Made by a program: the position numbers and the translations under genes
The notes under the pieces: model-generated
Databases searched by the model: none
Told to the model about the DNA's origin: nothing
What the model saw: only the letters and a program-made list of their open reading frames with translations
Assembly: GCA_016786485.1 (NCBI GenBank)
Contig: JAEUWD010000008.1
Coordinates: 1-36,525, forward strand
From: Bacteriovoracaceae bacterium
Lineage (GTDB): Bacteria; Bdellovibrionota; Bacteriovoracia; Bacteriovoracales; Bacteriovoracaceae
Direction of reading: 5' to 3'
DNA length: 36,525 nucleotides
Shown: positions 1-36,525 of the stretch, in pieces
Position numbering within the stretch: the stretch's first letter is position 1
Layout: every line of letters starts with the position of its first letter

Positions 1-1
1 A

Positions 2-553
2 TTGCCTGCGTACCAGCCGACTGTTATTCGTCCGGCCGAAGTCAGCCAACCAGCGGAAGCAAGACTAGAAAGTCCAACGCAGCCGGCAGCATTTCAAATT
101 CAACCGATGGAAAAAAGTATTCTCACTCACGTGGTGCTTCATCCAGAGTGCTTGAATCACCCTAAAATGACAGAACTTCTTGATTTTGTTAGTCAAAATG
201 AGGTAAAAAGCCTAATTCAGCGGATTGCAAAAATGTATTTGGAAATTGAAGATTCTGAATACTCGAGTATTTTGCAACAGTTTATCTTGAGTAAGGAATT
301 TGCTTTAAGTTTAAAAGAAACTATAAGCTCGGCCCTTTTTCAATTTAAGCCAATAAAAATGGCTCCCGCGAAATTGGATAAATTCATGATCGATCTCGTG
401 AAGAAAAGTAAAATACAAAAACTCAAAAATGTAAAAACATTGTTGATTCAAAAACAATCGCAAACATACTCACAAGAAGAATCAAATCAGTACATGCAAC
501 AAATTATCGAAATTGAAAAAAACTTAGAAAATATTAAAAACCAGTTGGCTTAA
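2..553 (+). CDS. dnaG: DNA primase DnaG, C-terminal part (5' end outside window)
   Basis: The reading frame is open to the left edge, so this is the 3' end of a longer gene. About 35 Pro/Ala/Gln-rich residues look like a linker. They are followed by a helical domain opening with EKSILTHVVLHPECL, the pattern that starts the DnaB-helicase-binding C-terminal domain of bacterial primases. Primase makes RNA primers at the replication fork, and this domain docks it on the replicative helicase. The TOPRIM and zinc-binding domains would lie upstream. Seventeen bases separate it from rpoD, matching the widespread dnaG-rpoD macromolecular synthesis operon, and that context supports the call as much as the sequence does. 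No real start codon is visible; the TTG at position 2 is only where the frame enters the window. Confidence 0.82.
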   Translation: MPAYQPTVIRPAEVSQPAEARLESPTQPAAFQIQPMEKSILTHVVLHPECLNHPKMTELLDFVSQNEVKSLIQRIAKMYLEIEDSEYSSILQQFILSKEFALSLKETISSALFQFKPIKMAPAKLDKFMIDLVKKSKIQKLKNVKTLLIQKQSQTYSQEESNQYMQQIIEIEKNLENIKNQLA

Positions 554-570
554 GCCACTGAGGAGAACCT

Positions 571-2316
571 ATGTCAGTCGTAGCAAACTTTATTAACTCG
601 AAAGAATTCGCCAAGCTTTTATTCAAAGGCAAGGATCAAGAATTTCTAACTCCTGATGAAATCAATGACGCTATTCCTGCAGGAATCGTTGATCCAGCTG
701 ATGTGGATCAAGTCCTAGCAAAAATTGATGAAAATAAAATTATCGTTCGCTTCCTTTATGAAGATGAAACTGAAGTGGATGAAATTGATCTTATCAGCGG
801 CGTTATGGATAACGAAGAGCAAGCTGAAAAAGATTATTTAAAAACAACGTCAACTGATCCAGTAAAACTTTACCTAAAGAAAATGGGTTCAGTCGCTCTT
901 CTTACTCGCGAAGGTGAAGTAACAATTGCAAAAGAAATTGAAGAAGGTGAAAAAGAAATTATTCAATCAGCGCTTTCTTCGACCCACGCTTTAAAAGAAA
1001 TCGTTAAACTTAAAGATAAAATTCTTCAAGCAGAAGAGCAAAATGAATTCGTAAAAGATCTTGTTCGTGGTCTAGATGATGAATCAACCGAAAAAGAAAT
1101 TTTACGTGTTCGTAAAACCATTTTAGATACGGTTGAAAAACTCGACAATCTTCTGAACGCAAATCTACAAGAAGATGGGGCCTTAAGAAAGTTTGATAAA
1201 GATCAGCAGAAGATTTTCGCGGAAATTTCAGATACGTTAATTGAATTAACTTTTAACCGTAAAATCATTAACAGTTTCGTTGAGCCAGTAAAAAACTATT
1301 ACTACCAATTCACACAACTATATGAACAACAAGATCGTATCTATAAATTCTTAGAAGTGGAAAATGATGACCAATATAAAGTGCTTTATGAAAAAGTTCT
1401 TGAAGACGATTCATACAAACGCTCTCTTGCTCGTAAGCTTTTCACAACTGATGCGAAAGTTGAGCAGTTGATTCGTAATCAAGAAGATAACCTCAGAAAA
1501 TTACGTCGTATTTCAATCGACGCGGGAATGCCGTATGAACAAATCTTACGCGTTTATGACATCATCTCTAAAGGTGAAGAAAAAGCCGATAGAGCAAAAG
1601 CTCAGTTAGTTGAAGCTAACTTACGTCTCGTTGTTTCGATTTCTAAAAAATATACTAACCGCGGTTTACAATTCTTAGATTTAATCCAAGAAGGAAACAT
1701 CGGTCTCATGAAAGCCGTTGATAAGTTCGAGTATCGTCGTGGATACAAATTTTCAACATACGCAACTTGGTGGATTCGTCAGGCGATTACACGTGCCATT
1801 GCCGACCAGGGCCGAACCATCCGTATCCCAGTTCACATGATTGAGACGATTAACAAGCTTGCTCGAACTTCACGTCAATTAGTCCAAGAGCTTGGCCGTG
1901 AACCGACGCCAGAAGAAATTGCTGAGAAGATGGACATGTCGGTGGATAAAGTTAAAAAAGTTTTCAAAATTTCGAAAGAACCTATTTCACTCGAAACACC
2001 TATTGGTGAGGAAGAAGATAGTTCACTAGGCGACTTTATCGAAGATAAAAAAATCATTTCTCCACAAGAAGCGGTTATGAGTGTGACTTTATCTGAACAA
2101 ACCAGAGCAGTTCTCTCAACGCTTACTCCAAGAGAAGAGAAAGTTCTTCGTATGCGTTTTGGTATCGGTGAAAAATCCGACCATACGCTTGAAGAAGTTG
2201 GTCAGGATTTCTTTGTTACCAGAGAGCGTATTCGTCAGATTGAAGCGAAAGCTCTTAGAAAATTGCGTCATCCAAGCCGCGCTAAATTACTTAAATCATA
2301 TCTAGATAATCAGTAA
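571..2316 (+). CDS. rpoD: Primary RNA polymerase sigma factor RpoD (sigma-70)
   Basis: Housekeeping sigma factor that directs RNA polymerase to -35/-10 promoters. In order: an N-terminal region 1.1-like domain (about residues 1-85); region 1.2 with [18 protein letters not shown] (96-112); a long non-conserved region (about 126-340); region 2 (343-412) with [20 protein letters not shown] for -10 recognition and melting; region 3 (about 423-500); and region 4 (about 515-570) with the helix-turn-helix ending [19 protein letters not shown]. At 581 residues it is within the normal range for primary sigma factors, and the long non-conserved region is typical of proteobacterial RpoD. The ATG has a GAGGAGAA ribosome site upstream. 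It follows dnaG by 17 bases and ends just before a clear terminator, so the two genes are probably co-transcribed. Confidence 0.98.
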
Positions 2317-2326
2317 TCACTAATCC

Positions 2327-2365
2327 ATGGCCCTGAAATAAACTCAGGGCCATAATTTTATTTTT
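2327..2365 (+). terminator. Rho-independent terminator of rpoD
   Basis: A perfect 10-bp stem (2327-2336 pairs with 2344-2353; arm ATGGCCCTGA) with a 7-base loop is followed by the T-rich tract AATTTTATTTTT. It lies 10 bases after the rpoD stop codon and should end the dnaG-rpoD transcript. Confidence 0.9.
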
Positions 2366-2369
2366 CATG

Positions 2370-2375
2370 TATAAT
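2370..2375 (+). promoter_or_regulatory. Candidate -10 box for the SNF2 helicase gene
   Basis: A perfect TATAAT lies 38 bases before the ATG at 2414. No good -35 stands at normal spacing, because that position falls inside the rpoD terminator stem. The upstream gene ends with a strong terminator, so the helicase gene needs its own promoter nearby and this is the best candidate. Confidence 0.4.
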
Positions 2376-2413
2376 AACCGTTTGGGCCTTGTGGAAAAAA
2401 GTGATTGCTGCGC

Positions 2414-5400
2414 ATGGAGTTAAATCCGGTACATATTGAAAAATCCAATGTCTTACTGAAGTATTTTCCAGTTAAATACTTCGAGAAAATTAAAAACTTA
2501 ATCGAATCTGGCAAAATCAGCATCTCATTTCAGAAAGGGAATTTAGAAAACTACTTTATCGCCTCGGGAATCATTTTAGAGAGCCCGAAATTAAAAACGA
2601 GAGTCAGCTACAAGAAAGAAGAAGATGCGATTACTGGCGCCTGTTCTTGCAAAGAATGGAATGAAACTGAGAACTGTGCTCACGTCGCGGCCCTGATGTA
2701 TTCAGCGCTAAACCACGAAACGAAAGCTTCGGATGGCCCTTATAAGCGCAGTCTCTTTGGTCAGGGTGTGGGTGTTGAGAAATATGGTGAAATTATTTGG
2801 GGAGCACAGAGACTCGATGGAGCACCTTCAAATGCTACCTATTCAAGCTTGCAGTACACGCTTACTAATCAGCAAAATATCACCTTCCCGATTGTAAAAG
2901 ATTTTCATGAAAAACTGCTAATTGAGCTCAAGTCGGCCAGCGAATTACCGCTTTATAGAGAGAATCCAAAAGCGCAGCACACTTACTACCCGACCTTTAA
3001 ATACATCAATCAAAATGGTGAAACGTTTGAGCAGGTTTCTCTTTTTGAATATCTCTATATTTTCAATTGGAAAACCGGTGAAGCTTTTCACCAACCAGCA
3101 GCGCTTAAGGACCTCGTTCGAAAAATAAAAGGCAAAGAACTACTTTACGATATTAATGATTATCTTCGTCTCACACGCCAAATGCGCGAGAAAGGCCAAT
3201 GTGAAATACTGATTGATGGACAAAGCACAAAAGAATTTAAGCAAGAAAGCATGTCCCTGCGTTTTTATGTAAATAAATCAAAACGTAAAAATCATCTCGA
3301 TTTAAATTTAGAATTTTTTGATTCAGAAGATCGCAAGATTGATCCACCGCAAGTCTATCGTCTGCTAACTTATAATAACGGTGGCCTCAATAGTTTTCGA
3401 ACTAAAAATGATGCCAACGAATTTTTAAAATTCTTGGTGGAATCTTTTACGCTCAACCAAATGTTGTATAAGAAATTTACTCACGGCACGGAAAACCGAA
3501 CCTATATTTCAGAATGGTTTGATGAATTGCTCACTCAAGAGACACTCGAGTTTCATCAAAAAGGTATTAATAAAATTTTTATTTTTGATTCATTTAAAAT
3601 TAAAGAAACCATTTCTGCTTTATTTACTATTTTTGGTGAAAATGCTTATCGTTTTTCAACCTACTATGCTGATGATCGTAAAATTATTTTTGAAATTCTA
3701 AAAGGCCAGTTTTTTAATGGTGTTACGAGTTTCTTTACCGTGGCGGAAGAATGTGGCTTTCAAATTTTCTATAATGATCACTTAATAGCCAATTGGAAAA
3801 ATTCTATACGCTTTGAACGTCGAAATGCAGATCTCAATTGGTTTGAACTTAATATGAATATTTCCGAAGATGATTTACAAATCATTCAAGAAGCGGAAAT
3901 TGGCGATGGTTTTGTGCTCAAAGGCGATCAGCTGATTCTATTATCGAACCAAGAAAAAGATATTTTGAAGTTCATGAAAAAATACACCAAATTCGAGGCC
4001 AAAAGCGAAGAAGCTAAGGCTGGTGAAAGAAGCTTCAGACTTTCATTCAATCGTGCACGTATTTTTGAACTTTTCGAACTACGTAAACTTGGAATCGATG
4101 GCGCACTCACCCCGAGTGAATTAACTCTTTGTGAAAACCTGCTAAACCTAAAAGAAATGCCACAATATCCGGTACCAGCAAAATTTGTAAGTATCGCTCG
4201 AACATATCAGATTACCGGCTATCAATGGTTGCGCTTTCTTTTTGAAAATAAATTTGGTGCTTGCTTGGCCGATGATATGGGTCTTGGTAAAACTCTCCAG
4301 ACTATTATGTTTCTGGAAAGCATTATCGATAAAGTTAATAAAGTCTTAATTGTTTGTCCGGTTAGCATACTTATGAACTGGCAGAATGAGATAAAAAAAT
4401 TCTCTTCATTAGACATTGGAATTTATTATGGTGAAGAACGTGAATTTCCAATCGATAAAAAAATTATTCTCACGAGCTACGGCATCATGAAAAAAGAAGC
4501 GCCACTTAAGCTGCAAGAAACACGTTTTGATATTGTGATCTTCGACGAAGTTCAACAGCTGAAAAATATTCGTTCCCTAGGTGCAAATTCAGCGCGGACC
4601 CTCACTGGTGATTTCAGAATTTGCTTAACTGGTACCCCAGTGGAAAATGATATTTCTGAATTTTACAATATTATGGATATCGCCATTCCGGGCGTCTGGG
4701 GGGAACTGGCCTTCCTTCGTACCAACTCGCAAAAGAAATCCCGCCTAATGGCGCGCCAAACCGTTCGCCCCTTTATTATGAGGCGAACCAAGGCACAAGT
4801 TTTAACCGAGTTGCCAGAGAAAACTGAACAGCATGTTTATTTAAATTTTGAGTCGGAAGAAAAACAAAATTACATTAAACGTTTAGTCCAAATTAAAGAA
4901 CAGATGAAGGCGGTATTAGTTCAAAAGAAATATGGTGAAGTGCTTAAAAATCTTCTCGAACTCCGCCAGCTTTGTTTGTGGCAAAAACTTGAGACTGGTA
5001 CCCAATCAACCAAGGTGAATTTCTTAATTGAAACCCTAGGCCAGGTTATCAGTGAAGGTCACAAGGTCATCGTTTTTTCACAATTTACGACATATCTCGA
5101 TCTCATCCAAAGAGAAGTCAAAAAACATGACTGGAAAATGTCACGTATTGACGGGACTCAAAATATTAAGAAAAGAGAAAAAGAAGTGCAAAATTTCCAA
5201 GAAGGTGATTCACAAGTCTTCTTGATTTCACTTAAGGCCGGTGGTTTCGGTTTAAATTTAACCGCCGCTAGCTATATTTTTTTAATGGATCCGTGGTGGA
5301 ACCCTGCAGTTGAAAATCAGGCCATCGACCGAGCTTACCGAATTGGACAGAAAAATAATCTTACGGTTTATCGACCGATCATTAAAGACTCTATCGAAGA

Positions 5401-5521
5401 AAAAGTTCTCATCCTACAACAAGCGAAAAAAGAATTATTTAAGGATTTGATGGCAGAGGATGATGAGGCATTCTACAGCGGTAAACTGACCATGACGGAT
5501 TTTCAATCACTTCTCAGTTAA
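2414..5521 (+). CDS. SWIM zinc-finger SNF2-family DEAD/DEAH helicase-like ATPase
   Basis: Large ATP-driven DNA translocase of the bacterial SNF2/Rad54 (HepA-like) type. Numbering from an in-frame TTG at 2405, a SWIM zinc finger is visible near the N terminus: C80-x-C82 and C91-x-H93. A long middle region without recognised motifs follows. The two RecA-like lobes start near residue 600, with Walker A DMGLGKT at about 623-629, Walker B-type DEVQ at about 714-717, the CLTGTPVEN motif near 740, and the lobe-2 block with AGGFGLNLTAA and DPWWNP...QAIDRAYRIGQ at about 941-980. The usual Walker B box is DEAH/DEAQ, so DEVQ is a mild variant. Family members remodel protein-DNA complexes; the substrate here is unknown. 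I prefer the ATG at 2414. The TTG at 2405 adds three residues, and neither start has a strong ribosome site. The 3' end overlaps a convergent gene by 15 bases. Confidence 0.93.
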   Translation: MELNPVHIEKSNVLLKYFPVKYFEKIKNLIESGKISISFQKGNLENYFIASGIILESPKLKTRVSYKKEEDAITGACSCKEWNETENCAHVAALMYSALNHETKASDGPYKRSLFGQGVGVEKYGEIIWGAQRLDGAPSNATYSSLQYTLTNQQNITFPIVKDFHEKLLIELKSASELPLYRENPKAQHTYYPTFKYINQNGETFEQVSLFEYLYIFNWKTGEAFHQPAALKDLVRKIKGKELLYDINDYLRLTRQMREKGQCEILIDGQSTKEFKQESMSLRFYVNKSKRKNHLDLNLEFFDSEDRKIDPPQVYRLLTYNNGGLNSFRTKNDANEFLKFLVESFTLNQMLYKKFTHGTENRTYISEWFDELLTQETLEFHQKGINKIFIFDSFKIKETISALFTIFGENAYRFSTYYADDRKIIFEILKGQFFNGVTSFFTVAEECGFQIFYNDHLIANWKNSIRFERRNADLNWFELNMNISEDDLQIIQEAEIGDGFVLKGDQLILLSNQEKDILKFMKKYTKFEAKSEEAKAGERSFRLSFNRARIFELFELRKLGIDGALTPSELTLCENLLNLKEMPQYPVPAKFVSIARTYQITGYQWLRFLFENKFGACLADDMGLGKTLQTIMFLESIIDKVNKVLIVCPVSILMNWQNEIKKFSSLDIGIYYGEEREFPIDKKIILTSYGIMKKEAPLKLQETRFDIVIFDEVQQLKNIRSLGANSARTLTGDFRICLTGTPVENDISEFYNIMDIAIPGVWGELAFLRTNSQKKSRLMARQTVRPFIMRRTKAQVLTELPEKTEQHVYLNFESEEKQNYIKRLVQIKEQMKAVLVQKKYGEVLKNLLELRQLCLWQKLETGTQSTKVNFLIETLGQVISEGHKVIVFSQFTTYLDLIQREVKKHDWKMSRIDGTQNIKKREKEVQNFQEGDSQVFLISLKAGGFGLNLTAASYIFLMDPWWNPAVENQAIDRAYRIGQKNNLTVYRPIIKDSIEEKVLILQQAKKELFKDLMAEDDEAFYSGKLTMTDFQSLLS

Positions 5522-6187
5522 ATCGTCTTCTGTGGCTTCAACCATTGCTTCTTCCACTGGCTTTACGCGCGCAGGTAAACGAACAATTTCTTTGATGATA
5601 ACATCAGATTTAAAATAATTAAGCTCAGAAACTTTAAACTCGAGCTTGCAAGATTTTGGTAATTTAAAAGAAACATATTCTTCGAATGGAAAAGTCATTT
5701 TCGAACCATCGTCATAAACATGGGTAATTTCTGTTTTAATATCATGTGTGTCTTTTTGATAAGACATCACGAAATGTAATTCCAGCAAATTAAGCTGAGT
5801 ATCAAAAATGGAGTTAATCCCGCTATTTTTACTGGTGAGTTTACTATACATAGGTTTAATAATTTTTTTGGTCACCATTTTTGATGGATCCCAAGCATTT
5901 TGAAACTCAGGTCGGAACTGACCATTACTAGAAATTTTTCTCGAGAGAACAAACTCTTGTGAAAAATGATTATTATATTCTGTTGCTGATTCAACTTTTT
6001 CCATTCTTGAGAAAAATTCACGCGACTTGGATACAAATTCTGAAATCTCCGCTTGTTCAGCGAAGTCCATCATCTTACGCTCCTTCCACTTGCTACAACC
6101 AACTTCTGTCGCAAGATACGAACTTGCATTACTTCGGTAGGTAGAAATATAAAGGATACAAAGCATGAAAATTAACAGAATTCTCAT
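5507..6187 (-). CDS. Exported protein of unknown function
   Basis: I do not recognise a family. The first 20 or so residues (MRILLIFMLCILYISTYRSNA) form a hydrophobic signal peptide with plausible cleavage after an Ala, so the mature protein of about 200 residues is probably periplasmic or surface-attached. No lipobox is present: the Cys at position 10 is not preceded by a suitable LxG/A pattern. The mature part is charged, without obvious repeats, and ends in an acidic tail. It lies 71 bases downstream of the heptosyltransferase gene on the same strand, so it may be the last gene of that run. Its last 15 bases overlap the 3' end of the convergent helicase gene. Confidence 0.7.
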   Translation of the reverse strand: MRILLIFMLCILYISTYRSNASSYLATEVGCSKWKERKMMDFAEQAEISEFVSKSREFFSRMEKVESATEYNNHFSQEFVLSRKISSNGQFRPEFQNAWDPSKMVTKKIIKPMYSKLTSKNSGINSIFDTQLNLLELHFVMSYQKDTHDIKTEITHVYDDGSKMTFPFEEYVSFKLPKSCKLEFKVSELNYFKSDVIIKEIVRLPARVKPVEEAMVEATEDDLTEK

Positions 6188-6258
6188 AGAGAGCTTAACG
6201 GTGGATAACTTTATGAACTTTATAAAATTATTTAATAAAATAATGACCGACTAAAGCG

Positions 6259-7266
6259 CTATGATATAGTCTTTTCAGCCGCCAGAATCGAAATATTCAA
6301 AGCACATTTAAAATGCAACTTAGGACAGTGATTACCACCATGTAACCCGCATGGTCGGCAGCTAAGCTGCTCTGGAGATTCTAATATAATAGAATCATCT
6401 GCAAGCGGACCATAGCCAAACTCTTTGATGGTAGCACAAAAAAATGCCGTAGTTGGCGCATTGACAGCACTGGCCAGATGAACAGGAGCTGAATCATTAA
6501 CAAAAACTCGCTTGGCGTCTTTCATTAAAGCAGCACTTTGTTTAAGTGATAATTTACCAGCCAAATTAACAGCATTACTTTCAGCTCTTACTTTTTCACA
6601 AAGCTCTTTATCGTCAGGTGCACCAATAAGATAGACCTGGTAACTCAATGCTAGGCGACCTACTAAATCTCTGTAACTCTCCCACGGCCATTGCTTAGTC
6701 GCCCAAACAGAAGCAGGCGCAACGACGACATAAGAAGTAGTTTTTAAATTTTTTACTTTTTCAAAATCTGCTTCCGTTATTGGTAATTCTGGCTTGTTTG
6801 GCATAGGAAGTGTAGCTTCTGGTTTGAGTTTTTTTAATAATTTAAAGTTTCTTTCAACTTCATGTAACACCCGACCATCTTCTGTATATGGAATTTGATG
6901 ATGCACTTTATGTGTATAAAAAAGTGATAAGGGATTTTGAATAAAACCAACCTTGAATTTAGCTCGTGTAAAAAAAGTTATTAAACCCGAATTGAAATAA
7001 CGGTGAATATTAAAAACAATTTGAAAGTTGTAATAACCAAGCTCTTTTATTAGCCTATATAGCGCTCTTAACTTGTTTTGTTTTTTGTCCCAAATCCAAA
7101 CTTTTTTTATGAATGGTAGCCCATCAATCACGCTCTCATTACCTTTTCTTAATAAAAAATGTATTTCATGATCTGGGTAATTTACTGAAACTTGGCGCGC
7201 AAAAGCAGACGCCAAGATCGTGTCACCGATAAAAGCCGTTTGTATTATCAGAATCGATTTTTTCAT
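6259..7266 (-). CDS. Glycosyltransferase family 9, LPS heptosyltransferase-like
   Basis: Probable inner-core LPS heptosyltransferase (ADP-heptose:LPS, WaaF/WaaC/RfaQ type) acting on the cytoplasmic face of the inner membrane. It starts with ILIIQTAFIGDTILASAFAR; the Asp in IGD is the conserved GT9 residue. The C-terminal half has APASVWATKQWPWESY and FVNDSAPVHLASAVNAPTTA, the usual nucleotide-sugar-binding signature of the family. Length (335) is normal. A Cys cluster near the C terminus (SCRPCGLHGGNHCPKLHFKC) also occurs in many GT9 enzymes. Its start overlaps the stop of the upstream GT4 gene by 4 bases (ATGA), so the two are translationally coupled. The exact acceptor (heptose I, II or III) cannot be told from the sequence. 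Confidence 0.9.
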   Translation of the reverse strand: MKKSILIIQTAFIGDTILASAFARQVSVNYPDHEIHFLLRKGNESVIDGLPFIKKVWIWDKKQNKLRALYRLIKELGYYNFQIVFNIHRYFNSGLITFFTRAKFKVGFIQNPLSLFYTHKVHHQIPYTEDGRVLHEVERNFKLLKKLKPEATLPMPNKPELPITEADFEKVKNLKTTSYVVVAPASVWATKQWPWESYRDLVGRLALSYQVYLIGAPDDKELCEKVRAESNAVNLAGKLSLKQSAALMKDAKRVFVNDSAPVHLASAVNAPTTAFFCATIKEFGYGPLADDSIILESPEQLSCRPCGLHGGNHCPKLHFKCALNISILAAEKTIS

Positions 7267-8348
7267 TTTAGCTCATTATATATTTTAAATGTTTTTAGGG
7301 CCGTCACCTCTTTGGAGAAATTTTTTACAAAATCTTTAGCGGACTGTGCGGTCTTCAGTCTCAAAGCTGAATCTTTTACAAGAAGACTCAACTTCCGTGA
7401 TAACTCTGAAATGTCGCCAACTTCCGCAATAAAACCACTGCGACCCTCAACCACGATTTCGGGAATTCCACCAGCACGAGTCGCAACAATGGGTACCTCA
7501 GCTGACATCGCATCTAACAATGCTGTTCCCAAACCCTCTGTTCTTGAAGGCATAAAAAAGATATCAAGCTCCGGCAGCACCTGTTGAATATTTTTCAAAA
7601 AACCAGTGAAATGAATTCGGCCTTCAAGCCCCAAACTTTCCACATAGGCTTGAAGCTCGTCTCTCATATCACCGTCACCAATTAAAAAAAAATGCGCCGG
7701 CAATCCTTGCTCCACGCACATCCTTGCGACATTCACAAAAGTCTTCGGATCTTTTTGCTCTGAAAGGGCCGAAGTATTTCCGATGAGAACGATATCTTTA
7801 GATAACTTATATTTCGCTCGTAAAAAACCCGTTTGCATCGATTTTTGTATGCGACTTAAATCCACCCCACTATAAACGGTCTCAACAATTTCTTTACGAA
7901 CAATAGCAGGCGTAATAATTTCTTTGATTTTCCCCGAGACACACAAAATACGTGCAATCGCCGGATAGTTGTATTTATAGATTGAAAACCAGTTAGACTT
8001 CACCGGAAAATCGGTACGTTTACTCAGTACAAGCTTTGCCGGCATACCCATTCGATGCGCCAAAACACCCATAGAATGCGAGCGCGCACTATGCATATGC
8101 ACAATATCGATTTTCTTTTCAATGGCGTATTGCTTAATTTTCCAAGCGGTTAACAGATCAAAATCCTGCCCAAATGAGAGCGAAATATGCTGAATTTGAT
8201 TTTTTTGGCAAAAATCTTCAAAAGGCGAATTCTTACGACAACAAACGAAAATCTCAACCTGATGTTTAATGCTTTCTTGAATCAGATAAGCAATTTGCTG
8301 CTCACCGCCACGCCATGACTTTTCAGAGGATAGATGAAGAACTTTCAT
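7263..8348 (-). CDS. Glycosyltransferase family 4
   Basis: GT-B fold, retaining glycosyltransferase. The N-terminal part has the open SSEKSWRGGEQQ loop typical of acceptor-binding domains. The C-terminal domain has IGNTSALSEQKDPKTFVNVA, FLIGDGDMRDELQAY and the donor-binding stretch FFMPSRTEGLGTALLDAM, where E271 and D279 hold the positions of the E-x7-E motif with Asp as the second acid, followed by ATRAGGIPEIV. At 361 residues the length is normal. Coupling by a 4-base overlap to the downstream heptosyltransferase suggests they build the same LPS-core or capsule-like glycan. The sugar donor is not predictable. Confidence 0.9.
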   Translation of the reverse strand: MKVLHLSSEKSWRGGEQQIAYLIQESIKHQVEIFVCCRKNSPFEDFCQKNQIQHISLSFGQDFDLLTAWKIKQYAIEKKIDIVHMHSARSHSMGVLAHRMGMPAKLVLSKRTDFPVKSNWFSIYKYNYPAIARILCVSGKIKEIITPAIVRKEIVETVYSGVDLSRIQKSMQTGFLRAKYKLSKDIVLIGNTSALSEQKDPKTFVNVARMCVEQGLPAHFFLIGDGDMRDELQAYVESLGLEGRIHFTGFLKNIQQVLPELDIFFMPSRTEGLGTALLDAMSAEVPIVATRAGGIPEIVVEGRSGFIAEVGDISELSRKLSLLVKDSALRLKTAQSAKDFVKNFSKEVTALKTFKIYNELK

Positions 8349-8399
8349 AGATATTATAAATTAACGCTCTCGATATTTATTAACAAGATAAATCCCAAA

Positions 8400-9485
8400 T
8401 TACTCCTGTTTTTTTCTTTTTATCGACTCTGCTAACTCGGATTCAATTTCTTCAATCGTGGGTAGAGATGATTTTAAATTCTTAGGCAAGGCACGGGTAA
8501 GCTCATATTCAGAAATACCAATGGGGTGCTCGACACCTCGAAGTGCGTATTCTGCCACGATCTTATTATGATTCTGGCAAAGAATCAGACCAATCGATGG
8601 AGCATCTGCTTTAGCTTTTAATTTATCATCAACCACATTGAGATAAAAATTCATCTTTCCTGCATAGTCCGGCTTGAATTTGCCCTTCTTTAAATCAATA
8701 ACTATGTAGCAACGAAGCTTTAAGTGATAAAATAGTAAATCAACATAAAATTCATTTCCATCAAGTTCTAAGCAATATTGGCGACCAACAAAAGCAAAAC
8801 CTTGACCTAATTCAAGTAAAAATTGCTGGAGATATTTAAGAAGACCTACTTCAAGCTCCCGTTCATGAAATGTATCTTGGAGGGTAAGAAAGTCAAAAAC
8901 ATAGGGGTCTTTAAGTTCTTGTTGAATAAGATCAGACTGGGATGGCGGCAATAGTTCTGCAAAATTAGAAACTGACTTTCCTTGCCGTTGATGGATCCTT
9001 GATTCGATCATTAAGGATAAAGTATTACGACTCCACCCATTTTTTAATATTTGCTGCATGTACCAAATACGAAGGTTATGTTCTTTAATTTTTTCCATGA
9101 GGAGAATGTGATGCCCCCAAGGAATAGACCAAAAAACATTCGACTCTAATTCCGCCACAGCTTGTGGCGGTATTGCAAATTGATCAGGGTAACCCCTGTA
9201 AAAAGCAACCATTCGCTCTAAATTTCGAGTGGAAAATCCCTTTAATTCTGATAACTCTCCAGATAACTCTTTGGCCAAGCGCGGGATGACTTGGGTACCC
9301 CAACCTTCCTTTGTTTGCTTCTGGTCTATCGTTCTTCCAACATCCCAATAAAGACGAATCAGCTCTGAATTAACCGCCAAAACCGCTTTAGCTTGAGACT
9401 GTTGGATGCGGGTTTTTATCTCCTTTAAAAGAGAGTTAAAATCTTTCGTTTCTTTTTTATCGACGGGTTTGTTTTTTACTTTCAT
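8400..9485 (-). CDS. YhcG/DUF1016-family PD-(D/E)XK nuclease domain protein
   Basis: The N-terminal DUF1016 domain (about residues 15-165) contains NSELIRLYWDVGRTI, GWGTQVIPRLAKEL, GFSTRNLERMVAFY and IPWGHHILLMEKI, the usual marks of this family. The C-terminal half is a PD-(D/E)XK nuclease fold: E225, D249 (FYVDLLFYH) and D264-x-K266 (IVIDLKKG) fit the catalytic set. The usual E-x-K is here D-x-K. Relatives are orphan, defence- or mobile-element-linked nucleases often found beside restriction-modification genes; none is here. I chose the ATG at 9485 because AGAGGT sits 7 bases before it. An ATG at 9509 would add 8 residues but has no ribosome site. It lies 51 bases upstream of the GT4 gene. 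An in-frame palindrome encodes residues 106-112. Confidence 0.9.
   Translation of the reverse strand: MKVKNKPVDKKETKDFNSLLKEIKTRIQQSQAKAVLAVNSELIRLYWDVGRTIDQKQTKEGWGTQVIPRLAKELSGELSELKGFSTRNLERMVAFYRGYPDQFAIPPQAVAELESNVFWSIPWGHHILLMEKIKEHNLRIWYMQQILKNGWSRNTLSLMIESRIHQRQGKSVSNFAELLPPSQSDLIQQELKDPYVFDFLTLQDTFHERELEVGLLKYLQQFLLELGQGFAFVGRQYCLELDGNEFYVDLLFYHLKLRCYIVIDLKKGKFKPDYAGKMNFYLNVVDDKLKAKADAPSIGLILCQNHNKIVAEYALRGVEHPIGISEYELTRALPKNLKSSLPTIEEIESELAESIKRKKQE
9148..9174. repeat. In-frame palindrome inside the YhcG/DUF1016 gene
   Basis: Perfect 8-bp arms CCGCCACA (9152-9159) and TGTGGCGG (9163-9170) flank a 3-base centre. Beyond one mismatched pair, three more bases pair on each side (9148-9150 with 9172-9174). 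In the reading frame it encodes PPQAVA, residues 106-111, in the linker just before the conserved IPWGHH block. Confidence 0.85.
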
Positions 9486-9640
9486 AGCTTTACCTCTTTC
9501 TTCGAGCATGCAATTTTTTGATTATTAAGCCACATGCAAGCTATTGATTTAAATAAATCTCAATTCAAGTAATGGAACTTTTTGGCTTCATTTAGGAAAA
9601 AATAGACGAATTAGCCCCTGCTGGCCTAGAATAATGCTCT

Positions 9641-10597
9641 ATGAAAATTAGTGGTTTTACCTTTATTCGAAATGCTGACAAGCTTTATATCCCGGTCAAG
9701 GAATCGATTCTTTCTATCCTTCCGTTGGTAGATGAATTTGTTATCGCTATGGGCGAAAACGATGCGGATGATAAAACGGAAGAACTGATCCGAAGTATTA
9801 ATTCACCAAAAATCAAAATCGTTAACACGATTTGGCCAAAAGAAAAGTACGCTAAAAATACTATCTATGCTCAGCAAACCGATGTGGCCAAAGAGGCTTG
9901 CACCGGTGATTGGCTTTTCTATCTCCAAGGTGATGAAGCCATTCATGAAAATGATTTGAGCCAGATTAGAGCGGCTTGTGAAAAATACCACACAGACACT
10001 GAGGTTGAAGGGTTCTTATTCAAATACCGCCATTTCTGGGGTGATTACGAGCATTATCAAATTTCACACGGATGGTATCCGCGTGAAATTCGTATCATTC
10101 GTAATTTACCGAAGATTCATTCGTGGCGAGATGCTCAATCATTTCGCTATTACGAAGGTGCATTCAACGCCACTCAAGAAGATTACCTAACCAAAGAAGG
10201 GAATCGAAAACTTAAAGTGGTGGAGCTAGATGTTTATGTTTATCACTACGGGTGGGTGCGTCCGCCGGAAAAATTAAAAATTAAGCGGATTCAGTCGACG
10301 GGAACTTATCACGGTAAAGGTTCGACTCAACAACAGGATATCATCACGTCCAATTTTGATTACGGCCCGCTTTCGATGGTTGGTACTTTCAAAGCGACAC
10401 ATCCCAAAACGATGACGCAATGGATGAAGAAGATTCATTGGAAACATGAATTACAAATGACTGGTAAACCATCTAAAGATCGCACGCCTCATAAACACGA
10501 ACGACTCAAATACAAAATTCTCACTTTTATTGAACAAAATATTATTCACCGCCCTATGGGTGAATTTAAAAATTATAAAAAACTATGCAGAAAATAA
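9641..10597 (+). CDS. Glycosyltransferase family 2-like protein
   Basis: Probable GT-A fold inverting glycosyltransferase. It begins KISGFTFIRNADKLYIPVKESI, the N-terminal nucleotide-binding strand of a GT2 subgroup in which the classic PxYN is replaced by FIRN. DEFVIAMGENDADDKTEELI holds the DxxxD-like acids, and GDWLFYLQGDEAIHENDL takes the place of the usual D-x-D metal site, with Asp-Glu in GDEA. The C-terminal third is basic and fits a membrane-facing acceptor region. No ribosome site stands before the ATG. It is the first gene of a three-gene plus-strand run (with the next GT2 and FkbM genes) and overlaps the following gene by 13 bases. The sugar and acceptor are unknown. Confidence 0.85.
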   Translation: MKISGFTFIRNADKLYIPVKESILSILPLVDEFVIAMGENDADDKTEELIRSINSPKIKIVNTIWPKEKYAKNTIYAQQTDVAKEACTGDWLFYLQGDEAIHENDLSQIRAACEKYHTDTEVEGFLFKYRHFWGDYEHYQISHGWYPREIRIIRNLPKIHSWRDAQSFRYYEGAFNATQEDYLTKEGNRKLKVVELDVYVYHYGWVRPPEKLKIKRIQSTGTYHGKGSTQQQDIITSNFDYGPLSMVGTFKATHPKTMTQWMKKIHWKHELQMTGKPSKDRTPHKHERLKYKILTFIEQNIIHRPMGEFKNYKKLCRK

Positions 10598-11373
10598 CCG
10601 CCATCATCCCTACTTTCAATGAAGAAATTCATATCAAAGCCGCCATTGAGTCCGTTTTGTGGTGTGATGAAATTATCGTGGTGGATTCGTTTTCTACTGA
10701 TAAAACGGTTGAAATCGCGAAGTCTTTTTCCCAAGTCAAATTACTCCAGCGAGATTATCAATATTCTGCTTCTCAGAAAAATTGGACTATTCCTCAAGCT
10801 AAACATGAATGGATTTTTCTTTTGGATGCCGATGAAATTCCGACACCAAAATTGGTAGAGGAAATCAAAACCATTTTAAAAACTGGCACTCCTCATGCTG
10901 GTTTTTGGGTCTATCGCAATACTCATTTCATGGGCAAGGCCATTAAGTTTTCAGGCTGGCAATCCGATCGCGTGATAAGGCTTTTCAAGCGTGATGAATG
11001 TCGTTATCAAGATCTGAAAGTTCACGCGGAAATTGAATCCAAAGGTGAAATTTCAAAATTAAAAAATAAACTTATTCACTATACCTACAAAGATTTTAGT
11101 TCTTACTTAAAAAAAGCTGATCGTTATACCAATTGGGGGGCGATGGATCGCTTTACCAAGATGCAGAAAAAGAATCAGAAAATCGGCGTTTTCGAAATAA
11201 TAACCAAACCCGTTTTTCGCTTTTTAAGACACTACGTCCTGAAATTGGGAGTACTAGACGGAATACATGGCTTCGTCGTATCGTCTCTAGGTGCATACAA
11301 CGTCTTTATCCGCACCGTTAAAATATGGCGTTTACAAAATGGTGAAACACTAACAGATCCATTTAATAAATAA
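10585..11373 (+). CDS. Glycosyltransferase family 2, WaaE/KdtX-like LPS core transferase
   Basis: Short GT2 enzyme (262 residues) matching the LPS-core beta-1,4-glucosyltransferase type (WaaE/LgtF-like). It has ITAIIPTFNEEIHIKAAIES at the N terminus, CDEIIVVDSFSTDKTVEIA with the nucleotide-binding acids, the conserved SASQKNWTIPQAKHEW stretch, and FLLDADEIPTPKL with the D-x-D metal site (DAD). The C-terminal part has the basic HYTYKDFSSYLKKADRYTNWGA region common in this subgroup. Substrate assignment to glucose is by family similarity only. It overlaps the preceding GT2 gene by 13 bases and is followed 11 bases later by the FkbM methyltransferase gene, so all three are likely one transcript. 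Confidence 0.9.
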   Translation: MQKITAIIPTFNEEIHIKAAIESVLWCDEIIVVDSFSTDKTVEIAKSFSQVKLLQRDYQYSASQKNWTIPQAKHEWIFLLDADEIPTPKLVEEIKTILKTGTPHAGFWVYRNTHFMGKAIKFSGWQSDRVIRLFKRDECRYQDLKVHAEIESKGEISKLKNKLIHYTYKDFSSYLKKADRYTNWGAMDRFTKMQKKNQKIGVFEIITKPVFRFLRHYVLKLGVLDGIHGFVVSSLGAYNVFIRTVKIWRLQNGETLTDPFNK

Positions 11374-11384
11374 GGAAGTTCGGC

Positions 11385-12155
11385 ATGAAAAACCCTCGTC
11401 ATTTAAGACCACCTCTAACCTCAGCTCAAGGTTTTTTTTCGTATTACGCAAAAATGAAACAAAACGAAGGTGAGAAAATTACCTGTGTTCAGGTAGGTGC
11501 CAACGACGGGAAAAGTAATGATCCGATTTATCCATACTTACAACGTGGTGACTGGAAGGGCATTTTACTAGAGCCACAAGTGGATGTTTTTGAAAACGGC
11601 TTAAAGCAAACATATAAAGATCATAAAAATGTCATTTTAGAAAATGCGGCACTGGCAAAAAAATCAGGCGCTTTGCCATTTTACCGAATCGCGATTTCAA
11701 AAGCTCGTTGGGCCACAGGTCTTTCGTCATTTGATAAATCAACGCTTGAGCGACATATCGATATTGGCTACATTGAAGAAAAAGCCAAAGAAGATGGTAT
11801 AAAACTGCCAGAAAATAAAAAAGACCTGATTGAAACGGTGATGGTACCGACACTTACATTTGAAGATCTTTTAAAGAAACATCATGTTCAAAACTTTCAA
11901 TTATTATGTGTCGATACTGAAGGTTATGATTTTGAGATCATCAAACTTTTAGACTTTAATAAATTTAAACCAGAAGTTATCTTCTTCGAAAGTAAACACT
12001 TGTCTGATAGTGATTTCGTGGCGGCCCAAAAACTCTTAATCGAAAATGGTTACGAATTATTCTGGGAGAAAGGTGACACACTTGCGATTCGTTGCGAGTA
12101 CCCAGCGTACATGGCCCTTTATCACAAGATTCGCGCCATTATTAAAAAATTATAA
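11385..12155 (+). CDS. FkbM-family methyltransferase
   Basis: SAM-dependent O-methyltransferase of the FkbM type, often found in polysaccharide clusters where it methylates sugars. The SAM-binding start is CVQVGANDGKSNDPIYPYL (about residues 34-53), followed by GILLEPQVDVFENG with the acidic end of strand 2. The family-specific block LLCVDTEGYDFEIIKLLDF (about 168-186) contains the conserved DTEG. A good AAGGAAG ribosome site precedes the ATG. The last 6 bases overlap the 3' end of the convergent acyltransferase gene. The target sugar hydroxyl is unknown; neighbouring glycosyltransferases suggest a surface glycan. Confidence 0.9.
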   Translation: MKNPRHLRPPLTSAQGFFSYYAKMKQNEGEKITCVQVGANDGKSNDPIYPYLQRGDWKGILLEPQVDVFENGLKQTYKDHKNVILENAALAKKSGALPFYRIAISKARWATGLSSFDKSTLERHIDIGYIEEKAKEDGIKLPENKKDLIETVMVPTLTFEDLLKKHHVQNFQLLCVDTEGYDFEIIKLLDFNKFKPEVIFFESKHLSDSDFVAAQKLLIENGYELFWEKGDTLAIRCEYPAYMALYHKIRAIIKKL

Positions 12156-14078
12156 TTTCAGTTCTGGTGCTAATTCTGAAAAAATGAATTTATTGAATTC
12201 CACGCTCGGATGATCGTCATCAAAGTACATTGGAAAATTTTCCAGGTTATTTTGATAGAATTGATAACAATTTTTCACATCACAGGTGTAACGATCTAAA
12301 TCGATAAACTTTACATTTTCTAAATTACTAAAAACCTGTTGAACCAAAAATTGTTGCCTCTCATACTCTTCGACGGGAATCTGGCAGGCATTTTTCAATT
12401 TACATTTTCCAATATGATAAGGAAACTCTGGCAGCTGATTGAGGATAAAAATATTCTGCACACCTATCTCCATCAATTTATTAATTGTACTAATCAGCGA
12501 AGTTTTGAACTGCTGAATACTTTCTTCTTGATTAAATTTTGCATTAAAAAAGATCTTTTCATCAAATGGTGAAATGGGTTGAATTGACGTGTAATGTGAC
12601 CAACGTGCAGAAAGAACAACACTGATACTATTTTCGGGATGATCTTCTTTATATTTTTTTATAATTTTCAAGTTTTCAAGATTACGAATATTAAGATTCT
12701 TTGAAACGGTAACTCTTTGCTCAAAAAATATTTTAAGATCTAGTAATGGTGGCGTTTCTCTTTTTCCCATAAAAAGGAAATCTGAATCACTTGCTGTCGC
12801 CATTTTTTCAAAAAGATAACCAAATTCTCTAGCGTGACTATCTCCCCATAAAATTAATAATTTTTTATTTCCTGGAACGATATTTGTTTTAGCTCGGTAT
12901 CTTTCGTTAATTTTTGTATCGATTTCGCTTCCATATTTGTTTTTGTAGAAAAAATCGATTTTAGAAACGAACACACCCACGATGAGCATGAGTAACATAC
13001 CGCTTAGAAATATTTTTACGATTTGTGGGTTGGTATATTTTTCCCAAAATTGGCCATAACGGAAAGGCTTTTCCACCAAATGAAAACTGAATTCCGTTAA
13101 AGCAAAAGTCAGCACCAAGATAAATCCGATAGTTACATAAGATAAATGCGGTGTGGCTGAATTAATTAAGAAGAAGGCAATAATCGGATAGTGCCATAAA
13201 TATAAACTATACGAACGCTGACCAATCAGAACCATACACTTATTTTCAAGAAGTATGTTTAACCATGAAGTTTTTTGATTAAAATAAATAATAAATATGG
13301 TTAAACAGGTTGGCAGAATTGCCAGCGCACCAGGAAATCTAGTCAGTCTATCAAAAGCATAAACGCAAATTCCTAAAATTATGGCCGAAGCCAAAGGAAT
13401 AATTTGCACGCACCAAAAATGATTTTCGAAACTTGGTTTTTTATTTAAAGTAATATGGGCAAGCAATCCACCGCAAGCCAATTGCCATATTCGTGATTGG
13501 ACCGAAAAAAAAGCTTCGTTGACTTGAGCACTCATCAAGTAATATTCAGATAAGATGAAAGATAATAAAATTGAAAGTAAAATAAAACGTAAATGATTTT
13601 TTTTGAAAAAATAAAAAAGTAGACTCCAGTAAACATAAAACTGTTCTTCAACTGCCAGTGACCAAAAATGCAAAAGTGGCATTTCTTCCGATGGACCTGC
13701 AAAATATCCACCAATCGTTTTCTTAAAGAAAAAATTAGCAAAACCTAAGACTGAATATTTCACCGACTTAAAATAGTCGATCGATTCATGAGGTAGACCT
13801 AAATATAACCAAAAAATTGTAATAACGATGAGAACAAAAAAAATGGATGGAAACAATCTCTTAAAACGACGAGCATAAAAATCCCAAAGACTAAAGCTAT
13901 TCGTCTCTGCAATCTGTTCTAAAATATTTTTGGTGATCAAATAACCCGAAATAACAAAGAAAACATCCACTCCAATAAACCCACCTTTAAAAAAAGTAAG
14001 CTTAAGGTGAAATAAAATGACCGATAATACGGCAATAGCACGCAACCCATCGATATCATTTCGATATACTTTTGACAT
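12150..14078 (-). CDS. OafA/YrhL-type membrane acyltransferase with SGNH domain
   Basis: Two-part enzyme that O-acetylates surface polysaccharide. Residues 1 to about 370 form an acyltransferase-3 membrane domain with about ten hydrophobic segments. It opens with YRNDIDGLRAIAVLSVILFH (conserved R/D and H24) and contains FFVISGYLITKNI and FWSLAVEEQFYVYW. The C-terminal part is a periplasmic SGNH hydrolase-like domain with WGDSHA (about 411-415) as its Gly-Asp-Ser-His block, and D620-D-D-H623 near the end supplying the Asp/His of the catalytic triad. At 642 residues the length is normal for fused OafA-SGNH proteins. It is transcribed alone, divergent from rfbA (88 bases apart), and probably decorates the O-antigen or capsule made by neighbouring genes. 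Confidence 0.93.
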   Translation of the reverse strand: MSKVYRNDIDGLRAIAVLSVILFHLKLTFFKGGFIGVDVFFVISGYLITKNILEQIAETNSFSLWDFYARRFKRLFPSIFFVLIVITIFWLYLGLPHESIDYFKSVKYSVLGFANFFFKKTIGGYFAGPSEEMPLLHFWSLAVEEQFYVYWSLLFYFFKKNHLRFILLSILLSFILSEYYLMSAQVNEAFFSVQSRIWQLACGGLLAHITLNKKPSFENHFWCVQIIPLASAIILGICVYAFDRLTRFPGALAILPTCLTIFIIYFNQKTSWLNILLENKCMVLIGQRSYSLYLWHYPIIAFFLINSATPHLSYVTIGFILVLTFALTEFSFHLVEKPFRYGQFWEKYTNPQIVKIFLSGMLLMLIVGVFVSKIDFFYKNKYGSEIDTKINERYRAKTNIVPGNKKLLILWGDSHAREFGYLFEKMATASDSDFLFMGKRETPPLLDLKIFFEQRVTVSKNLNIRNLENLKIIKKYKEDHPENSISVVLSARWSHYTSIQPISPFDEKIFFNAKFNQEESIQQFKTSLISTINKLMEIGVQNIFILNQLPEFPYHIGKCKLKNACQIPVEEYERQQFLVQQVFSNLENVKFIDLDRYTCDVKNCYQFYQNNLENFPMYFDDDHPSVEFNKFIFSELAPELKL

Positions 14079-14092
14079 TTAGCAACCTTTAA

Positions 14093-14121
14093 TTGTCATA
14101 TTAGCAAGGATTAGGTATTTA
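14093..14121 (+). promoter_or_regulatory. Candidate sigma-70 promoter for the rfbA operon
   Basis: TTGTCA (14093-14098) and TATTTA (14116-14121) are separated by 17 bases and stand 45 bases before the rfbA start codon, in the only intergenic space upstream of the plus-strand rfbA run. The -35 matches the consensus in 5 of 6 positions; the -10 is weaker. Confidence 0.4.
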
Positions 14122-14166
14122 TCATACCAATTCAACTATTTTTAGGCTCAAATACAGGATCAAATT

Positions 14167-15039
14167 GTGACAAAAACAAAAGGTATTATTCTCGCTGGCG
14201 GTAGTGGTACTCGCCTTCACCCAATTACTAAGGCCACATCGAAACAGTTACTCCCTATCTACAACAAACCAATGATCTACTACCCTCTTTCCGTTTTGAT
14301 GCTAGCAGGGATTCGAGAAGTTCTGATCATTACAACTCCGGAAGATCAGGAGTCATTTAAACGAGTGCTTGGGGCCGGAAGTGATTTTGGAATTGAAATT
14401 GAATATAAAGTTCAACCACGCCCCGATGGTCTAGCGCAAGCCTTTATTTTAGGGGAAGAATTTATTGGTAAAGATAATGTCTGCTTAGTTTTAGGTGATA
14501 ATATTTTTTATGGTCAGGGCTTTACTCCTATTCTCCAAAGAGCTATTCAAAGAAAAAAAGGTGCCACCATTTTTGGTTACCCAGTGAAAGATCCAGAACG
14601 CTTTGGGGTGGTTGAATTTGACGAAAATCAAAAAGTACTCTCAATTGAAGAAAAGCCAAAAAAACCTCGCTCAAACCATGCTGCCACTGGACTTTATTTT
14701 TATGATAATCGGGTCGTACAAATCGCAAAAAATGTCAAACCATCTGTGCGTGGTGAATTAGAAATCACAAGTGTTAACCAAGCCTATCTCGATCTTGGTG
14801 AACTTCATGTCGAGCTTCTAGGTCGTGGATTTGCATGGCTAGATACCGGAACATATGAAAGCTTACTCGCAGCTTCACAGTTTGTTGAAACAATCGAAAA
14901 AAGACAAGGCTTCATGATTGCCTGCTTAGAGGAAATTGCTTATAGAAATCAGTGGATCAGCTCTGGCCAAGTTATGCGCCAAGCTGAATTATTACAAAAA
15001 AACGACTATGGTGTTTATCTTAAAAGTTTAATCCCATAG
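14167..15039 (+). CDS. rfbA: Glucose-1-phosphate thymidylyltransferase
   Basis: Makes dTDP-glucose from dTTP and glucose-1-phosphate, the first step to dTDP-deoxysugars. All hallmarks are present: [20 protein letters not shown] (nucleotide binding, about residues 8-27), [36 protein letters not shown] (metal-binding Asp), [10 protein letters not shown], and the C-terminal [14 protein letters not shown]. At 290 residues it is the exact family size. The start is GTG, with AGGA 8 bases upstream; no ATG is available nearby. It begins the run rfbA, Fuc4NAc transferase, wecE, GNAT. The matching dehydratase rfbB lies on the opposite strand at 20090-21058. Confidence 0.97.
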
Positions 15040-15046
15040 GAACTTA

Positions 15047-16105
15047 ATGATTTTACATATTGCACCTATTGAAAAATTCATGCCAAGTTATGTCGCATTT
15101 ATTGACACTCATTTTAACTCAAGCGACCACTACTATATTTTTTGGGGATATAAAAAAAAATTTCTCCCTCCAAAACGTAAACAAACCCTTGTTTTAATCG
15201 GCTCGATTTCCTATTACCTACATTTTTTAAAAATCTTTTATTGGTGCTTTAAAGCAAAAAAAATTATTCTTCACGGCCTTTCCAGCAATAAATTCATCCG
15301 TTTTTTTTATTTTTATAAAGGTTTCGCAAAAAAATGCTACTGGTGTATTTGGGGTGGCGAACTTTATTCTTATAAATTTACTAAAAAATCCCTAAGTTTT
15401 AAATTAAATGAATTTTTTAAACGTAAAGCGATACAACAATTTGGAAATCTAGTTACCTACATAAAAGGTGATGTTGAGTTGGCACAAAAATGGTTTGGGG
15501 CCAAAGGCAAATGGCATCCGTGCCTTGGATATACGAGTAATATCTATCAACCAAATAACAATCATATCTCGAAAGCTTCAAATTCGAATAAAACTTATAT
15601 TATGATTGGCAATGCCGCGTCTAAAATGTGCAAACACCTTGAAGTCTTGGATAAAATTAAACAAATTGAAAATCAGAATATTCATTTATTTATTCCTCTT
15701 TCTTACGGAGATCAGAAATACGCAAAAGAAGTTCAAGCATATGCGATACAACTCTTTGGTAGTAATTGCGTGGATTGCCTATTAGATTTTTTACCATTAA
15801 ATGAATATCTTGATAAAATTTCAATGATTGATATCGCTATTTTTGCCCATGAAAGGCAACAAGGGATGGGAAATATCATTAACCTTCTTGGTATGGGTAA
15901 AAAAGTTTATATAGATGATTCAATCACTTCATGGGATCACTTAAAGAGCTTGAACTTAGACGTGTATTCATGGCATAAATTTGATTTAAATAAGCTTACT
16001 GAATATCAAGCGAAGAGAAATTCTGAAATCATTCAAGAATTCTTTACAGCTCAAGTACTAATGAAACAATGGAAAGGAATTTTTTTACATGATCCCCTTC
16101 AATAA
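15047..16105 (+). CDS. WecF-like TDP-Fuc4NAc:lipid-linked glycan Fuc4NAc transferase (GT56)
   Basis: Resembles the 4-acetamido-4,6-dideoxygalactose transferase WecF/RffT of enterobacterial common antigen. It starts MILHIAPIEKFMPSYVAFID, and the region ILHGLSSNKFIRFFYFYKGF...CYWCIWGGELYSYK contains the W-G-G-E block of that family. Later stretches NAASKMCKHLEVLDKI, FIPLSYGDQKYAKEVQ and ERQQGMGNIINLLGMGKKVYI also fit GT56. Length 352 is close to the E. coli protein. The neighbours rfbA (7 bases upstream) and wecE (17-base overlap downstream) make the proposed TDP-Fuc4NAc donor pathway and support the call strongly. AGGA precedes the ATG. The acceptor here need not be the enterobacterial one, since wecA, wecB, wecC and wecG are not in the window. 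Confidence 0.85.
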   Translation: MILHIAPIEKFMPSYVAFIDTHFNSSDHYYIFWGYKKKFLPPKRKQTLVLIGSISYYLHFLKIFYWCFKAKKIILHGLSSNKFIRFFYFYKGFAKKCYWCIWGGELYSYKFTKKSLSFKLNEFFKRKAIQQFGNLVTYIKGDVELAQKWFGAKGKWHPCLGYTSNIYQPNNNHISKASNSNKTYIMIGNAASKMCKHLEVLDKIKQIENQNIHLFIPLSYGDQKYAKEVQAYAIQLFGSNCVDCLLDFLPLNEYLDKISMIDIAIFAHERQQGMGNIINLLGMGKKVYIDDSITSWDHLKSLNLDVYSWHKFDLNKLTEYQAKRNSEIIQEFFTAQVLMKQWKGIFLHDPLQ

Positions 16106-17222
16106 AGCATCTGTAACTGACCGAGAAGAAAAGTATGTCCTCGAAGCACTGAGAAGTAGTAAGTTGTGTGGTGATGGTCCGTTTACCAAAAAGTGCCATC
16201 AATGGTTCGAGCAAAAACTAAACTGCCCTAAAGCACTTTTGACTCCTTCATGTACGCATTCTTTAGAAATGGCAGCCATTCTGATTGATCTCAAACCTGG
16301 CGATGAGGTTATCATGCCTAGCTTTACCTTCGTCAGTACAGCGAACGCATTTGTTTTAAGGGGTGCTAAAATTGTTTTCGTTGATATTAGACCTGATACG
16401 ATGAATATCGACGAAAAGCTTATCGAAGCAGCTATCACGCAAAAAACTAGGGCCATAGTACCTGTGCACTATGCTGGCGTTGCCTGCGAAATGGATGAAA
16501 TCAATCGAATTGCCAAAAAACATCATCTTTATGTTATTGAAGATGCGGCCCAAGGTATGATGAGTACATATAAAGGCAAAGCACTTGGTACACTTGGTGA
16601 TATCGGTGCATACAGCTTCCATGAAACAAAAAACTATACCAGTGGCGGCGAAGGCGGCCTTACAATAATCAATAATCCAGAATTCGCTCACCGTGCGGAA
16701 ATTATTCGAGAAAAAGGAACCAATCGCAGCCAATTTTTCAGAGGTATGGTTGATAAATACTCGTGGGTTGATATTGGTAGTAGCTACCTACCAAGCGAAA
16801 TTCAAGCCGCTTTTTTATATGCACAGCTTGAAAGATCTGAAGAGATTAATCGTAATCGACTCCAAACATGGAACGAATATTATACGAATCTAGAACCCCT
16901 TCAGCAGAAAGGTTATATCGAGCTTCCTGTAGTTCCTGAAAACTGCCAGCATAATGCCCATATGTTTTATTTAAAAGTCGAAAATCTTGAAACTAGAACC
17001 AAGCTTATTAATGTACTAAAAGAAAATGGAATTTCAGCCGCTTTTCATTATGTTCCTCTTCACTCTTCATCGGCTGGCACTGCTTTATCTCGTTTTTATG
17101 GCCAAGATAAATATACGACTAGTGAAAGTGAGCGAATTTTAAGGATGCCAATCTGGACCGGACTTAATGAAGAAAATCAGCTTAAACAAATATTCAAGAC
17201 ACTAAATTCTTTCTTTGGTTAA
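16089..17222 (+). CDS. wecE: dTDP-4-amino-4,6-dideoxygalactose transaminase
   Basis: PLP-dependent sugar aminotransferase of the DegT/DnrJ/EryC1 class that turns dTDP-4-keto-6-deoxyglucose into dTDP-4-amino-4,6-dideoxygalactose. Similarity to E. coli WecE (RffA), as I remember that sequence, is striking along its length: MIPFN start, SSKLCGDGPFTKKC, LLTPSCTHSLEMAA, IMPSFTFVSTANAFVLRGAK, IVPVHYAGVACEMD, EDAAQGMMSTYKGKALGT, SFHETKNYTSGGEGG and REKGTNRSQFFRG. K181 (in HETKN) is the PLP Schiff-base lysine. Length 377 matches. It overlaps the WecF-like gene by 17 bases, with AAAGGAA upstream. This assigns the amino sugar as Fuc4N rather than Qui3N or Qui4N, by homology. Confidence 0.95.
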   Translation: MIPFNKASVTDREEKYVLEALRSSKLCGDGPFTKKCHQWFEQKLNCPKALLTPSCTHSLEMAAILIDLKPGDEVIMPSFTFVSTANAFVLRGAKIVFVDIRPDTMNIDEKLIEAAITQKTRAIVPVHYAGVACEMDEINRIAKKHHLYVIEDAAQGMMSTYKGKALGTLGDIGAYSFHETKNYTSGGEGGLTIINNPEFAHRAEIIREKGTNRSQFFRGMVDKYSWVDIGSSYLPSEIQAAFLYAQLERSEEINRNRLQTWNEYYTNLEPLQQKGYIELPVVPENCQHNAHMFYLKVENLETRTKLINVLKENGISAAFHYVPLHSSSAGTALSRFYGQDKYTTSESERILRMPIWTGLNEENQLKQIFKTLNSFFG

Positions 17223-17223
17223 C

Positions 17224-17808
17224 ATGTTAGATAAATTAGAAAAAATTGAAATCTTAAAAAATGAAAATCATATTTTGATAAAAACAGGCTCTATTGAACT
17301 CAAAACAATTAATCGTAATGACATCGAAATGATAAGACATTGGCGTAATTTACCACATGTTAGAACACAGATGATTTATCAAAACAGTATTACCGAAGAA
17401 GAACAAATTGCGTGGTTTAATAAACTCGATATAACAAAGAACTATTATTTTATTATTTCTCATAAGAAGCAAGACATTGGATTAGTTAATCTAAAAAATA
17501 TTGAAAAAAAAGACCATAGTGCAGAGTATGGTTTGTTTATAGGTGAAATAAGTGCACTAAATTCAGGTATTGGTTTGGTTATCGCATTTCTTATTAATCA
17601 CTTTGCCTTTAGTTTTCTTGAATTAGATAAAGTATACGCGACTGTTTTAAAGAGTAACAAAACTGCTAGAAAAATGAATGAGATGCTTGGCTTTAAAGCT
17701 CTTGAAGATAAGCTAGATTTTGAAACTTTAACAACTTCAAAAGAAGAATTTTACGCTTCAAGCAAAAGACTAAGCACTTTTATCAAGGCTTTTCAAAAAA
17801 TAAATTAG
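17224..17808 (+). CDS. GNAT-family N-acetyltransferase, probable sugar N-acyltransferase
   Basis: RimJ/RimL/PseH-like GNAT fold: IELKTINRNDIEMIRHWRN at the start of the domain, then the acetyl-CoA-binding region around GIGLVIAFLINHFAFSFLELDK and the C-terminal NKTARKMNEMLGFKAL, a classic GNAT motif-B ending. It directly follows wecE, so it probably N-acetylates (or N-acylates) dTDP-Fuc4N, the step done by WecD in enterobacteria. It looks closer to the PseH type than to WecD, which would make it a functional replacement; that is inference. The start is uncertain: the ATG at 17224 lies one base after the wecE stop, while a TTG at 17215 overlaps it by 8 bases. Neither has a clear ribosome site. 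Confidence 0.85.
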   Translation: MLDKLEKIEILKNENHILIKTGSIELKTINRNDIEMIRHWRNLPHVRTQMIYQNSITEEEQIAWFNKLDITKNYYFIISHKKQDIGLVNLKNIEKKDHSAEYGLFIGEISALNSGIGLVIAFLINHFAFSFLELDKVYATVLKSNKTARKMNEMLGFKALEDKLDFETLTTSKEEFYASSKRLSTFIKAFQKIN

Positions 17809-17823
17809 TTACAAATAAAAAAA

Positions 17824-19116
17824 CTATACTTTTTTATAACGATGACCTATTTCGACTTCTTCGACTACTATCCGCTTAGGCATCATATGAGGCTGCAGCT
17901 TCTCTTTAAGAAATAAGGTCAATTCATTTTTATTAAAACTTTTATCACTAGGTTGAACTTTAAGTTCAACGTGTTGTCCAGTAATGGGATTTTTTTTGGC
18001 GTAAGCTTTGACTAAGACCACCCCTGGGAAATCAAGCGCGATTCTTTCAATTTCAGATGCCATAAATTTAAGTCCGCCCACATTGATAACGTCACTCACT
18101 CTTCCAACTATTTTATAGGCCCCATTTTCAACTTCAACCACATCCTTTGAGTCGTACCAGCCATCATTATCGAACGGCGACGGCGCATTCAGATAACCAA
18201 GCATCCTTGTTTGAGATTTTATCTGCAGAACATTATCCACAACTCTGGTCTCAACCCCTTCACCGCCAATTTTCATAAATAAACTATTTCGAGCAACGGA
18301 TTTGGCACGAACAATTCCCAACTCAGACATCCCAAATGTTTGCCTGAACTCGACATCAGGCAATAATCGACAAAGCTCATCCAAAGTTGGTTGATCCATT
18401 CTTTCTGTGCCATAGGTAATAATTTTAAGACAAGAAGGAATTTTTTCTGGAATCACGCCACTCATTAACATCATTCTTAAAAAAGTAGGAGTTGTTGGCA
18501 AAACTTCGGCTTCATATTTTTCGCAAGTTTTTAAAATTGATTCAACTGTTCTTGCTTCAGGCGCAATAACAACACCCTTATTAAAAAGTGTATGGAATAA
18601 AGTATTGATTCCTCCGATATGATCAAAAAGTAAAAAATTAATAGTTCTCAAAGTCGGACGAGGCGTTTCGAATCTTCTTAAAAACAATGTCATATCATGC
18701 AGTATGGCCTTAGGTCGACCCGTAGTGCCGGTTGAAAACAAAACTAAGCCTGCATGATTTTCAGCTCGCAAAGACTCGATTAAATCGTGCTTCATATCAT
18801 GCTTGCGGCGACTCACTTTCCCGTTATCGATCACAAAATCAACTAAAGCTGTTTCAAAAAAATATTCATGTTGTTCTTTTGTTTCGTTAGTTAACGGAAC
18901 AATAATCACATTCAAATCAATTAACTGCAGCAGAATAAGAATTGATTGAGGATTAAAGTCGCCAATGACAGCGACAACTGAGCCAGGTTTTATTTCAGAG
19001 AGGTCAATCTGACTTTGGCTCGAAATTTCTTCAAATGAAATTTGCTGTTCCTTATAAATCAAAAAAGGTGTCTCAAGCCCTTGCCAGCGCTGTGACAATT
19101 TTTGAATGAGATTCAT
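17824..19116 (-). CDS. Adenylate-forming (AMP-binding) acyl ligase
   Basis: ANL-superfamily enzyme that activates a carboxylic acid as acyl-AMP and probably loads it on CoA or on the neighbouring carrier protein. It has the P-loop STGTTGRPK (residues 128-136), YGTE (235-238), RQTFGMSELG (A5, around 259-267), GWYDSKDVV (A7, around 319-327) and GRVSDVINVGGLK (A8, 338-350). At 430 residues it is shorter than typical 500-residue acyl-CoA synthetases: the N-terminal lobe is trimmed and the protein ends at HRYKKV with no NGK-type A10 loop, though K428/K429 could act as the catalytic lysine. It is the last gene of the rfbB-ACP-SDR-ligase run (2 bases after the SDR gene) and meets the GNAT gene tail to tail. 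Confidence 0.9.
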   Translation of the reverse strand: MNLIQKLSQRWQGLETPFLIYKEQQISFEEISSQSQIDLSEIKPGSVVAVIGDFNPQSILILLQLIDLNVIIVPLTNETKEQHEYFFETALVDFVIDNGKVSRRKHDMKHDLIESLRAENHAGLVLFSTGTTGRPKAILHDMTLFLRRFETPRPTLRTINFLLFDHIGGINTLFHTLFNKGVVIAPEARTVESILKTCEKYEAEVLPTTPTFLRMMLMSGVIPEKIPSCLKIITYGTERMDQPTLDELCRLLPDVEFRQTFGMSELGIVRAKSVARNSLFMKIGGEGVETRVVDNVLQIKSQTRMLGYLNAPSPFDNDGWYDSKDVVEVENGAYKIVGRVSDVINVGGLKFMASEIERIALDFPGVVLVKAYAKKNPITGQHVELKVQPSDKSFNKNELTLFLKEKLQPHMMPKRIVVEEVEIGHRYKKV

Positions 19117-19118
19117 CT

Positions 19119-19796
19119 TTATACTCCACCTACGTGTAGAACTTGACCTGACAATGAATGGCTTTTTTCATCCAATAAAACTTCTACTAAATCCGCAACG
19201 GTCTCAGGATTGAATTGCTTCTGGATTACTTGCTGAGCAACAATATTTTCAATTTGTTTAGAAGTAATGCCCTTTAGCAGGCTGGTATTTATTGGTCCCG
19301 GGGCAATACAATTAACTTTTATATTAAAATCAGCCATCTCACGAGCAAATGCTCGCGAAAAACCTTCTACGCCTGCTTTTGAAGCAGCATAGATCGACTC
19401 TCCCTTCAATCCCAGAGCAACGGCAATTGTCGAAAAATTGATAATACTTCCTGCTTTATTTCTTAACATGACAGGCGCAAACAACTGACATGAGTATATT
19501 GTGCCAAGCAAGTTTGTGTTAATAATATTTTCTGAAACATTTTTAGGTGTCGTTACTGCCAAGTTCATTGAAGCAATACCTGCAGCATTTATAAGTCCAT
19601 CAAGTCGAACTTTATCTCTTTTGAGATTTTGAACGACGGCCTTCAAATCATCATAACTTGAAACATCACACCTCACGGAAGGAAAAGGCAGATTTTCAGG
19701 ATTCCTCGCAATACCCAGAACCTCAAAGTTTTTCGATATCAACCTTTCGCAAATGACTCTTCCTAATCCTTTACTCGCACCAGTAACAATAATCAT
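19119..19796 (-). CDS. Short-chain dehydrogenase/reductase (FabG-like)
   Basis: Classical SDR oxidoreductase of 225 residues. It has the nucleotide-binding TGASKGLGR (5-13), NAAG (70-73), and the catalytic Ser122, Tyr136-x3-Lys140 in NFSTIAVALGLKGESIYAASK, followed by IAPGPINTSLL. FabG-like members reduce 3-ketoacyl groups on carrier proteins. Its coupling to an acyl-carrier-like gene (4-base ATGA overlap upstream) and an acyl ligase (2 bases downstream) suggests it reduces an acyl chain held on that carrier, for example to a hydroxyacyl group. The substrate is inference. It is slightly shorter than FabG (about 245). Confidence 0.92.
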   Translation of the reverse strand: MIIVTGASKGLGRVICERLISKNFEVLGIARNPENLPFPSVRCDVSSYDDLKAVVQNLKRDKVRLDGLINAAGIASMNLAVTTPKNVSENIINTNLLGTIYSCQLFAPVMLRNKAGSIINFSTIAVALGLKGESIYAASKAGVEGFSRAFAREMADFNIKVNCIAPGPINTSLLKGITSKQIENIVAQQVIQKQFNPETVADLVEVLLDEKSHSLSGQVLHVGGV

Positions 19797-20083
19797 GTTT
19801 TTGCTTCCATCTGAGAAATAAACTCATTACACAAAGCTCCAGCTGTGCGAAACATTCCTCGGGATTTTGACATCGCACTATCAGATGTCCAGTCGAATTC
19901 AAAACCAATATCTGACGCTCTATCCTCTAATGTGAGGCAGAGTTCAACTAATTTCATCGAATCTAACAATCCTGCTTCACCGATTAATGATGTTTCTTCA
20001 TCAACCAACAGAGTATTGTCTTCAGCAAGGTTTTTTATTGTTTCAAATATTTCATTTTTTAATTTTAGTTTTTGCTCCATCAT
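19793..20083 (-). CDS. Acyl-carrier-like protein
   Basis: Small acidic protein of 96 residues with the carrier-protein signature GLLDSMKLVEL; Ser42 in D-S-M is the expected phosphopantetheine attachment site. The preceding LLVDEETSLIGEAG is the usual loop before helix 2. The C-terminal part, from about residue 55 (GFEFDWTSDSAMSKSR), differs from fatty-acid-synthesis ACP and is more like the specialised carriers of polysaccharide or peptide clusters. Two ATGs lie side by side (20083 and 20080); the second has better spacing to the GGGAG upstream. The gene starts 6 bases after the rfbB stop codon and overlaps the SDR gene by 4 bases. Confidence 0.82.
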   Translation of the reverse strand: MMEQKLKLKNEIFETIKNLAEDNTLLVDEETSLIGEAGLLDSMKLVELCLTLEDRASDIGFEFDWTSDSAMSKSRGMFRTAGALCNEFISQMEAKT

Positions 20084-20089
20084 TACTCC

Positions 20090-21058
20090 CTATAAATACC
20101 ATTCAACAGTTTTTTTGATACCAGTTCTAAAATCAATTTTCGGTTCCCAACCCAATTCTTTTTTAGCTTTAGAGAAATCCATCGCGTATCTCCAATCATG
20201 ACCGGGTCTATCTGTAACATAAGAAATTAATTCTTCTGATTTTCCCAATTCGCGCAGAATGGTCTTCACCACATCAATATTTCTCATTTCACTATTTCCA
20301 CCAAGGTTATAGACTTCGCCGGTTTTACCCTTTGAGAAAACGACCCAAACACCTTCGTTATGATCATCGACATAAATCCAGTCACGAATGTTTCTACCAT
20401 CACCATAAACTGGAAGTTTTTCATTTTTCTGAGCTTTAGAAATCATGAGCGGAATCAGCTTTTCTGGAAATTGGTAAGGACCATAGTTATTTGAACATCT
20501 CGTGATCAAGGTTGGTAACTTAAAGGTTTCGTAATAAGCGCGAACGAGAAGATCTGAACTGGCCTTACTCGCACTATAAGGGGAGTTTGGCTGAATTTTA
20601 TGTTCTTCAGTAAAAGCTGGTTCTTCCTCATGTAAAGTGCCATAAACTTCATCTGTGCTCACGTGCAAAAACTTGAAATCTTTATTATCTTTAAACAATT
20701 TCACTGAAGCATTTAGTAAATTAAGGGTACCTAAAACATTGGTTTCAACAAAGATATTTGGGTTCTTAATCGAGTTATCGACGTGGGATTCTGCCGCGAA
20801 ATGAATCACACCTGAATAGTTTCTTTCCAAAAATAATTCATTAATTTTTTTATCATCTCTGATATCGATTTTATAAAAAGCTAAATGAGGGTTTTTATCT
20901 AAATCTGGTTGGATATTTTCCAGACGACCAGCGTAAGTTAGGGCATCGACAATATCAAAGTCATATAGACTCTTCACGTCACTTCGACATGCAATGGTTT
21001 TAACAAAATTACTGCCAATAAAGCCGGCACAACCGGTGAGTAAGATTTTCTTTTTCAT
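20090..21058 (-). CDS. rfbB: dTDP-glucose 4,6-dehydratase
   Basis: NAD-dependent extended SDR that turns dTDP-glucose into dTDP-4-keto-6-deoxyglucose. It has the Rossmann motif TGCAGFIGSNF (residues 8-18), HFAAESHVDNSI, HVSTDEVYGTL with the catalytic Thr-Asp-Glu, PYSASKASSDLLVRAY with the Tyr-x3-Lys pair, TRCSNNYGPYQFPEKLIP and the C-terminal DRPGHDWRYAMD block that is diagnostic of RmlB. The ATG at 21058 gives the usual MKKKILLTG start. The frame runs on to 21124, but those 22 residues have no family counterpart and would run into the divergent gene. Its product is the substrate of the WecE aminotransferase encoded on the other strand. No rmlC or rmlD is nearby. Confidence 0.97.
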   Translation of the reverse strand: MKKKILLTGCAGFIGSNFVKTIACRSDVKSLYDFDIVDALTYAGRLENIQPDLDKNPHLAFYKIDIRDDKKINELFLERNYSGVIHFAAESHVDNSIKNPNIFVETNVLGTLNLLNASVKLFKDNKDFKFLHVSTDEVYGTLHEEEPAFTEEHKIQPNSPYSASKASSDLLVRAYYETFKLPTLITRCSNNYGPYQFPEKLIPLMISKAQKNEKLPVYGDGRNIRDWIYVDDHNEGVWVVFSKGKTGEVYNLGGNSEMRNIDVVKTILRELGKSEELISYVTDRPGHDWRYAMDFSKAKKELGWEPKIDFRTGIKKTVEWYL

Positions 21059-21122
21059 ATTGGGTTGATACCATTTTCTATTCTGTTTGCCAAAAATTGA
21101 TATCCCAGCTAGAGTTAAAAGC

Positions 21123-22037
21123 ATGCAAACAACCCAGACCTCATCTAAACCAGAATTTAACCCTTCAAAATGGGAAGCCCCGCCCTGTCCTTTTTGCGGT
21201 TCTACTTCATTTAGAGGCCATGAAAAATATGGAGCAAACCATCGCTTTACCTACGTAAAATGCAATGACTGTACTTTGGTTTATCAGAATCCACGTCCTT
21301 TTTACGATACGAATTTCACTGCTTTTGCTTATGATAGCTACTTCGTAACAAAACACTATCATGTGCAACATCCCGGTCAGTTTAACGAAAAAGAATTAAA
21401 GCTAATCGAAGATAATAAAAACATCATGAGAAATTTAGAAAAGCTGCTTGGCCGTAAAGGTCGAATGCTGGAAATTGGCTCGTGTACCGGATTGTTACTA
21501 CTGGCGGCCAAACAACTTGGTTGGGATTGTTTTGGAATCGATATCTCGGCCCCAATGGTAAAATTCATGGTTGATACTTATGGAATACCTGGTGTTGCTG
21601 GTCAATATGACCAATTAACGCAAATTAAGAATGAAAAATTTGACCTGATTTATTGCTCACACGTCATTGAACATATTCCAAATCCAAATGAGTGGATGGA
21701 GTGTTTTAAAAAGAATCTTGCACCGAATGGAATTGTTTTTATTCAAGTTCCCAATCAATATGCTCCAGATCGAGTGCTCAAACGTGTAGCCAAAGATCTC
21801 GGATTAAAAAAAGATAAATGGCATCCTTCTCGTACACCAGATCACCTTTATGAACCCCATATTTCGTCGATGAAATATTTAATTCATAAGCACGGAGGAA
21901 AAATTATTTTCCTCGAAACTTATTCTCGAGACGATATGTGCAACAAAAACGTGATTTCTAAAATCAGACACAATGTCCTTAAGTGGGGCAATAACTTAAG
22001 AGTCGCGTTCAAATTTTCTGATAATTCAATGACTTAA
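21123..22037 (+). CDS. Class I SAM-dependent methyltransferase with N-terminal zinc ribbon
   Basis: The N-terminal part has a four-Cys zinc ribbon, C22-x2-C25 and C47-x2-C50 (PPCPFCGS and VKCNDCTLVYQNPRP), typical of small-molecule or sugar methyltransferases in surface-polysaccharide clusters. The SAM-binding motif is RMLEIGSCTGLLLLAAKQ (about 114-131) followed by CFGIDIS; post-motif I is FDLIYCSHVIEHIPNP and motif III PNGIVFIQVPN. The basic C terminus fits no other domain I know. I start at the ATG at 21123. A TTG at 21087 would add 12 residues but lies in the short divergent space shared with rfbB. Likely target: a nucleotide-linked or lipid-linked sugar. Confidence 0.85.
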   Translation: MQTTQTSSKPEFNPSKWEAPPCPFCGSTSFRGHEKYGANHRFTYVKCNDCTLVYQNPRPFYDTNFTAFAYDSYFVTKHYHVQHPGQFNEKELKLIEDNKNIMRNLEKLLGRKGRMLEIGSCTGLLLLAAKQLGWDCFGIDISAPMVKFMVDTYGIPGVAGQYDQLTQIKNEKFDLIYCSHVIEHIPNPNEWMECFKKNLAPNGIVFIQVPNQYAPDRVLKRVAKDLGLKKDKWHPSRTPDHLYEPHISSMKYLIHKHGGKIIFLETYSRDDMCNKNVISKIRHNVLKWGNNLRVAFKFSDNSMT

Positions 22038-22091
22038 ATTTTTCAAAGTTGAAGCAGATTTGCATCTCTCAGGTTAACCGGAGGATCGCAA

Positions 22092-22616
22092 ATGAATGAA
22101 CTTACTTTGTCACAAATTGAAAAAATGATTTTTATTATTCGCGGTATGCGAGTCATGTTGGATTCAGATCTCGCTAAGCTTTATGGCGTCGATACCAAAC
22201 GTCTTAATGAACAAGTTAAAAGGAATATCGAACGCTTTCCGGGCGATTTTATGTTTCAACCTACTTTCAGTGAGTTAGCTGACTTAAGGTCGCAATTTGC
22301 GACCTTAAACGGAATAACTGCTGGAAATCACATTAGTAAATATCTTCCTTATTTATTCACCGAAAACGGTGTTGCTATGCTTTCTAGCGTTCTCAATAGT
22401 CCAACCGCCATTCAAGTGAACATTTCGATTATGCGGATTTTTACCAGGCACAGAAGTTACTATTTTTTGGAACAACGATTGGAAAATAAAATTCAAAAAC
22501 TAGAACACGACACCACTGGCACTTTTAAAATTGTCTTTGAACGCCTCGATGGAATCGAAGGCCAACCTGAAAACTCAAAAACAAATCGTAAGAAAATTGG
22601 ACTTAAAAATGAATGA
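22092..22616 (+). CDS. ORF6N domain protein, copy 1 of 3
   Basis: The ORF6N domain (a phage- and mobile-element-linked, putatively DNA-binding module related to KilA-N proteins) spans about residues 5-115. It shows MNELTLSQIEKMIFIIRG, VMLDSDLAKLYGVDTKRLNEQVKRN, RFPGDFMFQPTFSEL, LFTENGVAMLSSVLNSPTAI and IMRIFTRHR. A predicted coiled-coil or helical tail follows. Function is not known for the family; roles in phage gene control are suspected. An excellent GGAGG ribosome site stands 7 bases before the ATG. Codons 65-73 contain a perfect palindrome. The stop overlaps the next copy's start by 8 bases (ATGAATGA). No integrase or phage genes surround the cluster. Confidence 0.92.
   Translation: MNELTLSQIEKMIFIIRGMRVMLDSDLAKLYGVDTKRLNEQVKRNIERFPGDFMFQPTFSELADLRSQFATLNGITAGNHISKYLPYLFTENGVAMLSSVLNSPTAIQVNISIMRIFTRHRSYYFLEQRLENKIQKLEHDTTGTFKIVFERLDGIEGQPENSKTNRKKIGLKNE
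22284..22308. repeat. In-frame perfect palindrome, ORF6N copy 1
   Basis: Arms of 12 bp (TTAAGGTCGCAA, 22284-22295, and its reverse complement, 22297-22308) flank a single central T at 22296. It starts exactly at codon 65 and encodes LRSQFATL. Confidence 0.97.
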
Positions 22617-23121
22617 ACTGACCTTATCGCAAATCGAAAAGATGATTTATATCGTTCGTGGACAACGAGTGATGTTGGATTCTGATTTGGCCAAGCTTTA
22701 TGGAGTCGAGACGAGAAGTCTGAACCAAGCCGTAAAAAGAAACCTCAAAAGATTTCCTGAAGACTTCATGTTTCAACTGACATTTCAAGAACTTAGCAAC
22801 TTGAGATCACAAATTGTGATCTCAAGTATGCATGGTGGGACAAGGCATAAAACATTCGCCTTCACAGAAAATGGCGTCGCAATGTTATCGACTGTTTTAA
22901 AATCGGAAGTTGCTATCGAAATCAACATCAGCATCATGCGCATTTTCACACGCCTGAAAAGTTTCACTGTGCTCGAACAAAATCTCAAACAAGAAATCTC
23001 AGAACTCAAAGATAATACCGGACGAACTTTCAAAATCGTTTTCGAACGACTCGATGACCTTGAGGCTACACCTGAAACTCCGAACAAAAATCGTAAAAAA
23101 ATTGGACTTAAAAATGAATGA
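22609..23121 (+). CDS. ORF6N domain protein, copy 2 of 3
   Basis: Paralogue of its two neighbours with the same layout: MNELTLSQIEKMIYIVRG, VMLDSDLAKLYGVETRSLNQAVKRN, RFPEDFMFQLTFQEL, AFTENGVAMLSTVLKSEVAI and IMRIFTRLK, then a helical tail. Length is 170 residues. I start it at the ATG at 22609, because this aligns with the starts of both other copies; the frame runs upstream to 22531 but that part lies inside copy 1. It has no separate ribosome site; the 8-base overlaps at both ends (ATGAATGA) imply translation by coupling. A 114-bp stretch (22596-22709) is identical to copy 3 except for one base. A 14-bp-arm palindrome covers codons 64-73. Confidence 0.92.
   Translation: MNELTLSQIEKMIYIVRGQRVMLDSDLAKLYGVETRSLNQAVKRNLKRFPEDFMFQLTFQELSNLRSQIVISSMHGGTRHKTFAFTENGVAMLSTVLKSEVAIEINISIMRIFTRLKSFTVLEQNLKQEISELKDNTGRTFKIVFERLDDLEATPETPNKNRKKIGLKNE
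22799..22827. repeat. In-frame perfect palindrome, ORF6N copy 2
   Basis: Arms of 14 bp (ACTTGAGATCACAA, 22799-22812, and its reverse complement, 22814-22827) flank a single central A at 22813. The core starts at codon 65 (22801) and encodes LRSQIVISS. Position in the gene is identical to copy 1. Confidence 0.97.
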
Positions 23122-23638
23122 ACTGACCTTATCGCAAATCGAAAAGATAATTTATATCGTTCGTGGACAACGAGTGATGTTGGATTCTGATTTGGCCAAG
23201 CTTTATGGAGTCGAAACGAAAGTGCTCAATCAAGCCGTAAAACGAAATTCAGAGCGATTTCCTAGTGACTTTATGTTTCAACCTACTTTCAGTGAGTTAG
23301 CTTCTCTAAGGTCACAATTTGTGACCTTAGAGAAGTTAACTATTCAAAATCACATGAAATACTCACCTCGATTATTCACTGAAAATGGTGTTGCTATGCT
23401 TTCTTCTGTTCTTAAATCTAAGACTGCAATTCAAATCAATATAGCAATCATGCGAATTTTTACGAGACTCAAAAACTCGATCGCTTTAGAGCATGCCATT
23501 AAAAAAGAAATTTCTGAATTAAGAGAAAATACAGAACGAACTTTCAGGATCATTTTCGAACGCCTGGATGACCTTGAATTACCCTCTCAAACCCCTCTGA
23601 TAAACCCCAAAAAGATCGGTATAAAAACCAAGACTTAA
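23114..23638 (+). CDS. ORF6N domain protein, copy 3 of 3
   Basis: Third paralogue (174 residues): MNELTLSQIEKIIYIVRG, VMLDSDLAKLYGVETKVLNQAVKRN, RFPSDFMFQPTFSEL, LFTENGVAMLSSVLKSKTAI and IMRIFTRLK. The first 34 codons are nearly identical at DNA level to copy 2, whereas 33 bases just before the palindrome (23270-23302) are identical to copy 1, so the gene is a mosaic. The start at 23114 overlaps copy 2's stop by 8 bases. Codons 64-74 carry the longest palindrome of the three, with 17-bp arms. The gene ends 18 bases before metH, with no terminator between them. Confidence 0.92.
   Translation: MNELTLSQIEKIIYIVRGQRVMLDSDLAKLYGVETKVLNQAVKRNSERFPSDFMFQPTFSELASLRSQFVTLEKLTIQNHMKYSPRLFTENGVAMLSSVLKSKTAIQINIAIMRIFTRLKNSIALEHAIKKEISELRENTERTFRIIFERLDDLELPSQTPLINPKKIGIKTKT
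23301..23335. repeat. In-frame perfect palindrome, ORF6N copy 3
   Basis: Arms of 17 bp (CTTCTCTAAGGTCACAA, 23301-23317, and its reverse complement, 23319-23335) flank a single central T at 23318. The core starts at codon 65 (23306) and encodes LRSQFVTLEK. It is the longest of the set. Confidence 0.97.
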
Positions 23639-23656
23639 GTGTTATAAAAACCACAT

Positions 23657-26600
23657 ATGAAGTCGCTACTTAGTTTAATGCAAGAACGTATCCTGATTCT
23701 GGATGGCGCTATGGGTACCATGATCCAGCGCTACCGTTTGAACGAAGCTGATTATCGCGGCGCACGATTCGAGGACTGGAAGGGCAATCTTAAGGGTAAT
23801 AACGATCTGCTTTCCCTCACTCGCCCGGATATTATTTCTGAAATTCATGAGAAATATCTCGCAGCCGGATGCGATATTATTGAAACCAATACTTTTAGCG
23901 GAACTAGCATCGCCATGGCCGATTATGGAATGGAAGAGTTGGTTTATGAGCTGAATTTTGAATCAACGAAAATTGCCAAAGCTGCGGCTAAAAAATATTC
24001 GACGAAAGATCGACCAAGATATGTCGCTGGTAGTATTGGACCGACCAATAAAACTGCTTCGATGTCTCCAGACGTAAATAACCCGGGTTTTCGAGCGATC
24101 ACTTATGATGAACTCGTCGTGGCCTACACTGAGCAAATACGCGGCTTAATCGATGGTGGCGCCGACATCTTATTAGTTGAAACAATTTTTGATACCCTGA
24201 ACGCGAAAGCTGCACTGTTTGCTATCGCGAATTATTTTGAAAAACATAAAATTGAATTACCGGTTATGGTTTCTGGCACCATTACTGATCGCTCAGGTCG
24301 TATTCTCTCTGGCCAAACCGCTGAAGCTTTCCTGTACTCAATGTCACATTTCCCAATGATGAGTATTGGCTTTAATTGTGCTTTCGGTGCTGATCTGATG
24401 CGGCCGTTTGTAGCTGAGCTCGCAACCAAGGCCAGCTTTCCGATTTGCGTTTATCCTAATGCCGGACTCCCAAACGAATTTGGACAATATGATCATTCAC
24501 CAGAATTTATGGCGAAAATCATTTCCAGTTTCTGTGATGATAACTTAGTTAACATCGTCGGTGGTTGTTGCGGAACAACCGATGAACATATTCGTGCCAT
24601 TGCTGAAGTGGTGAAAGATCGCAAGCCACGCCAAGTGCCTGAACGAAAATCGATTATGCATTTAAGTGGTCTTGAACCGCTGCAAATTTATGCCGGTTCA
24701 AACTTTATTAATATTGGTGAACGAACCAATGTCACAGGTTCAATTAAATTTAGAGATCTGATTAAAGCTGGAAAATATGATGAAGGCTTGAGTGTTGCTC
24801 GTGACCAAGTTCAAGGTGGAGCACAAGTGCTTGACGTGAACATGGACGAAGGGATGCTCGATTCCATTCAGGCCATGAAAACTTTTTTAAACCTGATTGG
24901 AAGTGAGCCTGAAATTTCTCGTATTCCAATTATGATTGATAGTTCGAAATGGGAAGTCATTGAAGCCGGACTCAAGTGTATTCAAGGTAAAGGCATCGTT
25001 AATTCGATCTCACTTAAAGTTGGGGAAACTGAATTTAGACGACAAGCAGAGCTGATTAAAAAATATGGAGCGGCCGTCGTTATTATGGCCTTCGATGAAA
25101 ATGGCCAAGCTGATACTTATGAAAAACGTATTCAGATTTGTGAACGTGCTTATCGCTTACTCGTCGATGTCGTAAAATTTCCACCGGAAGATATTATTTT
25201 TGATCCAAATATTTTAACCGTTGGGACAGGCATAGAAGAACACAATAATTATGCTGTGGACTTTATTCGTGCCACAACTTGGATTAAACAAAACCTGCCT
25301 TACGCTAAAGTGAGTGGTGGTGTTTCAAATATTTCGTTTTCTTTCCGTGGCAATAACCCCATTCGTGAAGCTATGCACTCAGCTTTTCTTTACCATGCCA
25401 TCAAAGCTGGTATGGACATGGGAATCGTTAACCCTGGCATGCTGGAAGTTTATGAAAACATTCCAAAAGACTTACTCGAAAGAGTTGAAGATGTTCTACT
25501 CAATCGTCGTCCTGATGCGACTGAAAGATTGATCGATTTTTCTGAAAAATTTAAAGCGCAAAAGAAAGATAAAAAAGCTGTCGATGAATGGCGTAATCTT
25601 CCTGCTGTTGAACGATTAAAGCACGCCTTAGTTAAAGGTATTGTCGATTACATCGATGCTGACACCGAGGAAGTTCGTCAGCAATTCTCACGACCTTTAG
25701 AAGTTATTGAAGGTCCGCTGATGGACGGAATGAATATCGTAGGTGATCTCTTCGGCGCGGGAAAAATGTTTCTTCCCCAAGTCGTAAAATCAGCCCGGGT
25801 TATGAAAAAAGCGGTGGCCTACCTACAACCTTATATTGAAAAAGAAAAATCAGGCACTGCTCGTAAGACTGCAGGTAAAGTTTTACTCGCCACGGTTAAG
25901 GGAGATGTTCACGATATCGGAAAAAATATTGTGAGTGTAGTACTCGCTTGTAATAATTATGAAATTGTCGATATGGGCGTCATGGTTCCTTGTGAACAAA
26001 TTTTGGAACGGGCAAAAAAAGAACGAGCTGACATTATCGGCTTATCCGGTCTTATCACACCTTCACTCGATGAAATGATTTACGTCGCGAAAGAAATGAA
26101 AAGACAAAATTTTACGACACCATTATTGATTGGTGGAGCAACCACCAGCCGTATTCACACGGCAGTTAAAATTTCTCCACACTATAGTTATCCTATCATT
26201 CATGTGGCCGATGCTTCACGTAGTGTTCCGATCGTTGGAAAACTACTGAGCGAAAGTGAACGCGAAGATTTTGCACAAGAAACAAAGACTATGTATGAAA
26301 AACTAGCAGATGCTCATCACAAAACTCATACTGCTAATAAGCTTTTAAGTTATGCCGATTCTCTAAAAAATAAATTAAAAATCGATTGGTCTCAATACCA
26401 AACTATTCAACCTAGTTTTTTAGGGACTAAAACTTTCAAACAAATTACCGCCAAAGATTTATTACCTTATATTGACTGGACACCTTTTTTTCAAACTTGG
26501 CGACTCAAAGGAACTTTTCCACGTATTTTGAAAGATCCTGATTATGGAGTGGAAGCCAAGAAAGTTTATGAGCATGCGCTAAAACTGATTGATGATATTA

Positions 26601-27295
26601 TTAAAAACGACTGGTTACAACCTAAAGCGGTGGTGGGATTTTTTAAGGCCAATGCCTCAGGTGATGATGTTCATCTGCCTGAACAAAAAGTCACTTTTAA
26701 TTTTTTAAGAAATCAAAGAGTGATGGATGAAGAGAATTCGGCCAACCCTTCGCTGGCGGATTTTATTGCTCCAGAAGAAAGTGGAAAAACTGATTATATT
26801 GGATTTTTCGCTCTAACCGCTGGAAACGAAATTGAAAAAATAGCCAAGAAATATGAACAAGAACAAGATGACTATAATGCCATTATGATCAAGGCCATCG
26901 CCGATCGTTTTGCTGAAGCCTATGCCGAATTCTTGCATGAAAAAACGCGTAAAGAACTTTGGGGTCATACTCCGCATGAAAAACTAACAATTGAAGAACT
27001 TATTCGTGAAAAGTATCAAGGTATTAGGCCAGCCCCAGGTTACCCGGCTTGCCCTGATCACTCGGAAAAATTGAAAATCTTTAAACTGCTTCATGCCACT
27101 AAGGAAACTGGTATCGAGCTAACTGATAGCTGTGCTATGAACCCACCTTCATCGATTTGTGGTTATTATTTTTCTCACCCTGAATGTCGATATTTCAATG
27201 TGGGAAATATTGGACCAGATCAATTAACCAACTACGCTCAGAGAAAGAAGATGACCACGGATGAATTAAGCCGCTGGCTCTCGTCTAATCTCTAA
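23657..27295 (+). CDS. metH: Cobalamin-dependent methionine synthase
   Basis: Full-length MetH (1212 residues) that methylates homocysteine from methyltetrahydrofolate through B12. Domains in order: homocysteine-binding with the zinc ligands C241 (GFNCAFGAD) and C304-C305 (GGCCGTT); pterin-binding (about 345-600, [12 protein letters not shown] and [10 protein letters not shown]); the B12 cap (about 640-740); the cobalamin-binding domain with D750-x-H752-D-x-G (GDVHDIGKN), H752 being the lower axial ligand; and the reactivation domain (about 890-1212) with [12 protein letters not shown]. All key residues are present, so it should be active and need flavodoxin/SAM reactivation. The ATG has no visible ribosome site and lies 18 bases after an ORF6N gene, so its promoter must be inside or upstream of that cluster. 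metF follows after 20 bases. Confidence 0.98.
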
Positions 27296-27315
27296 ATTTA
27301 AGATATAAAGGATTT

Positions 27316-28272
27316 ATGACTAAAATTGTTGAACATTTAAAGCACGCTAAAGAGACATTGTTTTCTTTTGAAATTTTACCACCGGTTAAAGGTCAAAGCA
27401 TTCAAACACTTTTTGGTGAAATTGAACCATTAATGGAATTTAAGCCGTCATTTATCGATGTTACTTATCACCGTGAAGAATACGTTTACAAAAAACGTCC
27501 TAATGGTCTCTTGGAAAAAATATCTATCAAAAAACGCCCAGGTACAGTTGGAATTTGTTCTGCCATCATGAACAAATTTAAAATCGATGCCATCCCTCAT
27601 ATTATTTGTGGTGGATTCACAAAAGAGGAAACTGAAAATGCACTTATTGACTTAAGTTTTCTGGGTATTGATAACGTTCTTCTTCTTCGTGGGGACGCGA
27701 TTAAGACTGAACCAAATTTTACTCCTGAAAAAGGTGGGAATGTTTTTGCGACTGATTTAATTAAACAAGTTGTTAACATGAATAACGGAATCTACCTAGA
27801 CATGGAACAAGAAAATACCAGCAAAACGAATTTTTGTATTGGTGTTGCCGGCTATCCTGAGAAACATTTTGAAGCACCAAATTTAAATACAGATCTAAAG
27901 TATCTAAAAATGAAAGTTGATATGGGTGCTGAGTATATAGTAACTCAAATGTTTTTTGATAATGATAAATATTTTGATTTTGTAAATCGCTGCCGAGAAG
28001 TTGGAATTAAGGTGCCAATCATTCCAGGCCTAAAACCGATTACATCATTAAAACAAATCACAAATTTGCCTCGTATCTTTCATATTGATATTCCAGAAGC
28101 ACTGGCCGATGCACTCGAAGGCTGCGAGAATAACCAGGATGCTCAGAACGTTGGTATCGAATGGTGCATTATGCAATCCAAAGAACTCCGACAAAAAGGT
28201 GTTCCTTGCTTGCACTTCTATTCGATGAGCCAATCTGGACCTGTACGTAATATTTGCAAGGAGCTTTTCTAA
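27316..28272 (+). CDS. metF: Methylenetetrahydrofolate reductase
   Basis: FAD enzyme reducing 5,10-methylene-THF to 5-methyl-THF, the methyl donor for MetH just upstream. The start region has [18 protein letters not shown] with the catalytic Glu of the F-E-x-x-P motif. ITHF-type blocks follow: [71 protein letters not shown] and [14 protein letters not shown]. Length 318 is a little above the E. coli enzyme (296). AAAGGA precedes the ATG by 5 bases. Its stop codon TAA shares its last base with the ATG of the next gene, so the three genes form one tight transcript. Confidence 0.97.
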
Positions 28273-29204
28273 TGAAAAGAATTTTAGTCACTGGTGGTAG
28301 CGGTTTTCTTGGTTCACATCTTTGTCAGCGATTACATGCTCAAGGTCACTACATTATTTGCCTAGACAATAACTATACAGGTTCTGAAAAAAATATTACT
28401 CCATTGATAGGAAAGAAAAACTTTGAGTTTATAAATCATGATGTAACTCAACCTATTGATGTTAAGTGTGATGAAATTTACAACTTAGCTTGCCCAGCTT
28501 CTCCTGTTCACTATCAAACCAAACCAATTTTTACGATTGAAACTTCTTATATGGGCGCTAAGAATATGCTGGATTTAGCGGTTAAAAATAAGGCAAAAAT
28601 TTTACAAGCTTCAACCAGCGAAGTTTACGGTGACCCAGAAGTTCATCCACAAAAAGAGAGCTACTGGGGACATGTCAATCCTATTGGTCCACGTGCTTGT
28701 TATGATGAGGGGAAAAGAATTGCCGAAACTTTATTTGTGAATTATCAAAAAGCCTATGACCTCGAAATTAAGATCATGCGAATTTTTAATACTTATGGCC
28801 CGAATATGCATCCGCAAGATGGTAGGGTTGTTTCTAATTTTATTGTGCAGGCGCTCGCGGGGAAAAACATTACTATTTACGGTGACGGCAAACAAACACG
28901 AAGTTTTTGCTACGTCGACGATAATATTAATGGCATGATTGCTCTGATGAATAGCCCTAAAGATATCACGGGCCCAATCAACATTGGTAATCCTCACGAA
29001 TTCACCATGCTTGAACTTGCCGAGATTGTACTAAAAATGACAAATTCAAAGTCCAAAATTATTTTCGAAGCATTGCCAGTTGATGATCCGATGCAAAGAA
29101 AACCAGATATCAGCTTGGCGAAAACCCATTTGAACTGGGAACCAAAAATTCCATTAAAAGATGGATTAGTTAAAACGACTGAATATTTTAAATCGATTCT
29201 TTAA
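28272..29204 (+). CDS. UDP-glucuronate decarboxylase (UDP-xylose synthase type)
   Basis: NAD-dependent extended SDR that decarboxylates UDP-glucuronate to UDP-xylose or its 4-keto intermediate. It begins [20 protein letters not shown] (Rossmann motif) and has [27 protein letters not shown], the catalytic Tyr144-x3-Lys148 in [32 protein letters not shown] and [14 protein letters not shown], all diagnostic of the UXS group. Length 310 is usual for the single-domain form. I start at the ATG at 28272, which overlaps the metF stop by one base and has AAGGAG upstream; the frame extends to 28254 inside metF. Its place behind metH-metF is unexpected and probably reflects the nearby glycan genes. Confidence 0.95.
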
Positions 29205-30559
29205 GCAGCGACTGGATTAAGCGTAGGCACCGGAGCTGGTTGACCCATATTATCTAGTTCTTCCATATAATTATCGAGTTCTTCGACTTTATCGACAAAA
29301 ATAGCTTTAGCTTGGCGTAAGTACTTATCAACATATTCTTTATTTCCAAGCAAGTGTGCGGCCTTAATCACTTTTTTATAAACGACTAGACTGTGATATT
29401 TATTTTCAATCAGCTCTACACCTAACGCAATAATTTGATCATTTTGTAGGGTTAGCGTTTTTATTAAATATTCAGAGACTTGATACCCTGGATCTTTAGA
29501 CATTTCAGGTTTGTAGAGTTTGAAGAAATCCGAAGCTTCGATATCACAATCACAATCTACCAAAATTTCAATCGTAGAACGTATAAATTTATAGTAACCA
29601 CCAAAAGAGAGCCCGACTTTTTTGAATAAATCCATGGCCTTTTCTTTTTGGTTATTTTTTAAAAAATACTTACCGACAACATACATACCAGCGCAGATAT
29701 GGTTAATAACTTTGTCACTCTTCTCTTCGTTTGCAAGAAAAACATCATAAAAACCACTCAAATCATCGTAGCTCTTGGTTTGAATCGCAAGACGAATAGA
29801 GATCATCAGTCGCTCTTGATTAAGTGGAAAATATTTTACAAGGTTTTTTGCGACCATATAAGCCCGCTCTATCTCACCTTGACCCATATGAACATCAAAC
29901 AGACCTTTTAAACATTTAAAATGAATTTGATTATGAGTTAAACCTTCATTGTATTCATCTCTAGCTTCATTTAAGTGCTTACCGATGTATTGTGAGAATC
30001 CATTATAATAATGGGCGAGTGCTGGCTTTTCATTTAATTTCTTTGCCTCTGAAAATATAGCTTCCGCTTGTTCAACATTACCACTTTCTAAAAATTTGCG
30101 ACCTTCATTTATCTTCTGAAGATAATCTGAAGGGATAAGCTTTTCAGCAACGGTTTGTGCCAGGTTCTCTAAAAGAATATTAACGGTATAAGGTTTTAAA
30201 ATAAATGAATCAACATCTTCCTCTGCGGCCCTGGCTACTGCGGCTTGTGAGAGATTTGAGGTAATAAGAATATTAATAGCCTCACGCCCATTTTCAGATT
30301 TTCTTATCTCTCGAAAAAGATCAAATCCGGAACCTCCAACGATAAAATAATCACAAAGAATTAATCTAGCGCTATAGTCATTATAAGCCTGAAGTGCTGG
30401 CTCAAAATCAGAAAAAAGTTTGACATTTTCTTGGCGAGCGCCAAATTCGACTAGTGTTTTTGACAAGCGGCTTTTTGAGGCATGCCCTTTGTCTACAATG
30501 ATAATGACATTTTCATTAAGAAAACTTTTTAGTATTTCTTTTTGTTTTTTGTCATTCAT
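29201..30559 (-). CDS. Response-regulator receiver domain fused to TPR repeats
   Basis: Residues 15-140 form a CheY-like receiver: strand 1 with IIIVDKG (D23; the usual second acid is missing), phosphoacceptor D70 in LILCDYFIV, Thr100 in NILITSN and Lys122 in FILKPYT. So phosphorylation is plausible but metal binding may be altered. From about 145 to 400 come helical TPR-like repeats ([40 protein letters not shown] and others), a protein-interaction scaffold. The C-terminal tail is Pro-rich. There is no DNA-binding output domain, so signalling probably works by protein contact. It follows the gene at 30564-32873 after 4 bases and probably shares its transcript. Its 3' end overlaps the convergent UXS gene by 4 bases. 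Confidence 0.9.
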
Positions 30560-30563
30560 AAAA

Positions 30564-32873
30564 CTAGCCTACACCCTTAGCTTGCTTTAGAAATTTACTA
30601 ATATTCTCTTGCCGCTGACGATAGAGTTTCATAAAATTTTCTATCATCGCTGGCTCTTGCGCTCCCGTATCAATTGTCAAAAGTACGGTACCATCACTAT
30701 CTTCCTCAACACTAGTCACTTTCCCATTCAGTTTCAGAGAAGCTGTGTTCGTCGAATATTTAAAACTTAAATAGACTTTGGCAATTTGCTTATGTTCGCT
30801 ACTGCCTTTTGGTGCACGAATCACTAAATGATCATCGGCCAGATCTTCAAAAGTGCAAATAATATGTTGCTCTTGTGGGCCCTCGCCCTTTATCATCACA
30901 GCACGAATTTCACCCGATTCCAAACTAACCTTATCACCTGCTGCCGTTTCAACATAGTCTTCATTATTAAATGTCAGATCCTTGCTAATACCTTTAGCAT
31001 TTGGAATTTGAATTTTTTTACTGCGAGCTCCATTCTTAAATTGATCTCCCCCACTTAAATCGTTTAATTTACGATTAGACTTGGTATCAATTAATTGCTC
31101 TTTTTCTTCTTTTGCGTCTTTGGACTTATCAGTAAACTGAGAAAGATCAACTTTGTTATCAGCTTTTTTCTCCAACCCAACTGTTTTATCCGTACGATCT
31201 TTACTAATACTTTTTTCAAGCTGGTTTAAAGCATCGTCTTTGGCATCATTATCAGCTTTATTTTGCTCTTTTCGTTTTAAGTTGTGCAAGAATTCTGGAT
31301 CCTCGAACATTTCAGCTTCTGGATCACCTTCTTTAAAGAAAGTTTTCTTTTTACCAAATATTTCTCGTAGCTGAACTTCTTCGGGTGTATCTTCGTCTTC
31401 ACCACCATATTCATTATTATCTTCTGCCGAACGTAAATCTTGTTTTTCTTTGCGCTCAAGTTCGCCTTTGTAAGGTCCACCTAAATCATCCGTGCCTTCA
31501 ACATCACCGGCCAAAGGATCTGAATTCTTTTTATCCGTTTTGCCATTACCATCGTAATTGCCACCGTACTCATCTTCTTTAAAATTGCTCTTTTTCTTTT
31601 TGGCCGACTCACTCGCACCACCCTCGATCGCACCTTTTAAATCACCGCCAAGATCATCCGTACTACCCTTACCATCGTAATTTCCGTCCTTAGCTTCTTC
31701 TTTAAAATTACTTTTTCTGCTTTCTTTCTCTTCTTTTTCTACACTTTCGACATCGCCCTCAAGCTCTCCACCAAACTTATCAGTACTACCTTTTCCGTCA
31801 TAATTTCCGCCAAGGTCATCTTCTTTGAAATTACTTGAATTATCTCTTTCAATATCATCTTCTTCGCCCTGAACATCACCCTTAAGATTTCCGCCCAAGT
31901 CCCCATCTTCAGATGAAACCTGCATATCATCATATTCTTTCTCTTTATCACCTTTAATATCGACTTCTTCTGAAATTGATTCATGGATGCGCTCAAGTTT
32001 AGATTTAGCGAAATCAGAGTTCTCGCAAATTTCTAACTTATCCCCTTTAGCTTGAAATCTAAAAGTATTCGTATTGCCGTTTTTGAAAAATAAAGCCGGT
32101 ACATCGCCTGAGAAGTTCCAGCGCTTTTCTTTCCAATCAAATTCTGGTTTCATTCCGCTGAAAAACCAGGTTCCTTCATCCATGATGAAGTCTTCCCATT
32201 TTTCGTGCTGCACCCATTTCCAAACGCTATTTTCAGGTTGTGCTTTATTTTGAACTTCTGTCCAATGGCCAGCGGCTGGACCAGGACCCACCATTTTAAC
32301 CAACCAACGTCGAAGAATTTTCTTGCTATCGTTTTTATGATTTAGAATCCAACAATCACTTTCTAATTCGAGTGATGGAACAAAGATAATTTTTGATTTT
32401 TGATTATAGTTTTCTTGTTCAGCATCCTTACCACCCTTAACCGTGGTTTTATCATCATCTTCATCTTGGTTACGGCTTTTCAACGTTTTAGACCAGAAGT
32501 CGATTTTAAACTTCAGTGTTTTAGGTCGCATGTTAGCATCAATAATTTCACTCGTTCCAAACTTACGTAGTACTGGCTCAATATTGGGCTTAGCGATTTC
32601 ATTGAATGAAGCAAACTTAAAAACATTATCTCGAATAGCATTTTTTGAAACTTTGAGGAGACTTAAAATCTCGGCCAGGGATGTTTTATCGTTCACGCGG
32701 CTTAAAATAATACCTGAATCCCAGCTCTTTAGAATATCAATCGCATCTTCATGGTAATCAGCGAAAGCACTTTTAAAGTTCTCATCGCTGGAATATAGCT
32801 TTTGAATACCATCTGTAAACTTGGTACCCGTGCCATAATTAAAGAACAGAATATTTATTTTTTTGTTCGCCAT
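30564..32873 (-). CDS. Large acidic, repeat-containing protein with possible PilZ domain and degenerate receiver-like N terminus
   Basis: No firm family for the whole protein (769 residues). Residues 1-115 resemble a receiver fold without its catalytic residues. Residues 160-285 are Trp-rich (HWTEVQNK, VWKWVQHEKWEDF, GTWFFSGMKPEFDW) and look like a compact domain I cannot name. Residues 320-475 contain 41-residue tandem repeats of the form SNFKEDDLGGNYDGKGSTD, full of Gly, Asp and Lys. Residues 475-640 are highly charged and probably disordered. The last 120 residues (EIRAVMIKG, ICTFEDLADDHLVIRAPKG, AKVYLSFKYSTNTASLKLNGKV) have a PilZ-like beta-barrel pattern, but the RxxxR c-di-GMP motif is not evident. 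Pairing with the receiver-TPR gene 4 bases downstream suggests a shared signalling complex. A cytoplasmic place is likely: no signal peptide. Confidence 0.85.
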   Translation of the reverse strand: MANKKINILFFNYGTGTKFTDGIQKLYSSDENFKSAFADYHEDAIDILKSWDSGIILSRVNDKTSLAEILSLLKVSKNAIRDNVFKFASFNEIAKPNIEPVLRKFGTSEIIDANMRPKTLKFKIDFWSKTLKSRNQDEDDDKTTVKGGKDAEQENYNQKSKIIFVPSLELESDCWILNHKNDSKKILRRWLVKMVGPGPAAGHWTEVQNKAQPENSVWKWVQHEKWEDFIMDEGTWFFSGMKPEFDWKEKRWNFSGDVPALFFKNGNTNTFRFQAKGDKLEICENSDFAKSKLERIHESISEEVDIKGDKEKEYDDMQVSSEDGDLGGNLKGDVQGEEDDIERDNSSNFKEDDLGGNYDGKGSTDKFGGELEGDVESVEKEEKESRKSNFKEEAKDGNYDGKGSTDDLGGDLKGAIEGGASESAKKKKSNFKEDEYGGNYDGNGKTDKKNSDPLAGDVEGTDDLGGPYKGELERKEKQDLRSAEDNNEYGGEDEDTPEEVQLREIFGKKKTFFKEGDPEAEMFEDPEFLHNLKRKEQNKADNDAKDDALNQLEKSISKDRTDKTVGLEKKADNKVDLSQFTDKSKDAKEEKEQLIDTKSNRKLNDLSGGDQFKNGARSKKIQIPNAKGISKDLTFNNEDYVETAAGDKVSLESGEIRAVMIKGEGPQEQHIICTFEDLADDHLVIRAPKGSSEHKQIAKVYLSFKYSTNTASLKLNGKVTSVEEDSDGTVLLTIDTGAQEPAMIENFMKLYRQRQENISKFLKQAKGVG
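31449..31835 (-). repeat. Tandem repeats of 41 codons in the repeat-containing protein gene
   Basis: Units begin with SNFKE at residues 347, 388 and 429. The first two are exactly 41 residues (123 bp) each; the third is longer and altered after NYDGNGKTD. A half-unit (DGDLGGNLKGDV) lies before them from residue about 323. The units are not identical at DNA level, so the duplication is old. Confidence 0.85.
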
Positions 32874-32995
32874 TTTCTTTTTTTATATCCCTTCATTAAT
32901 TTTTCGGCTTAATTTCTAAAAAAATTGATGAATATTAAAGAATTTTTAGATTTAACCAGATTAAACTTGTCGGTTATTATAAAAAACATTAGATG

Positions 32996-33024
32996 TTGAT
33001 AAATTTGTTAAAATTTTCTTTATA
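32996..33024 (+). promoter_or_regulatory. Possible promoter for mgtE
   Basis: TTGATA (32996-33001) and TTTATA (33019-33024) are 17 bases apart in the 185-base divergent space, 34 bases before the mgtE ATG. The whole space is very AT-rich, so chance matches are likely. No riboswitch-like stem set (such as an M-box) is obvious in the short leader. Confidence 0.3.
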
Positions 33025-33058
33025 AACGAACGATTAGAGCTCAAATAAAAAGATCTTT

Positions 33059-34450
33059 ATGGAAAACCTCGACGAAGAGACCGACAAAAAAACTACGATA
33101 CTTAGTGATTTGCTTGTTCAAGGCAGTTACGAAGAATTGACTAAAATCATACTTGAGATGCCAACAGTTGAGGTATGTGAGTTCTTAAATCAACAAACAG
33201 AAGAAAAGGCTTTCAAGGTTTTAGAATTATTTCCCAAGGAACAACAAGGAACATTCTTAAGCGGTATGGATATCGAAAGTCAGTTAAAACTCTTTCGTAT
33301 TCTCGAGAAGCCGGTCTTTGCTCAACTCTTTTCACAAATGGCCAGTGATGCCAGAGCAGACTTCTATCAGCGTTTAGAAAAAAAAGAGCAGGGTGAGCTA
33401 TTACCTTTCTTGCAAAAGAAAATTCGTGAAAACGTTATCTCGCTTAGTTCTTATCCGCCTGATACTGCTGGCGGGATTATGAGCACGGATTTTGCTACCA
33501 TCTATATTGATATGACGGCTGAAGAAGCTATGGCAAAGATTCGTGAAGACGCCCCTTCAAAAAAAATGATTTATTATATTTATGTGGTTGATCATCTTCA
33601 GCGAATGCTTGGTATCGTAACCATTAAAGAGCTTATTATGGCGAATCCAAAAAATAAAATTGAGGATACGCTACAAGAATTCTTTGTTTATTCAGAAGTT
33701 GATGATGACCGTGAATCGGTTGCGCTTAAGATTGAGAAGTACTCACTTTTTGCGATTCCTGTTCTAAATCCCTTTAAGCAACTCGTTGGGATTGTAAACC
33801 ATGATGATGCTATCGAAATTCTCAAAGCTGAGCAGACCGAAGATATGGAAAAATTCATGGGTATCGTTCCGTCGGAAATCGGTGAAAATTATTTAACGAC
33901 TTCAAGTTTTCAACACTTTAAAAAACGTGTTTTTTGGATTGTTTCACTCGCCGCGATCGGAATGCTTTCTGGGATTATCATTCACCAATATCAAAACGTG
34001 CTTGAACAGTATATTATCCTCGCGATTTACATGCCGATGATGACAGCGACCGGAGGAAACTCTGGCAGCCAATCGGCCACACTGGTTATTCGTGCACTTT
34101 CTCTAGGGGAAATTAGTAGTCAGGATTGGTTAAAAATTCTTTTTAAAGAAACTAAGATTTCATTCATGATTTCACTTTGTGTAGCCGCTGTTATTTATGC
34201 TAAAATTTATTTCCTCTCGTTCTCAGCGACTACCAGAAATTTTGATCTTTCGCTTATCGCACTTACTATTTCGATATCACTGGCCTTACAAGTTATGACG
34301 GCCGCCCTTTTGGGTGCTGGTTTACCTCTCATTGTAAAAAAGTTTGGGGGAGACCCTGCGGTTGCTGCGAGTCCTGCGATTACGACAGCAGTTGATATCA
34401 CCGGTCTTCTCATTTACTTCACTATCGCTACTCTGCTCTTAAATATTTAA
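33059..34450 (+). CDS. mgtE: Magnesium transporter MgtE
   Basis: Mg2+ channel of the inner membrane. Residues 1 to about 130 form the superhelical N domain (LLVQGSYEELTKIILEMP, FPKEQQGTFLSGM). A CBS pair spans about 130-255 (PPDTAGGIMSTDFATIYIDMTAEEA, IYVVDHLQRMLGIVTIKEL, LFAIPVLNPFKQLVGIVNHDDAI). The pore domain of five membrane helices spans about 290-463, with the conserved PMMTATGGNSGSQSATLVIR (about 325-345) near the pore entrance and GGDPAVAASPAITTAVDITG near the C terminus. Acidic residues across the N and CBS domains allow the usual Mg2+-dependent gating. Length 463 is normal. It is single in its transcription unit, divergent from the repeat-protein gene. The start lacks a strong ribosome site. 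Confidence 0.97.
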   Translation: MENLDEETDKKTTILSDLLVQGSYEELTKIILEMPTVEVCEFLNQQTEEKAFKVLELFPKEQQGTFLSGMDIESQLKLFRILEKPVFAQLFSQMASDARADFYQRLEKKEQGELLPFLQKKIRENVISLSSYPPDTAGGIMSTDFATIYIDMTAEEAMAKIREDAPSKKMIYYIYVVDHLQRMLGIVTIKELIMANPKNKIEDTLQEFFVYSEVDDDRESVALKIEKYSLFAIPVLNPFKQLVGIVNHDDAIEILKAEQTEDMEKFMGIVPSEIGENYLTTSSFQHFKKRVFWIVSLAAIGMLSGIIIHQYQNVLEQYIILAIYMPMMTATGGNSGSQSATLVIRALSLGEISSQDWLKILFKETKISFMISLCVAAVIYAKIYFLSFSATTRNFDLSLIALTISISLALQVMTAALLGAGLPLIVKKFGGDPAVAASPAITTAVDITGLLIYFTIATLLLNI

Positions 34451-34577
34451 TCGAGTTTCCTTAAATCAACCTTTATTTCCTTCAAGCAACAAAGCTAATA
34501 GTTTTTTTATCTAATATCCATACCTTGGCCTTGGCATGAGACTTGCTCTAGTCGCCCACATAACCTTGGGAGGAATT

Positions 34578-34886
34578 ATGAACAACGAAACACAAGAACG
34601 ACTTTTAAAAAGCTATCGTCAGCAAAGGAAAAACTACACATTGATTCAAATGTCACAGGAAACCGGGATTCAACAAACTCGTCTTTTTCGAATTTTTAAT
34701 GGTTCTGAAATGAAAATTTCAGAGTATGCGGCGATTGAAAAAATACTTTACCCCGAACAAAAAAGGAATCAATCCATGATTGATAAGCTTATTAATGAAG
34801 CAAGCCAAGTTTTAATGCCCGAATCATTGAATGAAATCTGCCAGCTCATTCATAAGAAACTTTCAATACATCAATTACTTTCATAG
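34578..34886 (+). CDS. Small helix-turn-helix protein
   Basis: A 102-residue protein with a XRE-like helix-turn-helix at about residues 18-55: YTLIQMSQETGIQQTRLFRIFNG, where QMSQETGI-QQTRLFRIF is the turn and recognition helix. The rest is helical. I start at the ATG at 34578, which has GGGAGG 5 bases upstream; an ATG at 34536 in the same frame has no ribosome site. The next gene begins 8 bases later. Together with it, it resembles the two halves of TIGR02147-type regulators common in Bdellovibrio relatives, but this link is only by size and general pattern. Confidence 0.75.
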   Translation: MNNETQERLLKSYRQQRKNYTLIQMSQETGIQQTRLFRIFNGSEMKISEYAAIEKILYPEQKRNQSMIDKLINEASQVLMPESLNEICQLIHKKLSIHQLLS

Positions 34887-34894
34887 GAGGATTT

Positions 34895-35386
34895 GTGGAG
34901 CACTATTTAAATACATTCGAGCGTTTTATCTTAGAATCGTTAAGTCTTATTCCTACTAGCTTAGATAAACTTGAAGCTCAGACGGGAGTAAAACAAAATA
35001 TTATTCGTAAAGTTCTCAAAACTTTATGTGACAAAAAATTAGCGACGAATACCGAACAATATTTTGCTTTAGATGAGAATATTCAAATGCAACTCGCTGA
35101 AAAGTATTGCAAAAAACGTCATCGTATTCATGAAATTGTCGATATTGTTGGGCAAGCGATAGAAGCCAATCAGATGCAAAGCCTTGGAAATTTCCGCTTA
35201 AAAAAAGTCTTTTTAAGTAAGCAACAACTCATTGGGATGAAAGGTCTTTTTGCCAGTCTTGAAAGTCTCATTCGCCAAGCTGAAGACCAACAAGATGTTG
35301 CAACCAAAGACAAAACACTCATTTATTTTGGATATAGCAATTATTCAGATGTTATAAACTTTCAAACACAAAAGGATATTTTATGA
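34895..35386 (+). CDS. Winged-helix-like protein, possible DUF4423/TIGR02147 C-terminal relative
   Basis: A 163-residue protein starting at GTG, with AGGAGG overlapping the stop of the upstream gene. Residues 5-60 read like a winged helix (FERFILESLSLIPTSLDKLEAQTGVKQNIIRKVLKTLCDKKLA). The second half (NFRLKKVFLSKQQLIGMKGLFASLESLIRQAEDQ) recalls the C-terminal DUF4423 region of TIGR02147 regulators. Its function is probably transcriptional control of the next gene or of other targets. The stop overlaps the lipoprotein gene start by 4 bases (ATGA), so they are coupled. The family assignment is tentative. Confidence 0.7.
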   Translation: MEHYLNTFERFILESLSLIPTSLDKLEAQTGVKQNIIRKVLKTLCDKKLATNTEQYFALDENIQMQLAEKYCKKRHRIHEIVDIVGQAIEANQMQSLGNFRLKKVFLSKQQLIGMKGLFASLESLIRQAEDQQDVATKDKTLIYFGYSNYSDVINFQTQKDIL

Positions 35387-36351
35387 AAATTTATTTATTA
35401 TTATTACTTACGCTCTTTTCTTGCGGGCAAGATTCAGGTGATTCAAGTTCATCATCTCATGGTGGTGTGGATGGATTAAGCAGTTTTGATATCTCAACTT
35501 TACGGACCAATCGAATCGCAGCACTATACCCATTTGAAATTCGTGCACTTGATTCGTATGTTCATCACTATAAAAAAGTTAATCTAGGGACCTTTGTTAA
35601 AGATGAGAATTATTATCGACAAAGCTATCTGAACGCCATGTCGAAAGCACTTGGAACTGATACGAAATTCAATAATTTCGATACTGCAATTTTCATGCGA
35701 ACTCACATGGAAATTCAGTTCGCGCGAAAAAAACTATTAGCGGATTTTATTGGCAAAGAAGTCTTGGAAGGAAAATTAATATTTAAATTGAAATTAAAAA
35801 TGAAGAATTATTCCATGAAGAACATACAAAATATTCGTATGAAGTTACAATTACTTGATGAAAACAAGACAGTTGTTGGAATTTCACAATTAAAATTAAA
35901 AAACGAAAATCATTTTAATCTCGAGCAGGCAACATTCGAAACTTTTCAAGTTGTTTTTAAATTAAACCCGGCGTTGAGAGCTCATGTGCATAAGGCAGGT
36001 TACAAAATGATTTTGTCAGTAGACGAATTTGACTATCAGCTCAATGGTTTCACGCATAAATATAGTGACTATATGAAAACGATCAGAACCAATAACTATC
36101 ATCTCTTTTATCTAACCAATAATTCTTACGATATTTATTCCTTGAACAAACAAGAAGTGCTCTACCCAGTACAAATTATTCAATTTATTTTCCCTTATGC
36201 GCAATTGGCCAATAATGAAATTAAAAGTCTGACCAATACCGCCGATGAAAGTACAAAAACTTGGTTTTTGCATACTAGCGAAAAAATTGTTCAGCTAAAT
36301 GAATCAATTGGTGAAAAGAACGAACTTTTTGTGCGCGAAATACCTTTGTAA
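35383..36351 (+). CDS. Lipoprotein of unknown function
   Basis: The N terminus MKIYLLLLLTLFSCGQDSG is a lipoprotein signal with the lipobox L-F-S-C, so C14 would carry the lipid. The next residues (GQDSGDSSSSSHGG) are the flexible tether expected at the membrane surface. The mature part (about 308 residues) is mixed alpha/beta with many aromatic residues and no motif I recognise. It is the third gene of a coupled run behind two DNA-binding-type proteins (4-base overlap). AAGGA lies 6 bases before the ATG. Its place on the inner or outer membrane cannot be told. Confidence 0.82.
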   Translation: MKIYLLLLLTLFSCGQDSGDSSSSSHGGVDGLSSFDISTLRTNRIAALYPFEIRALDSYVHHYKKVNLGTFVKDENYYRQSYLNAMSKALGTDTKFNNFDTAIFMRTHMEIQFARKKLLADFIGKEVLEGKLIFKLKLKMKNYSMKNIQNIRMKLQLLDENKTVVGISQLKLKNENHFNLEQATFETFQVVFKLNPALRAHVHKAGYKMILSVDEFDYQLNGFTHKYSDYMKTIRTNNYHLFYLTNNSYDIYSLNKQEVLYPVQIIQFIFPYAQLANNEIKSLTNTADESTKTWFLHTSEKIVQLNESIGEKNELFVREIPL

Positions 36352-36375
36352 AGAAAACCGTGCTAGCATGAAAAG

Positions 36376-36525
36376 ATGGTACTTAAGATCATGACCTCTA
36401 ATATTCGCTACAGTAATCCCGATGATGGAAAACATCATTGGGATTATCGTAAGCATTTTCTTTCAAGCTTAATGAACAAATACCAATTAGACTTTTTAGG
36501 CACGCAAGAAGGCCGACAACAACAA
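36376..36525 (+). CDS. Endonuclease/exonuclease/phosphatase-family protein, N-terminal part (runs off window)
   Basis: Fifty residues are visible: LKIMTSNIRYSNPDDGKHHW followed by a WDYRK block and LDFLGTQEG. This is the usual start of EEP-superfamily proteins (DNase I/exonuclease III/sphingomyelinase fold): the Asn of SNIR and the Glu of TQEG are the metal-binding positions. The substrate (DNA, phospholipid or a sugar phosphate) cannot be told from this part. The start may be the ATG at 36376 or the one at 36391; no strong ribosome site precedes either. The gene continues beyond the right edge. Confidence 0.75.
   Translation, partial: MVLKIMTSNIRYSNPDDGKHHWDYRKHFLSSLMNKYQLDFLGTQEGRQQQ

Follow-up and report, generated by a model that had tools for sequence, protein, structure and literature searches.

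Regulation or autoregulation via an operator inside a coding region is known in Escherichia coli from PurR and LacI, where one regulator is paired with one operator sequence, without the family-wide coupling of site and reader described below for DUF1016 genes. An intragenic site bound by the product of its own gene has a precedent: C.Kpn2I is a DNA-binding protein with its site within its own coding region, and the bound protein stalls elongating RNA polymerase, by a mechanism that its authors consider may be widespread in C.Kpn2I-like proteins (PMC6237814). For the LacI family, a recognition code has been described in which DNA-binding residues are associated with the bases of the site (PMC2978694). 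Palindromic DNA also lies in frame within genes in the form of the Rickettsia palindromic elements, which are selfish, dispersed, ∼100–150 nt long, and of several classes (PMC4316617). For YhcG, a 2005 survey of PD-(D/E)XK nucleases listed the N-terminal domain as an unknown helical domain (PMC1189080).

The window analyzed here is the whole 36,525-nucleotide stretch of DNA from a Bacteriovoracaceae bacterium, and it contains the only PF06250 copy in that genome. The gene belongs to the DUF1016/YhcG family, having both the PF17761 N-domain (residues 30–175) and the PF06250 nuclease domain (residues 197–350), and its features are as follows:

8400–9509, minus strand: DUF1016/YhcG gene, 369 aa (PF17761, E 4e-39; PF06250, E 5e-64)
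9148–9174, minus strand: 27-bp in-frame palindrome, proposed own-protein site, reading AATACCGCCACAAGCTGTGGCGGAATT on the gene strand
9192–9290, minus strand: proposed first helix-turn-helix (HTH1), residues 74–106; R95, E98, and R99, where its second helix begins, covary with bases d5–d9 of the palindrome
9003–9080, minus strand: proposed second helix-turn-helix (HTH2), residues 144–169, in which R161 and N162 covary with palindrome bases d2–d3
8460–8921, minus strand: YhcG_C PD-(D/E)XK nuclease domain, with D257 and K274 invariant in 67 homologues

Judging from sequence comparisons, we consider it quite likely that this palindrome is a sequence-specific binding site for the very DUF1016 protein whose gene contains it, read by an N-domain with two helix-turn-helix units, and that autogenous repression is its likeliest use. 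As in a C.Kpn2I-type intragenic operator, the dyad site lies within the reading frame of its own gene; binding and stalling are demonstrated for C.Kpn2I and putative for DUF1016. Unlike DUF1016, C.Kpn2I is a small protein, the controller of a type II restriction system, and the DUF1016 site differs further in lying far inside the frame, at a codon that stays the same across phyla, with a sequence that changes gene by gene and a code that covaries with it. The LacI-family sites derive from local gene regulation, while the DUF1016 site is part of the gene for its own reader.

The preliminary description of this locus reported a palindromic core, CCGCCACA-GCT-TGTGGCGG, and this core is present at 9152–9170; beyond one T-T mismatch, the three further pairs per side that it described (AAT/ATT) extend the symmetry to 9148–9174, and the encoded peptide, IPPQAVAEL, lies a little ahead of the conserved IPWGHH block, also as described. 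A search of the 2.98-Mb genome at up to two mismatches returned this single copy. An 8-bp arm with a 3-nt loop occurs five times in the window against 1.3 expected under a Markov-1 null; taken alone such an arm is weak evidence, and its significance is settled by the homologues. Palindromes with at least 11 of 12 pairs at distances 2–13 from the centre also number five, against 0.32 expected: one in the DUF1016 gene, three in ORF6N genes, and one in a glycosyltransferase-like ORF. The last of these (10061–10089, ATTTCACACGGATGGTATCCGCGTGAAAT) has 11 of 12 pairs and is centred on codon position 3; a Pfam search with the surrounding ORF gave no match, and this palindrome is possibly a chance product.

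The DUF1016 sample comprised 159 loci drawn from relatives, GTDB species genomes, and viral contigs. In almost every one of these aligned loci, which span Proteobacteria, Bacteroidetes, Firmicutes, Cyanobacteria, Planctomycetes, Chlamydiae, Omnitrophota, and one archaeon, the corresponding linker contains a palindrome; a few, L011, L017, and L091, were without a clear one. It is stronger than the best other palindrome of the gene in 131 of the 159 loci and equal to it in 13. Its position is conserved, with the centre on codon position 1 in 136 of 142 distinct linker palindromes and, among genes with a short linker, an identical distance from the centre to the PWxH motif in 84 of 89. The palindromes at this place differ in sequence and keep their symmetry, and are summarized by the consensus AATT-N3-CA-N3-R-S-Y-N3-TG-N3-AATT, in which the N blocks are highly variable yet symmetric. 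Across 127 genes, a mean of 10.8 of 12 positions are paired, vs. 6.05 under synonymous recoding (the same protein, with the codon use of each gene itself) and 6.6 under cross-pairing, and complementarity at distances 2–9 is 87–99% vs. 35–65% under cross-pairing. Homologues with the peptide and no DNA symmetry, which the preliminary description named as the refuting case, are rare: the symmetry exceeds that of 99% of synonymous recodings in 92% of the 127 genes, which encode 118 different nonapeptides at this site. Strong palindromes occur at 0.61 per kb in DUF1016 genes vs. 0.019 in neighbouring ORFs (32-fold), and six of the nine found in neighbours are in ORF6N, RhuM, Bro-N, or DUF1016-type genes, as identified by Pfam match or motifs.

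Background-corrected mutual information between palindrome bases and alignment columns (126 proteins, effective number 108) identified columns 95, 98, 99, 132, 161, and 162 as the top columns that neither lie in nor adjoin the stretch encoding the palindrome, most of them at ∼6–11 standard deviations. Within HTH1, Arg95 goes with C at d7 (80/81), Arg99 with G at d5 (19/20), Tyr99 with TG (66/69), Glu98 with G at d8 (9/9), and Trp98 with AG (19/19); within HTH2, Arg162 goes with G at d2 (32/32), and Arg or Lys161 with G at d3 (59/69). The window gene obeys all five residue-base rules. On a tree built with the linker and contact columns left out, changes in residue and base on the same branch were counted against 2000 null replicates: 17 for 95/d7 (null mean 3.5, maximum 8), 12 for 99/d5 (null 1.4, maximum 5), and 7 for Trp98 (null 0.3, maximum 3). 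The five changes for 161/d3 equal the null maximum and go no higher, and R162/d2 and G132/d2d3, with one same-branch change each, are not above the null in this tree test, so that these two pairs may partly reflect ancestry. When applied to 14 extra loci (12 plasmid or phage genes and two E. coli alleles) that lay outside the alignment and were unscreened for relatedness to the training set, the rules predicted 51 of 67 bases (76%), vs. 36 by majority guessing. Because the letters of the palindrome change along with the residues by which the encoded protein would read DNA, that protein very probably binds its own gene.

An AlphaFold model of moderate confidence (mean pLDDT 69.8, pTM 0.44) places residues 95–99 at the opening of helix 94–106, which is preceded by helix 74–85, and residues 161–162 at the opening of helix 161–169, which is preceded by helix 144–157; the segment encoded by the palindrome (112–122) is predicted to be disordered between the two helix-turn-helix units. 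In a PDB sequence search, DUF1016 had nothing better than a ribosomal protein at E 0.09, which is not a real match, and ORF6N had none; a Foldseek search with the first model returned essentially only nucleases among its best matches.

Extra copies of the arms are found within DUF1016 loci (51, vs. 3 with shuffled arms). Several genes have additional palindromes with their own arms, at two to four per linker, and two (L083 and L115) have one extra same-armed palindrome close to the C-terminus. Same-armed copies also occur ahead of the start codon in L062, L078, and L082, with a related copy in L073; in L078 the upstream order is TATAATGC, then AATTGTGCAGAAACTTTCTGCACAATT, then TAAAAAAGAAGGTG. 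The promoter copy is immediately 3′ of a TATAAT-like box in L062, L073, and L078, which gives only a hint of a possible transcription block, and upstream copies without a clear box occur in L082 and L118. Such promoter copies are present in only ∼5–6 of 127 DUF1016 genes. Three genomes (G041, G085, and G100) each harbor a pair of DUF1016 genes, and the two palindromes within a genome are unlike, which argues that no shared host protein reads all of them.

In E. coli K-12, yhcG has three palindromes of the DUF1016 type, and not all copies fit the rules: the protein has Lys95, yet d7 is C in two of the three. An O157 allele has lost two palindromes and has kept GCCAGAC..GTCTGGC, in agreement with the Lys95 of its protein. 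The protein of strain WP3-S18-ESBL-09 is conserved for the most part, and the stretch that differs takes in the helix, where K95 and R98 give way to R95 and W98, as well as the first palindrome, where d7 is C instead of G. The K-12 protein (L277) also has Arg in place of a Trp that is invariant in 67 aligned homologues, reading PRSTY instead of PWSTY, and Gln in place of a second Trp retained by other E. coli alleles; with these two positions substituted, K-12 YhcG may be impaired.

The preliminary description likened the DUF1016 palindrome to those of the ORF6N genes in the window, and the likeness is borne out, with both being in frame, at a family-specific fixed place, and of varying sequence with the symmetry kept. 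The ORF6N palindromes of the window are:

22284–22308, plus strand: palindrome of ORF6N gene 1 (22092–22616), TTAAGGTCGCAATTTGCGACCTTAA
22799–22827, plus strand: palindrome of ORF6N gene 2 (22609–23121), ACTTGAGATCACAAATTGTGATCTCAAGT
23295–23341, plus strand: palindrome of ORF6N gene 3 (23114–23638), with perfect inner 17-bp arms at 23301–23335

A strong palindrome is present in 78 of 91 ORF6N genes (including these three), and 74 of the 78 are centred on codon position 1. The ORF6N recognition code differs from that of DUF1016: residue 70, in the presumed recognition helix, predicts bases d4d5 with almost no exceptions (TG with Gln, 32/33; CG with Glu, 16/17; GC with Arg, 18/19; GA with Lys, 8/8), with 24 same-branch changes vs. 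a null of 7.4 (maximum 15). A 17-nt pattern of the ORF6N site occurs 30 times in eleven genomes, and 27 of these occurrences are inside ORF6N domains, the other three being beside an ORF6N gene, in an integrase gene, and intergenic. An ORF6N-type site (CTTTGAGATCACAAATTGTGATCTCGAAG) lies at position 1500 of locus L315, in intergenic DNA where no ORF6N domain was reported. In the window, an imperfect 36-nt inverted repeat (22058–22093) lies around the start of ORF6N gene 1 and its ribosome-binding site, and is not of the ORF6N-site type. Other accessory families, in which the preliminary description had proposed to look, also share this arrangement, with RhuM and Bro-N genes having in-frame palindromes at fixed places; a Bro-N subgroup (L266, L267, and L274) has long palindromes of another shape (ACCATTTTCGTGATATCACGAAAATGGT) within the DHF.DV.KM motif. 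All four families match candidate-defence models of PADLOC (DUF1016, PDC-S02; ORF6N and RhuM, PDC-S05; Bro-N, PDC-S13/S04), and on plasmids, DUF1016 genes adjoin type I restriction or methyltransferase genes (L292, L293, and L300).

The symmetry could in principle have arisen with no function, from protein constraint or from mutation bias (template switching in quasi-palindromes), and the codon choice of the usual peptide, VQQAVAQ, is indeed partly palindromic. The excess of 10.8 pairs over the synonymous null of 6.05 refutes this account, as do the viral ORF6N genes L164, L168, and L172, which retain TTATCACAAWTTGTGATAA at the same place despite another reading frame and another peptide (e.g., ELITICDK), and neither constraint nor bias explains covariation with residues outside the palindrome; we regard it as extremely improbable. 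The preliminary description raised a counterpart of the Rickettsia palindromic elements, and a related possibility is that insertions into permissive linkers arose convergently; both are in keeping with an in-frame palindrome in a linker of variable length that at times contains several. The comparison with Rickettsia failed, and a mobile origin is scarcely credible: at ∼27 bp and with one genomic copy, the 9148–9174 palindrome has neither the size nor the dispersal of those elements, its register is constant across phyla, and its gene-specific sequence matches the DNA-reading residues of its own product. Copy number and covariation together refute the mobile-element reading, and the palindrome behaves as a putative binding site, not as an inserted selfish element. 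A stem of such strength would also form in the transcript, where it might govern translation or decay, but retention of the symmetry as an RNA hairpin is very unlikely. Mismatches show no preference for G-T over A-C (28 vs. 33, about equal, in DUF1016; 16 vs. 30 in ORF6N), which indicates that G-U pairing is not in use, on which ground the hairpin was rejected; moreover, the bases covary with helix-turn-helix residues, and the promoter copies span the expected start site, so that the RNA would miss part of one arm.

A further alternative is a self-targeting nuclease: having bound its own gene, the protein would cut that gene or rival copies of it, as a dosage limiter or a means of allele exclusion in mobile DNA. 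The PD-(D/E)XK motif is intact, with D257 and K274 invariant in 67 homologues, which is something that simple autorepression does not need; all four families match candidate-defence models, and the palindromes are gene-specific, like an identity tag. Against this, ORF6N and RhuM share the anatomy and a domain search found no nuclease domain in ORF6N, while cutting an unprotected, intact site in its own gene would be suicidal, with many genes holding two to four such sites. The conserved nuclease keeps self-cutting alive as an explanation, although we consider it unlikely.

For the preferred reading, a binding site serving autogenous repression, we infer that the DUF1016 protein binds its palindrome as a symmetric pair and, by analogy and with less certainty, that binding represses the gene. 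HTH1, with contacts 95, 98, and 99, would read bases 5–9 of each half-site, and HTH2, with contacts 161 and 162, would read bases 2–3, such that the two subunits may cover the 27-bp site. The site would be lodged in a flexible linker between the two units, where the protein may tolerate any peptide that the DNA requires. Protein bound inside the gene would block elongation by RNA polymerase and, in members with a promoter copy, might block initiation as well. With the operator inside the reading frame, control would travel with the mobile gene, and a portable operator of this kind would be well suited to genes that arrive downstream of foreign promoters.

In a search of the open-access literature, no earlier report of such palindromes was found for DUF1016 or ORF6N, and for RhuM the titles of the matches listed looked unrelated. 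As far as that literature shows, three things are new: an in-frame site as a feature of the whole family, the joint diversification of site and reader, and DUF1016_N as a probable two-helix-turn-helix domain. The analysis assigns a proposed function to the YhcG N-terminal domain, which is present in E. coli, and for both ORF6N and DUF1016 it derives from sequence a specificity code that can be tested. It also explains the ORF6N residue pairs S..V, S..A, F..G, and C..G as products of DNA symmetry, and RhuM pairs probably have the same explanation. More tentatively, and with a low probability, DUF1016, ORF6N, RhuM, and Bro-N, as a class of mobile, defence-associated genes, could share a form of self-identification, in which a protein recognizes its own gene, site and reader co-diversify, and cells can distinguish copies or alleles; if so, it could serve to control dosage, to silence competing copies, or, for YhcG, to cut. 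The findings suggest that an operator inside the gene and read by its own product may be a common design of mobile accessory genes, and several of these have no listing other than as candidates for phage defence.
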